From Cupriavidus oxalaticus (GTDB lineage Bacteria > Pseudomonadota > Gammaproteobacteria > Burkholderiales > Burkholderiaceae), in the NCBI RefSeq assembly GCF_004768545.1, contig NZ_CP038635.1, positions 3,187,501 to 3,251,500 on the forward strand: a DNA stretch of 64,000 bases. The letters run 5' to 3'. The notes beneath the pieces were generated by a model, which searched no databases, had not been told where the DNA came from, and worked only from the letters and a program-made list of their open reading frames with translations. Below, in pieces: positions 1-64,000 of this stretch (positions are counted from its first letter, which is position 1; every line of letters begins with the position of its first letter). Made by a program: the position numbers and the translations under genes.

Positions 1-205
1 TCACCTCGAGATGGTTCAGGCAGCGCAGCAAGGTGCTCTTGCCCGAGCCCGACGGCCCGATCACCGCGGTGACATCGCCCTTGCGCAGCGTCAGCGAGAC
101 GCCGCGCAGGACCTGCAGCGATCCGAACGACTTGAAGATGTCCCGCGCCGCGATCATGATGCCGGGCGCTTGGTCAGAGGTGGCGCCATTCGGGCTAGTC
201 ATCAT
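1..205 (-). CDS. Amino-acid ABC transporter ATP-binding protein (N-terminal part only)
   Basis: This is the first 68 codons of an ABC ATPase that runs off the left edge of the window. Walker A (GPSGSGKST) lies at about residues 50-58, after the usual first beta-strands of the polar amino-acid importer family (GlnQ/HisP/ArtP type). It would energise uptake with the permease and binding protein encoded just upstream. Two adjacent ATG codons (205 and 202) are possible starts; both overlap the stop of the permease gene by about 10 bases, which indicates translational coupling. The N-terminus has some 16 extra residues before the family's normal first strand, so a start at the internal Met at residue 17 is also possible. 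Substrate cannot be read from the fragment. Confidence 0.9.
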
Positions 206-848
206 GTTTGGCATAGCGTTTTTCGAGATTCTGGAAGAACCAGGTCAGAATCAGCGTCATCACCAGATAAAACAGCGCGGCGACCAGGAAAGGCGTGGTC
301 GTGAAATCGCGCTGCACGATGCCGCGCGCGGTGCGCAGGATATCGTTGAGGGCGAGCACGTAGATCAGCGACGTGTCCTTGATCAGCGTGATGGTTTCAT
401 TGCTGACCGGCGGCAGGACGCGGCTGACCATCTGCGGCAGCACGACCCGGCGCATGGTCTGGAAGTACGTCATGCCCAGCGCCTTGCTGGCTTCATACTG
501 GCCGCGGTCGACGGACTTGATCCCGGCGCGGAAGATTTCCGCGAAGTACGCGGCGTAGTTGAGCGCGAACGCCACCACCGCCGCGGGAAAATCGGGCAGC
601 CTCACGCCGATGACCGGCACGAACGGCAGCGCGAAATAGATAAACAGCATCTGCAGCATCAGCGGCGTACCGCGCATCAGCCAGATGTAGCCATTGACCG
701 CACCGCTCAGCAGCGGCCATGACGAGATGCGCGCGAGCGCCAGCGCCAGCCCCAGCGGCACCGACAGGGCGAGCGTGATGACGAACAGGGTGAGCGTGAC
801 TTTCGCACCCTGCGCCAATGGCCCCAGTAGAGATAAGACGTAATCCAT
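195..848 (-). CDS. Polar amino-acid ABC transporter permease (HisM/GlnP family)
   Basis: A 217-residue inner-membrane permease of the BPD_transp_1 fold, normal in length for the family. It starts with a hydrophobic segment at residues 13-38, has the family motif RGTPLMLQM at about 59-67, and carries the EAA loop (EASKALGM) at about 119-126, which docks onto the ATPase. It sits between the binding-protein gene (120 bases upstream, with a strong hairpin in the gap) and the ATPase gene (overlapping its end), so the three form one operon transcribed leftwards. A single permease gene implies a homodimeric channel. The family is certain; the transported amino acid is not. Confidence 0.92.
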
Positions 849-922
849 GTTCGCGCGAACAGAAGGAGGAAGGATTCCAGGCAGCGGGCCGTCGCGCGGC
901 CAGCGCCCGAGTCCGGAAGGAA

Positions 923-957
923 GCCGGCACCCTGCCCGAACCGCGCAGGGCGCCGGC
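923..957. other. Strong intercistronic hairpin between binding-protein and permease genes
   Basis: GCCGGC (923-928) and CCCTGC (930-935) pair with GCAGGG (945-950) and GCCGGC (952-957), giving a 12-base-pair stem broken only by one A/C mismatch, with a 9-base loop. There is no T run. It lies in the only wide gap of the operon, just downstream of the binding-protein stop codon. Hairpins in this position commonly protect the binding-protein transcript and reduce read-through, so that the receptor is made in excess. Confidence 0.7.
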
Positions 958-968
958 TGGCGCCTGGA

Positions 969-1760
969 TTACTTGGTGATATCGGTGCCGAACCACTGGG
1001 TGGCGATGCGGGCGGCGGTGCCGTCCTGCTTCATCGATGCCAGGGTCTTGTCGAGCTTGCCGAGCAGATCGGCGTCATCCTTGCGGACGCCGACGCCGTA
1101 CTCCTCGGTACCGAAGTTCTCTTCGAGCACGCGGTATTCGCCGGCACGCTTGCTGATCAGGTAGCGGCCCACCACTTCATCCACCACGATCGCGTCGAGG
1201 CGGCCGGCGGACAGGTCCATCAGTGCTGTCACGTTGTCGCCGAAAGTCTTGAGCTCCTTCAGGCTGGCGGAGACCTGGCCTTCCTTCTTGATGGCGTCCA
1301 CCGCGCTGCTGCCGTCCTGCGCGCCGACGATGCGGCCGGCCAGGTCCGCCTTGGCCTTCACCGGCGAATTGGTGCCGACGATGACGATCTGGTGGTTGGT
1401 CATATAGGGCGCGGTGAAGCTGATGTTCTTCTTGCGCTCGTCGGTGATGGTCAGCCCGTTCCACAGCACGTCCACGCGCTTGCCGTTCAGTTCGGCTTCC
1501 TTGGCGCTCCAGTCGATCGGCTTGAATTCGACGGCCATGCCGAGACGGCGGCTGGCCTCTTTCGCCATATCGATATCGAAGCCGGCCAGCTCGTTATTGG
1601 TATCGCGGAAGCCCATGGGCGGGAAATTGTCATCCAGGCCGACGATGATCTTGCTGGCGGCGGCGCTGCCCGTGCCGGCGGCCGGTGCGGATTCGTTCTT
1701 GCCGCACGCGGCGAACAGCGCCACGGACGAGGCCAAAAGGAGTGCTGCGAACTTCTTCAT
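969..1760 (-). CDS. Amino-acid ABC transporter substrate-binding lipoprotein (family 3)
   Basis: A 263-residue solute receptor of the SBP_bac_3 family. The ATG at 1760 begins a typical lipoprotein signal with lipobox LFAAC and the lipidated Cys at residue 19, followed by an Ala/Ser linker and the mature receptor fold (GFDIDMAKEASRRLG, the TDERKK motif and a VDEVVG hinge). Longer upstream in-frame extension is possible but lacks signal-peptide character. The gene heads the importer operon with the permease and ATPase downstream. The fold covers Arg, Lys, His, Gln and cystine receptors, and the exact ligand cannot be assigned by eye. Confidence 0.92.
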   Translation of the reverse strand: MKKFAALLLASSVALFAACGKNESAPAAGTGSAAASKIIVGLDDNFPPMGFRDTNNELAGFDIDMAKEASRRLGMAVEFKPIDWSAKEAELNGKRVDVLWNGLTITDERKKNISFTAPYMTNHQIVIVGTNSPVKAKADLAGRIVGAQDGSSAVDAIKKEGQVSASLKELKTFGDNVTALMDLSAGRLDAIVVDEVVGRYLISKRAGEYRVLEENFGTEEYGVGVRKDDADLLGKLDKTLASMKQDGTAARIATQWFGTDITK

Positions 1761-2008
1761 AGGGAGATCCAGTGCGGAAATGGGGGAATCAGTGAAACAG
1801 TCTTGCGTGCCGGCGCGCAACGGGCACCAGCGATGCTGCAATTGTTGTTGGCAGCGCGATTATAGAGCGACACGGGGTGCCGGCATTGCGGTCGCCATCC
1901 CGATTGCGGAACGCGATCGCGGGTTAGTACTAATAAGGCACCTCGGTCCGGCGCCCTTACGCTGAGCGAATAGCTCACGCATGCAGTATTTAGTGCTACC
2001 ATTTGCCG

Positions 2009-2022
2009 ACCGACTGGTCGGT
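2009..2022. promoter_or_regulatory. TetR-type operator upstream of the paa genes
   Basis: ACCGAC (2009-2014) and GTCGGT (2017-2022) are perfect inverted arms around TG, the compact dyad typical of TetR-family regulators. It lies 59 bases before the paaG start inside the 320-base divergent gap (1761-2080) that separates the ABC importer from the paa genes. Betaproteobacterial phenylacetate genes are commonly controlled by the TetR-type repressor PaaR. Assigning this site to PaaR is inference, since no regulator gene lies in the window. I see nothing else definite in the gap. Confidence 0.55.
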
Positions 2023-2080
2023 TTATTTTAGCGGCGCCAGCCCCGGGCCGACCGCAAAGAACACCAGGCAGGAGACAAAC

Positions 2081-2905
2081 ATGCCCCCGATGTCCACGCC
2101 CGCTGGCCAGCCGGTCAGCCTCGATGCCGGCCCCATCCTGCTCCAATGGCAGGGGTCCGTCGCGGTAATCACGCTGAACCGCCCCGACAAGCTCAACAGC
2201 TTCACCCGCGAGATGCACAAGGCGCTGCAGCAGGCGCTCGACCATGTCGAGGCCGGCGGCGCGCGGGCGCTGCTGCTGACCGGCGCCGGGCGCGGCTTCT
2301 GCGCCGGTCAGGACCTGGCCGACCTGGATTTCACGCCCGGCCGGATGACCGACCTCGGCGAACTGATCGACACCTGGTTCAACCCGCTGATCCGCCGGCT
2401 GCAGGCGCTGCCATTGCCGGTGGTAGCCGCAGTCAACGGCACCGCCGCTGGCGCCGGCGCCAACCTGGCGCTGGCCTGCGACATGGTGCTGGCCGCGCGC
2501 TCGGCCAACTTTATCCAGGCCTTCGTCAAGATCGGGCTGGTGCCGGATTCCGGCGGCACCTGGCTGCTGCCCAAGCGCATCGGCATGGCGCGCGCGCTCG
2601 GGCTGGCGATGACCGGCGAGCGCCTGTCCGCCGAGGAAGCCGAGAAATGGGGCCTGATCTGGGAAGCCATGGACGATCCGCTGCTGCCCGAGCAGGCGCT
2701 GGCGCTGGCCACGCACCTGGCCGCGCAGCCGACCCGGGCGCTGGCCTCGATCAAGCGCGCCATGTACGCCAGCGCGACCGCCACCCTCGACACCCAGCTC
2801 GACCTGGAACGCGACCTGCAGCGTGACCTCGGCCAGTCGGCGGACTATGCGGAAGGCGTCAATGCCTTCCTGGAAAAGCGCGCCGCCCGATTTACCGGCA
2901 AGTAA
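2081..2905 (+). CDS. paaG: Enoyl-CoA hydratase/isomerase, ring 1,2-epoxyphenylacetyl-CoA isomerase
   Basis: A 274-residue crotonase-fold protein with the oxyanion-hole loop GAGRGFCAGQDL at about residues 68-79 and a second glycine-rich loop (NGTAAGAGANLALACD). In the phenylacetate pathway PaaG converts the ring-epoxide of phenylacetyl-CoA into oxepin-CoA in the cytosol. The ATG at 2081 is chosen because CAGGAGAC precedes it at good distance; the frame stays open back to 2003 without a better start. The assignment as PaaG rather than a generic enoyl-CoA hydratase rests on the following paaI and paaK genes and on the FCAGQDL loop. The oxygenase genes paaABCDE are not in the window. Confidence 0.85.
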   Translation: MPPMSTPAGQPVSLDAGPILLQWQGSVAVITLNRPDKLNSFTREMHKALQQALDHVEAGGARALLLTGAGRGFCAGQDLADLDFTPGRMTDLGELIDTWFNPLIRRLQALPLPVVAAVNGTAAGAGANLALACDMVLAARSANFIQAFVKIGLVPDSGGTWLLPKRIGMARALGLAMTGERLSAEEAEKWGLIWEAMDDPLLPEQALALATHLAAQPTRALASIKRAMYASATATLDTQLDLERDLQRDLGQSADYAEGVNAFLEKRAARFTGK

Positions 2906-2955
2906 GCGCTTCAGGGCGCCTGCACGGCGCCACCCCGCCCCCCAAGGAGACCACG

Positions 2956-3399
2956 TTGCACAAGGACCCCCAGGCCCTCGCCGAAGCGGCCGCGGCCGCC
3001 ATGTATGAAGCCGACACCTGCAGCCGCTGGCTCGGGATCACCGTTGAAGCGGTCCGCCCCGGCTATGCCCGGCTGACCATGCCGGTACGCAATGAATTCC
3101 TGAACGGCCACGGCATCTGCCACGGCGGCCTGATGTTCACGCTGGCCGATTCGACCTTCGCGTTCGCCTGCAACAGCCATAACATCAATACCGTGGCAGC
3201 CGGCTGCAGCATCGAGTTCCTCAAACCCGTGCACGGCGGCGACGTGCTGACCGCAGAGGGGATCGAGCAGACCCTGTCGGGCCGCCACGGCATCTACGAC
3301 ATCCGCGTGACCAACGCCGCCGGCGAGGTGGTGGCGTTGTTCCGCGGCAAGTCGGCGCATATCAAGGGCCATGTCGTGCCGCCGGATACCGTCGCCTGA
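2956..3399 (+). CDS. paaI: Hydroxyphenylacetyl-CoA thioesterase
   Basis: A 147-residue hotdog-fold thioesterase. The conserved HGG (about 56-58) is followed by the catalytic Asp65 in LADSTFA, as in PaaI. PaaI hydrolyses dead-end CoA thioesters that accumulate when the ring epoxide or oxepin intermediates decay, releasing CoA. The most upstream start is TTG at 2956, nine bases after AAGGAGA, which is a convincing ribosome site; the ATG at 3001 would remove 15 residues. It lies 50 bases after paaG and 44 before paaK in the same direction, so the three are almost certainly cotranscribed. Confidence 0.88.
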   Translation: MHKDPQALAEAAAAAMYEADTCSRWLGITVEAVRPGYARLTMPVRNEFLNGHGICHGGLMFTLADSTFAFACNSHNINTVAAGCSIEFLKPVHGGDVLTAEGIEQTLSGRHGIYDIRVTNAAGEVVALFRGKSAHIKGHVVPPDTVA

Positions 3400-3443
3400 A
3401 CACCGCAGCCACCAAGATAACCGCCCCCCGTGCAGGAGACGAC

Positions 3444-4748
<1,305 letters not shown>

Positions 4749-4781
4749 TGGCCCAGGGCCATTAAGAATTCCGCCGCTTTG

Positions 4782-4826
4782 CTCCCCTCTCCCGCTTGCG
4801 GGAGAGCGGTTGGGGGAGAGGGGAGA
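4782..4826. repeat. REP-like palindrome, copy 1
   Basis: CTCTCCCGC (4787-4795) pairs with GCGGGAGAG (4798-4806), and a further GGGGGAGAGGGGAG follows. The same core returns at 12961, 15241 and 41042. It lies between the convergent ends of paaK and mltA, where it could act as a bidirectional transcript end. Confidence 0.8.
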
Positions 4827-4859
4827 CAACATTCGCAGTATTAGCCTGATCGGCTGGCC

Positions 4860-6002
4860 TCAGCTACGCGGCATCAGCACCCACATCCGGCCGCCCTGCT
4901 TCATCCGCCCCGCCGTCTCGCCCGCCGCATCGCCGGCGCCCCAGAAGAAATCGGCGCGCACGCCGCCCTTGATGGCGCTGCCCGTATCCTGCGCAAACAT
5001 CAGCCGCTGGATCGGTTCGGTCGACAGCGGGCGCGTGGTCGACAGGAACACCGGCACGCCCAGCGGAATGGTGGCGGGGTCCACCGCGATCGAGCGCTCG
5101 GCGGTCAGCGGCACGCCCAGCGCGCCCACCGGGCCGTCATTGTTCGGCGGCAGCTCGCGGAAGAACACGAAGCGAGGATTGACGTTCAGCATCTCGTCGA
5201 CGCGCCCCGGGTTGGCCCGCGCCCACGCCTTGATGCCCTGCATGGTGGCCTGCGCCGGCGTGATCTCGCCGCGGTCCAGCAGCCATTTGCCGAACGAGCG
5301 GAACGGCTGGTCGTTGGTGCCGCCGAAGCCGACCCGCATCATGGTGCCGTCCGCCATGCGGATCCGGCCCGAGCCCTGGATCTGCAGGAAGGCGGCCTCG
5401 ACCGCGTCATCCACCCACACCAGCTCGTTGCCGCGCATGGCCGGGTTCTGCAGCAGCTCGGCGCGGCCCGGCAGCGGGCGGTTGCCGAACTGCGCCGGCT
5501 TGCGGTAAAGCGGCACCTGGAAGCGCCCCTGCCGCGTGCGCGAGCCGTGCAGGATGGGTTCGTAGTAGCCGGTGATCAGCCCGCTGTCGGTGCCGTCGCC
5601 GTTGACCACGCGGAACGGCTGGAAGTTGGTCTCGAAATAGGCGCGCAAGGCGTTGAGGTCACCGGCGTCGACCATCATGCCGGCGGCGCAGGCTCGGCTC
5701 CACTCGGCGCGCTTCTTCAGCGCCTGGCAGCTGGCCTGCAGCGCGGGCCAGGCTGCGCGCACGTCGTCCTGGGTCCAGCCGCCGATGTCGTTCCAGCTGG
5801 CGGCCTGCAGCTGGCCTTTCTGGGTCGACGAAGCGGGCGGCGTGCTGCCGGACGGGCCGGTCTCGATGCGCGGCGGCGGGCCGCTCATGCAGCCGGCCAG
5901 CAGCGCGCCGGCGCCGGCGAGCGCCAGCCAGGCGCGGGCACGGGCGCCAGCGCGCGCAGTGAAACCTGGGAGAGAAATCGAAAGCGAATCCGCGTATGCC
6001 AT
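4860..6002 (-). CDS. mltA: Membrane-bound lytic murein transglycosylase A
   Basis: A 380-residue outer-membrane lipoprotein that cleaves the MurNAc-GlcNAc bond of peptidoglycan with formation of anhydro-MurNAc. A long basic N-terminus precedes the lipobox LLAGC, with lipidated Cys at residue 38. The C-terminal 3D domain contains MFAQDTGSAIKGG followed by RADFFWGAG, which holds the catalytic Asp of the MltA family. Length agrees with MltA of beta- and gammaproteobacteria. The N-terminus before the signal may be over-extended. It is a single-gene unit, convergent with paaK and divergent from the small gene at 6131. Confidence 0.93.
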   Translation of the reverse strand: MAYADSLSISLPGFTARAGARARAWLALAGAGALLAGCMSGPPPRIETGPSGSTPPASSTQKGQLQAASWNDIGGWTQDDVRAAWPALQASCQALKKRAEWSRACAAGMMVDAGDLNALRAYFETNFQPFRVVNGDGTDSGLITGYYEPILHGSRTRQGRFQVPLYRKPAQFGNRPLPGRAELLQNPAMRGNELVWVDDAVEAAFLQIQGSGRIRMADGTMMRVGFGGTNDQPFRSFGKWLLDRGEITPAQATMQGIKAWARANPGRVDEMLNVNPRFVFFRELPPNNDGPVGALGVPLTAERSIAVDPATIPLGVPVFLSTTRPLSTEPIQRLMFAQDTGSAIKGGVRADFFWGAGDAAGETAGRMKQGGRMWVLMPRS

Positions 6003-6130
6003 CTTGCTTGTTGTTCAGTGTCCCGCGCAGTGTCCCGCGACCGGTGCCGGCCCGGCAGGGATCGCACCGGGCAGTTGCCCTACAATCCCACCGTCATCTG
6101 TCATCTGTCATCGCCACCGCCGCATCCGCC

Positions 6131-6352
6131 ATGAGCAAGTTCTTCGAAGCCCATCCCATGCTGCTGTTCGCCCTCGAGGCCGGCGTGGCGCTGTTCCTGC
6201 TGATCTTTATCGTGGTCTGGACCATGGGCACGGCCAAAAAGAACCCGCGCCCGACCCGCGCGCCCGACGACCACCCGTCGCGCCAGCCGCAGGAATCCAC
6301 GCAGGGCCGGCAAACGCCGGCGCAGGAACAGGACAGCGCGAAGCGCCAGTAG
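6131..6352 (+). CDS. Small single-pass membrane protein of unknown function
   Basis: A 73-residue protein with one strongly hydrophobic segment (about residues 9-33, LLFALEAGVALFLLIFIVV) followed by a basic, proline- and glutamine-rich polar tail. The orientation is probably N-out, tail in the cytoplasm, judging by the KK just after the helix. I do not recognise the family. The ATG at 6131 is the first one that begins the hydrophobic protein; upstream the frame is low-complexity Pro/Arg. It stands alone, divergent from mltA and convergent with apaG. Confidence 0.6.
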   Translation: MSKFFEAHPMLLFALEAGVALFLLIFIVVWTMGTAKKNPRPTRAPDDHPSRQPQESTQGRQTPAQEQDSAKRQ

Positions 6353-6394
6353 GTTCCCGCTTCGAGGCTTCCCGGCTTCCGGCTGGGCGCGCGC

Positions 6395-6769
6395 TCAGTG
6401 CAGCATGCGCGGCAGCACCAGCGCGAATTCGGGGATCGGCACCTCGAAACGGTGGCCGTCCTCGGCCACGCAGAAGTATTCGCCCTTCATCGACCCGACC
6501 GGCGTCGAGATGGTGGCCCAGCTGGTGTATTCGAAATGCTCGCCCGGCTTCAGCAGCGGCTGGTGGCCCACCACGCCCAGGCCGGCGACTTCCTGCGTGC
6601 CGTTGTCGCTGTCGGTGATGATCCAGTGGCGCGAGATCAGCTGCGCCGCCACCTCGCCAGTGTTGTGGATGGTGATGGTGTAGGCGAAGGCATGGCGCCC
6701 GCGCTCGGGATCGGACTGGTCCGGCAGGTACTGGGTGCGCACCGACACGGAGAAGGCGTATTCGCTCAT
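6395..6769 (-). CDS. apaG: ApaG protein (Co2+/Mg2+ efflux-associated, DUF525)
   Basis: A 124-residue beta-sandwich protein of the ApaG/DUF525 family, at its normal size. The family signature is visible in YTITIHNTGEVAAQLISRHW, in the GVVGHQPLLKPGEHFEYTS stretch and in GSMKGEYFC near the C-terminus. Enterobacterial homologues are linked to metal tolerance and nucleotide metabolism, but the biochemical role is unsettled. The start at 6769 gives the family N-terminus MSEYAF; the reading frame continues upstream with an arginine- and proline-rich sequence unlike the family. It is divergent from rpe. Confidence 0.93.
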   Translation of the reverse strand: MSEYAFSVSVRTQYLPDQSDPERGRHAFAYTITIHNTGEVAAQLISRHWIITDSDNGTQEVAGLGVVGHQPLLKPGEHFEYTSWATISTPVGSMKGEYFCVAEDGHRFEVPIPEFALVLPRMLH

Positions 6770-7009
6770 CTTGGGCAGGGCCGGCGGCAGCATCGGCCGG
6801 CAGGGGAATGGGGTAGCCGCATTGTGCGGGATGGCCGCGGGACGGGCAAGGGTGCCGGCCGGACGCGATCGCACCGGGCGGGCGTAGAATATCGGTCTTT
6901 CAACGCCTTGCCGCCGCCCGCCGTGCGCCCCGGCCGCCCCTGCTGCGGCGGCGCCTTCGGCCCGCCGCAGCGGCGATAACAGCATTCCCTGCATTCACCG
7001 CCCGCCAAA

Positions 7010-7711
7010 ATGACCCAACCCACCTTCCGCATCGCCCCCTCCATCCTGTCCGCCGATTTCGCCCGCCTGGGCGAGGAAGTCCGCCGCGTGACCGAGGCCG
7101 GCGCCGACTGGATCCACTTCGACGTGATGGACAACCATTACGTGCCCAACCTGACCGTGGGCCCGCTGGTGTGCGAGGCGATCCGTCCCCACGTGACCGC
7201 CCCCATCGACGTGCACCTGATGGTGCGCCCGGTAGACCGGATCATCCCGGACTTTGCCAAGGCCGGCGCCAATATCATCACCTTCCACCCGGAAGCCAGC
7301 GAGCACGTCGACCGCTCGCTCGCGCTGATCCGCGATAACGGCTGCCAGGCCGGCCTGGTGTTCAACCCCGCCACCCCGCTGCACCACCTGGACCACGTGA
7401 TGGACCGCCTGGACGTGATCCTGCTGATGTCGGTCAACCCCGGCTTCGGCGGCCAGTCGTTCATCCCCGAGACGCTGAACAAGCTGCGCGCGGTGCGCCA
7501 GCGTATCGACGCATACACTGCCCGCACCGGCCGCACCATCCTGCTGGAAGTGGACGGCGGCGTGAAGGTCGACAATATCGCCGAGATCGCCGCGGCCGGC
7601 GCAGACACGTTCGTGGCGGGCTCGGCCGTGTTCGGCAAGCCCGACGGCGACGGCGGCTACCGCGGCATCATCTCGGCGCTGCGCGGCGAACTGGCGAAGG
7701 TTGGCCGATGA
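7010..7711 (+). CDS. rpe: Ribulose-phosphate 3-epimerase
   Basis: A 233-residue TIM-barrel epimerase that interconverts ribulose 5-phosphate and xylulose 5-phosphate in the pentose phosphate and Calvin cycles. The start [13 protein letters not shown], the metal/catalytic pair His36-Asp38 in WIHFDVMD, the HLMV strand and the phosphate-binding VDGGV and AGSAVFG loops are all present. The stop overlaps the start of gph by four bases (ATGA), so the two are translationally coupled. The rpe-gph-trp order is characteristic of Burkholderiales. Confidence 0.96.
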
Positions 7712-8451
7712 CTGCGGGCGTGGCACTGCGCCGCACCGACTGGAGCGGCATCGAAGGGGTGATCGTCGACCTGGACGGCACCATGGTCGATACGGCGGGC
7801 GACTTCCACGCCTCGATCAACGCCATGCTGCTGGCGCTGGGCCGCCAGCACCCCAACCTGGGGCCGGTGGCGCCGATGTCCGAGCAGGAAATCGTCAGCT
7901 ACGTCGGCAAGGGCTCGGAAAACCTGATCCGGCGCGTGCTCGACGCGCGCTTCTCGCCGCTGCACGCCAACAGCCTCTTTGCCGATGCCTACGCGCTGTA
8001 CGACCGCGAGTACATCCGCATCAACGGCCAGTTCTCGCAGGTCTACCCGGGCGTTCGCGAAGGCCTGGCGGCAATGAAGACAGCCGGCCTGAGGCTGGCC
8101 TGCGTGACCAACAAGCCCTTCGGCTTCACCGAGCCGCTGCTGGCCAAGACCGGGCTGGCGGCATATTTCGAGCTGGTCTACGGCGGCGATGCGTTCCAGC
8201 TGCGCAAGCCCGACCCGTTCCCGCTGCTCAAGGTGGCGGAAGTGTTCCGGCTGGATCCGTCGGCGATGGCGGCCCTTGGTGACTCGGAAAACGACGCCCA
8301 GGCGGCCCGCGCGGCGGGCATGGGCGTGCTGCTGGTGCCCTATGGCTACAACCATGGCAATCCTGTACAAGCCGTCGAGGCCGATGGTATAGTCGACACC
8401 ATTGCCCACGCCGCAGCGCTGTTTGCGGCACACCGGGCAGGTCATCGATAG
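7708..8451 (+). CDS. gph: Phosphoglycolate phosphatase (HAD superfamily)
   Basis: A 247-residue HAD hydrolase that removes phosphate from 2-phosphoglycolate, formed by Rubisco oxygenation or DNA repair. Motif I is DLDGTMVDT with nucleophile Asp21 and acid/base Asp23. Motif II lies in CVTNKP, the conserved lysine in LRKPDPFP, and motif IV is [16 protein letters not shown]. An alpha-helical cap sits between motifs I and II, as in Gph. The start overlaps the rpe stop. A weak promoter-like pair (TGTACA at 8364 and TATAGT at 8388, spacing 18) lies inside its 3' end and could serve the trp leader. Confidence 0.94.
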
Positions 8452-8510
8452 GGTCGCTCTCAACAAGGTCGATCATCAGGTCGATCGCGACTGAAATCCC
8501 TGAACATTCA

Positions 8511-8597
8511 ATGTTTCTCAACCGCAAACGCATCTCTTCTGGCAGTGATCGGCAGGCTTGGCCCTGGCGTCGCTGGCGCGCCTTCCAACAGGCGTAA
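8511..8597 (+). CDS. trpL: trp operon leader peptide, 28 residues with three Trp codons
   Basis: An ATG at 8511 opens a 28-codon frame that ends with TAA at 8595. The peptide contains Trp at codons 17, 19 and 22 in the cluster QAWPWRRWR, in the region directly upstream of trpE. Trp is rare, so three within six codons ahead of a tryptophan operon is strong evidence for ribosome-mediated attenuation. GC-rich hairpins follow at 8622-8640 and 8802-8819. No strong Shine-Dalgarno is visible, and the dyad AACATT-C-AATGTT (8503-8515) overlaps the start codon. The exact 1:2, 2:3 and 3:4 structures cannot be fixed by eye. Confidence 0.72.
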   Translation: MFLNRKRISSGSDRQAWPWRRWRAFQQA

Positions 8598-8621
8598 AGT
8601 GCGTTCGCGAGTCTGCTGACG

Positions 8622-8640
8622 CGCCCTCTACCCGAGGGCG
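8622..8640 (+). terminator. Hairpin after the trp leader peptide (possible attenuator)
   Basis: CGCCCTC (8622-8628) pairs perfectly with GAGGGCG (8634-8640) across a five-base loop, 24 bases after the leader stop codon. GCGT (8601-8604) could instead pair with ACGC (8619-8622) and so compete with the 5' arm. There is no run of T after the stem, so termination, if it occurs here, would not be of the classical type. Confidence 0.45.
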
Positions 8641-8801
8641 TCGTGACAACCGGCTGAGGGTCCAACCCCGTGCCGGGCATCCCACCCAAACCCGCCAAAA
8701 GCCAGCGCAGCGGAAATTCTCTGCTACGTTTAGCTCAAGAACGCGCCGCACGCCCTTCCCCGGCCGTGTGCAGTCTTGTCCGCAACTTGCCTGCACCACG
8801 G

Positions 8802-8819
8802 CCCGCCAAACGGGGCGGG
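8802..8819 (+). terminator. Second GC hairpin upstream of trpE
   Basis: CCCGCC (8802-8807) pairs with GGCGGG (8814-8819) with a six-base loop, 94 bases before the trpE start. It is an alternative candidate for the attenuator stem. It too lacks a T run. The remainder of the 462-base gph-trpE gap (8452-8913) shows no further gene. Confidence 0.35.
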
Positions 8820-8913
8820 TATCCATTCGCTCCAGCCTGATTGCCGAAATGCGGCGCCGCGCCCAACCTCATCGCGCAGCGACGCCGCACAAGAGGACCG
8901 CAAGAGGACCGAC

Positions 8914-10443
8914 ATGACCGAACTGGAATTCAAATCGCTGGCCGACCAGGGCTACAACCGCATCCCGCTGATCGCCGAGGCCTTTGCCGACCTGGAAACG
9001 CCGCTGTCGCTGTACCTGAAGCTGGCCCAGTCGCAGACGCGCGGGGTCAACACCTTCCTGCTGGAGTCGGTGGTCGGCGGCGAGCGCTTCGGGCGCTATT
9101 CCTTCATCGGCCTGCATGCGCGCACGCTGCTGCGCGCCTTCGGCAACCGCACCGAGGTGGTGACCGACGGCAAGGTGGTGGAAACGCACGAAGGCAATCC
9201 GCTCGACTTCATCGCCGAGTTTGAAGGCCGCTTCAAGGTCGCGCTGCGCCCGGGCCTGCCCCGCTTCTGCGGCGGCCTGGCCGGCTACTTCGGCTACGAC
9301 GCGGTGCGCTATATCGAGAAGAAACTCGCCAGCACGCAGAAGCCCGACGACCTGAACCTGCCCGATATCCAGCTGCTGCTGTGCGAAGAGCTGGCCGTGA
9401 TCGACAACCTGTCGGGCAAGCTCTACCTGATCGTCTACGCCGACCCGACCACGCCCGAAGCCTATCCCCGCGCCCGCCAGCGCCTGCGCGAGCTGCGCAT
9501 GAAGCTGCGCCAGCCGGTGGACGTGCCGGTAACCAGCCCGTCGGTGCAGACCGAGGTCTACCGCGAATTCGCCAAGGCGGACTACCTGAACGCCGTGCAC
9601 AAGGCCAAGGAATACATCATGGCCGGCGACATGATGCAGGTGCAGATCGGCCAGCGGCTGATGAAGCCCTACCGCGACTCGCCGCTGTCGCTGTACCGCG
9701 CTCTGCGTTCGCTGAACCCGTCGCCGTACATGTATTTCTACAACTTCGGCGACTTCCAGGTGGTGGGCGCGTCGCCGGAAATCCTGGTGCGCCAGGAGGA
9801 ACGCAAGGTCGGCACCAATGGCGACAACGGCGGCGACACCCGCAGCGAACACATCGTCACCATCCGCCCGCTGGCCGGCACCCGCCCGCGCGGCAATACG
9901 CCGGAAAAGGACGCCCAGCTTGCCACCGAGCTGCTCAACGATCCCAAGGAAATCGCCGAGCACGTGATGCTGATCGACCTGGCGCGCAACGATATCGGCC
10001 GCATCGCCCAGACCGGCTCGGTCAAGGTCACCGACAAGATGGTGATCGAGAAGTACTCGCACGTGCAGCATATCGTCAGCTCGGTCGAAGGCACGCTGCG
10101 CGAAGGCATGAGCAACCTCGACGTGCTGCGCGCGACCTTTCCCGCCGGCACGCTGTCGGGCGCGCCCAAGGTGCATGCGATGGAAATCATCGACGAGCTG
10201 GAGCCGCGCAAGCGCGGCATCTACGGCGGCGCGGTGGGCTACCTGTCGTTCGGCGGCGAGATGGACCTGGCCATTGCCATCCGCACCGGCATCATCAAGG
10301 ACGGCAATCTCTACGTGCAGGCCGCCGCCGGCATCGTTGCCGATTCGGACCCCGAGGCCGAATGGAGGGAAACCGAAGCCAAGGCGCGCGCCGTGATCCG
10401 CGCCGCCGAGCAGGTCCAGGATGGCCTGGACTCCGATATCTGA
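8914..10443 (+). CDS. trpE: Anthranilate synthase component I
   Basis: A 509-residue chorismate-utilising enzyme that makes anthranilate from chorismate with ammonia delivered by TrpG, the first step of tryptophan synthesis. The C-terminal catalytic domain shows [11 protein letters not shown], the DLARNDIGR motif, the [12 protein letters not shown] loop and GGAVGYLSF. The N-terminal region has LLESV and RYSFIG, the element that binds feedback tryptophan in this family. The ATG at 8914 follows AAGAGGACC and gives the family N-terminus; the open frame back to 8776 is not homologous. trpG starts 20 bases downstream. Confidence 0.97.
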
Positions 10444-10463
10444 GAGAACAGGAGACAGACGCC

Positions 10464-11033
<570 letters not shown>

Positions 11034-11095
11034 GACTGCTCGACGCCGCGCCTTCCAGCACCCAACATGCCATCCAGACTGTCAACGAGAACGCC

Positions 11096-12121
11096 ATGAT
11101 CACGCCGCAAGAAGCCCTGACGCGCTGCATCGAGCACCGCGAAATCTTCCATGACGAGATGCTGCACCTGATGCGGCAGATCATGCAGGCGCAGATCTCG
11201 CCGGTGATGGCCGCCGCCATCCTGACCGGCCTGCGCGTGAAGAAGGAAACCATCGGCGAGATCTCCGCCGCCGCGCAGGTGATGCGCGAGTTCGCCAACA
11301 AGGTGCCGGTGAAAGACCGCGAGAATTTCGTCGATATCGTCGGCACCGGCGGCGATGGCTCGCATACGTTCAATATCTCGACTGCTTCGATGTTCGTCGC
11401 CGCCGCGGCGGGTGCGAAGATCGCCAAGCACGGCAACCGTGGCGTCAGCTCCAAGTCGGGCAGCGCCGACGTGCTGGAGGCGCTCGGCGTCAACATCATG
11501 CTCACGCCCGAGCAGGTCGGCCAGTGCATCGAGCAGACCGGCATCGGCTTCATGTTCGCCCCTACGCACCATCCGGCGATGAAGAACGTCGCGCCGATAC
11601 GCAAGGAAATGGGCGTGCGCACCATCTTCAATATCCTGGGCCCGCTGACCAACCCGGCCGATGCGCCCAATATCCTGATGGGCGTGTTCCACCCCGACCT
11701 GGTCGGCATCCAGGTGCGCGTGATGCAGCGCCTGGGCGCAAAGCACGCGATTGTCGTCTACGGCAAGGATGGCATGGACGAGGTGTCGCTCGGTGCCGCC
11801 ACGCTGGTCGGCGAGCTGAAGGACGGCGAGGTGCGCGAGTACGAGATCCACCCGGAAGACTTCGGCCTGTCGATGGTCTCCAACCGCGGCCTGAAGGTGG
11901 CCGATGCGGGGGAATCGAAGGAGATGTTGCTGGAAGCGCTGTCCGACGTGCCCGGCACGCCGCGCGAGATCGTGTCGCTGAACGCCGGCACCGCGCTGTA
12001 CGCCGCCAATGTGGCCGACTCGATCGAGGACGGCATCCGCCGCGCGCGCGAGGCCATCGCCAGCGGCGCTGCGCGCGAGAAGCTCGACCAGTTCGTGCGC
12101 GCCACGCAGCAATTCAAATAA
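11096..12121 (+). CDS. trpD: Anthranilate phosphoribosyltransferase
   Basis: A 341-residue type III phosphoribosyltransferase that joins anthranilate to PRPP. The PRPP-binding glycine loop [14 protein letters not shown], the [21 protein letters not shown] motif and the catalytic-region sequence [13 protein letters not shown] are all present, and the length is typical. The chosen ATG (11096) gives the family N-terminus MITPQEAL. The 62 bases after trpG contain an in-frame extension (starting near 11031) that does not look like TrpD. trpC follows after 11 bases. Confidence 0.96.
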
Positions 12122-12132
12122 GAGGCGCTGAT

Positions 12133-12936
12133 ATGTCAGATATCCTGGACAAAATCCTGGCCGTGAAGGCCGATGAAGTGGCCGCCGCGCGCAAGAAGCG
12201 CGACCTGCCCAGCCTGCGCGCCGAGGCCGAGAGCCTGCGCACCGAGCCCGGCCTGGCACCGCGCGGTTTCGAGCGCGCGCTGCGCGAAAAGATCGCGGCT
12301 GGCCATGCCGGCGTGATCGCGGAGGTGAAGAAGGCCTCGCCGTCCAAGGGCGTGCTGCGCGAGAACTTCGTGCCCGAAGCCATCGCCGAGAGCTATGCCA
12401 CCCACGGCGCGGCCTGCCTGTCGGTGCTGACCGACGTGAATTTCTTCCAGGGCCATGCCGATTACCTGAAGCGCGCGCGCGGCGCGTGCCCGCTGCCTGC
12501 GCTGCGCAAGGACTTCATGGTCGACCTGTACCAGGTCTACGAGGCCCGCACCTGGGGCGCCGACTGCATCCTGCTGATCGTCGCCGCGCTGGACCATGGC
12601 CTGATGGCCGAGCTGGAAGCCTGTGCGCTGGAACTCGGCATGGACGTGCTGGTGGAAGTGCACGGCGACGATGAGCTCGACGCCGCGCTGCGGCTGAAGA
12701 CGCCGCTGCTGGGCGTGAATAACCGCAACCTGCGCACGTTCGAGGTGTCGCTGGACAATACGCTGGGCCTGCTGCCGCATATTTCGGCTGACAAGCTGGT
12801 GGTGACCGAATCGGGCATCCTCGGCCAGGCGGATGTGAAGCGCATGCGCGATGCCAATGTGCATGCGTTCCTGGTGGGCGAGGCGTTCATGCGGGCGCCG
12901 GATCCGGGGGTGGAGCTGGCGCGGTTGTTTGGCTGA
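12133..12936 (+). CDS. trpC: Indole-3-glycerol-phosphate synthase
   Basis: A 267-residue TIM-barrel enzyme that closes the indole ring from CdRP. The family signature [12 protein letters not shown] follows the N-terminal helices, with [30 protein letters not shown] and the C-terminal LVTESGI and [10 protein letters not shown] phosphate-binding loops. It is a stand-alone TrpC, not fused to TrpF. trpF, trpB and trpA are not in the window; in Burkholderiales they usually form a separate operon. The gene ends the trpEGDC unit and is followed by a REP-like hairpin. Confidence 0.96.
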
Positions 12937-12960
12937 GGGTAAAGACCTACCGCTTGTTTG

Positions 12961-12990
12961 CTCCCCTCTCCCGCAAGCGGGAGAGGGGAC
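12961..12990. repeat. REP-like palindrome, copy 2 (perfect)
   Basis: CCCCTCTCCCGC (12963-12974) and GCGGGAGAGGGG (12977-12988) form a perfect 12-base-pair stem with an AA spacer. It lies 24 bases after the trpC stop codon. This is the cleanest copy of the family in the window and may stabilise or end the trp transcript. Confidence 0.85.
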
Positions 12991-13043
12991 CGGCTGGTGG
13001 TGATTGGGAAGCCATCGCCATTGCCCACCGTTAAATCCTCGCC

Positions 13044-13673
13044 ATGCCCCAGGAAATCGAACTCAAACTCGCCGTCCCCGACGCCGCCCTCGCCCCGCTG
13101 GCCGCCTGGCTCGACGCCAACGGCCAGCCGCAGGGCGAAGCGACCCTGCTCAACGTCTACCTCGACACGCCCGAACACGACCTGGCGCAGGCCCGCGCCG
13201 CGCTGCGCCTGCGCCGCAAGGGCGCGCAATGGCTGCAGACGCTGAAGACCGCCGGCAGCAGCCAGGCAGGCTTGGCCACGCGCCATGAATGGGAAACCGG
13301 AATCGCCGGGGAGGCCATCGAGCTGCAGACCTTCCCCGCTGAAGCGCAATCCGTGCTCGCGCCACTGGTCAGCAAGCTGGCACCGGTGTTCCGTACCGAC
13401 TTCATCCGCCGCACCTGGATCGTCACGCAGGACGGCGCGCGTATCGAGGCTGCCCTCGACACCGGCACCATTACCGCGCCGGCCAGCGCCGCGCAGGAAC
13501 GCATCCAGGAACTCGAACTGGAATGGCTCGACGGCGACGCCGCGCACGCGGCCGATGCCCTGCGCGCCTTCGCCGCACAGCTTGGCGCCGTGGCCACGCT
13601 GGCGCCTTCCGATCTCAGCAAAGCCGCGCGCGGCTACCGCCTCGCGGGAATCGCCGAAGGCAAGGCGTCATAA
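13044..13673 (+). CDS. CYTH domain protein (triphosphate tunnel family)
   Basis: A 209-residue protein whose N-terminus MPQEIELKL carries the ExExK signature of the CYTH superfamily. Further tunnel residues are visible in YLDTPEHDLAQARAALRLRRKG and LKTAG. Relatives are inorganic triphosphatases (YgiF type), class IV adenylate cyclases and thiamine triphosphatases. The length, without a CHAD domain, suggests a small triphosphatase. It begins 107 bases after trpC and is followed by ung after 32 bases. Substrate is inference only. Confidence 0.82.
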   Translation: MPQEIELKLAVPDAALAPLAAWLDANGQPQGEATLLNVYLDTPEHDLAQARAALRLRRKGAQWLQTLKTAGSSQAGLATRHEWETGIAGEAIELQTFPAEAQSVLAPLVSKLAPVFRTDFIRRTWIVTQDGARIEAALDTGTITAPASAAQERIQELELEWLDGDAAHAADALRAFAAQLGAVATLAPSDLSKAARGYRLAGIAEGKAS

Positions 13674-13705
13674 TCGCGGTTTTCCCCGCCAGGCATTCCT
13701 TACGC

Positions 13706-14479
13706 ATGCAAGCCGATCTCTTCGCCGCCGAAGCGCCCTGTGCCCCCGGCGAGCCCTCCCCCGCCGCCAGCCTGCAGGCCCAGGCCGATGCCCTCCCCGC
13801 CGCGTGGCGCGCGCTGCTGGCGCCCTGCATCACCGTGCCGGCATGGCAGGAGCTGGCCGCCTTTGTCGATGGTGAACGCGCCGCCGGCAAACCGGTGTTC
13901 CCGCACCACGTCTTCCACGCGCTGCACCTGACGCCGCCGGATGCGGTCAAGGTGGTGATCCTGGGCCAGGATCCATACCACGGCACCGGCACCGTCGGCG
14001 GCGTGGAGCTGCCGCAGGCGCACGGCCTGGCCTTCTCAGTGCAGGAAGGCATCAAGGTGCCGCCCAGCCTGCGCAACATCTTCAAGGAAATCGCCGCCGA
14101 GTTCGGCGTGGATAGCACCCCGCCGCGCACCTCGGGCAACCTGGAAGGCTGGGCACGCCAGGGCGTGCTGCTGCTCAACACCGTGCTGACGGTCGAGCAG
14201 GGCCAGGCCGCCAGCCACGCGCGCCGCGGCTGGGAAGCGGTCACGGACTGCCTGATCCACGCGCTGGCGGCAAGCCGCCCGAACCTGGTGTTCATGCTGT
14301 GGGGCAGCCACGCCCAGGCGAAGAAACCGTTGCTCGGCGACGGCCACCGCGTGCTCGAAGCGCCGCATCCTTCGCCGCTGTCGGCGCATCGCGGCTTTCT
14401 CGGCTGCGGCCACTTCCGCGAAGCCAACCGCTGGCTCGAAGCGCACGGCCGCACGCCGGTCGACTGGACCGCGGCCTGA
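13706..14479 (+). CDS. ung: Uracil-DNA glycosylase
   Basis: A 257-residue family 1 uracil-DNA glycosylase that excises uracil from DNA. The catalytic water-activating loop GQDPYHG holds Asp89, and the second active-site motif HPSPLSAHRGF holds the catalytic His. Between GQDPYHG and the AHGLAFSV strand this protein carries about seven extra residues (around GTVGGVEL) compared with the E. coli enzyme as I recall it. The ATG at 13706 gives the expected N-terminal extension. The gene ends four bases from the convergent acylphosphatase stop. Confidence 0.96.
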   Translation: MQADLFAAEAPCAPGEPSPAASLQAQADALPAAWRALLAPCITVPAWQELAAFVDGERAAGKPVFPHHVFHALHLTPPDAVKVVILGQDPYHGTGTVGGVELPQAHGLAFSVQEGIKVPPSLRNIFKEIAAEFGVDSTPPRTSGNLEGWARQGVLLLNTVLTVEQGQAASHARRGWEAVTDCLIHALAASRPNLVFMLWGSHAQAKKPLLGDGHRVLEAPHPSPLSAHRGFLGCGHFREANRWLEAHGRTPVDWTAA

Positions 14480-14483
14480 TCGA

Positions 14484-14762
14484 CTAGATCGTCGGCCGGA
14501 ACTCGAAGCCGGCGAACTCCCCTTCCCCGCGCCCGACCTCGACAAACGTCACTTGCGCCGCCGGCGGGCCCGTTTCCATCCACGCCTGCAGCGCTTCCAG
14601 CTGCTTGACGGTGCCGTGCGCCATCACCTCGACGGTGCCGTCGACCCGGTTGCGCACCCAGCCGCCCAGCCCGAGTTCATCCGCGGCGTCGGCGCAGGCG
14701 GCGCGATAGCCGACGCCCTGCACGCGCCCATGCGCGACCAGGCGCCAGGTTGCCTTCTTCAT
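14484..14762 (-). CDS. acyP: Acylphosphatase
   Basis: A 92-residue acylphosphatase, the standard size, hydrolysing carboxyl-phosphate bonds. The catalytic Arg is in HGRVQGVGYRAAC and the catalytic Asn in GGWVRNRVDGTVEV, both in their usual places. The start at 14762 gives MKKATWRL; an upstream extension to 14984 overlaps the degraded permease region and is not credible. Single gene, convergent with ung. Confidence 0.95.
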   Translation of the reverse strand: MKKATWRLVAHGRVQGVGYRAACADAADELGLGGWVRNRVDGTVEVMAHGTVKQLEALQAWMETGPPAAQVTFVEVGRGEGEFAGFEFRPTI

Positions 14763-14862
14763 GGCCGTTTCCCCGTGAGCGCACGCGAGGCGTGCGCGTT
14801 CTGTGATCGACACCAAGTAAACTAGACCGCCATGCCGGGCGTTACAAAGGGATGCGCGCCGC

Positions 14863-15224
14863 CCGGGTGAAGCCGGCTGCATGCGCCAGTAAGTCCGATC
14901 ATCCTGGCCGTGATCCTGATGATCGCGTTCGCTGCGCAGCAGATGAATGCCCCGTTCCACCCCGACCAGCAGCTGGCGGTGCACCTGGACGTGGCCTACC
15001 CTGCCCTACTACCTGATGCGCACCAGCATCCGCATGCTGGCGGCACTGGCGGCGTCGCTGCTGTTCTCGCTGGCGTTCGCGGCACTGGCGTCCAAGAGCC
15101 GCACCGCCGAGAAGGTGCTGGTGCCGGCGCTGGGGGGCGGTATGGGGAGATCTTTGAGTACAGCTATAACAGCGGGATGCTGACGTTGCCTGAGGATGAG
15201 ATGCCGGAGGGGCACGGCCTTTAA
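14863..15224 (+). pseudogene. Remnant of a NitT/TauT-type ABC transporter permease
   Basis: The frame around 14898-15000 reads a membrane segment (IILAVILMIAFAAQQMNAPF); after about 15001 the homology continues in another frame as LPYYLMRTSIRMLAALAAS and ASKSRTAEKVLVPAL. Removing one C at about 15001 would restore ...DVAYLPYYLMRT..., so this is a one-base frameshift. The text then breaks off at about 15135. The motif order is that of sulfonate/nitrate-type permeases, which are far longer. No start signal, receptor or ATPase gene is adjacent. The boundaries are approximate; the tail 15135-15224 is unrecognised. The rest of 14763-15295 holds only a REP-like repeat. Confidence 0.65.
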
Positions 15225-15240
15225 CGCCGCGACAGATTTT

Positions 15241-15268
15241 CTCCCCTCCCGCAAGCGGGAGAGGGGAG
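15241..15268. repeat. REP-like palindrome, copy 3
   Basis: CTCCCC-TCCCGC (15241-15252), AA, then GCGGGA-GA-GGGGAG (15255-15268). Compared with copy 2 the left arm lacks CT, leaving a two-base bulge. It lies between the permease remnant and the convergent end of the FUSC gene. Confidence 0.8.
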
Positions 15269-15295
15269 AAAACCCATCGGGACTCGAACGCGTGA

Positions 15296-17644
15296 TTAAG
15301 AACGCGCCCGCATCGCCCGCCCGATCGCCCCGGTACGCAGCGCGATCTTGGCCGCGTCCTCGCGCAGCGCGCGCAGCCGGCGCTCCAGCACTGCGTTGGC
15401 GGGACGGCCAGTGGAGCTGGACGCCGGCCCGGCCTGCTCGCTAGACTCGCCCAGAGCGGCAGCCTGTACCAGCGTATCGGTGCGGCGCTTGTCCGCCGAG
15501 TCCGCCAGCCGCGCGCGGCGCTCGGCCGCCGCATCCTCCTCGGCTTCAGCGACATCGGCCACGACCGGCCCTGCCGCTACCGCCAGCGGCGCCTGCGCTT
15601 CGGCCAACACAGGCGCGCGTTCGCGGCGGATAAAGCCCGCGCCGCGCCCGCCGCCACGCTCGTCGGCATGCAGCCGCTCGCTGGCCAGCTGCAGGCTGTT
15701 GCGCGCCGCTTCGGTAGCCTGCTCGATGGCCGCCTCGGCCGCGGGAATATCCAGCTCATCGTAGTGCTGCCGCACCTGGATCCGCGCCGCCGCCACGTGC
15801 GCCGCCACCAGGTAGTTCTGCACGATAAAGCGGTTCAGGTTGTCGACCGCGCGATGCCGGCTCCTGGGCTCGTCCAGCATGCGCTGGAACGAAGAGATCA
15901 GCGCCGACAGGTTGTCCATGAACTGCTTGCGCTGCACGCGATAGGCAAAGTCGTCCTTGGCCCGGCGCAGCAGCAGGTCGCGCGTTGCGGCGATATAGCG
16001 GCGGTTGGCCTGCAGCACGTTCTCCACCAGCTTGGGGATGGCGCGGTATTCCCAGCTCGGCAGCACGAAGCTGAACAACGAGGCGATGATGCCGCCGATC
16101 ACCGTATCGACCAGCCGCTCACCCGCCACCGTCGGGCTGCCCGGCATCAGCAGGTTGATCTGGATGAGCACCTGGATGCAGGCCGCGATCGCGGTATAGC
16201 GGTACTTGATGGTCACGAACGCGGCGCTGGCCACCAGCGCCAGAAACAGCACGCCCAGCAGTATCAGCGGCTCGTCCACCACCTTCAGGATCCCCACCGC
16301 CACCACGCAGCCGATCAGCGTGCCGATCACGCGGTCGTTGTAGCGCTGCTTGGTCATGCTGAAGTTCGGCTTCAGGATGACGATGATGGTCAGCAGGATC
16401 CAGTAGCTGTGCGAGGCGTACGGCAGGTGGTTGGTGATCCACAGCCCCAGCGCCACCGCCATCGACATGCGCAGCGCAAAGCGGAACGCCGGCGAGCGCC
16501 AGTGCAGGTTTTCGCGCAGCACGCCCAGCTCGTACTTCTGGCGCGTCAGGAACGGCGTCATGTCGCTGCCCGGCAGCACCTTGGCCGGCTCCACCGGCGT
16601 GCGCGAGGCCTCGTGCAGCTGCCCGATCAGCGTGATCGCGCCGCGGATCATGTCCAGCGTCTCGGCCAGCGCCGTCATCGCCGCGGGCTTGATGTGGTGG
16701 TGGCGCAGCTGCGCGATCTCGGCCTCGACCGCGCGCAGGCCTTCGCGGTATTCCACCGTCGCGTAAGAGCCGCGCCCGCGCGTGACCTCGTAGGCGATCT
16801 CTTCCACGTCCTTGCACATCAGCACTACCAGCCCGCGCAGGTGGTCCAGCACCGGCGTGCCGCCGAAGGTCTGGCGCAGCAGCGGGTAGTCGGTGTTGGT
16901 GGACAGCACGTACTCGTACAGGTCGAGCATGCGCAGGTGCACCTGCACCAGCAGCCCGTCATGCGGCGTGCGGTTGCCGCGCAGCACCAGGTCGCGCGCG
17001 GCCTGCTGGCGCTCGGCCACCACGATCTGCTGGCGCACCAGCTGGTTGAACTGGGCATCGTAGTCATTGCCGGCGTCGTAGAAGCCGGCCTTGATCTCGA
17101 GGTAGCCGGCCAGCTCGTACAGCGACTCGGCCAGTACCTGTTGCCTGGTGCGCCGCTCGGTCAGCCAGCTCACCAGCATCGCGTAGCCGAGGTAGGCCAC
17201 CGCGCCGGCGCTGAACTGCGCCGCATGGACCAGCGCGCGCTCGACCACGAAGTCCTCGTTGATCGTGAGCGTCATCACGAACAGCGCGGCGAATTGCAGC
17301 GGCAAGGTCTTGTTGCCGTACACCGTCATCATGGCGGCGAGGAACGTCACCAGCACCAGCACGAACGGCATCACCCGCGGGAACGGCGTGGTCAGCGCCA
17401 CCACCAGCGTCACCGCGCTGCACAGCAGCACGCTCGCCAGCATCTCGTTGAATTTGTGGTTCAGCGGGCTGGGCAGGTCCATCAGGCTGGTGCACAGCGC
17501 GCCCATCGACACCACCATCGCGGTGGGCAGGTCGGAGAAATGCAGCGCGATCAGCGTGGCGCCGATCACCCCGGTGGCCGAGCGCAGCCCCCGATATACG
17601 TAGTGCGAATACAGGAAGGTGCGGGGGTCGTGCGCGTATTGCAT
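15296..17644 (-). CDS. FUSC-family (YccS-like) inner-membrane protein
   Basis: A 782-residue protein with two membrane blocks. The first (about residues 15-145) begins after YSHYVYRGLRSATGVIG and the second (about 375-530) contains LRMSMAVALGLWI and the NRDVIGTLIGC-like RYNDRVIGTLIGCVVAVG loop typical of FUSC/aromatic-acid-exporter-like proteins. A cytosolic helical domain lies between them and an Ala/Arg-rich helical tail follows. Relatives (YccS, YhfK, AaeB) are putative efflux permeases; substrates are unknown. Start 17644 (MQYAHDP) is chosen because the upstream frame is Pro/Arg-rich. It follows the M61 peptidase gene by 52 bases in the same direction. Confidence 0.85.
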   Translation of the reverse strand: MQYAHDPRTFLYSHYVYRGLRSATGVIGATLIALHFSDLPTAMVVSMGALCTSLMDLPSPLNHKFNEMLASVLLCSAVTLVVALTTPFPRVMPFVLVLVTFLAAMMTVYGNKTLPLQFAALFVMTLTINEDFVVERALVHAAQFSAGAVAYLGYAMLVSWLTERRTRQQVLAESLYELAGYLEIKAGFYDAGNDYDAQFNQLVRQQIVVAERQQAARDLVLRGNRTPHDGLLVQVHLRMLDLYEYVLSTNTDYPLLRQTFGGTPVLDHLRGLVVLMCKDVEEIAYEVTRGRGSYATVEYREGLRAVEAEIAQLRHHHIKPAAMTALAETLDMIRGAITLIGQLHEASRTPVEPAKVLPGSDMTPFLTRQKYELGVLRENLHWRSPAFRFALRMSMAVALGLWITNHLPYASHSYWILLTIIVILKPNFSMTKQRYNDRVIGTLIGCVVAVGILKVVDEPLILLGVLFLALVASAAFVTIKYRYTAIAACIQVLIQINLLMPGSPTVAGERLVDTVIGGIIASLFSFVLPSWEYRAIPKLVENVLQANRRYIAATRDLLLRRAKDDFAYRVQRKQFMDNLSALISSFQRMLDEPRSRHRAVDNLNRFIVQNYLVAAHVAAARIQVRQHYDELDIPAAEAAIEQATEAARNSLQLASERLHADERGGGRGAGFIRRERAPVLAEAQAPLAVAAGPVVADVAEAEEDAAAERRARLADSADKRRTDTLVQAAALGESSEQAGPASSSTGRPANAVLERRLRALREDAAKIALRTGAIGRAMRARS

Positions 17645-17696
17645 ACGGCGATGCGGCCGGGGCGGTGGCTGGGTTGTGGGGGATCGCTGCGCTACG

Positions 17697-19511
17697 TCAC
17701 TGGCCCAGCCAGCGCGAGCGCGCCGCATGCCGGCCGTCCGCCAGCTTGACCTTGAACTGCGCCGCGGGCTCGCGCGCCAGCGTGACCGGCAGCACCTGCA
17801 GCTCGTCGCGGCGGAAGGCGTGCAGGTCGATGCGGTCGCCGGTGCGGTAGCGTCCCAGCAGCTTGTCGACCTGGCCGGGCCCCACGCGCAGGCCGTCGAT
17901 GGCCACCAGCAGGTCGCCGGCCGACAGGCCCGCGGCCTGCGCCGCGCCGCCGTCCAGCACCTGCGTGACGCGTACCCAGCCGTCGTCAGTCTTGACCTTG
18001 ATGCCCAGCGCCGCGGTGCGCGACGGCTTCTGCGCCTCGGCCTTGACGCCGAAGTCCCTGAACAGCGCCGCCAGCGGCAGTTCGCCGGTGCCTTCGGTCA
18101 GCGAGCGCAGCAGGCTGCCCAGCTTCAGGCCGGTCACATCGTCGAACAGCGCATACACCTCCGGCTCGGTCACGCCGCGCTGCATCGCGCCGGGCGCATA
18201 GAAGCCGCGCCCGTAGCGGCGCCACAGCGCGCGCATGACGTCGTCGAGCGAGCGCCGTCCGCGCGACTTGGCGCGGATGGTCAGGTCCAGCGCCAGCGCC
18301 ACCAGCGACCCCTTGGTGTAGTAGCTGACGATGGCGTTGGGCGCGTTCTCGTCCTGGCGGTAGTACTTGGTCCAGGCATCGAACGAGCTTTCGGCCACGC
18401 TCTGCTTGGTGCGGCCGTTGCCGCGCAGCACGCCGTTCCAGGTCTTGCCCAGCATCTCGACGTACTGCGCCTCGGTCACGCAGCCCGAGCGCACCAGCAC
18501 CAGGTCGTCGTAGTAGCTGGTGAAGCCCTCGAACAGCCACAGCAGCGGCGTGTAGGCTTCGTCGGCCAGCCGGTACGGCACGAACGCGGCGGGCTTGATG
18601 CGCTTGACGTTCCAGGTGTGGAAATACTCGTGGCTGCACAGGCCCAGGAAGGTGCGATAGCCCTCGCTGGTGTCGCTGTCGCCGCGCACCGGCAGGTCAT
18701 TGCGCGCGCACATCAGCGCGGTGCTGGCGCGGTGCTCGAGGCCGCCGTAGCCGTCGGTGGTGACCATCGTCATGAAGACGTAGCGGCGGTTGCTGTCCAG
18801 GAACGGCGCCTCGGCGCTGCGGGGTTCGAACAGGCGGATCTGGTTTTCGCAGATGCGCTTGAGGTCGCGGCAGACGCGCTCGAGGTCGAGGTTGGGCACG
18901 CGGCCGGTGAAGACCACGTCGTGCTGCGCGCCACAGGCACGGAAGCTGGCGAGCTGGAAGTTGCCCATCTCGACAGGGTGGTCGACCAGTTCGTCGTAGT
19001 CGGCAACCTGGTAGCGGCCGAAGCCGTAGCGCTTCGCGCCGTCGCGGCCCGGCGCTTCCGGCATCGCGGTGGCGACACGCCAGCCGCGGTAGGCCTCGCC
19101 TTCGGGCGCGTGGATATCGACGGTGCATGGCCGCTCGGCCTGGCCTTCGACGCACAGGAACACCGAGCTGCCGTTGAAGAAGCCATGGGTGGCGTCCAGG
19201 TGCGCGGCGCGCACCGACAGGTCCCAGGCATAGACTTCGTAGCTCAGCATCAGCGGGCCGTCCGACAGGCTCACCGGCGCGGCCTGCCAGCTCTGCTTGT
19301 CGAGCTTGGTCAGCGGGACTTCGCGGCCGCCGGCATCGGCACGGATGCGCACGATATGGCGGGCGAAGTCGCGGATCATGTAGCTGCCCGGGATCCACGC
19401 GGGCAGCGTGAAGCGCTGGCCGGCGGGATCGGGCTCGCTCACCGTGACGGTGACGGCAAACAGGTGCGCCTCAGGCGCAAGCGGGGCGATGGCGTAGCGG
19501 ATCGGCGTCAT
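17697..19511 (-). CDS. M61-family glycyl aminopeptidase-like metallopeptidase with PDZ domain
   Basis: A 604-residue zinc peptidase. The HEXXH motif is HEYFH (residues 294-298) followed by TWNVKRIKP, and Glu328 in LFEGFTSYYDD is in the place of the third zinc ligand. The N-terminal beta-domain (PAWIPGSYMIRDFARHI) is typical of M61, and the C-terminus has a PDZ domain (GLSAGDLLVAIDGL, about 500-560). No signal peptide is evident at MTPIRYAI, so a cytosolic location is likely. Family members cleave N-terminal Gly or Ala, but the physiological substrate is not known. It is downstream of the AcuI-type gene. Confidence 0.92.
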   Translation of the reverse strand: MTPIRYAIAPLAPEAHLFAVTVTVSEPDPAGQRFTLPAWIPGSYMIRDFARHIVRIRADAGGREVPLTKLDKQSWQAAPVSLSDGPLMLSYEVYAWDLSVRAAHLDATHGFFNGSSVFLCVEGQAERPCTVDIHAPEGEAYRGWRVATAMPEAPGRDGAKRYGFGRYQVADYDELVDHPVEMGNFQLASFRACGAQHDVVFTGRVPNLDLERVCRDLKRICENQIRLFEPRSAEAPFLDSNRRYVFMTMVTTDGYGGLEHRASTALMCARNDLPVRGDSDTSEGYRTFLGLCSHEYFHTWNVKRIKPAAFVPYRLADEAYTPLLWLFEGFTSYYDDLVLVRSGCVTEAQYVEMLGKTWNGVLRGNGRTKQSVAESSFDAWTKYYRQDENAPNAIVSYYTKGSLVALALDLTIRAKSRGRRSLDDVMRALWRRYGRGFYAPGAMQRGVTEPEVYALFDDVTGLKLGSLLRSLTEGTGELPLAALFRDFGVKAEAQKPSRTAALGIKVKTDDGWVRVTQVLDGGAAQAAGLSAGDLLVAIDGLRVGPGQVDKLLGRYRTGDRIDLHAFRRDELQVLPVTLAREPAAQFKVKLADGRHAARSRWLGQ

Positions 19512-19576
19512 GGGCAGGATTGTAACGTCGGCGCACCGCTGGCCTCGCCGACGCTGGTGAAGCAGCCGGTCGCCGC

Positions 19577-20581
19577 TCAGGCACGATTGACGTCGACCAC
19601 CACGCGGCCGCGCATGCCGCCTTCCACGATCCTGCGGCCGGCGTCGATCGCCTCGGCCAGCCCGATCTCGCGCGTGATCGCGTTCAGGCGATCCGGCTCC
19701 AGGTCGCTCGCCAGCCGCTGCCACGCGCGCTCGCGCAGCGGCATGGCCGCCATCACGCTGTCGATGCCGTGCAGCGTAACGCCGCGCAGGATGAACGGCG
19801 CCACCGATGCCGGGAAGTCCATCCCCTGCGCCAGCCCGCACGCCGTCACCACGCCGCCGTAGTGCACCTGCGCGCACGCGTTGACCAGGGTATGCGAGCC
19901 GACCGAATCCACCACCGCGGCCCAGCGCTCCTTCTGCAGCGGCTTGCCGGGCGCGCCAAGCTCGGCGCGGTCGATGACATCGGCAGCGCCCAGCGCCTTC
20001 AGGAAGTCGGCTTCATTGGTCTTGCCGGTCGACGCCACCACCTTGTAGCCCAGCTTGCTCAGCACCGCGATCGCGACCGAGCCCACGCCGCCGGAAGCGC
20101 CGGTCACCAGCACCTCGCCATCGCCGGGCTGCACCGGGCCGTTGACGCCGCCGCGCTCCAGCGCCAGCACCGACAGCATCGCGGTATAGCCGGCGGTGCC
20201 GATCGCCATGGCCTGGCGCGTGGTGAAGGCATCGGGCAGGCGCACCAGCCAGTCACCCTTCAGCCGCGCGCGCTGCGCCAGGCAGCCCCAGTGGGTCTCG
20301 CCCACGCCGTAGCCGTTCAGCACCACCTTGTCGCCGGCCTGCCAGCGCGCGCTGGACGATTCCAGCACCGTGCCGGCGCCGTCGATGCCCGCCACCATCG
20401 GCCACTTGCGCACCACCGGCGAGCGGCCCGTGATCGCCAGGCCGTCCTTGAAGTTGATGGTGGAGTAGTCCACGGCGACCAGCACGTCGCCATCGGCGGG
20501 CAACTGCGCTTCGTCTAGCGTGGCCAGATTGGCCTGGGTGGCGCCGTCGGCCTGGGTCAGCAGCAATGCCTGGAACGTCAT
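19577..20581 (-). CDS. acuI: NADPH-dependent acrylyl-CoA reductase-type oxidoreductase (YhdH/AcuI family)
   Basis: A 334-residue MDR-superfamily reductase without the zinc-binding cysteines of alcohol dehydrogenases. The signature includes DYSTINFKDGLAITG, the AGIDGAGTV loop, GTAGYTAM and the NADPH-binding VTGASGGVGSVAIAVL. This combination is typical of YhdH/AcuI, which reduce acryloyl-CoA to propionyl-CoA. The symbol is by family resemblance; the in vivo substrate here could be another short 2-enoyl-CoA. The start at 20581 has GGAGACACC upstream. The gene precedes the peptidase gene by 65 bases in the same direction. Confidence 0.85.
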   Translation of the reverse strand: MTFQALLLTQADGATQANLATLDEAQLPADGDVLVAVDYSTINFKDGLAITGRSPVVRKWPMVAGIDGAGTVLESSSARWQAGDKVVLNGYGVGETHWGCLAQRARLKGDWLVRLPDAFTTRQAMAIGTAGYTAMLSVLALERGGVNGPVQPGDGEVLVTGASGGVGSVAIAVLSKLGYKVVASTGKTNEADFLKALGAADVIDRAELGAPGKPLQKERWAAVVDSVGSHTLVNACAQVHYGGVVTACGLAQGMDFPASVAPFILRGVTLHGIDSVMAAMPLRERAWQRLASDLEPDRLNAITREIGLAEAIDAGRRIVEGGMRGRVVVDVNRA

Positions 20582-20640
20582 GGTGTCTCCTAGTCGCCTG
20601 GCGGCGATCGCTTGGGAATGAGGGGAATGCGGAAAGCAGA

Positions 20641-20662
20641 ACGGCCGGACAAGTCCGGCCGT
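20641..20662. terminator. Perfect palindrome downstream of dsbC
   Basis: ACGGCCGGAC (20641-20650) and GTCCGGCCGT (20653-20662) are exact inverted arms separated by AA. It lies 31 bases beyond the dsbC stop, on the side where its transcript ends, and upstream of the acuI-type gene. T-richness after the stem on the minus strand is modest (TCTGCTTTCC), so it is a probable terminator of imperfect type. Confidence 0.65.
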
Positions 20663-20692
20663 CGATCAAGCCGGGACGGGGCCGGCGCGCGC

Positions 20693-21451
20693 TTATTTCT
20701 TGATGCTGGCGAGCTTCTTCTCCAGCGTGGCCACGTCGGCCGCGCCCGGGATACGGGTGCCATCCATGAAGAACACTGCCGGCGTGCCGGTCACGTTCAT
20801 GCTATGGCCCAGCGCCAGGTTTTCCTGCAACGGCGTCTGGCAGCTGCCGTTGCCGGTCAGCGCGACCTGCTTGAGCATCCAGTCGCGCCACGCCTTGGTG
20901 CGGTCGGCCGCGCACCAGACCTGCTTGGCCTTGGTTTCCGAGTCGGGCGACAGCACCGGGTACAGGAAGGTGTACACGGTGATGTTGTCCATCTGCTGGA
21001 AGGTCTGCTCGATGCGCTTGCAGTAGCCGCAGTTCGGGTCGGAGAACACCGCGATCTGGCGGCTGCCATCGCCCTTGGTCCACTTGATCGCGCGCGCCAG
21101 CGGCAGGTCCGACCACTTGATGCGGTTGATCTCGGCCATCCGCTCTTCGGTCAGGTTGGTGCCGGTGCGGGTGTCGATCATCTCGCCGTTGAGGATGTAG
21201 CGGCCGGTGCTGTCGGTGTAGACCACCTGCCCGCCGATATTGGCCTCGAATAGCCCCGGCACCGGAGTCTTGCTGACACTTTTCACCTCGGCGCGGCCGC
21301 CCAGCACCTTCTGCAGCGACTCCTTGATGCGGTCGGTGCCGGGTTCACCCGCCGCCATGGCATGCAGGGCAAAGCCGGCCGCGGCCAGGCCGCCAACGAC
21401 GGCGGTGACGGTGGCGCTGCGGACAGGGTGGCGGCGCAGGAATTGGAACAT
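20693..21451 (-). CDS. dsbC: Periplasmic disulfide isomerase
   Basis: A 252-residue DsbC/DsbG-family thiol:disulfide interchange protein. A Tat-independent signal (hydrophobic about 13-33, cleavage near AMAAGEPG) leads into the dimerisation domain and then the thioredoxin domain with active site C141-G-Y-C144 in SDPNCGYCKR. A second cysteine pair (C180 and C204) and the cis-proline loop TGTPAVF (about 221-227) match DsbC. It rearranges wrong disulfides in exported proteins and is kept reduced by DsbD. The gene lies 55 bases downstream of the UbiH-like gene. Confidence 0.95.
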   Translation of the reverse strand: MFQFLRRHPVRSATVTAVVGGLAAAGFALHAMAAGEPGTDRIKESLQKVLGGRAEVKSVSKTPVPGLFEANIGGQVVYTDSTGRYILNGEMIDTRTGTNLTEERMAEINRIKWSDLPLARAIKWTKGDGSRQIAVFSDPNCGYCKRIEQTFQQMDNITVYTFLYPVLSPDSETKAKQVWCAADRTKAWRDWMLKQVALTGNGSCQTPLQENLALGHSMNVTGTPAVFFMDGTRIPGAADVATLEKKLASIKK

Positions 21452-21506
21452 GTGGACTCCAGGGGTGTTCGGTGATCGGGTGATCGTTCGGGGCGCGGTG
21501 GCGGCG

Positions 21507-22796
21507 TCAGCCGAGCGCGCGCCCGATCAGGAAACGCTTGAGCAGCGGCTGGCCGCCTACCGCGCGCATGCCGGTGTTGCGCACCACCCGCGCCACGCCG
21601 CCGGGCAGCGAGAACAGCCGGTGCAGCCCGTCGGTGGCCGCGGTCAGCGACAGCAGGTCGGTGGCGCGCGCGCGCTCGTAGCGGCGCAGCAGGCGCAGGT
21701 CGCCCTCGCTGCGGAAAGGTTCTTTGTCGGCCATCACGCGGCCAAGTTCCGCCACATCGCGCAGTCCCAGGTTCATGCCCTGCCCCGCCAGCGGGTGCAC
21801 CACGTGGGCGGCGTCGCCGACCAGCGCCACGTGCGGCTGCACGAACTGGTCGGCGCGCTGCAGCACCAGCGGGAAGCCCTGCGCCGGCGTCACGCAGCGC
21901 AACGTGCCGAACTGGCTGCCAACCGCGCCGGCGGCGCCCTGCATCACGGTGGCGGCAAGCGCCTCGGGCGACAGCGCGAGCAGGTCGCGCGCGTGCGCTT
22001 CGTCTGCCGACCAGACCATCGAGACATGGTTGCCCGGCAGCGGCAGCATCGCCAGTACCTCGCCGTTGGCAGGCTCTTCGTCGGCCATCAGCTTTTCCGG
22101 CGCGCCCAGGAACCACTGCCAGGCGGTCTCGTGGTGCGGACGCTCGCAGGCAAAGTTGGCGACCACGCCAAGCTGGCGGTACTTGCGCGTGCTGACGCCG
22201 ATATGGCACTGCTGGCGCAGCCACGAGCGCGCGCCGTCGGCGCCGATCGCCAGCGCCGTGCGCAGCTTGTTGCCGTTGTCCAGCGTCAGGGTAATGCCCT
22301 CCGGATCGCGCTCGCATACGGTGGCGGTGCCGTCATGCCAGGTCACCTGGTGCTGGAAGCCTAGCGCGGTGTCGAGCGCGCGCTCGACATGGCCGGATTC
22401 GATGATCCACGCCAGTTGCGGCACCGCCGCGGCGTACGCGGAGAAATGCAGGTCGCCGTCCAGGCTGGGCGAGGTCTCGGCGGCGCTGACGTCGCCAAAG
22501 ACACGCATGTCGCGCACCGGCTGGATGCGAGCCGGGTCCAGCGCCTCCCACACGCGCATCCGCTCCAGCAGCGCCTGCGAGCTGGCGGAGAAGGCATAGA
22601 TACGGCTGTCCCAATCCTCGGCTGGCGCGCGGCCGACGCCGCGGGGCGGCTTCGGCGCCACCAGCGCCACGTCCATGCCCTGCTGGGCCAGCAACAAGGC
22701 ACAGGACTTGCCGACGATGCCGCCGCCGACGACGGCCACCTGGAAAGCGGAAGAATTGCGCGCAGCGGTGCGCGCGGACGCGTGGGATCGGGTCAT
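21507..22796 (-). CDS. UbiH/UbiF/VisC-family FAD-dependent hydroxylase
   Basis: A 429-residue flavoprotein monooxygenase of the ubiquinone-biosynthesis hydroxylase family. The dinucleotide motif GGGIVGKSCALLLA is near residue 24, ADGARSWLRQ is the DG motif, and the second FAD motif GDAAHVVHPLAGQGMNLGLRD is fully conserved. Such enzymes hydroxylate the ring of a polyprenyl-phenol at the membrane. The position hydroxylated (UbiH, UbiF or UbiI type) cannot be told by eye. An N-terminal stretch of about 20 residues before the first strand is Ser/Arg-rich and may be over-called. It is first in a minus-strand run with dsbC. Confidence 0.88.
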   Translation of the reverse strand: MTRSHASARTAARNSSAFQVAVVGGGIVGKSCALLLAQQGMDVALVAPKPPRGVGRAPAEDWDSRIYAFSASSQALLERMRVWEALDPARIQPVRDMRVFGDVSAAETSPSLDGDLHFSAYAAAVPQLAWIIESGHVERALDTALGFQHQVTWHDGTATVCERDPEGITLTLDNGNKLRTALAIGADGARSWLRQQCHIGVSTRKYRQLGVVANFACERPHHETAWQWFLGAPEKLMADEEPANGEVLAMLPLPGNHVSMVWSADEAHARDLLALSPEALAATVMQGAAGAVGSQFGTLRCVTPAQGFPLVLQRADQFVQPHVALVGDAAHVVHPLAGQGMNLGLRDVAELGRVMADKEPFRSEGDLRLLRRYERARATDLLSLTAATDGLHRLFSLPGGVARVVRNTGMRAVGGQPLLKRFLIGRALG

Positions 22797-22974
22797 GGCT
22801 GGATTATAGCCACGTCACTCCGGGGCCCTTCGGGCGCGGCCGGTCATTATTTCCTCAGGTCATTAGGCATATGACAAAACTGTCGGTGCGTGGGTCAAAG
22901 TTCGGAAACGCACAGCCTATATTGAAACGAATTGTTTCTGACCGGGGACGAACCACCTGAAGGGAGGTGGAGCA

Positions 22975-23232
22975 ATGAAGAGGGCGCTTTGGATTGCCGC
23001 GGTTGGTATCGCGGTTGCAGGGGGATCGGCATTCGGAGGCACGACTGGCCCGCGGGACGTTTATACCGACGGCGCCAAGGTCTCCAAGTTCGATGTGTAT
23101 TCGGATGGAGCACGGTCAATCGACCGGCGGGATGTATTCCTGGATGGTGCAAGGGCAATCGACAGGCGCGACATGTTTACGGACGGCGCCAAGACGACGG
23201 ATAAGCGGGACCAGTTCACGGACGGCGCATGA
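22975..23232 (+). CDS. Small exported protein of tandem D-x-[YF]-x-D-G-A repeats
   Basis: An 85-residue protein: signal peptide (about 1-22, ALWIAAVGIAVAGGSAFG) and then five consecutive copies of a 12-13-residue unit beginning DVYTDGAK, DVYSDGAR, DVFLDGAR, DMFTDGAK and DQFTDGA. Each unit has acidic, aromatic, DGA and basic positions; the last is cut after DGA by the stop. GGGAGGTGGAGC gives a very strong ribosome site. An imperfect dyad (GAAAC-GAATT-GTTTC, 22924-22938) lies upstream and an excellent terminator downstream, so it is a single-gene unit. I recognise the repeat style as occurring in Cupriavidus-like bacteria but know no established function. Confidence 0.78.
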   Translation: MKRALWIAAVGIAVAGGSAFGGTTGPRDVYTDGAKVSKFDVYSDGARSIDRRDVFLDGARAIDRRDMFTDGAKTTDKRDQFTDGA

Positions 23233-23272
23233 ACGTCGTGAACCTCGATTGAGCGGAAGCGGCGCTCACGCA

Positions 23273-23305
23273 ACGGCCAGGAAGACTTTCCTGGCCGTCT
23301 TGTTT
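23273..23305 (+). terminator. Rho-independent terminator of the DGA-repeat gene
   Basis: ACGGCCAGGAA (23273-23283) pairs with TTCCTGGCCGT (23288-23298), an 11-base-pair perfect stem with a GACT loop, followed by CTTGTTTT. Confidence 0.9.
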
Positions 23306-23526
23306 TATATGCGGGTGGAACGGCGACCGGCCAGCAACCCGGAGGCCCGATAGGGTTACAATTGCCGTTTTCCGTGGCAGACCCCGTATAGCCGTCGAGC
23401 CCGCGCTCGATGTGACGTGTTTGTCTCGTCCGATGCAGTCCCGCCACTGGCCCCGCCAGGCGCCCGTCGCCAGCCCGCCCGGCACCGGACCGCATCCTGC
23501 AAACCCTTGATTTCTAAGACAAGACC

Positions 23527-24618
23527 ATGAGCCTCAAATGCGGCATCGTCGGCCTGCCCAACGTCGGCAAGTCCACGCTGTTCAATGCCCTGACCAAGGC
23601 CGGCATCGCCGCCGAAAACTATCCGTTCTGCACGATCGAGCCCAATGTGGGCGTGGTCGAAGTGCCGGATCCGAGGCTCGCCAGCCTGGCCGAGATCGTC
23701 AGGCCTGAGCGCATCCTGCCGGCCACGGTCGAGTTCGTCGACATCGCCGGCCTGGTCGCGGGCGCTTCCAAGGGTGAAGGCCTGGGCAACCAGTTCCTGG
23801 CCAATATCCGCGAAACCGATGCCATCACCCACGTGGTGCGCTGCTTCGAAGACGACAACGTGATCCACGTGGCCGGCAAGGTCGATCCGCTGTCGGACAT
23901 CGAGGTCATCAACACCGAACTCGCACTGGCCGACCTGGCCACCGTGGAAAAGGCCCTGGCCCGCTATATCAAGCCGGCCCGCGCCGGCGACAAGGAAGCG
24001 CAGCGCCTGGTCGCCGTGCTGGAAAAGGCGCAAGCCGTGCTCGACCAGGCCAAGGCCGTGCGCACCCTCGACCTGGCCCCGGAAGAATGGGACGCCATCC
24101 GTCCATTCTGCCTGATCACCGCCAAGCCGACCATGTATGTCGCCAACGTGCGTGAAGACGGCTTCGAGAACAACCCGCACCTGGACGCGGTGCGCGAGTA
24201 CGCCAAGCAGACCAATTCGCCGGTGGTAGCCGTGTGCGCCGCCATCGAAGCCGAGATCGCCGACCTGGACGACGCCGACAAGGCCGAATTCCTGGCCGAC
24301 CTGGGCATGGAAGAGCCGGGCCTGGACCGCGTGATCCGCGCCGGCTTCAAGCTGCTTGGCCTGCAGACCTACTTCACTGCCGGCGTGAAGGAAGTGCGCG
24401 CCTGGACCATCCATGTCGGCGACACGGCGCCCAAGGCGGCCGGCGTGATCCATACTGACTTCGAACGCGGCTTTATCCGTGCGCAGACCATTGCCTTCGA
24501 CGACTACATCTCGTTCAAGGGCGAGACCGGCGCCAAGGAAGCCGGCAAGATGCGGGCGGAAGGCAAGGAATACGTGGTGAAGGATGGGGATGTGCTGAAC
24601 TTCCTGTTCAACGTCTGA
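23527..24618 (+). CDS. ychF: Redox-regulated ATPase YchF (OLA1 family)
   Basis: A 363-residue Obg-like P-loop protein, the usual size. The G1 motif is [14 protein letters not shown] at about 8-21, G3 is [22 protein letters not shown], and the C-terminal TGS domain is visible from [11 protein letters not shown] to [10 protein letters not shown]. The family prefers ATP over GTP because the NKxD motif is altered to NxxE-like; here [12 protein letters not shown] occupies that region. YchF binds ribosomes and modulates oxidative-stress responses. It is followed by a classical bidirectional terminator. Confidence 0.97.
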
Positions 24619-24634
24619 GCCAGCCCCCGACGCC

Positions 24635-24662
24635 AAAAAACCCGCGATTTCGCGGGTTTTTT
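24635..24662. terminator. Bidirectional rho-independent terminator after ychF
   Basis: AAAAAA (24635-24640), CCCGCG (24641-24646), ATTT loop, CGCGGG (24651-24656), TTTTTT (24657-24662). With A runs on one side and T runs on the other it can end both ychF and the opposing minus-strand operon that finishes at 24698. Confidence 0.95.
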
Positions 24663-24697
24663 GTTTTCTGCCGGGCGCGGGGGAACCGCCCGCCGCT

Positions 24698-25195
24698 TCA
24701 CAGCTTTTCCATTTCCTTCCCCCGCAGCCCCACCAGCAGCGCCTGGCCGTCCGCCCCCACGCGGAACTCCCCGTACATGGCCTGGGCAAAGCGCTCGCCC
24801 TGCCCCTCCTGGAAGAAATACGCATCGGTCGACACCTGCACCTGCGCCCCGCCCCAGCGCGACCGCGCCGCCTGGAAGCGCAGCAACTGCTCGCCCACGC
24901 CCAGCGGCCCGCCGTCATGCAGCCGCACGAAGCTGGCCACGCCCTGCGCGTCGCGCCGGATCACCGCCACGCCGTCGCGCGGCGGGCGCTGCGCCGGCCC
25001 CTGCGCCGTGCGGATCTGGTTGCCGATGGCGAAGTTCAGCGCCATGTAGTCGCCCTGCATCAGCGATCGCGGATCGACCGGCGCGAGCCGCAGCAAGACG
25101 GTGTCGCCGCGTGCCAGCAGCGTTTCTTTGCCGGCGATGCCGGCGGCGGCCAGCGCCAGGGTCAGCGCCCAGGCGGTCACGATCCAGCGCTTCAT
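24698..25195 (-). CDS. GDYXXLXY-domain membrane-anchored protein
   Basis: A 165-residue protein with one N-terminal hydrophobic segment (about 4-22) and the family signature GDYMALNF at residues 48-55, where the last tyrosine of the consensus is Phe. The remainder is probably periplasmic. It belongs to a little-studied family that is regularly encoded beside DUF4401 and DUF2157 proteins, exactly as here. Its start overlaps the DUF4401 gene by four bases. Function is unknown; nothing in the sequence points to an enzyme. Confidence 0.85.
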   Translation of the reverse strand: MKRWIVTAWALTLALAAAGIAGKETLLARGDTVLLRLAPVDPRSLMQGDYMALNFAIGNQIRTAQGPAQRPPRDGVAVIRRDAQGVASFVRLHDGGPLGVGEQLLRFQAARSRWGGAQVQVSTDAYFFQEGQGERFAQAMYGEFRVGADGQALLVGLRGKEMEKL

Positions 25196-26310
25196 GCGAA
25201 CTCCTTGCCGGTGCGACCGCGCAGCAGCCAGTGGCGCCCGGCCAGCAACAGCACACCCGCCGCTGCCAGCGTGACGGACTTGGCCGGCAGGGTCCAGTGC
25301 AGCGCGCTGTAGTACCAGACGAAGCCGACGGCAATGGCGGTGACGCCCAAGCCCATCCAGGCCATGGAAGCCCGGCGCAGGGCCAGTGCCAGCGCCAGCG
25401 CGCCGGCCACGACGGCAGGCGCCGCGGCCATCAGTGCGCCAAAGGCGAGCGTGCCGGCGAGCACTGCCGCCTGCATGGCGGAGCCAGTGGCCAGGCGGCG
25501 GCACTCGGCCAGGGAAAAGCCCGCCAGCACCAGCGTCAGCAGCGCGCCCCCCATCCAGTGCGCGACCGACAGCCGCCCCGCCTCCGGACCGAACAGCCAC
25601 GTCATCGGATGACTCATCCCGGTCACCACCAGCGCCATGGCGAGCGCGGCCAGCAGCGTGGCATCGGCGAGCGGCTCCAGCAGTGCATGCCGCCCCGCCG
25701 CGCACACGCGCGCCTCTGCCAGCGTGAAGGCGGTCACCAGCGCGCAGCCCAGCGGCGCCAGCCAGCCGAGCGTCCACGTCAGCGCGCGCCAGTCATCGGA
25801 GGATCCGTGCGGCAGGGCAAGATGCAGTGCGCCCGCCAGCCCGATCCACACGCCAAGCCCGCACAGCAGCCGGTGCAACCGGTTGGGCACCAGCAACACC
25901 AGCACGCCTTCGAACAGCGCGATGCCGGCCCAGAATCCGGCGGTCCCGGTCACGCGCGCAAAGCCAAGCGCCTCCACCAGCCCATACACCGCCATCCCCT
26001 GCCCGCACAGGCTGACCGCCAGCGCGAACTGGCTCGCCGCGATCCCGCCGCCACGCCAGTACAGCAACGCGGCCAGCGCGATCATGGCCAGCCCGGTCAC
26101 GGCCATGGCGATGCCGTTCTCGCGCGCGGCCACGAACACCGTCCCAACCAGGAACATCTGGAAAAACAAGGCGCCAAGCCAGCCGGCCGCGCCCATCAGG
26201 CAGCGCACCGCCCACGGCGCGTGGCTGTGCTCCGGGCATTCGCCCTGCACCGCGCCGCGCGCGGCCAGTTCCTGCCAGAGCCGTTGCTCGGTCTGCAAGG
26301 TGGTGCTCAT
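25192..26310 (-). CDS. DUF4401-type polytopic membrane protein
   Basis: A 372-residue protein made almost entirely of hydrophobic helices (about ten), with a short soluble N-terminus (MSTTLQTEQRLWQELAARG). The context and composition match DUF4401 proteins. It starts four bases inside the DUF2157 gene and ends four bases inside the GDYXXLXY gene, so the trio is translationally coupled. No transport, receptor or catalytic motif is visible. The function of the set is not established. Confidence 0.8.
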   Translation of the reverse strand: MSTTLQTEQRLWQELAARGAVQGECPEHSHAPWAVRCLMGAAGWLGALFFQMFLVGTVFVAARENGIAMAVTGLAMIALAALLYWRGGGIAASQFALAVSLCGQGMAVYGLVEALGFARVTGTAGFWAGIALFEGVLVLLVPNRLHRLLCGLGVWIGLAGALHLALPHGSSDDWRALTWTLGWLAPLGCALVTAFTLAEARVCAAGRHALLEPLADATLLAALAMALVVTGMSHPMTWLFGPEAGRLSVAHWMGGALLTLVLAGFSLAECRRLATGSAMQAAVLAGTLAFGALMAAAPAVVAGALALALALRRASMAWMGLGVTAIAVGFVWYYSALHWTLPAKSVTLAAAGVLLLAGRHWLLRGRTGKEFA

Positions 26311-27341
26311 GCCTGCTCCGGTTGGGCGCGCAGTTGAGCGCGATAAGCGCGCATCAGCCACGCCGCCGCGCCTGCGGCCAGGCCAATGGTGACCAGCCCG
26401 AGCAGCAGGAATGCGCCGAAGTCGCCCTTGCCCTCGAACAGCAGCTTGCCGAGTCCGGCCACCACCAGCACGATGCCGGTCAGGCAGGTCAGGCTCAGCA
26501 CGACGATATCGAAGGCGCGTTGCCGGTACCACCACGCCAGACCTGCCAGCACGGCCAGCGCAACCACGAATGATGCCGCATCGAAGCGGCTGTCGAACAG
26601 GCTGGTCAGGCCCAGCGAGCCGGCCTGCACGCAGGCCAGCGCAGCCAGCAGGCGGCTGCCGGTCTGTCCCCGGAAGCCCAGCCCGGACGCGCGGGCGGCC
26701 AGCAGGTGCCACAGCGCCAGTTGCAGCAGCACCGCCCCCAGCAACGCCAGCGTGGCGGTGCGCAGGTAGCGGCTGTCGAACAGCAGCGCAAACAGGCCTT
26801 CCATGCCGAAACGGATGCTGAAGTAGCGCAGCAGCGCCACGTTGCCGACCACCAGCACCAGCCACCAGTGCGGCGCAGCGCGCGCCGCCAGCGCCCACGG
26901 CACCGCCAGCAGCGCCCACAGCGCAAACAGCTGCCAGGCATCGGCGCCGGTCTGGTAGGTCTGGCCGATCACGGCGAGCAGCACGCCGGACAGCACCTGC
27001 GCGCCCCCGAGCGCGGCGCGGCCGGCGGCGTCGGCGGCGGGTCGCAGCCACGCGAACGCTGCCAGCACCGTGATGGCGGCGGCGAGCAAGCCAAATTTGG
27101 AGAACTTGTGCAGGTCTTGCCAGTTGAAGGCAAAGAAGACGATCACGCCGGCGCATAGCAGGGCGGTGCCCAGCGCCATCAGCGCCTGGTCGAGCCAGCG
27201 GCGCCAGTCGGTAGCGGCCGGCTCGGTGCGTGCCCAGGGGGCGGCGATCGCCTCGGCAGCCAGCCGTCCGCGTGCGCGCCAGTCGGCCAGCGCCCGGCGG
27301 ATGGCGCGCCGTTCGCCGTTTGCCACAGTGGAGGTTTGCAT
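26307..27341 (-). CDS. DUF2157-type polytopic membrane protein
   Basis: A 344-residue protein with a soluble N-terminal region of about 55 residues (ADWRARGRLAAEAIAAPW) followed by about ten membrane helices, the layout of DUF2157 proteins. The first helix pair includes ALLCAGVIVFFAFNWQDLHKFSKFG, where NW-D-LH-KF is the family's recognisable stretch. The ATG at 27341 follows a GAGG site on the minus strand; an extension to 27380 is possible. It heads the three-gene operon and is divergent from the nucleosidase gene at 27477. Confidence 0.82.
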   Translation of the reverse strand: MQTSTVANGERRAIRRALADWRARGRLAAEAIAAPWARTEPAATDWRRWLDQALMALGTALLCAGVIVFFAFNWQDLHKFSKFGLLAAAITVLAAFAWLRPAADAAGRAALGGAQVLSGVLLAVIGQTYQTGADAWQLFALWALLAVPWALAARAAPHWWLVLVVGNVALLRYFSIRFGMEGLFALLFDSRYLRTATLALLGAVLLQLALWHLLAARASGLGFRGQTGSRLLAALACVQAGSLGLTSLFDSRFDAASFVVALAVLAGLAWWYRQRAFDIVVLSLTCLTGIVLVVAGLGKLLFEGKGDFGAFLLLGLVTIGLAAGAAAWLMRAYRAQLRAQPEQA

Positions 27342-27476
27342 GCTCGCCCTTGCGTGCCCCGATGCGTGGGACTTTAGCAAAGCGCAGCCCGGGCCGCACC
27401 TTGCGGCGTGCCGGCGCTATGCCTGCCGCATGGGCGCCGGTATGCTCTGGGTTTCGCCTTCCACTCCGCCTGCCCC

Positions 27477-28265
27477 ATGACCCTGGGAATCCTTGCCGCC
27501 ATCCACGATGAAGTCGACGGCCTGGTGGCCGCGATGCGCCACGACGACAGCCGCGCCACGGTGCACACCATCGGCATGCGCGACTACTACGTCGGCAACC
27601 TGTACGGCCAGCCGTGCGTGCTGGTGCTGGCGCGCATGGGCAAGGTGGCAGCCTCGGCGACCACGGTCACGCTGATCCGGGAGTTCGGCGCCACCCAGGT
27701 GGTGTTTACCGGGCTGGCGGGCGGCGTCGGCGCCGACACCAATGTCGGCGACATCGTCATCGCGGACCGGACGATCCAGCACGACCTCGACGCGCGCCCG
27801 TTCTTCGGCCGCCATGAAGTGCCGCTGCTGGACCGCGCCGAGTTCCCGGCCGACCCGGCGCTGACCGCCGAACTGGAAGGCGCGGCCGCGGATTTCCTGC
27901 GCCTCGACCTGGGCGCCGACGTGCCGCCCGAGGTGCTGGCCCGCTTCGGCGTGGCCACGCCGGGGCTGCACAAGGGCATGATCGCCAGCGGCGACCAGTT
28001 TATCGGGGCCCCGGCTGCGGTGGCGGAACTGCGCGAGCGGCTGCCCGGCCTGCTGGCGGTGGAAATGGAAGGCGCCGCGGTGGCGCAGGTGTGCCATGAA
28101 TACGGCGTCCCGTACGCGGTCATGCGCACGGTGTCGGACCGGGCGGACGATACCGCCCATGTGGATTTCGCGGCATTCCTGAAGGAGGTGGCCAGCCACT
28201 ATTCCAATGGCGTGCTGCGCCGGCTGCTGGCCGCGCGGGCTGAAGCGGATCCCGTGCGCACCTGA
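27477..28265 (+). CDS. mtnN: 5'-Methylthioadenosine/S-adenosylhomocysteine nucleosidase
   Basis: A 262-residue purine-nucleoside-phosphorylase-fold hydrolase that removes adenine from MTA and SAH, recycling by-products of methylation and polyamine synthesis. The catalytic residues match the E. coli enzyme: Glu12 in AAIHDEV, the EMEGAAVAQV loop with its substrate-binding Glu, and the Asp in TVSDRADD. It is about 30 residues longer than E. coli MtnN, mostly through a segment around RLDLGADVPPEVLARFG. The ATG at 27477 gives MTLGILAA, aligning with the family start. Confidence 0.9.
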   Translation: MTLGILAAIHDEVDGLVAAMRHDDSRATVHTIGMRDYYVGNLYGQPCVLVLARMGKVAASATTVTLIREFGATQVVFTGLAGGVGADTNVGDIVIADRTIQHDLDARPFFGRHEVPLLDRAEFPADPALTAELEGAAADFLRLDLGADVPPEVLARFGVATPGLHKGMIASGDQFIGAPAAVAELRERLPGLLAVEMEGAAVAQVCHEYGVPYAVMRTVSDRADDTAHVDFAAFLKEVASHYSNGVLRRLLAARAEADPVRT

Positions 28266-28314
28266 CCAGGATCAAGCGGCGCGCAGATTCCAGGCCGCCG
28301 CGTCGGTTCTGTCC

Positions 28315-28560
28315 TTACCGTCCGCGCGGCCGGACGGCTCCCCAGGCGCCGACCAGGATGGCGGCGCCGGCAATCACCGCCAGCCAGCTGCTGAGCTGCC
28401 CGTCGACGAACAGGTGCAGCGCGCGGCCACCGTAGAAAGCGGCCGCCGCGCCCGCCGCGCCCAGCATCAGCGCGGCCGGCAGGGTCACGACGCGTCCTGC
28501 CGGATGCAGCCGGCGCGCAGCCAGTCCCACCAGCAAACCCACGATCAAAGTGCCCAGCAT
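28315..28560 (-). CDS. Small hydrophobic protein, GlsB/YeaQ/YmgE-like
   Basis: An 81-residue membrane protein with three hydrophobic segments (about 2-15, 28-46 and 58-74). The start MLGTLIVGLLVGLAARRLHP resembles the GlsB/YeaQ/YmgE (transglycosylase-associated) family, whose function is unclear. The start is at 28560, with AGGAGAAT just upstream on the minus strand. It is divergent from hemA and convergent with the nucleosidase gene. Confidence 0.72.
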   Translation of the reverse strand: MLGTLIVGLLVGLAARRLHPAGRVVTLPAALMLGAAGAAAAFYGGRALHLFVDGQLSSWLAVIAGAAILVGAWGAVRPRGR

Positions 28561-28636
28561 CCAATTCTCCTGTGTAGCCTGAATCACAGCCGCTTCCGGC
28601 TGCGCCGTAACGATACTGCAAACCAGACGGCTGCGA

Positions 28637-28653
28637 CGCATACTGGGTATGCG
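28637..28653. promoter_or_regulatory. Inverted repeat and -10 element in the hemA promoter
   Basis: CGCATAC (28637-28643) and GTATGCG (28647-28653) are perfect seven-base arms around TGG. A consensus TATAAT lies at 28677-28682, 45 bases before the hemA start, and the dyad touches the zone where a -35 would be expected. A regulator bound here would act on hemA or the divergent membrane-protein gene. Which regulator is unknown. Confidence 0.5.
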
Positions 28654-28727
28654 CCTGCAATCTGTGGTACCGGCGGTATAATGGCAACCGGTCCGGCCAC
28701 GCTCCGGATCGTACCTGTCCCCAACAA

Positions 28728-30032
28728 ATGCAACTGCTCGCGATCGGCATCAACCACACGACGGCACCAGTCTCGCTGCGCGAGCGGGTGGCGTTTCCGC
28801 TCGAGCAGATCAAACCGGCACTGGGAGCGCTGCGCGAGCACCTGTCCGGCCGCAGCGGCACCGAAGCCGCCATCCTTTCCACCTGTAACCGCACCGAGAT
28901 CTACTGCGCCACCGACGTCCTGAAGCCGGGCCAGGAAGGTTTCGAGCACACCCTGCGGTGGCTGTCGCAGCACCACAACGTGCCGGCCGGCGACCTGGCC
29001 CCGCACCTGTACGCGCTGCCGCAGTCCGAAGCCGTGCGCCACGCCTTCCGCGTGGCCAGCGGGCTGGATTCGATGGTGCTGGGCGAGACCCAGATCCTGG
29101 GCCAGCTCAAGGACGCGGTGCGCACCGCCGGCGAGGCCGGCTCGCTGGGGACGTACCTGAACCAGCTGTTCCAGCGCACTTTCGCAGTGGCCAAGGAAGT
29201 GCGCGGCCAGACCGAGATCGGCGCGCATTCCGTATCGATGGCCGCCGCCGCGGTGCGGCTGGCGCAACGGATTTTTGAAAGCGTCTCGACCCAGCGCGTG
29301 CTGTTTATCGGCGCGGGCGAGATGATCGAGCTGTGCGCGACCCACTTCGCCGCGCAGCAGCCGCGCCAGATCGTGGTGGCCAACCGCACCGTCGAGCGCG
29401 GCGAGAAACTGGCCGAGCAATTGTCCGGCCAGGGCCTGACCACGCAGGCGATCCGCCTGACCGACCTGGGCGAGCGGCTGCATGAATTCGACATCGTGGT
29501 GTCCTGCACCGCCAGCTCGCTGCCGATCATCGGCCTGGGCGCGGTGGAGCGCGCGGTCAAGCGCCGAAAGCACCGCCCGATCATGATGGTCGACCTGGCC
29601 GTGCCGCGCGACGTGGAACCGGAGGTCGCGCGCCTGGACGACGTCTTCCTGTACACCGTCGACGACCTCGGCGCGATCGTGCGCGAAGGCAACGCGCTGC
29701 GCCAGGCCGCCGTCGCGCAGGCCGAAGCCATCATCGAAAGCCGCGTGCAGAACTTCATGCACTGGCTCGAAACGCGCAGCGTGGTGCCGGTCATCCGCGA
29801 GCTGCAGACCAGCGGCGAAGCCATCCGCCAGGCCGAGCTGGAGCGCGCGCGCCGCATGCTGGCACGCGGCGACGACCCCGAGGCGGTGCTCGAAGCCCTG
29901 TCCGGCGCACTGACCCGCAAGTTCCTGCACGGCCCGACCCACGCGCTGAACCACACCCAGGGCGAAGACCGCGAGGCGCTGCTGCGCCTGGTGCCGGGCC
30001 TGTTCCGCCACAGCAGCCACTCCGAGCGCTAG
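28728..30032 (+). CDS. hemA: Glutamyl-tRNA reductase
   Basis: A 434-residue enzyme that reduces glutamyl-tRNA to glutamate-1-semialdehyde, the first committed step of tetrapyrrole synthesis by the C5 route. The nucleophile is Cys53 in [11 protein letters not shown], and [14 protein letters not shown] is the usual N-terminus. The NADPH domain shows [15 protein letters not shown] and [11 protein letters not shown], and the dimerisation domain is C-terminal. The gene heads the hemA-prfA string seen in many proteobacteria. prfA starts 96 bases downstream. Confidence 0.97.
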
Positions 30033-30128
30033 CCGCGCTCCGGTCTTGCCGCACGCCGACCGCGCTGGCACGCCGCCGCATTCCGGCAGCCCCGGCCCAC
30101 TGGCCTCCCTCCATTCCCCCGCATCCCG

Positions 30129-31211
30129 ATGAAAGCCAGCATGCTTGCCAAGCTCGACCAACTGGCCGAGCGACTCGATGAAGTCAACGCCCTGCTCGCG
30201 CGCGAAGACGCGACCGCCAGCATCGACCAGTACCGCAAGCTCAGCCGCGAGCATGCCGAGCTGTCGCCGGTGGCCGAGCAGTACGGGCAATACCGCCAGG
30301 CGCAGGACGACCTGGGCACCGCGCAGGCGCTGCTGGACGATCCCGAGATGAAGGACTTCGCCGCCGACGAGATCGCCAGCGCGCGCGAGCGGCTGGAAGC
30401 GCTGGAGCAGAGCCTGCAGCGCCTGCTGCTGCCCAAGGATCCCAACGACGACCGCAACCTGCTGCTCGAAATCCGCGCCGGCACCGGTGGCGAAGAAAGC
30501 GCGCTGTTCGCCGCAGATCTGCTGCGGATGTACACGCGCTACGCCGAGCGCCAGCGCTGGCAGGTCGAGATCATGAGCGAGTCCGAGTCCGACCTGGGCG
30601 GCTTCCGGGAAGTCATCGTGCGGATCGCCGGGGATGCCGCGTTTTCGAAGCTGAAGTTTGAATCCGGCGGCCATCGCGTGCAGCGCGTGCCCGCCACCGA
30701 GGCACAAGGGCGCATCCATACCTCGGCCTGCACGGTGGCGGTGATGCCGGAAGCCGATGAGGTCGGCGAGGTCGAGATCAATCCGGCCGACCTGCGCATC
30801 GACACCTTCCGCGCCTCGGGCGCCGGTGGCCAGCACGTGAACAAGACCGATTCGGCCGTGCGCCTGACCCACCTGCCGACCGGCATCGTGGTCGAGTGCC
30901 AGGACGACCGGTCGCAGCACCGCAACAAGGACAAGGCGATGAAGGTGCTGGCCGCGCGCATCAAGGACATGCAGACCCGCGCCGCACAGGCGAAGGAAGC
31001 CAGCACGCGGCGCAACCTGATCGGCTCGGGCGACCGCAGCGACCGCATCCGCACCTACAACTTCCCGCAGGGCCGCGTGACCGACCACCGCATCAACCTG
31101 ACGCTCTACAAGATCGACATGATCATGGACGGCGACATGGACGAGCTGCTGTCGTCGCTGGCCGCGGAGCACCAGGCGGACCAGCTGGCCGCGCTCGGCG
31201 AGGACGCATAA
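30129..31211 (+). CDS. prfA: Peptide chain release factor 1
   Basis: A 360-residue class I release factor reading UAA and UAG. The tripeptide anticodon PAT is at residues 188-190 and the catalytic GGQ at 233-235 in [15 protein letters not shown]. The glutamine of GGQ is the substrate of PrmC, encoded two genes downstream. Length is that of RF1. A minimal start at the second Met (residue 5) is possible, but ATG at 30129 agrees with the family N-terminus MKASMLAKL. Confidence 0.98.
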
Positions 31212-31326
31212 GCGGCTTAAGCACCGCTCAGGCCCGCTTCGTGCGCGAACAGCGCGTAACGTCCCACAAGACTTTGTATTTCTTGTAAATGCTTGAAACA
31301 GCACTGGTAGGGGTAAACGCGCTGTC

Positions 31327-31332
31327 TATAAT
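31327..31332 (+). promoter_or_regulatory. Consensus -10 hexamer upstream of the Ala-rich lipoprotein
   Basis: TATAAT lies 75 bases before the start codon at 31402, in an AT-richer pocket (31270-31340) that stands out from the surrounding GC-rich DNA. The -35 at the proper distance is poor; TTGAAA at 31293 is too far (28 bases). The gene therefore has its own promoter rather than relying on prfA. Confidence 0.55.
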
Positions 31333-31401
31333 CGATTTCGACCGGCAAACGGAGAATGGTGCCGGGTGAGTCTCTCCCAAAACATTTCCTAGGACGAAAT
31401 C

Positions 31402-31728
31402 ATGAAAAAACTGCTCGCGCTGTTGATGATCACCGCAGCCATGGCCGCTTGCAGCAAGAAGGAAGAAGCCCCGGCAGCTTCCAGCGCCGACAGCGCCATG
31501 CAAAGCGCCGCTGAATCCGCCAAGGCCGCTGCCAGCGACGCCGCCGCAGCAGCTGGCAGCGCTGCCGACGCCGCCAGGGCTGCCGCCAGCGATGCCGCTT
31601 CGAGCGCGCAGGTTGCCGCCGAGAAGGCCAAGGAAGAAGCCGGCAGCGCCATGGCCAATGCCAAGCAGGCAGCCAAGAACGCCGTCAATGCCGGCGCCGA
31701 CAAGGCCAAGGACGCCGTCAATAAGTAA
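31402..31728 (+). CDS. Alanine-rich helical lipoprotein
   Basis: A 108-residue protein with lipoprotein signal MKKLLALLMITAAMAAC (lipidated Cys17) followed by SKKEEAP and then almost uninterrupted helix of Ala, Ser, Asp, Lys and Glu. Repeated steps such as SAAESAKAAASDAA and AAASDAASSAQVAAEKAKEEA have the 11-residue character of coiled-coil or LEA-like proteins. Ribosome site AGGACG. It has its own promoter and is followed by a strong terminator. Possible roles are envelope spacing or stress protection, but no function can be read from it. Confidence 0.75.
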   Translation: MKKLLALLMITAAMAACSKKEEAPAASSADSAMQSAAESAKAAASDAAAAAGSAADAARAAASDAASSAQVAAEKAKEEAGSAMANAKQAAKNAVNAGADKAKDAVNK

Positions 31729-31808
31729 TCGTGCCGGCGGGGGGCTTTCAGCCGCCCGCCTCCGATGGGCGGTACACTTGGCGAAACGCCGGAGATCCCG
31801 CCTCAAAG

Positions 31809-31840
31809 CCCCGCCAGGCCCTGCGCCGGTGGGGTTTTTT
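31809..31840 (+). terminator. Rho-independent terminator upstream of prmC
   Basis: CCCCGCC (31809-31815) pairs with GGTGGGG (31828-31834, one G-U pair), with a small internal GG/CC pairing in the loop, followed by TTTTTT (31835-31840). It ends the lipoprotein transcript 30 bases before the prmC start, so prmC needs a promoter inside or just after it. Confidence 0.88.
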
Positions 31841-31869
31841 GTGGCCGGCAACAGAACCGTCCCTACCCG

Positions 31870-32742
31870 ATGTCTTCCCCTAACACTGCCGCGCTGCCGG
31901 CCACGCCAACGCTGCGCGAAGCCCAGACCCTCGCTGCCATGGTGGGCCTGCCCACGCTGGAAGCGCGCATGCTGCTGACGCACGTGACCGGCCTCACCCG
32001 CACGCAGCTGATCACGCGCGATACCGACACGCTCACGCTGGCCCAGCGCGATGCCTTTGCCACGCTGCTGGCGCGGCGCCTCGCTGGCGAGCCGATGGCC
32101 TACCTGCTGGGCGAGCGCGAATTCTTCGGCCGCAAGTTCCGCGTCACGCCCGATGTGCTGATCCCGCGCCCCGACACCGAGATCGCCGCCGAAGCCTCGC
32201 TGGCCCGGCTGGCCGACGTGCCCCGCCCGCTGGTGCTGGACCTGGGCACCGGCTCGGGCATCCTGGCCGTGACGCTGGCGCGAGAACGCACCGATGCGCA
32301 GGTATGGGCGACCGATATCTCGCCCGGCGCGCTGATGGTGGCGCAGGACAACGCCAGCGCGCTTGGCGCCGACCGTATCAACTTCCTGGTATCGGACTGG
32401 TACGCCGCGCTGCCGCCCGGGCTGCGCTTCCACCTGGTCGTCAGCAACCCGCCTTATATCGCCGCGGGCGACCCGCACCTGGCCGAAGGCGACCTGCGCT
32501 TCGAGCCCATCGATGCGCTGACCGACCACCAGGACGGCCTGTCCGACCTGCGCACCATCGTCGACGGCGCGCCGCAACGGCTGCTGCCGGGCGGCTGGCT
32601 GCTGATGGAGCACGGCTACGACCAGGCCCAGGCGACGCGCGCGCTCCTGCAGGAGACCGGCTTTACAGACGTTTTCACCGCGCGCGACCTCGCCGGCCAG
32701 GAGCGCTGCACCGGCGGACGCTGGTCTGGGGCGCAAGCCTGA
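31870..32742 (+). CDS. prmC: Release-factor glutamine N5-methyltransferase
   Basis: A 290-residue SAM-dependent methyltransferase that modifies the GGQ glutamine of RF1 and RF2, the former encoded by prfA nearby. The AdoMet motif DLGTGSG is at residues 124-130 and the catalytic NPPY at 193-196. The N-terminal helical RF-binding domain and the GEREFFGRKFRV hairpin are typical of PrmC. ATG 31870 is chosen because it comes directly after the terminator and gives a family-like N-terminus. Confidence 0.95.
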   Translation: MSSPNTAALPATPTLREAQTLAAMVGLPTLEARMLLTHVTGLTRTQLITRDTDTLTLAQRDAFATLLARRLAGEPMAYLLGEREFFGRKFRVTPDVLIPRPDTEIAAEASLARLADVPRPLVLDLGTGSGILAVTLARERTDAQVWATDISPGALMVAQDNASALGADRINFLVSDWYAALPPGLRFHLVVSNPPYIAAGDPHLAEGDLRFEPIDALTDHQDGLSDLRTIVDGAPQRLLPGGWLLMEHGYDQAQATRALLQETGFTDVFTARDLAGQERCTGGRWSGAQA

Positions 32743-32859
32743 AGCCCGCCGGCGATTCCGGTAAAATCGGCGGCAGATTCCCGCCGCGTGGCTTGCCGCG
32801 CGGCATCCCTTTTCCCAGGCGGCGCCCGACGGCGGCGCCATCCAACTGAAAAGCAGACC

Positions 32860-33171
32860 ATGAGCGACGTGCAGCAAAAGATTGACCAGATCGTCAAGGG
32901 CAACCCGGTAGTCCTGTTCATGAAGGGCACCGCGCAGTTCCCGATGTGCGGCTTCTCGGGCCGCGCCATCCAGATCCTGAAGGCCTGCGGCGTCGACGCG
33001 CCGACCACGGTCAACGTGCTGGACGACGACAGCATCCGCCAGGGCATCAAGGAATACGCCAGCTGGCCGACCATCCCGCAGCTCTACGTGAACGGCGAGT
33101 TCATCGGCGGCTCGGACATCATGATGGAGATGTACCAGAACGGCGAGCTGCAAACCCTGCTGAAGGGCTGA
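32860..33171 (+). CDS. grxD: Monothiol glutaredoxin, Grx4 family
   Basis: A 103-residue monothiol glutaredoxin with the CGFS active site at residues 30-33 in FPMCGFSGRAIQIL, plus the TIPQLYV and GGSDI elements that bind glutathione. CGFS glutaredoxins carry glutathione-ligated 2Fe-2S clusters and hand them to target proteins. The start follows a GAAAAG site after prmC (117-base gap). It lies 7 bases upstream of ubiX, so the two are cotranscribed. Confidence 0.96.
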   Translation: MSDVQQKIDQIVKGNPVVLFMKGTAQFPMCGFSGRAIQILKACGVDAPTTVNVLDDDSIRQGIKEYASWPTIPQLYVNGEFIGGSDIMMEMYQNGELQTLLKG

Positions 33172-33178
33172 GCCCGCC

Positions 33179-33829
33179 ATGCCCGTGAGCGCTGCCCCGC
33201 CGGCCACGGCGGGGTCTGTACCACCGCGGCGGCTGATCGTCGCGATCACGGGCGCCACCGGCGCCATCTACGGCGTGCGCCTGCTGCAGGTGCTGCGCGC
33301 GGCGCCCGCGGTGGAAACCCACCTGCTGATTTCGCCGGCCGGCGTGATGAACCTGCAGCACGAGCTCGACATCGGCCGTGCCGAGGTGGAAGCGCTGGCC
33401 AGTGTCGTGCACAACGTGCGCGATATCGGCGCCACCATTGCCAGCGGCTCGTTCCGCGCCCACGCGATGGTGGTGGCGCCCTGCTCCATGCGCACGCTGG
33501 CCGCGATCGCGCATGGCCTGTCGGATAACCTGATCGCGCGCGCCGCCGACGTCACGCTGAAGGAGCGGCGCAAGCTGGTCTTGATGGTGCGGGAAACGCC
33601 GCTGAACCTTGCGCACCTGCGCAATATGACGGCGGTGACGGAAATGGGCGGGATCGTGTTCCCGCCGGTGCCGGGCTTCTACCAGAAGCCGCAAAGCATT
33701 GCCGAGCTGGTCGACCATACGGTCGGCCGGGTGCTGGACCTGGTCGACCTGCCCGAGATCGGCCAGACGCTCACGCCCAGCTGGGGCGGGCTCAACGCCC
33801 GGCCCGGTGACGCGGCGGGCGGCAACTGA
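33179..33829 (+). CDS. ubiX: Flavin prenyltransferase
   Basis: A 216-residue UbiX/Pad1-family enzyme that attaches a dimethylallyl group to FMN to make the prenylated-FMN cofactor of UbiD decarboxylases. The N-terminal motif ITGATGAIYGVRLLQVL, the VVAPCSMRTLAAIAHGLSDNLIARAADVTLKERRKLVLMVRETPL region and the C-terminal VGRVLDL helix are diagnostic. A short Ala/Pro-rich N-terminal extension precedes the first strand. No ubiD gene is in the window. Confidence 0.95.
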   Translation: MPVSAAPPATAGSVPPRRLIVAITGATGAIYGVRLLQVLRAAPAVETHLLISPAGVMNLQHELDIGRAEVEALASVVHNVRDIGATIASGSFRAHAMVVAPCSMRTLAAIAHGLSDNLIARAADVTLKERRKLVLMVRETPLNLAHLRNMTAVTEMGGIVFPPVPGFYQKPQSIAELVDHTVGRVLDLVDLPEIGQTLTPSWGGLNARPGDAAGGN

Positions 33830-33910
33830 ACGCTGTTGCCGGGCTCCCCGCCGTTGCTTCAATCCTGCCTACCTTGCCGCAACCTCCGGCAATCGCGGCG
33901 GTGCTGCTGT

Positions 33911-33946
33911 CATTCCAGCTGTCATTCCAGCTGTCATTCCAGCTGT
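33911..33946. repeat. Three perfect tandem copies of a 12-base unit
   Basis: CATTCCAGCTGT occurs three times without change at 33911, 33923 and 33935, flanked by partial copies (GCTGT before, CATTACC after). It sits directly beyond the stop codon of the minus-strand lipoprotein gene. Such an array is prone to copy-number change by slippage. Confidence 0.92.
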
Positions 33947-33948
33947 CA

Positions 33949-34149
33949 TTACCAACGACGATAGCCACGGCCGTAGTAGCCGTAGCCGCCGTAGTAATAC
34001 GGCCGCGGAGCGACCACGACCGGCGCGGGGGCAACATAGACCGGCGCGGGACCCACGGCGGGACCGGCGGGAGTGGGATAGACGGCGCAGCCGCCCAGCA
34101 GGGTGACCGATGCCGCCGCGGCAGCCAGTCCAATCGTCAGCAGTTTCAT
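33949..34149 (-). CDS. Small Pro/Gly/Tyr-rich lipoprotein
   Basis: A 66-residue lipoprotein. The signal MKLLTIGLAAAAASVTLLGGC ends in lipobox LGGC with lipidated Cys21. The mature part has a Pro/Val-rich stretch (PAVGPAPVYVAPAPVVVAP) and a Gly/Tyr/Arg tail (YYYGGYGYYGRGYRRW). It is similar in style to the YXWGXW-type and PXPV-repeat small envelope proteins common in Burkholderiales. It is unlinked to its neighbours. The ubiX-lipoprotein gap and the 138 bases upstream contain no other gene. Confidence 0.75.
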   Translation of the reverse strand: MKLLTIGLAAAAASVTLLGGCAVYPTPAGPAVGPAPVYVAPAPVVVAPRPYYYGGYGYYGRGYRRW

Positions 34150-34287
34150 GGTGTTTTCCTAGGGGGCCTCAGGGCCGGAAACGGGCATGTGCCTGCCCTG
34201 CTGACGTTATACGGGCAGTTTGCGTAATACGGCGTCAAAGGCATGTAAGGCTTGTTACCGTTCCCTACGGCGCTCGTGATGCCGCCT

Positions 34288-35805
34288 TCAGATCTCGAAC
34301 CTGATCCCCTGCGCCAGCGGCAATGAATCGCCGTAGTTGATGGTGTTGGTCGCCCGGCGCATATACCCCTTCCACGCATCCGATCCCGACTCGCGCCCGC
34401 CGCCGGTCGCCTTCTCGCCGCCGAAGGCGCCGCCGATCTCCGCCCCGCTGGTGCCGATATTGACGTTGGCGATGCCGCAGTCGCTGCCCGACGACGACAG
34501 GAAGCGCTCGGCCTCGCGCATCGACTCGGTGAAGATGCACGACGACAGCCCGTGCGCGGCGGCATTGTTCAGCGCGATCGCCTCGTCGAAGCTGGTGTAC
34601 GGCATCAGGTACAGGATCGGCGCGAAGGTCTCGGTCAGCATGGTGTCGTGCTGCACGTCGGTCATCACCAGCGCCGGCCGCACGTAGCAGGCATGCGGGA
34701 AGCGCGCGGCCAGCAGCCGTTCGCCGCCAGTGACGATATTGCCCTGCGCGCGGCACGCGGCAAGCGCGTTGGCCATGGCGTCGCCCGCGGCGTTGTCGAT
34801 CAGCGGGCCGATCAGCGTGCCGTCGTCGAGCGGATCGCCGACCGGCAGCCGGTCGAACACCGTGACCAGCCGGCTCGCCATGGTATCCATCAGGTCGGCA
34901 TGGACGAAGCAGCGGCGAAGCGTGGTGCAGCGCTGGCCCGCCGTGCCCGCCGCTGCAAAGGTGATGGCCCGCACCGCCAGCTCGATATCGGCCGAAGGTG
35001 CGACGATGGCGGCGTTGTTGCCGCCCAGCTCGAGAATGCTGCGCTTGAACTGCCCGGCGCAGGCGATGCCGACCTCGCGACCCATGCGGGTAGAGCCGGT
35101 CGCGCTGACCAGCCGCACCGCCGCGTGTTGCACCAGGTGGTTGCCAAGCATGCGCCCGCCCGGCAGCACCGCGGTGATGCCGGCATGCTGCGGCGCCGCC
35201 GCAGCCAGCACGCGCTCTAGCAGCCCGTGCGCGGCCAGCGCGCACAGCGCCACCTTCTCCGACGGCTTCCACAGCACGCCGTTGCCGCACACCAGCGCCA
35301 GCGCCGCGTTCCACGCCCACACCGCCACCGGGAAATTGAAGGCCGAGATCACGCCGCACAGGCCGTACGGATGCCAGGTCTCGCGCATGGCATGCTGCGG
35401 GCGCTCCGAGGCGATGGTCAGCCCGTGCAGCTGGCGCGACAGGCCCACGGCGAAGTCGCATATGTCGATCATCTCCTGCACCTCGCCCAGCCCTTCCTGC
35501 AGGATCTTGCCGGATTCCAGCGACACCAGCCGGCCGAGCGCGGGCTTGTGCTCGCGCAGCACCTCGCCGTAGCGCCGCACGATCTCGCCGCGTGCCGGTG
35601 CCGGCAGCAGCGCCCAGGTGCTCTGCGCCGCGTGCGCGCGCGCGATCAGCGCATCGGCCTGCGACGGCGTGCAGGCCGGCACATGGCCGATGGCCTCGCC
35701 GTCTACCGGCGAGCGCACCGTCACCGCGCCGGCAGGCGTGCCGTCCTGCCATGGGCGCGGCAGGCCCAGCGAATCCCAGCAGGCTGCAAACTCTTGCGCT
35801 TTCAT
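34288..35805 (-). CDS. amaB: Alpha-aminoadipic semialdehyde / piperideine-6-carboxylate dehydrogenase (ALDH7A1 type)
   Basis: A 505-residue NAD-dependent aldehyde dehydrogenase. Catalytic Cys293 is in GQRCTTLRR and general-base Glu259 in ILELGGNN, with SATGSTRMG for coenzyme binding. The C-terminus (FGGEKATGGGRESGSDAW, then YMRRATNTINY and PLAQGI) matches the antiquitin/ALDH7A1 subfamily, which oxidises alpha-aminoadipic semialdehyde (in equilibrium with piperideine-6-carboxylate) to 2-aminoadipate. It overlaps by four bases with the upstream lysine-dehydrogenase-like gene, supporting a role in lysine catabolism. Confidence 0.88.
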   Translation of the reverse strand: MKAQEFAACWDSLGLPRPWQDGTPAGAVTVRSPVDGEAIGHVPACTPSQADALIARAHAAQSTWALLPAPARGEIVRRYGEVLREHKPALGRLVSLESGKILQEGLGEVQEMIDICDFAVGLSRQLHGLTIASERPQHAMRETWHPYGLCGVISAFNFPVAVWAWNAALALVCGNGVLWKPSEKVALCALAAHGLLERVLAAAAPQHAGITAVLPGGRMLGNHLVQHAAVRLVSATGSTRMGREVGIACAGQFKRSILELGGNNAAIVAPSADIELAVRAITFAAAGTAGQRCTTLRRCFVHADLMDTMASRLVTVFDRLPVGDPLDDGTLIGPLIDNAAGDAMANALAACRAQGNIVTGGERLLAARFPHACYVRPALVMTDVQHDTMLTETFAPILYLMPYTSFDEAIALNNAAAHGLSSCIFTESMREAERFLSSSGSDCGIANVNIGTSGAEIGGAFGGEKATGGGRESGSDAWKGYMRRATNTINYGDSLPLAQGIRFEI

Positions 35806-36983
35806 ACGTGGGTCTCCTGCAGCGGATGCTGCGTGTAGTGGCGGCCGAAGCGGTTCTTGAGGAAGGCGTCGAGCGGCATCGTCTCCTGGCGCACGAAGCC
35901 GGACTGCGGCAACGCGCCGGTGGCCACCATGTCCAGCGCGGTGCAGATGCCCGCCGCGGTGGTCAGCTGGATCGCGTTGAGGTGCCCGTCCTTGTTGTCG
36001 ACCCCGCCGATGCGCGCCGAGAACGAAGCCTGCGTCAGCGGCCCGCGCCCGCGTTCGCCGCCGGCCGGGTAGCCGGTGGCGGTGGCGAACACGATCACCA
36101 CGTCCTGCTCGGTCACCGGGATGGCGCGATCGAAGATCTCGCGCAGCCAGTCGCGGCGCTCGCGCAGGCGCAGGTCGTTGAGCAGCAGCTTCATCAGCGC
36201 GCAGTGGCCGGGGTAGCGGATGGACTTGTAGTCGACGTGGCGCGCGCGGCCGGCCAGCGTCTCGGGCAGCGTGCCAAGGCCCCCAGATGTATTAAAGGCT
36301 TCGTACTCGATACCGTCCAGCGCAAAGCTTTCCAGCCCTTCCAGCGCCGGCAGTTCGACGCGGCGGCCGTCGACGATGGCTTCGCACGGGTTGCAGTATT
36401 CGTTGATCAGTCCCTCGGTGCTCCAGGTCAGGTTGTACTTGAGCGCGTTGCTGGGGTAGCGCGGCAGCGCGCCGACCCGCATCTGCAGGTCCAGCAGCTC
36501 GCCGCCGCCACGCAGGAAGCGCCGCGCCAGGTCATTCCCGACCACGCCGATAAAGCCCGGCGCCAGCCCGCACTGCGGCATCAGCACAGAGCGCGCGTTC
36601 TGCGCCAGCTGGCGGATCGCATGGGTGGCGGCCACGTCCTCGGTCAGGTCGAAGTAATGCACGCCCAGGCGCGCCGCGACCGAGGCCACGGCGATGGCGG
36701 CGTGGAAAGGCAGCGCATTGAGCACCGCGTCGGCGCCGGCCAGCAGCGCGGCGCAGGTGCCCGGCTCGGTAGGATCGCCGGCGCGCGCCAGCACGCCCCG
36801 CGGCAGGCCGTCGAGGCGGCGCGCGTCATGGTCGACCACGCTGACGCGGTAGTCGCCGGTGTCGTGCAGCATGGCGGCAATGGTGCGCCCGATCTTGCCC
36901 GCGCCCAGCACCGTCACATGCAGCGGGCGTTTCGCCTTGGGCAGGTCTGGTGGGGCCTGCCGGCCCAGGTTCGAGGGTTGCAT
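35802..36983 (-). CDS. Saccharopine dehydrogenase-like protein, probable lysine 6-dehydrogenase
   Basis: A 393-residue NAD(P)-binding oxidoreductase of the saccharopine-dehydrogenase superfamily. The Rossmann motif VLGAGKIG is at about residues 25-32, followed by VVDHDARRLDGLP and a HYFDLTEDVAATHAI stretch. Homologues about this long include L-lysine 6-dehydrogenase, which makes the semialdehyde or piperideine that the ALDH7A1-type enzyme downstream (ATG overlapping by four bases) would oxidise. GGACGGAGGCACC is a strong ribosome site for the start at 36983. The lysine assignment is inference from the pair; direct saccharopine cleavage is less likely because no partner is present. Confidence 0.78.
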   Translation of the reverse strand: MQPSNLGRQAPPDLPKAKRPLHVTVLGAGKIGRTIAAMLHDTGDYRVSVVDHDARRLDGLPRGVLARAGDPTEPGTCAALLAGADAVLNALPFHAAIAVASVAARLGVHYFDLTEDVAATHAIRQLAQNARSVLMPQCGLAPGFIGVVGNDLARRFLRGGGELLDLQMRVGALPRYPSNALKYNLTWSTEGLINEYCNPCEAIVDGRRVELPALEGLESFALDGIEYEAFNTSGGLGTLPETLAGRARHVDYKSIRYPGHCALMKLLLNDLRLRERRDWLREIFDRAIPVTEQDVVIVFATATGYPAGGERGRGPLTQASFSARIGGVDNKDGHLNAIQLTTAAGICTALDMVATGALPQSGFVRQETMPLDAFLKNRFGRHYTQHPLQETHV

Positions 36984-37109
36984 GGTGCCTCCGTCCACAA
37001 GAAAGATTGTCCCGTGACTGGAGTATGGATAGCGGCTGCGACGGAATGAAGGCACAAGAACGACGAAAACCCGCCATAATCGAACGAACCGACGAACCTG
37101 TCCGACGTT

Positions 37110-37559
37110 ATGACCGAACTCGACGTGACCGACCGCCATTTGCTGTCGTTGCTGCAGGCGAATGCGCGCGAAAGCGCCGCCAACCTCGCACGGCAGCTGG
37201 GCATCGCCCGCACCACCGTGGTCGCCCGCATTGCCCGGCTGGAGCGCAGCGGCGTGATCGCAGGCTATGGCGTGCGCCTGGGGCAGAAGATGGAAGACAA
37301 CGTGATCCTGGCCTATTGCGGGCTCTCGGTGCAGCCCAAGGCCGCGCCGGCGATCCTGCGCGCGCTGCAGCGCCTGCCCGAGATCGAAGAGGTCAACTCG
37401 GTCAGCGGGCCGGTCGATTACCTGGTGGCGATCCGTTGCGACACGCACGACCGGCTGGACCGGCTGCTGGACGAGATCGGCATGCTCGACGGCGTGAACC
37501 ACACCACCACCTCGATCGTGCTGGCGCGCAAGCTCGACCGCCGGCGCGCTGCCGGCTGA
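37110..37559 (+). CDS. Lrp/AsnC-family transcriptional regulator
   Basis: A 149-residue regulator with an N-terminal helix-turn-helix (LARQLGIARTTVVARIARLE, about 27-46) and a C-terminal RAM effector domain (VNSVSGPVDYLVAIRC). It is divergent from the lysine-type catabolic pair across a 126-base gap and probably controls it in response to an amino acid. No clear Shine-Dalgarno precedes the ATG; a CATAAT -10-like hexamer at 37075 and repeats of CGAAC lie just upstream. The DapB-like gene follows after 44 bases. Confidence 0.9.
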   Translation: MTELDVTDRHLLSLLQANARESAANLARQLGIARTTVVARIARLERSGVIAGYGVRLGQKMEDNVILAYCGLSVQPKAAPAILRALQRLPEIEEVNSVSGPVDYLVAIRCDTHDRLDRLLDEIGMLDGVNHTTTSIVLARKLDRRRAAG

Positions 37560-37603
37560 AGCGGTATGCTCGCAGACCGAACAAGCCAAAGCGGAGATAT
37601 CCA

Positions 37604-38413
37604 ATGAGCAATCCGATCCGTGTCGCCGTAGGCGGCGTGACCGGCTGGGCCGGCGGTGAACTGGCGCGCGGCGTGGCGCATGCCTCCGACATGGCGCTGG
37701 TGGCAGGCCTGTCGCGCGGCGCCGCCGGGCAGCCGCTGGCGCAGCTGACCGGCCATGCCGACACGCCGGGCGTGGCTGCTGCCAGCATCGAAGCGCTGGG
37801 ACAGACGCCCTATGACGTCTATGTCGAGTACACCAAGCCGGCCATCGCCAAGCACAACATCCTGCAGGCACTGGCGCACGGCGCGCACGTGGTGGTGGGC
37901 ACTTCGGGGCTGACCGACGAGGACTACGCGGAGATCGACGCGGCCGCGCGCCAGGCCGAGCGCGGCGTGCTGGCATGCGGCAATTTCGCCATCACCGTGG
38001 TGCTGCTGCAGAAGTTTGCCGAGATGGCGGCGCGCCACCTGGAACACTGGGAGATCATCGACTACGCCAAGGCCGGCAAGGTCGACGTGCCGTCGGGCAC
38101 GGTGCGCGAACTGGCCTACCGGCTCGGCCAGGTCAAGACCGCCGCGCAGGCGGTGCCGGTGGACCAGGTCAACGGCCCGAAGGAAACCCGCGGCGCGACC
38201 ATGTCGGGCACGCAGGTGCACGCGGTGCGGCTGCCAGGCTACCAGCTCGGCGTGGAGGTGATCTTCGGCGCCGACGGCCAGCGCCTGCACCTCAAGCACG
38301 AGGCCGGCGACGGCTCCAAGCCCTATGTCGCCGGCGCGCTGCTGGCGATCCGCAAGGTCCACACCGTGCGCGGCGTGGTGCGGGGGCTGGACAAGGTGAT
38401 GGAAGGCCTGTGA
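37604..38413 (+). CDS. DapB-fold reductase paralogue lacking the catalytic His pair
   Basis: A 269-residue protein of the dihydrodipicolinate reductase fold, the normal length. The N-terminal nucleotide motif is GGVTGWAGG instead of GxxGRMG. In true DapB the active site reads HHRHKVDAPSGT; here residues 154-166 read YAKAGKVDVPSGT. The Lys (159) and PSGT are kept but both catalytic-region histidines are replaced (Ala155, Lys156). It is therefore a divergent paralogue that probably acts on a different cyclic imine or amino acid. It follows the Lrp gene after 44 bases with a GCGGAGATA ribosome site and faces away from the lysine pair. Confidence 0.8.
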   Translation: MSNPIRVAVGGVTGWAGGELARGVAHASDMALVAGLSRGAAGQPLAQLTGHADTPGVAAASIEALGQTPYDVYVEYTKPAIAKHNILQALAHGAHVVVGTSGLTDEDYAEIDAAARQAERGVLACGNFAITVVLLQKFAEMAARHLEHWEIIDYAKAGKVDVPSGTVRELAYRLGQVKTAAQAVPVDQVNGPKETRGATMSGTQVHAVRLPGYQLGVEVIFGADGQRLHLKHEAGDGSKPYVAGALLAIRKVHTVRGVVRGLDKVMEGL

Positions 38414-38443
38414 CGGCCGCGGGCCGCCACAGCCTCGCGCTGC

Positions 38444-39187
38444 TTACCAGCTGCCGGGATTGACCGGCTTGGCAGGCGGCTTGGCGGCCGCCTTTTCGGT
38501 CTTTTCAGGCTTGTCAGCCTTGCCTTTCGCCGCGGGCGCCGATGCGGGGTTCAACTTGCCGTCCACCTCGGCATCCTTTTCCGCCATCAGCGCGCGCGCC
38601 TGGGGCAGCAGCATCTCGATGGTGCCGGTGGCCGGGTCTTCCGGCATCGCGTACAGCTCGACGGTCAGTGGCCTCTTCGTCCACCCGGCATGGATCGTCT
38701 TGACGGTCTTGCCGGCCTTGTCGCGCATCTCTTCCTGTTCCTGGCGGAACGGCTTGCCATACAGCGCGTTGATGCTGTCGACGGCGGCCTGCTGCGCATT
38801 GGCGCCGGCGGTCGGGACCACCAGGCCCACCAGCGCATTGCGGTCGACAAAGGCCACCAAGTGCGGGCCATCCATGAAGCCCGGGCGCTTGTCGCGCGGC
38901 ACGCCAACCTGGCGCACCAGGCCGTCGCCCTTCAGTTCCACGCAGAACGCGGTCACGTCGCGGCCATCGGGCGAGCGCTTGTCGGCGCAGTCGGGCAGCG
39001 CGGGCAGCGGATTGCCGATCTCGAGCATGCCCAGCAGCGGCGCCAGCGCGCTGTTTTCGGGGCTGCTGGCTGTCTTGGCGGTCTTGGATTCTGCTGCCGC
39101 GGCAGCGGGCTTGGCGGCGGGGGCGGCAATGGCGCCGGCGGCGCCCAGCAGGCCGGCGAGCGCCAGCCCGGCAACGGGGAATTTCAA
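38444..39187 (-). CDS. Exported Ala/Lys-rich protein of unknown function
   Basis: A 247-residue protein. A TTG start at 39187 is chosen because AGGAG stands seven bases before it and it opens a clean signal peptide (MKFPVAGLALAGLLGAAGAIAAPA); no ATG fits as well. The mature part begins with an Ala/Lys linker, then a globular domain of about 150 residues (LPDCADKRSPDGRDVTAFC, VAFVDRNALVGLV) with two Cys that could form a disulfide, and ends in a Lys/Pro/Ala-rich tail. I do not recognise the domain. It is convergent with the DapB-like gene and follows the ClC gene in direction. Confidence 0.72.
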   Translation of the reverse strand: MKFPVAGLALAGLLGAAGAIAAPAAKPAAAAAESKTAKTASSPENSALAPLLGMLEIGNPLPALPDCADKRSPDGRDVTAFCVELKGDGLVRQVGVPRDKRPGFMDGPHLVAFVDRNALVGLVVPTAGANAQQAAVDSINALYGKPFRQEQEEMRDKAGKTVKTIHAGWTKRPLTVELYAMPEDPATGTIEMLLPQARALMAEKDAEVDGKLNPASAPAAKGKADKPEKTEKAAAKPPAKPVNPGSW

Positions 39188-39392
39188 AGTCTGACTCCTG
39201 GAAATCGGCTCCGGGTTGGAGCGCGCCCCGGCCGGGATGTTCCACGGGCCGGGGGGGCGGCACCGCTCACGCATGGCAGCGGGGCTGCGACGTAAGTGCC
39301 GCACAAGTCACCTTACAGCCTGCGGATCGGGGCGAGCGCTAGCTTAACCGATCGCCCCGGCGGCTCCTGCACATAGCGCCGCTGTGCGACTC

Positions 39393-40889
39393 TCAGGCTG
39401 GCGCCTTGCTTGCCAGCGCCTGCGCCTCGCGCCGGAAGCCGTGGCTCACCTGGTGGTAGAACGGGCGCGGCGAGAACTGCCGCGCGATAAACGACGACAG
39501 CAGCGACGCCGCCAGCAGGAACACGGTCAGGTCCTGCGTGCGCGTCATCTCCATCACGATCACGCTGGCGGTGATGGGCGCCTGCGTGGCCGCGGCCAGG
39601 AACGCCGCCATCGACACCAGCGCCAGCACGCGCGGCTCGGCCATGCCGGTGACGAACTGCGCCGCGTTCTGGCCGATGCCTGCGCCGATCGCCAGCGCGG
39701 GGGTGAAGATCCCGCCCGGGGTGCCGGCAAAGTAGGACACCACCGTCGCCACCAGCTTGGCGATGCCGAACCACAGCGTGGCGTGGGACTCGCCGTTGAT
39801 CAGCGCCGCGGCCTGCTCGTAGCCGGTGCCAAAGGTAGCGCCCGAGGTCGCCACGCCGAGCACGGCCACCACCAGCCCGCAGCCGAACGCCACCCACACC
39901 GGATGCTGCGTAGCCAGGCCGCCCCAGCGCGCGGGCAGCAGCCCGGAAACGCCGCCGGCCAGCGCCTTGGCAAAGAAGCCGCCCAGCACGCCATTGAGCA
40001 GCGCGCACACCAGCACCGGGCCCCACGCATTGCTCAACACCAGCATCGGCACCTTGACCACGAAATACGGGTTGTTGCCCAGCACCGCCAGCGACAGGAA
40101 ACCGGCGGTCAGCACACCCGACAGCACCAGCCGGTCCCAGCGCACGGCGGTGCCGCGCCCCAGTTCCTCGATGGCGAACACCACGCCGGCCAGCGGTGTA
40201 TTGAACGCGGCCGCCAGCCCGCCGGCCGCACCCGCGGCGATCAGCGCATTGGGATGGAAGCCGATGCGGAAGCGCAGTTTCTCCTGGCACCAGTGGCCCC
40301 ACGCCAGCATACCCGCGGCGCCGACCTGCACCGATGGCCCTTCGCGGCCCACCGACGCGCCGGCCAGTAATGCCAGCGTGGTCAGCAACACCTTCCACAT
40401 CGATTGCCGCAATGACACCAGCGCGGTCTGTGCCGGACCATTCGGCGGCAACGTGAACGCGGCGATCACCTGCGGAATGCCGCTGCCGCGCGCCTGCGGC
40501 GCAAAGCGGATCGTCAGCCAGCGCAGCGCTGCCAGCCCGAACGGCAGCATTACAAACGCCAGCCACGGCGTGGCCTGCGTCAGGTGGTGGTTCCAACGCA
40601 GCGCCACCTCGGCGATCCATGCGAACACCAGCGAAAACAGGCCAACGCAACCGGCGCCGAACATGAACACCGTGTAGCGCAGCGTGGTGCGCGATATGCG
40701 GCTGGCCTGGCGCGACTTGCGCGAGGCGGCAACGCGGGCGCGGCGGGTGAGCTTGTTCAGCAGGCGGGGATCGGGATGCGGTGCGGTGGGGTCAGGCTGG
40801 GCCTCGGCGTCTGGACGCTGCCCCGGCTCCGCGGATGACGGATTGGCGGAATCGGGATCTTTAGGATCGGTGGGCTCGCGCTCGGTCAT
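39393..40889 (-). CDS. ClC-family chloride channel/transporter
   Basis: A 498-residue membrane protein with the three ClC selectivity motifs: GSGIPQ at 135-140, GREGPSVQ at 181-188 with gating Glu183, and GGIFTPALAIGAGIG near the C-terminus. The gating glutamate is kept, so a Cl-/H+ exchanger or a gated channel is expected. A charged, Pro/Asp-rich N-terminal tail of about 65 residues precedes the membrane part. No CBS domains follow. It is a single-gene unit on the minus strand. Confidence 0.93.
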   Translation of the reverse strand: MTEREPTDPKDPDSANPSSAEPGQRPDAEAQPDPTAPHPDPRLLNKLTRRARVAASRKSRQASRISRTTLRYTVFMFGAGCVGLFSLVFAWIAEVALRWNHHLTQATPWLAFVMLPFGLAALRWLTIRFAPQARGSGIPQVIAAFTLPPNGPAQTALVSLRQSMWKVLLTTLALLAGASVGREGPSVQVGAAGMLAWGHWCQEKLRFRIGFHPNALIAAGAAGGLAAAFNTPLAGVVFAIEELGRGTAVRWDRLVLSGVLTAGFLSLAVLGNNPYFVVKVPMLVLSNAWGPVLVCALLNGVLGGFFAKALAGGVSGLLPARWGGLATQHPVWVAFGCGLVVAVLGVATSGATFGTGYEQAAALINGESHATLWFGIAKLVATVVSYFAGTPGGIFTPALAIGAGIGQNAAQFVTGMAEPRVLALVSMAAFLAAATQAPITASVIVMEMTRTQDLTVFLLAASLLSSFIARQFSPRPFYHQVSHGFRREAQALASKAPA

Positions 40890-41041
40890 GACACGGGGGG
40901 CGTTGCTGGGGCATTCGGCGCGGTGACGGGACTTGCACGGCCGGGATCAGCGAGAACTATACGCCCATCGTTGCGGCGTGGGCCAAGGGTGGCCGGTGAT
41001 CGGCTCGCGAGCAATTGAGTAAGCTGCCGCTCGTGGTGAAC

Positions 41042-41072
41042 GCTCCCCTCCCGCGAAGTGGGAGAGGGGAGC
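41042..41072. repeat. REP-like palindrome, copy 4
   Basis: GCTCCCC (41042-41048) pairs with GGGGAGC (41066-41072) and TCCC (41049-41052) with GGGA (41060-41063) around a CGCGAAGT-type centre. It lies downstream of the Bug-receptor gene on its strand, between that gene's stop (41102) and the ClC start. Confidence 0.75.
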
Positions 41073-41101
41073 AAAGCCTCAGTCAGCGAAAGCCAGCGTA
41101 C

Positions 41102-42100
41102 TCAGTCCAGCGAAATATTGTTCGCCTTGATCACCTTCCCCCAATGCTCCCGGTCCGCCTCGATATACCGGTCGATCTCCGCCTGCGTGCGCGGCGGCTG
41201 CACGATCAGCCCGAGCGCGCTGAAGGTCGCGCGGAACTGCGGGTCCTTCAGCACGTGCGAAGCGGCCGCCTGCAGTTTGGCTACGGCTTCAGGCGGCGTC
41301 TGCGCCGGCACCGCCAGCCCGAACCACGTCGCTGCCTGGAAATTGGGATAGCCGCTCTCGGCCACGGTCGGCACGTTGGGCAGCACCTCCAGCCGGGTGC
41401 GGCCGGTGACCGCCAGCGCCTTGAGCTTGCCGGCCTTGATATGCGGCAGCGAGGTGCTGACCACATCGACCATCAGTTGCACGTCGTTGGCCAGCAGCGC
41501 CGCCAGCGCGGGCGCGCTGCCGTTGTAGGGCACATGCGTGACGTTGATGCCGAGCTCGGTCTTGAGCATCTCGGTGGCCAGCTGCAGCGCGTTGCCCAGC
41601 CCCACCGATGCATAGTTGAGCTTGCCGCCGGACGACTTGGCGTAGGCCGCGAATTCCTTGATGTTGCCGGCCGGCACCTGGGTGTTGGTCACCACCACCA
41701 GCGGCGCCTCGGCACCGATCGTGAAGATCTTGAAGTCCTTGGGCGGATCGTAGCTGATCTTCTTGTACAGCATGGGGTTCAGCACCATGCTGCCGTTGGT
41801 CGCCAGCACCATGGTGTAGCCGTCGGCGGGCGCGCGTGCCACGCTGTTGGTGCCGATCATGGTGGCGGCGCCGGGGCGGTTTTCCACCACCACGGTCTGG
41901 CCCAGCTGTCGCGACATGCCGTCGGCGAGCGCGCGTCCGAACTGGTCGGTCGAGCCGCCCGGCGTGTACGGCACCACCAGCTTGAGCGGCCGGTCCGGAT
42001 AGGCGGCCAGCGCGGCGCCGCCCCACAGAGCCAGTGCGCATCCGGCGCCGGCTGCCATCGCGGCGAGCCAGGCCCGCCGTCCTTTCTTGTCCTTGTGCAT
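41102..42100 (-). CDS. Bug-family tripartite-tricarboxylate-type periplasmic receptor
   Basis: A 332-residue exported receptor of the Bug/TctC family, greatly expanded in Burkholderiales. Signal peptide (AWLAAMAAGAGCALALWGGAALA) cleaves near AAYPDRPLK; then come the family motifs PLKLVVPYTPGGSTDQFGR, VVENRPGAATMIGTNSVARAPADGYTMV and TLATNG-like [22 protein letters not shown] is a strong ribosome site. No TctA or TctB membrane genes are adjacent, which is common for orphan Bug proteins. It follows the acyl-CoA ligase gene by 49 bases, suggesting a shared organic-acid substrate. Confidence 0.92.
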   Translation of the reverse strand: MHKDKKGRRAWLAAMAAGAGCALALWGGAALAAYPDRPLKLVVPYTPGGSTDQFGRALADGMSRQLGQTVVVENRPGAATMIGTNSVARAPADGYTMVLATNGSMVLNPMLYKKISYDPPKDFKIFTIGAEAPLVVVTNTQVPAGNIKEFAAYAKSSGGKLNYASVGLGNALQLATEMLKTELGINVTHVPYNGSAPALAALLANDVQLMVDVVSTSLPHIKAGKLKALAVTGRTRLEVLPNVPTVAESGYPNFQAATWFGLAVPAQTPPEAVAKLQAAASHVLKDPQFRATFSALGLIVQPPRTQAEIDRYIEADREHWGKVIKANNISLD

Positions 42101-42149
42101 CGCGTCTCCTCCTGTGGTTATCTCTGTATCGCCGCGCTGCCCGGTAGAC

Positions 42150-43643
42150 TCAGACGCGCCGCTGGCGGCCTTCCCAGTATCGGTCACGCAGCCGGCGCTT
42201 GGCGAGCTTGCCGGTCTCGTCGCGCGGCAGCTGCGGCTCGACCACGATGCTACGCGGCACCTTGAAGCCCGACAGCCGCTGGCGCAGCCATTCGATGACC
42301 TCGGCCTCGCGGATTTCCACGCCCGGCATCGGCTGCACCATGCCGAGCAGGCGCTCGCCGTACTCGTCGTCGGGGACGCCGAACACCACGCAGTCGGCCA
42401 CGCCGGGATAGCGCACCAGCTCGTGCTCGATCTCGGCCGGGTAGATGTTGACGCCGCCGGAGATGACCATGTCGGACGCGCGGTCGCAGATGAACAGGTA
42501 GCCGTCGGCGTCGACGTAGCCCATGTCGCCCAGCGTCACCAGCCCGCCGCGGTCGATCGCGCGGCGCGCGGCATCGTTGTTGCGGTAGCTGAAGTCGGGA
42601 TAGGCGGGCTGGCGCACGTAGACCAGGCCGATCTCGCCCGGCGCGCACTCGCGGCCGTCTTCATCCAGGATGCGCAGCTGCGCGTCGTCGACCGGGCGGC
42701 CGGCGGTGCCGGGACGCGCGGCGGCGTCTGCCGGCGTGGCCACGGTGATCATGCCGGCCTCGCTGGAGGCATAGGTCTCGTGGATGATCGGGCCGAACCA
42801 GTCGAGCATGGCGCGCTTGACCTCCGGCGCGCACGGCGAGCCGGTCGAGGCGACGAAGCGCAGCGACGACAGGTCGTACCTGGCGCGCACCTCGGGCGCC
42901 AGCTTGAGCAGGCGCACGTACATGATCGGCACCAGGTAGACCACGTCGATGCGGTGCTTTTCGATCAGCGCCAGCACCTGCTCGGCGTCGAAGCGCGGCG
43001 TGATCACCAGGCGCTCGGCCATCTGCAGCGCGTTCTGGATAAACGAGCTGGGCGCGCTGTGATACAGCGGCGCCGACATCAGCGCGCGGCAGCCCGGCTC
43101 CAGGCCGTAGGTCTGCCGCACCAGCGAGCGCGCGCGCGCCTGCTGCGCTTCGAGCTGGTCCAGCGGGACCGGAGCGCGTATCACGCCCTTGGGCCGGCCG
43201 GTGGTGCCGGACGTGTAGGCCATATGGCCGCGCGGCGCCACGCGCGGGCCGTCATAGGCCGGCTGCTGCGCCAGCCAGCCTTCATATTCGGTCGCGCCCT
43301 CGGCGCTGCCGCCGACCGACAGCACCGTCATGCCGGCGGGCACGGCGTCACGCACCGCGGCCAGCAGGTCGGACTGAACCAGCAGCACCTTGGCGCCGCT
43401 GTCGGCCAGCAGGAAGCGCACCTCTTCGGCGGTGAAGTGCCAGTTGATCGGGCAGTAGTAGCAGCCGGCGGTGCGGCAAGCGTTGACCACGTCGGCGTAG
43501 GCGGGATCGTTGCGCAGTAGCACGGCGACCACGTCGCCCTGCTCAACGCCCAGCCGGCGCAGGCCGCCGGCGAGTTGTGCGCCGCGCGCCACCAGTTCGT
43601 CGGCGGTGCGGTGCATGTCTTCAAACCAGAGGTCCGTGGCCAT
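42150..43643 (-). CDS. AMP-forming acyl-CoA synthetase
   Basis: A 497-residue ANL-superfamily ligase. The P-loop is AYTSGTTGRPKGV, the A5-type motif is ETYASSEAGMITVA, then LGDMGYVDADGYLFICDRASDMVISGGVNIYPAEIE and the C-terminal catalytic lysine in RDETGKLAKRRL are all seen. It couples a carboxylic acid to CoA. The acid is unknown; the adjacent receptor and divergent LysR gene suggest uptake and activation of an organic acid. The start at 43643 has GGGAGACAAC upstream. Confidence 0.88.
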   Translation of the reverse strand: MATDLWFEDMHRTADELVARGAQLAGGLRRLGVEQGDVVAVLLRNDPAYADVVNACRTAGCYYCPINWHFTAEEVRFLLADSGAKVLLVQSDLLAAVRDAVPAGMTVLSVGGSAEGATEYEGWLAQQPAYDGPRVAPRGHMAYTSGTTGRPKGVIRAPVPLDQLEAQQARARSLVRQTYGLEPGCRALMSAPLYHSAPSSFIQNALQMAERLVITPRFDAEQVLALIEKHRIDVVYLVPIMYVRLLKLAPEVRARYDLSSLRFVASTGSPCAPEVKRAMLDWFGPIIHETYASSEAGMITVATPADAAARPGTAGRPVDDAQLRILDEDGRECAPGEIGLVYVRQPAYPDFSYRNNDAARRAIDRGGLVTLGDMGYVDADGYLFICDRASDMVISGGVNIYPAEIEHELVRYPGVADCVVFGVPDDEYGERLLGMVQPMPGVEIREAEVIEWLRQRLSGFKVPRSIVVEPQLPRDETGKLAKRRLRDRYWEGRQRRV

Positions 43644-43772
43644 CCGTTGTCTCCCTTTCTCGCTTAGCTGACTATCAGCTTGCCACTGTATCGGCACGGT
43701 CATTCATCGACAATCACGCGCAGCGGAATCACAATGTTGCGCCAGACTCGACAATCCCACAGGCAATCCCGG

Positions 43773-44678
43773 ATGGACCTCAACCTGATCCAGGCCTTCG
43801 TCGATATCGTCGACGCCGGCAATCTTGCCGAAGCGGGCCGGCGGCGCGGCGTCACGCGCTCGCAGGTCAGCCGCCAGTTGCGCGAGCTGGAGCACCAGGC
43901 CGGCGCCCAGCTGCTACGCCGGACCACGCGCCGGCTGGAGCTGACCGAGCCCGGCCACGCGCTGTACCAGCACGGCGTGCGCATCTTGCAGGAGGTGACT
44001 TCGGCACAGGCGGAGATCGACAGCCTGGGCAAGACCCTGCGCGGCCATGTGCGCGTGAGCGTGCCGACCGGGCTGGGCGACGCCTATATCGCGCCATTGC
44101 TGCTGCGTTTCGCCAAGCTGCATCCCGGGATCACGCTGCGGGTGTTCTTCGCCAACCGCGTCAACGACCTGATCGCGGCCGAGATCGACGTGGCGCTGAA
44201 GGTCACCTCGGCACCGCCGCTGGACCATGTGGCGCGCGAAATCTGCGATATCCGCTGGCAACTGTATGCATCGCCGGATTACCTCGCGACCATTCCGCCC
44301 GTGCGAGTGCCGCCGGACCTGGCGGGGTGCAGCTTTCTTTGCCCGCCCTATACGCCGCGCCAGTTTGCGCTGTCGTTGTACCGCGAGGGCCAGCGTGTCG
44401 ACGTGGCGCTGACGCCGACGCTGCAATCCGAGCACTTCCTGTTCCTGGCGCGCGCGGTCAGCGAGGGGCATGGCATCGGCCTGCTGCCGGTCTATATCGG
44501 TTGGGAGGCGGTGCAAGCCGGCACGCTGGTGCCCGTGCTGCCGGACTGGCGGCCGGAAGGACTGGGCAACCGGCTCTACATCATCACCACGCCGAACCTG
44601 CATCCGTCGATGGCCACCCGCGCGCTGATCGGCTTCATGCGGGAAGAGCTGGGCAAGATCGAAGTCTTTGCAGCCTGA
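43773..44678 (+). CDS. LysR-family transcriptional regulator
   Basis: A 301-residue LysR-type regulator. The winged helix-turn-helix occupies residues 1-60 (IQAFVDIVDAGNLAEAGRRRGVTRSQVSRQLRELE), followed by the periplasmic-binding-like effector domain (FANRVNDLIAAEIDVALKVT). ATG 43773 is chosen because it gives the canonical MDLNLIQAF; ATG 43734 is also in frame. It is divergent from the ligase-receptor operon across about 130 bases and is its probable regulator. Confidence 0.92.
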   Translation: MDLNLIQAFVDIVDAGNLAEAGRRRGVTRSQVSRQLRELEHQAGAQLLRRTTRRLELTEPGHALYQHGVRILQEVTSAQAEIDSLGKTLRGHVRVSVPTGLGDAYIAPLLLRFAKLHPGITLRVFFANRVNDLIAAEIDVALKVTSAPPLDHVAREICDIRWQLYASPDYLATIPPVRVPPDLAGCSFLCPPYTPRQFALSLYREGQRVDVALTPTLQSEHFLFLARAVSEGHGIGLLPVYIGWEAVQAGTLVPVLPDWRPEGLGNRLYIITTPNLHPSMATRALIGFMREELGKIEVFAA

Positions 44679-44780
44679 AGCTCGACATGGCCGGCAGGTT
44701 CAGCCAGCGCCGCCCCGTTGGCGACGGTGGCCGGTAATCGAACAGAATCCCCTGCGGCCCCCTCCCGATGCTGAACGAAC

Positions 44781-44815
44781 TTTCATTCTGCAAGCTATGC
44801 TTCATGAAACTTGCA
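44781..44815. promoter_or_regulatory. Two interleaved dyads upstream of the HxlR gene
   Basis: TTTCAT (44781-44786) is inverted at 44804-44809 (ATGAAA), and TGCAAG (44789-44794) is inverted at 44810-44815 (CTTGCA). The two dyads interleave with similar spacing and lie 37 bases before the HxlR start in an AT-rich pocket. HxlR-type regulators usually bind such dyads at their own promoter, so autoregulation is likely. Confidence 0.5.
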
Positions 44816-44851
44816 AATTGAAAGCAAGAGACCGACCGAGGCGCCGAGACC

Positions 44852-45373
44852 ATGCCACCCACCCCAACCGATTTCACTTCCATGCCCTGCCCGGTCGCCC
44901 GATCCATGGCGGTGCTGGGCGAGCGCTGGGCCATCCTGGTGCTGCGCGAGGCCTTTTACGGCAGCACGCGCTTCGACGAGTTCGAACGCAACCTGGGCAT
45001 CGCCCCCAATATCCTCAGCGCGCGGCTCAAGACGCTGGTGGCGCACGGCCTGCTGGCCCGCGTCACGCCAGAGGGCGGCGGCCGCCATGTCTACCGGCTG
45101 ACCGACAAGGGCCGTGACTTTTTTCCGGCCTATGTCGCGCTCAAGGCCTGGGCCGACCGCTGGATGACCGATGAGAAAGGTCCGCTGACGCTGCTGCAGG
45201 ACCGCCGCACCGGCCAGGAAATCGCCGAGCCCGCACTGGCGCGCGCCGACGGCACGCCGATCACGCTGGACGACGTGCGCGTGCTGCCGGGCCCTGGCGC
45301 CGGCCGCTTCCTGCAGCGCCGCTTCGGCGAACCCGACAGCGTGGGCCACGGCGCGGAGCACGGACATGAGTGA
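44852..45373 (+). CDS. HxlR-family transcriptional regulator
   Basis: A 173-residue MarR-fold regulator with the HxlR signature: CPVARSMAVLGERWAILVLREAFYGSTRFDEFERNLGIAPNILSARL at about residues 13-59 and a wing ending in YRLTDKGRDFFPA. The Cys at about 13 is conserved in the family and may sense electrophiles or oxidants. The C-terminal 60 residues are longer than in minimal HxlR proteins. It overlaps the MATE gene by eight bases, so exporter and regulator are made together. Confidence 0.93.
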   Translation: MPPTPTDFTSMPCPVARSMAVLGERWAILVLREAFYGSTRFDEFERNLGIAPNILSARLKTLVAHGLLARVTPEGGGRHVYRLTDKGRDFFPAYVALKAWADRWMTDEKGPLTLLQDRRTGQEIAEPALARADGTPITLDDVRVLPGPGAGRFLQRRFGEPDSVGHGAEHGHE

Positions 45374-46724
45374 AACCGGCGCCTTGCCCGCCGGCACCGT
45401 ACCGGCCGAGACAGTCCCCGCCACGGAACTCGCCCGCCGCATCGGCCGCCTGGCCGGCCCGACCGCGCTGATTGCGGTGCTGCAGGCGGTGGGCCAGCTG
45501 ATCGAAACCTGGCTGGCCGCGCGCCAGGGCACCGCCGCGCTGGCGGGTTGGGCGGTGGTGCTGCCGTTTGCGCTGCTGCTGCAGCAGATGTCGGCCGGCG
45601 CCATGGGCGGCGGCGTGGTCGCGGCGATCGCGCGGGCGCTGGGCGCCAACAAGCGCGAGGAAGCCTCGGCGCTGGTGATGCATGCGCTGCTGATCGCGGT
45701 CACGGCCGGGCTGGCCTTTGCGGTGGTGCTGGCCGGCTTCCCGCGCGGGGTGCTCGGCGCCGTGGCCGGCGGCACCGCTGCCGAAGCTGCCGCCAGCTAT
45801 GCGATCTGGCTGTTCGGCGCTGGCGCGATCCCGGCGTGGCTGGCCAATACGCTGGCCTCGGTGCTGCGCGGCGGCGGTCGCCATGCGCTGGCGGCGCGCG
45901 TGCTGGCGCTGATGTGGGTGGCCTTCCCGGTGCTGGCATGGCTGCTGGCCGAACCCGCCGGCATGGGGCTGGCCGGCATCGGCGCCGCGCTGGCCGCGGT
46001 CTCGTGGGCCGCGGCACTGGCGATGGCGATCGTGGTCGCACGCGGCGGCGCCGGCTTCGTGCCGGTGCTGCGGGTGCGGCCGTCGTGGGCGCTGTTCTCG
46101 CGCATCCTGTCGGTGGGGCTGGTGGCGTGCGCGCTGGCGTCGGTGGCCAACCTGACCACCATCCTGGTCACCGCGCAGCTGCGCCATCATGGCACCGCGG
46201 CGGTGGCGGCCTATGGGATCTCGGCGCGGCTGGAATTCCTGATGATCCCGCTGGCGTTCGGCGTGGGTTCGGCGCTGACGGCGCTGGTCGGGCGCGCGGT
46301 CGGTGCGGGCGACTGGCATACGGCGCGCCGCACCGCTTGGGTCGGCGCCTTCCTTGCGCTGGCGATCGCGGGTACGGCCGGTGCGGCGGTCGGGCTGGCG
46401 CCGGTGCGCTTTGCCGGCCTGTTCACCAACGATGCGGAAGTCATCGCCATCGCGGCGCGCGCGCTGTCATGGGTGGGGCCGGCGTTCGGCGGCTTCGGGC
46501 TGGGAATGGCGCTGTACTTTGCCTCGATGGGCGCCGGGCGGATGCGCTGGCCGGTGGCGGCGGGGCTATGCCGGATCGCGCTGGCGGCGGGGGGCGGCTG
46601 GGTGCTGGCGAATGTGTTCGGGATGGGGCTGGACGGGCATTTCCTGGGGGTGGCGCTGGGAATTACGGCGTATGGGGTGGTGACCGCGCTGGGGGTCAGG
46701 CAGGGGGAGTGGTCGGCGCGGTAG
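45366..46724 (+). CDS. MATE-family multidrug efflux protein
   Basis: A 452-residue polytopic protein with about twelve membrane helices. MATE features include the repeat pattern of helices 1 and 7, LQAVGQLIETWLAARQGTAALAGWAV in the first half, and FGVGSALTALVGRAVGAGDW in the second. It would expel cationic or electrophilic compounds using H+ or Na+ gradient. The start overlaps the HxlR gene, so induction by its ligand is likely. The Ala/Gly bias reflects high GC and is not unusual. Confidence 0.88.
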   Translation: MSETGALPAGTVPAETVPATELARRIGRLAGPTALIAVLQAVGQLIETWLAARQGTAALAGWAVVLPFALLLQQMSAGAMGGGVVAAIARALGANKREEASALVMHALLIAVTAGLAFAVVLAGFPRGVLGAVAGGTAAEAAASYAIWLFGAGAIPAWLANTLASVLRGGGRHALAARVLALMWVAFPVLAWLLAEPAGMGLAGIGAALAAVSWAAALAMAIVVARGGAGFVPVLRVRPSWALFSRILSVGLVACALASVANLTTILVTAQLRHHGTAAVAAYGISARLEFLMIPLAFGVGSALTALVGRAVGAGDWHTARRTAWVGAFLALAIAGTAGAAVGLAPVRFAGLFTNDAEVIAIAARALSWVGPAFGGFGLGMALYFASMGAGRMRWPVAAGLCRIALAAGGGWVLANVFGMGLDGHFLGVALGITAYGVVTALGVRQGEWSAR

Positions 46725-46845
46725 GGATGACTGTCGCATCCCGCCGGTTTGGTCATCTTTCCCGCTGAGGGGAGAGTGAGAACACCTTGCTTGGGCCAGC
46801 TCGGGCGGCTTGGAGCACCCAACACCGTCGGCTTCGGCTTCGGTC

Positions 46846-48288
46846 CTACCTCGCCAGCACCTTCGCATCCCCTTGCATCCCCGCCTCGCGCACGGCCTGC
46901 GGCACCGACGGCCAGCCGCCGCCCAGCGACTTGTACAGCGCCGCGGTGCTGGTCAGCACGTCGACCTGGCCCTGGATCGCCGCCAGTTGCGCATCGAACA
47001 GCTTCTCGCGCGCATTGGTGACCTCCAGGTAGCTCGAATACCCGCCCTCGTACCGGGCAAAAGCCTGGTCGGCATAGATGAACAGGCTCTGTTCCTGCCG
47101 GCGCAGGCTGCCCAGCCGCGTGCGGGTCTCGACGCCGTTGGCCAGCGCGCTGTTCACATCCGCCAGCGCCGCGAGCACCGTGCCCTGGTAAGCGAACATG
47201 GCCTGGTTGCGCTGCGCGGACGCGGTCTGCACCTGCCCGCGGATGGCGCCGCCCTGGAAGATCGGCTGGGTCAGCCCCGCGCCGAACGCCCACACCCGCG
47301 ACGCGCTGTCCCACAGCGCGCCCGGCGACGCCGCCACGGCGCCGAACAGGCCGCTCAGGTTGACCGCCGGCAGGTACAGCGCCTGCGCCGCGCCCAGCTG
47401 CGCATTGGCGGCGATGGCGGCCTGCTCGGCCTGCAGCACATCGGGCCGGCGCGAGAGCAAGGCGGCCGGCAGGTCGGCGCCGACTGGCGGCGCCTGCAGC
47501 TCGTGGATCGGCTTGCCACGCTCGATCGGGCCCGGCGGCCGGCCCAGCAGCACCGACAGCGCGTTCTCGGTCTGCGCGATGCTGGCACGCAGCGGCGGGA
47601 TCGAGCCCTCGGCCACGTAGTAGTCATTCTCGGCCTGTGCCAGTTCAAGCTGCGAAATCACGCCGCCTTCATAGCGCTGGCGGAAGATATCCAGCCCGCT
47701 CGCGCGCGATGCCAGCGTCTGCTGCGCGACATCGAGCTGCGCATCGAGCCCGCGCAGCGTGGCATACCCCTGCACCACGGAAGCCGCCAGCGCCAGCACC
47801 ACGCCGCGGCGCGCATACTCGGCATTCCACAGGCTGGCCTCGGCCGCCTCGGCCTGCCGGCGGATGCGGCCCCACAGGTCGATCTCCCAGTTGGCGTTGG
47901 CCAGCAACTGGTAAGTATTGCCGGTGCCGCTGCCGAACTGCGTGCTGTTCAGGCTGCCGATGCTCTGGCGCGCGGCCGACGCGGAAAGATTGAGCTGCGG
48001 GAAAAAGCCGGCGCGCGCCACCATCAGCTGGCCACGGAATTCGTCGATGCGTGCGGCGGCGATGCGGATATCGTAGTTGCCTGCCAGCGCCTCATCCACC
48101 AGCGCGTTCAGCACCGGGTCGCTGAACTGGTTCCACCAGTCGCTGTCGGCGGCGATCGCCAGCGCGCCGGTGTCGAGCCGGTACTGCGACGCGTCCGGGG
48201 TCTCGGGGCGCTGGTAGTTGGGGCCGATCGCGCAGCCGCCCAGCGTTGCCGCCGCACAGGCCGCCAGCATCCACACGCGCGGGCTCAT
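46846..48288 (-). CDS. NodT-family outer-membrane efflux lipoprotein
   Basis: A 480-residue TolC-like outer-membrane factor with a lipoprotein signal (lipobox LGGC, Cys19) followed by the family start [10 protein letters not shown]. Both OEP repeats are visible, with [31 protein letters not shown] and the second from [24 protein letters not shown]. It forms the exit duct of the RND pump encoded upstream. It starts four bases inside the pump gene and is the last gene of the operon. Confidence 0.94.
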
Positions 48289-51200
48289 AGCGTTTCTCCG
48301 GCCGACGGCGCGGTGGGTGGAGTAGTGGGTGGCTGCTGTGCATCGCCGGCCTTGGCGGGCTTCCTGGGCTTGCCTTCGGACATGCGCTCCAGGCCCCAGA
48401 AGAACATCGGGATAAAGAACAGCGCGATCACCGTCGCCCCGAGCATGCCGCCGATCACGCCCGTGCCGAGCGACTGCCGGCTGGCGGCCGAGGCGCCGCT
48501 GGCGATGGCCAGCGGCACGCAGCCCAGGATAAAGGCCAGCGAGGTCATGATGATCGGCCGCAGGCGCAGCTTGGACGCGTGGATAGCGGCATCGTAGGCG
48601 CTCAGCCCCTCCTTCTCGCGCATTTCCACCGCGAACTCGAAGATCAGGATCGCGTTCTTCGCCGCCAGCGCGATCAGCACGGTCAGGCCGATCTGGAAGT
48701 AGACGTCGTTCTCCATGCCGCGCATCAGGATGCCGAGCAGCGCGCCGAACAGCGCGAACGGCACCGCCAGCAGCACGCCCAGCGGCAGCGACCACTTCTC
48801 GTACTGCGCCGCCAGGATCAGGAACACCATCAGCAAGGCAAAGGCGAAGACGTAGACCGCGGTGGAGCCGGCGGTCTTTTCTTCATAAGCCTGGCCGCTC
48901 CAGGCATAGGCGTAGCCCGGCCCCAGCACCTCCTGCGCCACCTCCTCCATGGCCGAGATAGCCTGCCCCGAGCTGTAGCCCGGCGCGGCGTCGCCCATGA
49001 CCTTGGCGGCCGGGAAGTTGTTGAAGCGTGTGACGATGTCCGCCCCCGGCACATACTTGGTGGAGGTCACCGCCTTGATCGGCACCATCTCGCCGTTGTG
49101 GTTGCGCACGTAGACCTTGTCGAGGTCTTCCGGGCGCGAGCGGAACTCGGGCTCGGCCTGCAGGATCACCTGGAACAAGCGGCTGTTCTTCGGGAACTGG
49201 CTCACGTAGAGCGAGCCGAACATGGTCTGCAGCGCAGAATAGACGTTCTCGACCGGCACGCCCTGGGTCTCGGAGCGCTCCCGGTCGACTTCGACCAGGA
49301 ACTGGCGCGAGCGCGAATTGATGGTGGAGTTCACGCCGGTCAGCTCCGGCCGCTGGCGGGCCTTGGCGATGAACTCGTGGACCTTCTGCTCCAGCTGCTG
49401 GTAAGTCCCGTCCGCTGTGCTCTGCAGCCAGAACTCGAAGCCGCCGGTGGTGCCCAGGCCCGGGATCGAAGGCGGATTCAGCGGGATCACGACGCCGTCC
49501 TGGTAGCGCGAGAATTCCCGCATCGACTTCTGGATCAGGTCGGCCGCGGACTCGCCCTCGCCACGCTCATGGAAGCCCTTGAGCGTGATGAACAGCGTGC
49601 CGGCATTGGCCTTGTTCTGCGAATCGATCAGGCTGTAGCCATCGACCGTGGCCACCGATGACACGCCGGGCTGCCTGGACAGCCAGGATTCGGCCCGGCT
49701 CGACAGCGTCTGGGTGCGATCCAGGCTGGCCGCGTCCGGCATGACCACCGCGCCGAACAGATAGCCCTGGTCCTCCACCGGCAGGAACGAGGTCGGGATG
49801 CGCATGAACATGACCACGCTGACCGCCACCATCGCCAGGATGATGGCGATCGACATCACCGTGCGCCGGATCACGATCTGCAGCGACCTGTCATAGCCGG
49901 CAATGAGCCGGTCGAAGGAATTGTTGAACCAGGTGAAGAAGCGGTTCTTCTTGTGCTGGCCGGGCTTGAGCAGGATCGCCGCCATCGCCGGCGACAGCGT
50001 CAGCGCGACCACGCCGGACAGCACCACCGAGACCGCGATGGTGATGGCGAACTGCTTGTACAGCTGCCCGGTGATGCCCGACAGGAACGCCACCGGGATG
50101 AACACCGCCAGCAGCACCAGCACGATCGCGACCACCGGGCCGCTGACCTCGTCCATCGCCTTCTTGGCCGCCTCCTTGGGCGGCAGGTTGAACTCCGTCA
50201 TGTTGCGCTCGACGTTCTCGATCACCACGATCGCGTCGTCGACCACGATGCCGATGGCCAGCACCATGCCGAACAAGGTCAGCATGTTCACCGAGAAGCC
50301 GAACGCGCTCATGCCGACGAAGGCGCCGATGATCGACACGGGAACGGCCAGGATCGGCACCAGCGTGGCGCGCAGGCTCTGCAGGAACAGGAACACCACC
50401 AGGATCACCAGGATCACCGCGTCGCGCAGCGTGTGCACCACCTCGTCGATCGACTCCTGCACGAACTCGGTGGTGTCGAGCGCGATCTCGTACTCCAGCC
50501 CGGGCGGAAAGCTCTTCTTCAGCTCCGCCAGCGTGGACCGCACCTGCTTGGCCACATCCAGCGCATTGGCTCCCGGCTGCTGGTACACCGCCAGCAGCGT
50601 GGCGGTCTTGCCGTTGTAGCGGCTGCGCAGCGAGTAGTCCTTGGACCCGAGCTCGGCGCGGCCGATGTCCTTCAGGCGCACCAGCGCGGCGTCGCCGGAC
50701 TGCGCGCGCAGGATCATGTTGTCGAACTCGGCCGGCTCGGTCATGCGGCCCTTGGTGGCGATCGGGAAGGTCTGCTGCACCGGCCCGGTGGTCGGCGACT
50801 GGCCGATGCGCCCCGCGGAGAACTGCTGGTTCTGGTTGGAGACCGCGTTCTTGACGTCCTCGGTGGTGATGCCCAGCGACGCCATGCGGTCGGGCCGCAG
50901 CCAGATGCGCATGGCGTAGTCCGGGCTGCCGAAGATCGACGACTGGTTGGCGCCGGGAATGCGCTTGAGCGCATCCAGCACGTAGATGTTGGCGTAGTTG
51001 CCGACGAAGGTCTGGTTGTAGCTGTTGTCGGGCGAGTAGATGGCAATCACCATCATGAACGCCGACGACCGCTTCTGCACCGAGACGCCCTGCGCCGTCA
51101 CGGCATCGGGCAGCGTGGGCAGCGCCAGGTTGACGCGGTTCTGCACGTCCACCTGCGCGAGCTCGGGGTCGGTGCCGATCTCGAAATACGTGGTCAGCGT

Positions 51201-51470
51201 CAGGTCGCCGGTCGAGGAACTCGTCGAGTTCATGTACATCATGTGGTCGGCGCCGTTGACCTGCTGCTCGATCGGCGCGGCCACGTTCTGCGCCACCACC
51301 TCGGCGCTGGCGCCGGGGTACTTGGTCGTGACCGTGATGGACGGGGGCGTGATATCCGGGAACTGGGCGATCGGCAGCTTGGTCAGCGCCACCAGGCCGC
51401 CCACCGTGATGATGATGGACAGCACCGATGCGAAGATCGGCCGGTCGATAAAGAAATGGGCAAGCTTCAT
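48285..51470 (-). CDS. RND multidrug efflux pump, inner-membrane subunit (HAE1/AcrB type)
   Basis: A 1061-residue proton-driven pump, the usual AcrB/MexB size. It starts [19 protein letters not shown], with the proton-relay helix 4 motif [18 protein letters not shown] carrying the adjacent Asp pair. Large periplasmic loops lie after helices 1 and 7, and [13 protein letters not shown] closes helix 12. It takes drugs and solvents from the inner membrane and periplasm to the outer-membrane duct. Stop/start overlaps of four bases with both neighbours show a tight adaptor-pump-duct operon. No local regulator gene is seen. Confidence 0.96.
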
Positions 51471-52744
51471 GGCTTGCCCCCGGTGGAGCCCGCCGCCTGC
51501 TGCGCGCCTGCACCGGATGCAGCCGGAGCGGCCGGAGTGGCCGGAGTGGCCGAGCCCGCGGCAGCAGGCTGGGCACCCGTGGGCTGGGCACCGCTGGCCG
51601 CGCCATGCGCGGCCAGTTCGGTCGCCGGCACGGCCTTGACCGTCGCGCCCGGCATCAGCCGCACCAGGCCGCTCACCGCCACGCGCTCACCGGCCTTCAG
51701 GCCCGAGCGCACCACCCAGTTGGAGCCGGTCCATTCCCCCACGTCGACCACGCGCTGCTGCGCCTTGCTGTCCGGGCCGATCACCCAGACCGTCTGCCCG
51801 CGCGGGCCTTGCACGATGGCTTCCTGCGGCACGGCAATGGCCTGCGTGCGCATCGCGCCATGCACCTTGACCCGCACGAACTGGCCCGGCCTCAGCGTGC
51901 CCTGCGGATTGGCGACCTCGGCGCGGACCAGGTAGGTGCCGGTTTCCTGGCTGAACGAGGCGTCGGCGAAAGCGATCCTGCCGTGGTGCGGGAACTCCGT
52001 CCCGTCGGCCAGCACGATGACGATGTCGAAGGCTTCCTGCGCCGGGTACCGGACCGCCCCCGACTTCTCCGACGAGCGGAACGACAGCACCTCGTTCTCG
52101 GACAGGCTGAAGTTGACCCACATCGGATCCAGCTTGGCGACATAGGTCAGCAGGCTGTTGGTGGTATCGATATAGGAGCCCACCTGCCGCTTGGCAAAGC
52201 TCGACAGGCCCGCCACCGGCGACTTGATCGTGGTGTAGCTCAGGTTCAGTTTGGCATTGATCACATTGGCGCGCGCCTGCTCCACCGCGGCTGCTGCCTC
52301 CTGCTCCTTGCCGGTGGCGTCATCCAGGTCGCGCTGGCTGAGGGCATTGCGCGCCGCCAGCGGGCGCACGCGGTTCAGGTCGGCGCGTGCTGTATTCAGG
52401 CGCGCCTGCTGCTGCGCCATTTCGGCCTCGGCCGCCTTCAGCGTGGCCTCGAACGGCTTGGGATCCATCAGGAACAGGGTCTCGCCCGTCTTGACCAGGG
52501 CGCCTTCCGTATAGACCCGCTTCTCCAGGAAGCCATTGACGCGCGCACGTATCTCCACCTGCTGCGAACTCTGGGTCTGGCCGACGAAGTCATAGACGAG
52601 CGGCACGTCGCGCAGCGCCACGGTGATGACACCCACCTCGGCTGCCGGCGGCGCCACCGCCGCCGGTTTCTCCTTGCTGCAACCCGCCACCAGCAGCAGG
52701 GCCAGCAGGCCCGCCACGCCGCACCCGTTAAGCATTGTCCTCAC
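51467..52744 (-). CDS. RND efflux periplasmic adaptor lipoprotein (AcrA/MexA type)
   Basis: A 425-residue membrane-fusion protein. A GTG at 52744 is preferred because AGGAGG precedes it by four bases; ATG at 52735 is an alternative. Lipobox VAGC follows the hydrophobic [13 protein letters not shown]. The beta-barrel/lipoyl pattern [21 protein letters not shown], the helical hairpin ([22 protein letters not shown]) and the second half-lipoyl segment are all present. A Pro/Ala/Thr/Ser-rich tail of about 60 residues follows the last strand. It links the pump to the NodT-type duct. Confidence 0.93.
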
Positions 52745-52931
52745 AAAGCCTCCTCCGCCAGCAACCATGGCCGCCCCCGATGCCGGACGCAGCGGCGCCC
52801 GCCGCCGATCCTGTGCCTGTTCAGGCAGGTTAAGGCGCGCCCATGGACGCGCCAATTCAATCTTTCTTGTGCCCGTGTTTACTCATTTCGACAGCCGGGA
52901 CCGGGCTGGCGGCAGTTGTCCGGCCACCGCT

Positions 52932-55313
52932 TCAGCGCCGGAATCCGCCATGGAAGCCGCCCCCGCGGAAGCCACCGCCGCCAAAGCGCCCTGCGCCCTG
53001 CCAGTGCTGCGCCATGCCCTGCCAGCGCTGCTGGCCGACCTCGCGTGCCTGGCGCTGCGACTCCAGCCGGCTGGTGGCGTCGTTGTTCGGCTGCACCGGT
53101 TCCCAGCCGCCGGCGGTGTGTTTCTGCCAGCCGTCGTCGGTGTGCTGGTACACGGAGCCGTCGTGGCCGGCGTAGACGTTGCCGTTGTTCCACACCAGGG
53201 CGTTGTCCTTGCCGGGGTTGGCGACAAAACCGCGGCTGCCGGCGGTGTGCGCGCCGGTCCGGGTGTTGCCGGCAATACCGGCCTCGCCCGCGCCGATGCG
53301 GCCGGTCTGCGCGTTGTAGCCCGCCGCCTGGCGTCCGGCCGCGTAGTCGCCGGTATAGGTGTTGCCGACCACGCCGCCGCGCGCGGCGCCTTCGCGGCCG
53401 GTCGACGGTTTGGCGAACGAGCCCTGGTGGCCGGCCGCGTAGTTGCCGGAATATGGGTTGAACGCCGCGCCGCGGCTGCCCTGGTAGCGCGCGCCGGTCG
53501 CCGGGTTGATGCCCGAGGCCGCGCTGCCGCGCCACTCGGTGCCGGTCCAGGCATTCCAGCCTTGCGCATGCGTCACCGTGCCCTGCCCCCAGCGGCCATA
53601 GAAATTGGCCTGGTTCACATTGACGTAGTTCCAGTTAAACGGGGCGCCCCACCAGTACGGTCCCCAGTACGGCGACGCCGCACCCCAGAACGCACCCGCG
53701 GCGAAGCCGAAGGCAAACCCCTCGGCCATGCCGACGCCAAAGCCTGCGCCGTATCCATAGGTAACCGGGTAGCCGTAGTAGACCGCGCCGACGTAGGCCG
53801 GATAGACGTAGCCGGTGCCGTACACGACCGTGCCGTCGGGGCTGACCACCACGCCCATGTAGCCGGGGGTGTAGCCGACCACGACGGTGTCAGGCGTGAC
53901 CGAGTAGATCCGTACATAGGTCACGTAGTGGAGCGGCGAGGCCGGCGGGATGGTGTAGATCGCCGACGGCACCTCGGTGGCGACGCGCCACGGTCCCGAC
54001 GGTGCGGGCGCCGCGAACCAGACACCATTGGCGACCGCGTAGTAGTGGCTGGCATCGACCTCGATCACCGGCGTGCCCGTGTTCGCCGCATAGCTGAGCG
54101 AGGTACCGGTGATCGGCGTAAAGCGCGGCGCGCCGTCGTAGGTGACGTTCAGGCTGCCCTTGCTGCGCGAGACCGTGGCGGTCTGCGGGATGGTGGCGGC
54201 GATCTCGGCCTCGCGCGCCTGCGGCGTGCCCGGCACCGACACCAGCACGTTGGCCTTGGGATCGGTCGTCGGGATCTTGGCAAAGTCGGCCGGCAACTCG
54301 CGGCCAGGCACGTATTCCCACGGCCCGGTCAGCATCGGCGCGCGGAACCAGCGGCCTGACACCAGCACGTAATACTGGTTGGTGGCCGGGTCGACGAAGA
54401 TGGCGTGATCGGCGTTGGAGACCGTCAGCAGGCCCACGCCACTGACCGGCGTCATCTGCGGCGCGCCGCTGGTGATCACCAGCTCGGTCGGCCGGGTGGC
54501 GAAAACGATGGCCGGTGCCCGCGCCGGGCGCTTGCCGTCCGCGGGCAGCATCGCGTCCGGTTTCATGCCGGCGGCGGCCTTGGTGGCGGCATGCTCCAGC
54601 GCCTTCGGCACCGTCGTCATGACCTCCCATGCGCCGCCCGCGGATTCCGAGCGGTACCAGTAGCCAGCGGCCTTCAGGTACAGCTCGCCGCCCGACTCGC
54701 GCAGCAGCAGGGCGCGGCTGTTGAGCGCGCGTTCATATTGCGTGCCGGCAACGGCGCGCCAGGCGGGGTCGCCGTCGACCAGCACCAGCAGTGTCGGCGT
54801 GGTCGCAAACAGGATCTGCGGGGCGTCGTTGCGGACCGGCACGCGGCCGGCGCGGGCCAGCTGCTGTGACACGGCATAGCTGGCCTGCAACTGGTCCAGC
54901 GGCACCGTCAGGCCGTTGGCCGGCAGCCGGGACACCAGCGCCTGGCGTACCCGGTCGGCGGCGTCCGGCCTGGTGGGGACTTCCACGCTCTCGATGCGCA
55001 GCGCACTCAGCTGCACCAGCCCGGACGGCTTGTCGATATCGGCGGTGGCCGAAAAATGCACGACGCCGTAGGTAGGCGAGCCGCTCTTCTCGCCTACCGC
55101 CACGGCGGCACGGCCCGACAGGCGGTTGCCGTCCCATGTCTCGACCTGCGGCTGGTACAGCTCGACATGGTCGTTGGCGGCGTCGAAATTGCGCGGCCAG
55201 GCCAGCGCTGCGGCGGTTGGCTGCGGTGGCGTAGCGGCCTGCAGCGCGAGGGGCGCGAGCGCAAGCCACGCCGCCACGATCAGGGCGCTGGTCTGCTTGA
55301 GGCGAAAAGGCAT
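52932..55313 (-). CDS. Large exported protein with three tandem beta-type modules and a Gly-rich tail
   Basis: A 793-residue protein with signal peptide (LIVAAWLALAPLALQAA). After an N-terminal domain, a module of about 85-95 residues recurs three times (about 155-260, 265-350 and 375-475): a start like ILFATTPTLLVLVDG or IVFATRPTELVITSG, and an end like YYVLVSGRWFRAP, YWYRSESAGGAWEV or YYAVANGVWFAAP followed by GPW. A Gly/Tyr/Ala-rich hydrophobic central part then leads to a repeat-rich tail of G-N-T-x-T-G and NPATG motifs. I do not recognise a named family; it is probably secreted or outer-membrane. It lies 187 bases upstream of the RND operon, same direction. Confidence 0.8.
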   Translation of the reverse strand: MPFRLKQTSALIVAAWLALAPLALQAATPPQPTAAALAWPRNFDAANDHVELYQPQVETWDGNRLSGRAAVAVGEKSGSPTYGVVHFSATADIDKPSGLVQLSALRIESVEVPTRPDAADRVRQALVSRLPANGLTVPLDQLQASYAVSQQLARAGRVPVRNDAPQILFATTPTLLVLVDGDPAWRAVAGTQYERALNSRALLLRESGGELYLKAAGYWYRSESAGGAWEVMTTVPKALEHAATKAAAGMKPDAMLPADGKRPARAPAIVFATRPTELVITSGAPQMTPVSGVGLLTVSNADHAIFVDPATNQYYVLVSGRWFRAPMLTGPWEYVPGRELPADFAKIPTTDPKANVLVSVPGTPQAREAEIAATIPQTATVSRSKGSLNVTYDGAPRFTPITGTSLSYAANTGTPVIEVDASHYYAVANGVWFAAPAPSGPWRVATEVPSAIYTIPPASPLHYVTYVRIYSVTPDTVVVGYTPGYMGVVVSPDGTVVYGTGYVYPAYVGAVYYGYPVTYGYGAGFGVGMAEGFAFGFAAGAFWGAASPYWGPYWWGAPFNWNYVNVNQANFYGRWGQGTVTHAQGWNAWTGTEWRGSAASGINPATGARYQGSRGAAFNPYSGNYAAGHQGSFAKPSTGREGAARGGVVGNTYTGDYAAGRQAAGYNAQTGRIGAGEAGIAGNTRTGAHTAGSRGFVANPGKDNALVWNNGNVYAGHDGSVYQHTDDGWQKHTAGGWEPVQPNNDATSRLESQRQAREVGQQRWQGMAQHWQGAGRFGGGGFRGGGFHGGFRR

Positions 55314-55597
55314 GGCTTTCTCCAGCGTGGAGGGCACGATGCAGCACAGCAGGCGGCCCATGCTGGCAATCTAAATTAGGCCGGACAGGCGAACAATCGC
55401 ATTTGAAAACATTCAGGGCGCTTGCAAAAAAAGACAGATCGGGCCGTCTGCGTGCATGATGCACCGCCCCTGCGGCGCCTGGTGGTCAGGAAGACACCGA
55501 GGCGCGATGCGCCGTTGCGCCAGCCACCAGCCGCCGCCCTTGAAGCGACCGCGCCACGGCCTCATCTTCAGTGTTTCCCTGGCTATTGCCGCGCCCC

Positions 55598-56743
55598 ATG
55601 CCTCCTCGCACCACGATCCTGACTGCCGCGCTGATCACGGCGCTGCTGCACGCCTACATCGGGCTGCGCCTCTTGCCGGCAATGCCCGTGCCGATGCTGG
55701 TCAAGATGCTTGCTGTTGTCTGGCTCGCCCTGTCTTGCGCGCTGCTGCCCGCCGGGCTGCTGGCGCGGCGCTTCAGCCAGCCGTGGGCGGACCGGATTTC
55801 CTGGATCGGCATGCTGGCAATGGGATTCTTCTCATCCCTGCTGGTGCTGACGCTGGCGCGCGACGTCGCGCTGGCCGCCGCCTGGCTGGCGGGCAAGCTG
55901 CTCGGCTGGCAGGCCGCCGGACTGGCATCGGGCAGCGCCCTCGCCGTGCCGCTGCTGGCACTGCTGGTCACGCTGGCCGGCTATATCAACGCCCGCCGCG
56001 TGGCGCGCGTGGTCGAGGTCGACGTGCCGGTGGCCGACCTGCCCGAGGCGCTGCACGGCTTCACCATCGCGCAGATCAGCGACATCCACGTCGGCCCCAC
56101 CATCAAGGGGCCTTACCTCGACCGCATCGTCGAGCGCGTTAACAGCCTGCAGCCGGACGCCGTGGCCATCACCGGCGACCTGGTCGACGGCACCGTGCGC
56201 GAACTGTCCGCGCATACCGCGCCGCTGGCGCGGCTGCAGGCGCGCCATGGCAGTTACTTCGTCACCGGCAACCATGAGTATTACGCCGGCGCGCAGCCAT
56301 GGATCGACGAACTGCGCCGGCTCGGCCTGCGCGTGCTGATGAACGAGCACGTGGTGGTGGAGCACGGTGGGCAGCCGCTGGTGCTGGCGGGCGTGACCGA
56401 CTACTCCGCCGGCCGCTTCCATGAAAGCCACCGCAGCGACCCGCACCGCGCCATCGCCGGCGCTCCGGCGCAGGCCGGCGTGCGCGTGCTGCTGGCGCAC
56501 CAGCCACGCACTGCCGCCGCCGCCGCGGAGGCTGGCTTTGACTTGCAGCTATCAGGGCATACCCACGGGGGGCAGTTCTGGCCGTGGAACCTGTTCGTGC
56601 CGATGCAGCAGCCGTACACCGCGGGGCTGGTGCGGCATGGCGCGATGTGGGTCTATGTGAGCAGGGGGACGGGGTACTGGGGGCCGCCGAAACGGTTCGG
56701 GGCGCCTTCGGAGATTACGCGGTTGCGGCTGGTGCGGGCGTAG
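55598..56743 (+). CDS. Membrane-anchored metallophosphoesterase (YaeI-like)
   Basis: A 381-residue calcineurin-like phosphoesterase with about four N-terminal membrane helices (residues 5-135) before the catalytic domain. Metal-binding motifs in order are QISDIHVGPTI (Asp, His), GDLVDG, GNHEYY and, near the C-terminus, GHTHGGQFWP. Relatives include bacterial UDP-2,3-diacylglucosamine pyrophosphatase-type and YaeI phosphodiesterases; the exact substrate is not clear. The start at 55598 gives the first helix. The 284 bases upstream (55314-55597) contain no other gene. Confidence 0.9.
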   Translation: MPPRTTILTAALITALLHAYIGLRLLPAMPVPMLVKMLAVVWLALSCALLPAGLLARRFSQPWADRISWIGMLAMGFFSSLLVLTLARDVALAAAWLAGKLLGWQAAGLASGSALAVPLLALLVTLAGYINARRVARVVEVDVPVADLPEALHGFTIAQISDIHVGPTIKGPYLDRIVERVNSLQPDAVAITGDLVDGTVRELSAHTAPLARLQARHGSYFVTGNHEYYAGAQPWIDELRRLGLRVLMNEHVVVEHGGQPLVLAGVTDYSAGRFHESHRSDPHRAIAGAPAQAGVRVLLAHQPRTAAAAAEAGFDLQLSGHTHGGQFWPWNLFVPMQQPYTAGLVRHGAMWVYVSRGTGYWGPPKRFGAPSEITRLRLVRA

Positions 56744-56796
56744 GACTAAGCAGCATCGCCAATGCGCTCGCGAGCGTTACAGCCATAAAAAAGCCA

Positions 56797-56824
56797 TAAA
56801 AAAACCAGGCCCGCAGGCCTGGTT
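56797..56824 (-). terminator. Rho-independent terminator between the phosphoesterase and ettA
   Basis: AAAAAAAA (56797-56804) then CCAGGCC (56805-56811), a CGCA loop and GGCCTGG (56816-56822) followed by TT. On the minus strand the stem is followed by a T run, ending the ettA transcript; on the plus strand it is weaker. A direct repeat of GCCATAAAAAA lies at its left edge. Confidence 0.88.
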
Positions 56825-56846
56825 CTCTTTCACACTCAGCAGTACC

Positions 56847-58514
56847 TTACCGCGCAATCGGCTTGTACCGAATCCGCTTCGGCTTGGCCCCTTCTTCACC
56901 CAGCCGCTTCTTCTTGTCCGCCTCGTATTCCTGGTAATTGCCCGGGAAGAACTCCACATGCGAGTCGCCCTCGAACGCCAGGATGTGCGTCGCGATCCGG
57001 TCCAGGAACCAGCGATCGTGCGAGATCACCATTACGCAGCCGGCGAACTCCAGCAGCGCATCTTCCAGAGCGCGCAGCGTTTCCACGTCGAGGTCGTTCG
57101 ACGGCTCGTCCAGCAGCAGTACGTTGCCGCCGGCGATCAGCGTCTTGGCCATGTGCAGGCGGCCGCGTTCGCCACCCGACAGCGTGCCGACCTGCTTTTG
57201 CTGGTCGCCGCCCTTGAAATTGAAGCGGCCGATATAGGCGCGCGACGGGGTTTCGTAACGGCCAACGGTCAGCACGTCGGCGCCGCCGGAGATTTCCTCG
57301 AATACGGTCTTGGTGCCGTCCAGCGCATCGCGGCTCTGGTCGACAAACGCCATCTTCACGGTCGGCCCGATCTTGATTTCGCCGCTGTCCGGCTGTTCCT
57401 TGCCGGTGAGCATCTTGAAGAACGTCGACTTGCCGGCGCCGTTCGGACCGATGATGCCGACAATGGCGCCCGGCGGCACCTTGAAGCTCAGGTTTTCGAT
57501 CAGCATGCGGTCGCCGAAACCCTTGCTGACGTTGTCGAACTCGATCACTTCGTTACCCAGGCGCTCACCGACCGGGATGAAGATTTCCTGGGTTTCGTTG
57601 CGCTTCTGGTATTCCTGGCTGTTGAGCTCGTCAAAGCGGGCCAGGCGCGCCTTGGACTTGGCCTGGCGGCCCTTGGGGTTCTGGCGCACCCACTCCAGTT
57701 CCTTGTGCAGGGCCTTCTGGCGCGCCGACTCGCTGGCCTCTTCCTGCTTCAGGCGCGCTTCCTTCTGGTCCAGCCACGAGCTGTAGTTGCCCTTCCAGGG
57801 GATGCCCTGCCCGCGGTCCAGCTCCAGGATCCACTCGGCGGCGTTGTCGAGGAAGTAGCGGTCGTGGGTCACGGCCACCACGGTGCCCGGGAAGCGCGTC
57901 AGGAACTGTTCCAGCCAGTCGACCGACTCGGCATCCAGGTGGTTGGTCGGTTCGTCGAGCAACAGCATGTCGGGGCGCGACAGCAGCAGGCGGCACAGCG
58001 CCACGCGGCGCTTTTCACCGCCGGACAGGTGGCCGATCTTCGCGTCCCACGGCGGCAGGCGCAGCGCGTCGGCGGCGATCTCCAGCTGCAGCTCGACGTT
58101 GTTGCCATCGCTGGCGGCCAGGATGGCTTCGTACTTGGCCTGGTCGGCGGCAAGCGCGTCGAAGTCGGCGTCCGGCTCGGCATAGGCGGCGTAGATCTCA
58201 TCGAGCTTCTTGCGCGCCTCGAACACGCCGCCCAGCGCCGCCTCCACCGATTCGCGCACGGTCTGCTCGGGATCGAGCTGCGGCTCCTGCGGCAGGTAGC
58301 CGATGTTCAGGTTCGGCATCGGCGTGGCCTCGCCCTCGATCTCCTTGTCGAGGCCGGCCATGATCTTGAGCAGCGTGGACTTGCCCGAGCCGTTCAGGCC
58401 CAGCACGCCGATCTTGGCGCCGGGGAAGAACGACAGCGAGATGTCCTTCAGGATGTGACGCTTGGGCGGAACGATCTTGCCCACGCGGTTCATGGTGAAA
58501 ACGTACTGTGCCAT
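56847..58514 (-). CDS. ettA: Energy-dependent translational throttle protein (ABC-F)
   Basis: A 555-residue ABC-F protein, the exact EttA size. Two ABC domains are present: Walker [12 protein letters not shown] and signature [16 protein letters not shown] in the first, [11 protein letters not shown] and [15 protein letters not shown] in the second, with the arm and the P-site tRNA-interaction linker between them (about 245-330). EttA binds the ribosomal E site and gates the first elongation step according to ATP level. The start [13 protein letters not shown] at 58514 matches the family. Confidence 0.96.
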
Positions 58515-58651
58515 GGGTGCGTGTTGGTGTTGGTGCGGGAATGGCGGGAGTGTATCAGGCACGCCGGCGCGCGCTGCCGGCCCCAGCCAGCTTTGGCCCC
58601 CGCCGGTACAATGGCAGGTTCGACTTTCCGCTGATTTTCCGAGCCATCGCC

Positions 58652-58870
58652 ATGAGCAGACCTGCCCTGACCCTGAAGTTCAAGTGCAAGAAGTGCGCGA
58701 AACCCGTCACCCTGTACCTGCAGAAGACGTCCGCGTGCTCGCACATCACCCCGTACCAGGGCTTCTGCAAATGCGGCGAGATGATGCGCCACGCCACCGG
58801 CGACAAGGATGCAGTCGAGTCCTTCGTGAACTCGCTGGACAACAGCTGGATGCATCACCATCACCACTAA
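58652..58870 (+). CDS. Small Cys-rich protein ending in five histidines
   Basis: A 72-residue protein, likely a zinc ribbon: CKKCAK, then a Cys at about 29 and CKC at about 39-41 give four or five cysteines that can bind a metal. The extreme C-terminus reads WMHHHHH followed by the stop. It is preceded by basic [10 protein letters not shown]. Its neighbours (a downstream metallopeptidase 13 bases after its stop, and the divergent ettA) suggest no specific pathway. The sequence flows naturally into genomic DNA, so the His tail is native. I do not recognise a named family. Confidence 0.75.
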
Positions 58871-58883
58871 GCAGGCTGCAGCA

Positions 58884-59414
58884 GTGACGGAAACCTGGCG
58901 CCCCGCCGGCAAGGACCCGATGCGCTTCCTGGGCGGCTATCCGCCCGAAGTGCTCGACCAGGTGCGCGAACTCGCCGCCGCCGGCCGCCTGGGCGACCAC
59001 CTCGCCCGCCGCTATCCCGGCCGCCATACCGTGCAGACCGATCGCGCGCTGTACGACTACGCCACCGAACTGAAGCAGGAATTTTTGCGCAGCGCGCCGC
59101 CGCTGCATAAGGTCGGCTTCGATGCCACGCTCGACTCGGCGCACAAGGCCTTGGGCCTGCACACCGCGATCTCGCGCGTGCAGGGCGGCAAGCTGAAAGC
59201 CAAGAAGGAAATCCGCGTGGCGTCGCTGTTCAAGGAAGCGCCGACGGAATTCCTGCGCATGATCGTCGTGCACGAGCTCTCGCACTTAAAGGAGAGCGAC
59301 CACAACAAGGCCTTCTACCGGCTCTGCGAACACATGGAGCCGCGCTACCACCAGCTGGAATTCGACACGCGCCTGTGGCTGGCGTGGCGCGAACTGGACA
59401 AGGCGGGAAGCTAG
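58884..59414 (+). CDS. YgjP-like metallopeptidase domain protein
   Basis: A 176-residue protein with the zinc site HELSHLKESDHNKAFY (HExxH then a downstream His), the signature of the M48-like YgjP/DUF45 family. Relatives are putative metallopeptidases or, in one case, UTP pyrophosphatase. A GTG at 58884 is the earliest start and ATG 58920 removes 12 residues; the first is only 13 bases after the Cys-rich gene. Translational coupling to that gene is likely. The N-terminal 60 residues are basic and helical. Confidence 0.82.
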   Translation: MTETWRPAGKDPMRFLGGYPPEVLDQVRELAAAGRLGDHLARRYPGRHTVQTDRALYDYATELKQEFLRSAPPLHKVGFDATLDSAHKALGLHTAISRVQGGKLKAKKEIRVASLFKEAPTEFLRMIVVHELSHLKESDHNKAFYRLCEHMEPRYHQLEFDTRLWLAWRELDKAGS

Positions 59415-59512
59415 TTACAGCTTCTTCGCGAATCGTCGGCCGGATTGGCGAAGTCGCATTACCGCCGGCAACGCGGCGGTAATGCACCTCCGCTTGGTGT
59501 GACTGCGAGCCC

Positions 59513-59965
59513 TCAATGAACCTGCATGCCGCGCATGGCATGTATCCGCTCATGCTGCCGCTTCAACGCGTCATATTGGCGCTGAAGTGTCGCGCTGGCA
59601 TCGGGTGGCAGTGTCTTCATCATGACGGACTGATACTCGCGCCTGGCGGCATCTTCCTCGTGCTCGCACATTCCCAGCACGGCGTCGTCGTTGTTTGGCT
59701 GCAGCATGTGACGGAACGCCATCCAGCCACGGAACAGCGTGCCATTCATGGTGCCCCGGTCGGTCGGCCGGCCGCCCATGGCACTGACCATCGATTGCAA
59801 TTCCTTCACCGACGCCCGGTAGGTGTCCGCCGTAGCGGTCAGGATGTCGCGAAGCTGTGCATCGCGCACTTCACCGGCACCGCTCATGCAGGCCAGTTCG
59901 CTGTCCTTGCCAGCTTCGATCAGCTGGTTCAGCGCCAAGACAGTTTGTTGCTGGTTGTCGCCCAT
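59513..59965 (-). CDS. PA2169-type four-helix-bundle protein (DUF2383-like)
   Basis: A 150-residue all-helical protein beginning MGDNQQQTVLALNQLIEAGKDSE. The spacing of helices and the central motif YRASVKELQSMVSAMGGRP with FRGWM match PA2169/DUF2383 proteins, which have a ferritin-like bundle. A Cys in LACMSGAG and acidic residues might bind metal. GGGAGAATGCC is the ribosome site. The frame continues upstream to 60238 but the sequence there is unlike the domain. Relatives are often linked to stress; function is unestablished. Confidence 0.78.
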   Translation of the reverse strand: MGDNQQQTVLALNQLIEAGKDSELACMSGAGEVRDAQLRDILTATADTYRASVKELQSMVSAMGGRPTDRGTMNGTLFRGWMAFRHMLQPNNDDAVLGMCEHEEDAARREYQSVMMKTLPPDASATLQRQYDALKRQHERIHAMRGMQVH

Positions 59966-60336
59966 GGCATTCTCCCAACACGCATTCAGGCGACGCGCAG
60001 CTTTGGCGCCGCCAGGTAAGCCAAAGGAGGAACCGCCGCCGCGTAACCGGCCGTGAGAGCGGCGTCGCAGACGCCATCGACATGAATCAGCTGGTTCGCG
60101 CCGGGCCCCGTTTGCCTGCTCGTTCAGAGGTAAGGCGTGACTACATGATAGGAGATGGCTGAAGCCCGGCGGGATGGCGCCGGCGCCACGATCCCAAGGG
60201 GCTATGCTTGAGCGGCAGCAGGAGTACAAGCGGATCATGCGCCATCCACACCTTCAGCCCGGCGCACTCTGGCCGGCCCTCGTGCAGCGCCCCCCTCCCC
60301 CAGAGGGCGGCGACAGCGGAGCCTTAGACGGGCCGT
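59966..60336. other. Gene-free gap between the four-helix protein and UPF0182 gene
   Basis: The 371 bases contain only incidental open frames with no start signal and no similarity I recognise. A GC stretch (about 60286-60310, with CCCCCCTCCCCCAGAGGGCGG) may be a weak hairpin at the end of the UPF0182 transcript. Confidence 0.5.
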
Positions 60337-63066
60337 TCACCTTTGCCTGTCGGCACCCCCGCCCCCGAGCGCCTCAAGCAGCGGCCGCAAGGCATCGAGT
60401 TCCGCGCCGAAGCCGGCCCAGTCCCCTGCTTTCAGGCGCTCGATGGCGCGGTCATAGTGCGCGAGTGCCTCGCGCGCACGGGTGTTCGCAGCGCCCTGCT
60501 CAAATATCGCCACCGGGGCGGATCCCCCGAAAAGGGCCGCAAGGGCCGCGCCCAGGGTGTCCTCCATGGCCACGCGATCACCATAGGCGGCGATCACCCG
60601 CTTCAGTTCGGGTAACTGGCCGGACTCCGCGCGCAGGTAGAGCGGCGAGACATAGAGGATGGAATTCTCGATCGGCACGACCTGCAGATGGCCGCGGATG
60701 ACGCGCGAGCCCATCTGGTTCCACAGCGAAATCTGCTGCGAGATCTCGGTATTCTGCTGGATGCGCGCCTCGATCTGGAACGGCCCGTAGACCAGCTTCT
60801 CCTTGGGGAAGGTGTAGGCGACAAGCTTGCCGTAGTTGGGCGGATCGGAGCGCGCCGCGAGCCACGCGATCATGTTCTCGCGCTGGCTGGGCACCATCGG
60901 CAGCATGAGCACGAACTCGGCGCTCGCTTCCTCAGGCAGCCGCAGGATCATGTAGTAGGGCATCATCCGCTCGGCGGGCGTGTTCCCTGCGCTCATGCCC
61001 GACAACTGGCGCGGGAACTCCCAGAGATCCTCGCGGTTATAGAAGACTTCCGCCGCTTCCATGTGGTAGGCGCGGTAGATCTGCGCCTGGACCAGGAACA
61101 GGTCTTCCGGGTAGCGGATATGCCGCTGCAGGTCCCGCGGCATTGCGCCCAGCGGCCTGAACATGCCCGGGAAGATGCGCTGGTACACCCGCAGGATTGG
61201 ATCAGCGGGGTCGCTGACGTAGAAGTCCACCGTGCCGTTGTAGGCATCGATCACTACCTTGACTGCGTTGCGAATGTAGTTGTCGCCGTCGCCGGTGCCA
61301 GGCTGCGAGTAAGGGAACCAGCGGCTGGTGGTGTAGGCGTCCTGGATCCAGTAAAGGCGCCCGTCGCTTGCCACGATATAGGGGTCGCGGTCGAGGATGA
61401 GGAACGGGGCAATCGTGCGCACCCGGTCCCGGATGTTGCGATGGAGCAGGATGCGGCTCTGCGGCGTGATGTAGCCGCTCAGCAGGATATTGGGATCGTC
61501 GAGCTGCCAGGCAAACAGGACCCGGCGCGCCAGGCTGCCGACGTCGATGCCGTCGCGCCCGCGGTAGGCCGTATAGACGTTGTCCTTGCCCTTGGGGTAG
61601 TCGAACTCGGGCACACTGCCGTTGACGATGACATAGCCTTTGCCGCCTTCTCCGAAGTAGAGGCGCGGCTCGTGGATGACCGGGCCGCCGTCGGAGAGCG
61701 GTGGAATGTCATGCAGATAGAGCAAGGGCAGGCCTTCGGCGGATTTCTCGGTGACCGGCGACATGACCACGCCATTGCCATGGGTGAACAAGAGATGCAG
61801 GTTCACCCAGGTCTGGGCATTGGGCGGGATCAGCGCCGGCTCCAGCTCCCGCGCCGACAGCATGACCTGCTGGTAACCGGCGTCGAGTTGGTAGCGGTCG
61901 ATATCCGTCGCGAGGAACTTGTAATAGGTCCTGATCTCCTGCAGCTGCGCATAGGTATCGCGCAGCGGCTGCAGGTCCCACAGACGGATATTGTCGATGG
62001 TCGGGCGATTGGCCTGGAGTGAGGCAAGATTCAGGCTCTGTTCGACCGGGAACGGCTTTGCCTCGATCTGCGTTACGCCATAGGCCTCACGTGTCAGCGC
62101 GATATTGTGTTCGAGGTACGGCGTCTCCAGTTGCAGTTCGTTGGGCTTGACATAGAATCGCTGGAACAGCGCCGGATAGACCGTGCCGAGCAGGAACGCG
62201 CTGCCGGCCACCAGGATTGCCCCGGCCGCAGGCACCCGGTAGTCCCGCCAGCGCAGATAGGCCCATGAAGCGGCGGCAGCCGCGGCAGACAGGCTGCACT
62301 GCAGCCACAGGACCGGCAGCCCCACATGGATGTCGGTATAGCTCGCGCCGACCACGACGCCGTTGTCGCCATAGAGAAGAAGGTAGCGGTCAAGCCAGTA
62401 GGACCACGCCTGCAACGCGAAGAACAAGCCCAGCAACGCGGCAGCATGGATAGCGGCCGCCGCTGAAAGCCCGCGCGGCGGCTGGACCAGCGCGATATCG
62501 CCGCGCAACCCATAGACCGCGCCGGCAATCACTGCGCAGCAGCCCAGCAGCAGGAGCAGCCAGTTCCTGAGTGCCAGATACGCAGGCAGCGAGAAGAAGT
62601 AGAAGCCGATGTCCTTGCCGAAGATCGGATCGGACTTTCCGAATGGAACCTGATTGATGTAGCGCAGCGCAGTGTCCCAGCTCGACAGCTCTCCGACGGC
62701 CATCAGCAGCCCTACAAAGACGGCAACGCCGGCAATGGCGGCGCGCCAGGGCAGGCGCATCGCCATCTCGCCGACCGGTTCGCCCCGGGCCTCCGGCGTC
62801 CAGGCCTGCGCCTGCCTCGCGCAGCGGTGCGCCAGCCAGCCCGATACCCAGATCGCACCCGCCGACACGCCGAAGACGGCAAGCAACAGCACCGCCTGGG
62901 TCGAGAATATGGTGCGGAAAACCCCGGCGTAGCCAACGGAGGTAAACCACAGCCAGTCAACGATGAGGTCGCTGACGCGCCCGGCAGCGACCAGCGCGAC
63001 GATGACGGCCACTACCCAGGTCGCGGGGCGTCTCAGGCGCGTGGCATCCATCGCTGGCGAGCGCAT
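60337..63066 (-). CDS. UPF0182 family membrane protein
   Basis: A 909-residue protein, the family's typical size. Seven hydrophobic helices fill about residues 12-305, after which comes a large soluble part with the family's recognisable stretches (IDRYQLD, YGEGGKGYVIVNGSVPEFDYP-like YFGEGGKGYVIVNGSV, and a long RVIRGHLQVVPIENSILYVSPLYL run). The soluble part is likely extracytoplasmic. Function is unknown. Two close starts (63066 and 63051) are possible. It is divergent from the structured RNA and small gene to the right. Confidence 0.93.
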   Translation of the reverse strand: MRSPAMDATRLRRPATWVVAVIVALVAAGRVSDLIVDWLWFTSVGYAGVFRTIFSTQAVLLLAVFGVSAGAIWVSGWLAHRCARQAQAWTPEARGEPVGEMAMRLPWRAAIAGVAVFVGLLMAVGELSSWDTALRYINQVPFGKSDPIFGKDIGFYFFSLPAYLALRNWLLLLLGCCAVIAGAVYGLRGDIALVQPPRGLSAAAAIHAAALLGLFFALQAWSYWLDRYLLLYGDNGVVVGASYTDIHVGLPVLWLQCSLSAAAAAASWAYLRWRDYRVPAAGAILVAGSAFLLGTVYPALFQRFYVKPNELQLETPYLEHNIALTREAYGVTQIEAKPFPVEQSLNLASLQANRPTIDNIRLWDLQPLRDTYAQLQEIRTYYKFLATDIDRYQLDAGYQQVMLSARELEPALIPPNAQTWVNLHLLFTHGNGVVMSPVTEKSAEGLPLLYLHDIPPLSDGGPVIHEPRLYFGEGGKGYVIVNGSVPEFDYPKGKDNVYTAYRGRDGIDVGSLARRVLFAWQLDDPNILLSGYITPQSRILLHRNIRDRVRTIAPFLILDRDPYIVASDGRLYWIQDAYTTSRWFPYSQPGTGDGDNYIRNAVKVVIDAYNGTVDFYVSDPADPILRVYQRIFPGMFRPLGAMPRDLQRHIRYPEDLFLVQAQIYRAYHMEAAEVFYNREDLWEFPRQLSGMSAGNTPAERMMPYYMILRLPEEASAEFVLMLPMVPSQRENMIAWLAARSDPPNYGKLVAYTFPKEKLVYGPFQIEARIQQNTEISQQISLWNQMGSRVIRGHLQVVPIENSILYVSPLYLRAESGQLPELKRVIAAYGDRVAMEDTLGAALAALFGGSAPVAIFEQGAANTRAREALAHYDRAIERLKAGDWAGFGAELDALRPLLEALGGGGADRQR

Positions 63067-63379
63067 CGATCATGCTCCTTTGCCGCACTGTCGTCCGTGA
63101 CCTGCTTGCCTGTGCGATAGCTGCCGCGCGACAATGCGTGGGTCCGGGCGAATTGTGCAGTCTGATTCATTGTAGGCGAGACGATCGGGAGACAGCGAGC
63201 CGTGCCGCCGGGGAAGCCATGCAAAAGGCGCCAGCGCGCCGGCGTGGGCGGGTTGAGGGAGGAGGGGTTTCGGTGTTTGGCTATTTGCCGGCGAACGGCA
63301 CTCAGGCAGGATGCGGCGTCCGTATGGGAATGCGAAGTGTCTTATCGAATCGCGAGCCAAGGCGCGAGAGACTGAGGCC
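63067..63379. other. Non-coding upstream region of the structured RNA
   Basis: The 313 bases between the UPF0182 start and the first RNA hairpin show no credible gene; frames there are short and lack start signals. The last part is AT-richer (around 63275-63350) and could hold the promoter of the RNA. Confidence 0.4.
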
Positions 63380-63540
63380 GTCATCGAACAACGATGACCG
63401 GGTGTGGAAGCCCGCGTGTCACAGTTTGATAGTCGCCGTTGGCGACCTTCTTGCCCATTCGGGCTAGCCATTGCTTTATGGCGGGCCGGACGAGACAGCC
63501 GCAAGGCTGACCGGCATTGGCTGTGACACCGGGCTTCCAC
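63380..63540 (+). ncRNA. Multi-hairpin structured RNA, resembling phage C4-type immunity RNA
   Basis: GTCATCG/CGATGAC (63380-63398) is a leading hairpin. A long stem follows: 63404-63414 plus 63416-63423 pair with 63522-63540, 19 base pairs with only C63415 bulged. Inside it are GTCGCC-GTT-GGCGAC (63432-63446), GCCC-ATTC-GGGC (63453-63464) and a composite stem GCCGG/CCGGC (63485-63489, 63511-63515) capped by CAGCC-GCAA-GGCTG with a GNRA loop. A short frame, ATG at 63478, reads MAGRTRQPQG and stops. From memory this resembles the Icd-like/C4 antisense immunity region of P1-type phages; not checked. It ends 70 bases before the small gene at 63611. Confidence 0.62.
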
Positions 63541-63610
63541 CCTCGTTGTCAGGCCCGCCGCCCTCCCCTCACGTCGCGCGGCAGGCCTTCATCCAACGAT
63601 CGGAGGTCAT

Positions 63611-63799
63611 ATGTCGGGAAACTCGTTATCCACAGCGGCACGGCTGAATCTTGAGTCATTGGCGGCGGGCATCGAAGGCGTGCTTGGCATGCTGGACCAG
63701 TTGTGCGACGCATCCGAAGGCTGCTTCAGTGCGCTTTGCCTGCTTCGACTGTTGAAGGCGCAGCTGGAAGGCATATTGGCGGAGGAGCTTGCCGCCTGA
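63611..63799 (+). CDS. Small helical protein of unknown function (DUF1484-like)
   Basis: A 62-residue protein with a strong ribosome site (CGGAGG) six bases before ATG. It is amphipathic helix throughout (LNLESLAAGIEGVLGMLDQLCDAS, then LLRLLKAQLEGILAEEL) with two Cys around a SEGCFSALC turn. It reminds me of DUF1484 proteins of Ralstonia and Cupriavidus, though I cannot confirm this. It follows the structured RNA, so it may be controlled by it. Function unknown. Confidence 0.6.
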   Translation: MSGNSLSTAARLNLESLAAGIEGVLGMLDQLCDASEGCFSALCLLRLLKAQLEGILAEELAA

Positions 63800-63854
63800 C
63801 GGCCTTGGCCGCTGAAGGCTTGCCAGTCCCACTGGTAAGCCCCTGCCCGCAGCC

Positions 63855-64000
63855 TTACAGGAACCCAATCGAGAACCACGGCACCAGCGTCAGCAGCAAC
63901 AGCGCAATGCACAACGCCGCCATATGCGGCCACACGCGCGGCATGGCAACGTCCGGCGACACGCGCCCGATGGCGCAGGCGGCATAGAAGCCCACGCCGA
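63855..64000 (-). CDS. TRAP transporter large permease (C-terminal fragment, DctM type)
   Basis: Only the last 47 codons lie in the window. The sequence GVGFYAACAIGRVSPDVAMPRVWPHM followed by a final hydrophobic helix and PWFSIGFL matches the DctM C-terminus: last helix, then a short tail. DctM is the large membrane subunit of TRAP transporters for C4-dicarboxylates and similar acids. The start and the partner genes lie beyond the right edge. Convergent with the small gene at 63611. Confidence 0.8.
   Translation of the reverse strand, partial: GVGFYAACAIGRVSPDVAMPRVWPHMAALCIALLLLTLVPWFSIGFL

Follow-up and report, generated by a model that had tools for sequence, protein, structure and literature searches.

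The window, the whole 64,000-nucleotide stretch of Cupriavidus oxalaticus DNA that we analysed, carries close to its 3' end a leader with a target element, a C4 antisense RNA and a gene for a 62-residue protein with the Shine-Dalgarno sequence GGAGG (Table 1). A preliminary description of this DNA, made from its letters alone, had likened the region to a phage C4/Icd immunity element upstream of a small gene and had suggested an Rfam scan; the scan gives a C4 match above the cut-off, and the small frame is present where it had been placed. The two leader families in the table were matched under relaxed limits. The isrK-like leader is made up of a hairpin at 63380-63398, the b1 hairpin at 63399-63414, the a1 segment at 63416-63424 and a third hairpin at 63432-63446 with a weak T tail, and it ends 21 nt ahead of the C4 RNA (63452 to 63474). 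No consensus terminator was found on the plus strand at this leader, and no sigma-70-like promoter at the window module. Within the target element, the box GA.AC.TG..GTCATCG..CG.TGACCGGG.GTGGAA.CCCG is conserved across 25 modules aligned and compared by eye.

Table 1. Coordinates of the features identified at the C4 locus of the window.
Feature	Position	Strand	Basis
c4-a1b1-like target element (leader hairpin and b1 hairpin)	63367..63418	+	RF03163, 30.2 bits, below the cut-off of 46.7
isrK-like leader RNA	63380..63452	+	RF01394, 34.5 bits, below the cut-off of 50
Target arm, b1 and a1	63404..63424	+	20 pairs (63404-63414 and 63416-63424 with 63521-63540), C63415 bulged
C4 antisense RNA	63474..63565	+	RF01695, 50.3 bits, cut-off 45
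C4 P2 hairpin, GCAA loop	63496..63509	+	Sequence and Rfam C4 match
C4 guide a' (P3 loop)	63515..63528	+	Closed by CCGG 63511-63514 / 63529-63532
C4 guide b'	63533..63542	+	Rfam C4 match
Possible hairpin GGCCTTC/GGAGGTC masking the Shine-Dalgarno	63584..63608	+	Weak
62-residue protein, predicted helical hairpin, remote DUF1484 relative	63611..63799	+	dN/dS, profile match, structure model

Structure of the RNA and its target

The predicted folding energy of region 63330-63620 is -136.5 kcal/mol (z -4.5), a value reached by none of 200 shuffled sequences, which bears out the earlier impression of pairing far beyond chance. The minus strand of the same region is comparable (z -4.4) and, because it folds equally well, folding alone does not give the strand. 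A separate hairpin had been described ahead of a 19-bp stem with one bulged C, and is present. The stem itself is real, with 20 pairs, but it is not the closing helix of the C4 RNA, and the minimum-energy fold shows four hairpins inside it (63432-63446, 63453-63464, 63467-63482 and 63496-63509) where three had been counted, one of them with the GNRA loop that had been noted.

The long stem is the complementarity between a guide and its target. C4 guides comprise a', the P3 loop, and b', the single strand after P3, and the 3' arm of the stem is this guide, taking in the P3 loop, the 3' strand of P3 and the single strand that follows; the 5' arm is its target, a1/b1. The long stem and the C4 fold are therefore mutually exclusive in one molecule. 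The duplex of guide and target, with its 20 pairs, has an energy of -53.9 kcal/mol, against -24.8 to -33.6 for the same guide with the other five leaders of the genome. Covariation supports the P1/P2 fold of C4: across 53 non-redundant C4 RNAs of the genus, 98.6% of cells are paired and two-sided changes occur in 11 of 18 pairs, in a structure predicted from that same alignment, which did not recover P3, its loop being variable. The compensatory changes proposed earlier as a check are thus found in C4 stems, and they occur in guide/target pairs as well. The C4 RNA at this locus is genuine and sits in a module of the chromosome that belongs to a large family; the RNA family itself is known.

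The inner short frame beginning MAGRTRQPQG, previously taken for the start of an Icd-like peptide, exists (63478-63510) but is the C4 RNA's own 5' part. An Icd-like arrangement was read by eye in a sister module (L001, 1571-1760), in which the Shine-Dalgarno region of a 33-codon leader frame pairs with the C4 guide and the stop of the frame overlaps the start of a 96-residue gene; an Icd-like leader peptide seems to exist in that module and not at the window.

Genomic surroundings and distribution of C4 modules

In agreement with the preliminary description, no phage surroundings were seen when 13 window frames between 38.4 and 63.1 kb were scanned. No structural, lysis or integration PHROG was matched by these frames, the one exception being an ABC ATPase that weakly cross-matches a terminase family. 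Pfam matches in the neighbours are to a chloride channel, an AMP-binding enzyme, MatE, an outer-membrane efflux protein, an AcrB-type pump, a phosphoesterase, an ABC-F-like ATPase, a YgjP-like peptidase, DUF2383 and UPF0182, and three of the 13 frames have none.

A P1-type immunity region (c4-icd-ant) has an Icd frame, an antirepressor gene and phage surroundings. We considered this assignment for the window and rejected it, as the short frame lies inside C4, the 62-residue protein matches no PHROG and no phage neighbours were seen among the 13 frames scanned.

The C. oxalaticus genome has six C4 places. Under stricter filters, C4 is present in 40 of 60 genomes of the genus (its own included), with up to 11 per genome, and in 44 of the 300 genomes of a spread sample of the order. 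Two genomes from other genera of the order (G158 and G133) have 14 and 11 C4 places, and one locus of each was inspected (L150 and L158). We fetched 115 modules from the genus and analysed 114, leaving out L022, which ends at a contig end; these are part of the C4 places listed, picked by score and genome rather than at random. An ATG frame of at least 40 codons starts 38-60 nt past the C4 end in 83 of the 114. In a profile search that counted frames anywhere in the fetched stretch, with family profiles built from 36 proteins of which 33 come from the same modules, 69 modules carry a DUF1484-superfamily frame, 22 a member of the 96-residue family and 23 neither; one of the latter (L099) carries a phage antirepressor (Bro-N). 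The earlier suggestion that the host has domesticated an immunity RNA fits these data, linkage between C4 and a small gene recurring in many species. Near another C4 module (L005), two equal-scoring tRNA genes lie at 868-951 and 1087-1170.

Coevolution of guide and target

The downstream flank of the window locus is common to four genomes (L006, L041, L115 and L036) and is 90-94% identical between L006/L041 and L115/L036; upstream, the flanks of the orthologues do not match the window beyond about 63266-63311. In L006 and L041, the core of guide and target consists of CTGTGACAC paired with GTGTCACAG or GTGTTACAG; in L115 and L036, it consists of GAATGC or GAAATGC paired with GCATTTC. Between these two pairs of genomes, a' and a1 have switched together. 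Since b' is common to both types, cross-type pairing is weakened and not abolished: the L006 guide pairs at -52.5 with its own leader, -42.9 with that of L115 and -40.9 with that of L036, and for the L115 guide the values are -34.5 (own leader) and -30.0 (L006 leader). Across the six pairs among the four orthologues, the 62-residue gene is under purifying selection (dN/dS 0.08-0.22).

Two side observations concern this neighbourhood. In a fifth genome, G046 (L081), a leader and a C4 of another guide type precede the downstream flank of the window locus, and the 62-residue gene is missing. In Cupriavidus sp. amp6, which also matches window positions 57649-59407, the stretch 59407-63311 with the UPF0182 gene is unmatched, and 935 bases lie there between the matching flanks.

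In 48 non-redundant modules of the genus, guides pair with their own upstream leader at a mean of -38.8 kcal/mol and with those of others at -29.3; none of 10,000 permutations was as low, and for 23 of the 48 guides the own leader is the best partner of all. Downstream of C4, the cognate excess is smaller (-28.2 against -26.0). Within the 16 genomes for which four or more modules were in hand, the own leader is the guide's best partner in the genome for 82 of 94 modules, where 16 would be expected, and it beats the mean of the other leaders in 92; the guide boundary of L005 had been set by hand ahead of the pairing test. The remaining 12, among them L003 and L004 of C. oxalaticus, pair better with another leader of the same genome. 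Because the own leader is best in 82 of 94, same-genome copies are largely insulated from one another.

The second target at the Shine-Dalgarno

In phage systems, C4 also targets the ribosome-binding site of the gene that follows it, a feature outside the Rfam model. We compared a' with the Shine-Dalgarno region by protein type, the types and classes I/II being patterns of our own making under which L115, with a window-type gene, was sorted as 'other'. Matching runs of at least six occur in 5 of 5 distinct loops of the 116-residue type, 1 of 1 of the 154-168-residue type and 9 of 14 of the long DUF1484 type, against 2 of 18 window-type loops (L082 and L091) and 0 of 15 of the 70-91-residue type. 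For the 18 window-type loops, the mean longest run is 4.1 at the Shine-Dalgarno (3.9 for non-cognate pairs) and 7.6 upstream (4.9 for non-cognate pairs), and the upstream match is kept in 14 of the 18 and in 14 of the 15 loops of the 70-91-residue type. At the window itself, the longest run of a' with the Shine-Dalgarno is 4, and a second target is not seen. The window's subfamily has thus mostly lost the Shine-Dalgarno target and kept the upstream one, while in vioS, in most long DUF1484 genes and at the L099 phage antirepressor the guide that matches upstream also matches the Shine-Dalgarno region. At the window, a local hairpin may instead cover the Shine-Dalgarno; masking runs of at least six occur in 66 of the 83 modules, with a mean of 6.5 against 5.4 for shuffled spacers, a weak signal.

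The 62-residue protein and the DUF1484 superfamily

The 62-residue protein matches no Pfam, NCBIfam or PHROG model, and the sole match reported for it in the named genome collection is in Cupriavidus sp. amp6, with 89% identity. Pfam DUF1484 (PF07363) is not matched by it, and one 76-residue relative scores 20.9 against a cut-off of 21.2. Profile comparison links the 62-residue group to the long DUF1484 group (95.0%, E 3.5e-8, over 48 columns of the C-terminal half) and to the 70-91-residue group (98.9%), which in turn matches the long group (98.2%, E 3.9e-14). The DUF1484 profile was built by us from 12 proteins, all encoded behind C4 RNAs, and five proteins in it or in its groups match Pfam DUF1484 individually. 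By these profiles, the 62-residue protein is a remote DUF1484 relative. Its structure model, computed from the single sequence, is a two-helix hairpin (pLDDT 87.4).

Conversely, a C4 lies within 450 nt upstream on the same strand at no fewer than 33 of the 56 DUF1484 places of the genus, and at 21 of the 23 strongest, as judged from a subset of the genus C4 list together with direct scans. Of the 23 places with no C4 in that distance, 13 were scanned directly and had none; among the other ten, one (G017:C61) has a C4 at 455 nt. DUF1484 is rare in the order sample (six loci in 5 of 300 genomes), where three loci, from genus g82, lie behind C4 RNAs of 66-78 bits and three have no C4. At L117, a DUF1484-like gene behind a C4 adjoins a primase and a phage transcription regulator; at L118, the neighbours of such a gene are an integrase and a tRNA gene. 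DUF1484/C4 modules therefore also occur in apparent mobile elements, a hint at the origin of the chromosomal ones.

vioS behind a C4

VioS is the one studied DUF1484 member in the literature we found; in the cited portions of the sources, it acts as a repressor of violacein and reportedly binds CviR (PMC5339254, PMC11019928 and the review PMC13043044). A published vioS primer, allowed up to two mismatches, was searched in 61 genomes of the family of G311 and matched in 24, exactly in G379 only. There (L186), all six published vioS primers match without mismatch, along with a 138-residue frame of the published length that scores 163.5 bits against DUF1484. A C4 of 53.4 bits lies upstream, and the vioS ATG is 52 nt past its end.

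Among 30 fetched loci, 15 have vioS-like frames, 10 of these with a C4 above the cut-off and 5 with none. The ten fall into three guide types (6, 3 and 1 loci), and in each type a' has two matches, one at a site upstream and one in the stretch leading into the vioS Shine-Dalgarno. In type 1, CTCCTGGAT matches ATTCAGG (one G-U) and ATCCAGGAG, respectively; in type 2, CCTTAGG matches CCTAAGG at both; and in type 3 (L201 alone), GGTGAAG matches CTTCACC at both. L187 was left out of the leader alignment. By energy, types 1 and 3 are not separated upstream, where b' dominates, and the type 3 guide is unselective downstream. Three-way agreement of this kind, in three types, is not easily accounted for unless the guide pairs at each of the two sites, though the leaders may have been exchanged whole, as blocks.

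Several vioS-like loci vary upstream of the gene. L176, L182, L185 and L188 have an unrelated upstream region with no C4 and the same sequence from the Shine-Dalgarno GAGGG onward. In genus g66, four genomes have two vioS-like copies each (L179/L199, L177/L198, L181/L200 and L182/L201), and the upstream types differ within all four pairs.

Discussion

Our comparison of sequences identifies a C4 RNA at this locus, cognate coevolution of guides and targets, and a recurrent linkage to small genes. We consider it probable, at roughly 70%, that the locus forms a self-contained C4 module of the chromosome that keeps the 62-residue gene at a low level. In the mechanism that we infer, the locus would be transcribed as one RNA comprising the target-bearing leader, the C4 antisense RNA and the 62-residue gene; C4 would be cut out of this transcript by RNase P and would pair through both guides with the a1/b1 target of the leader, repressing the gene. 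Since the window's subfamily mostly lost the second site, C4 most likely acts at the leader only, through premature termination or by keeping the leader shut, a preference that we hold tentatively, at a little under even odds. By likeness to P1/P7 C4 and to the P4 CI RNA, its effect would fall on the leader, ahead of the gene. A single transcriptional unit has a parallel in Burkholderia cenocepacia J2315, where, according to extracts of the source, an 81-nt isrK with a terminator and a 90-nt C4 lie 22 nt apart in one unit, their lengths inferred from RNA-seq (PMC4603805).

Covariation with the upstream site alone cannot separate an antisense RNA acting in trans from a stem formed in cis. A riboswitch-like leader, in which the long stem alternates with the C4 fold and the isrK-like RNA activates translation in trans, would accord with the place of the long stem in the minimum-energy fold, with Gifsy-1 IsrK, described as working in this way through a terminated short form and a read-through mRNA (PMC4825925, in part), and with the listing of B. 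cenocepacia isrK as a separate 81-nt RNA with a terminator (PMC4603805, in part). We regard it as unlikely, since one cis stem cannot explain the two sites per guide in vioS and in most long DUF1484 modules; besides, the hairpin in the place of the terminator is followed by no more than a weak run of T, and the plus strand yielded no consensus terminator. For the window's own branch, a cis switch of the IsrK type keeps some probability.

Two other readings give the small gene a different part. A type I toxin-antitoxin pair, with a toxic 62-residue protein and C4 as its antitoxin RNA, would account for a small protein, an antisense RNA and several mutually distinct copies per genome, but C4 is encoded in the leader, on the gene's own strand, and not across the gene, the predicted helical hairpin shows no obvious membrane helix by eye, the studied relative, VioS, has a regulatory role and could be expressed in E. 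coli (PMC5339254, PMC13043044, as far as cited here), and L081 keeps its C4 though the gene is gone; we hold this to be improbable. That C4 and the small gene are functionless leftovers of a decayed prophage is very improbable given a dN/dS of 0.08-0.22, guides and targets that still coevolve and up to 11 C4 places per genome, even though C4 is a phage-type RNA, L117 and L118 lie beside a primase and phage regulator and beside an integrase and tRNA gene, and L081 has lost the small gene. A chromosomal C4 module acting on its own leader remains our preferred reading.

As to what the module controls, the 62-residue protein would most likely be a small helical anti-regulator that binds another regulator in the way VioS binds CviR, a proposal by analogy to which we give slightly less than even chances. 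More broadly, we put at about one in two the chance that C4 is a general chromosomal switch for DUF1484 anti-regulators in Burkholderiales, setting the quorum threshold of Chromobacterium through vioS, with the window's branch using the upstream target only and switching guides insulating up to eleven copies. Tetracycline lowers vioS mRNA, according to the cited part of PMC7240160. A C4-controlled leader could explain this effect, and, if the switch is real, C4 control of vioS may be why translation inhibitors lower vioS mRNA. It would add an RNA layer to quorum-sensing control in Chromobacterium that goes unmentioned in the text of the VioS papers as far as it was available: in word searches of that text, 'antisense' is absent from PMC7240160 and PMC11019928, and 'sRNA' and 'small RNA' from PMC5339254.

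Reports of C4 RNAs in bacterial chromosomes go back to 2010 (PMC2864571, in part), and a host role has been proposed in the literature we found, without demonstration there. Our analysis ties C4 RNAs to vioS and to one small-protein family, with a coevolved target for every copy. It offers a case in which the conversion of a phage immunity RNA into a host regulator can be tested, and the specificity types across species are natural compensatory mutants. We met no link between C4 and DUF1484 or vioS in literature searches, none of which paired those terms; nor did these searches meet the insulated multi-copy design or the upstream-only branch.

Among known systems, the P1/P7 C4, as described in extracts of PMC5320573, has the same fold, a' and b' guides and an upstream a1/b1-like target, and the position of the gene start, 38-60 nt beyond C4 in 83 of the 114 modules, recalls it. 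Unlike in P1/P7, no phage genes were seen beside the window's module, which has no antirepressor, Icd or Shine-Dalgarno target. Gifsy-1 isrK-orf45-anrP (PMC4825925, in part) shares the leader order of two hairpins, target and third hairpin, whereas at the window the isrK score of 34.5 is under the cut-off of 50, the terminator is weak and a small DUF1484-like gene takes the place of orf45-anrP. The vioS gene likewise lies behind a C4 and the protein families are similar by profile, but VioS is a full DUF1484 protein of 138 residues whose leader has both targets, and the window's 62-residue protein aligns with the C-terminal half only. In the P4 CI RNA with seqA/seqC, likened here by description and not by sequence, a processed RNA pairs upstream and causes premature termination (PMC4825925, in part), which is the model we favour. 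Closest in genomic setting are the Group 1 C4-like sRNAs of Acinetobacter baumannii, which, in the cited part of PMC5320573, likewise have many chromosomal copies with differing a' and are proposed to be co-opted; C4-like RNAs of that species are highly expressed and apparently cut at the C4 5' end. Their targets were left open, whereas here a matching target lies beside each copy, usually with a small gene, in what resembles a phage immunity system taken over by the host for its own use.
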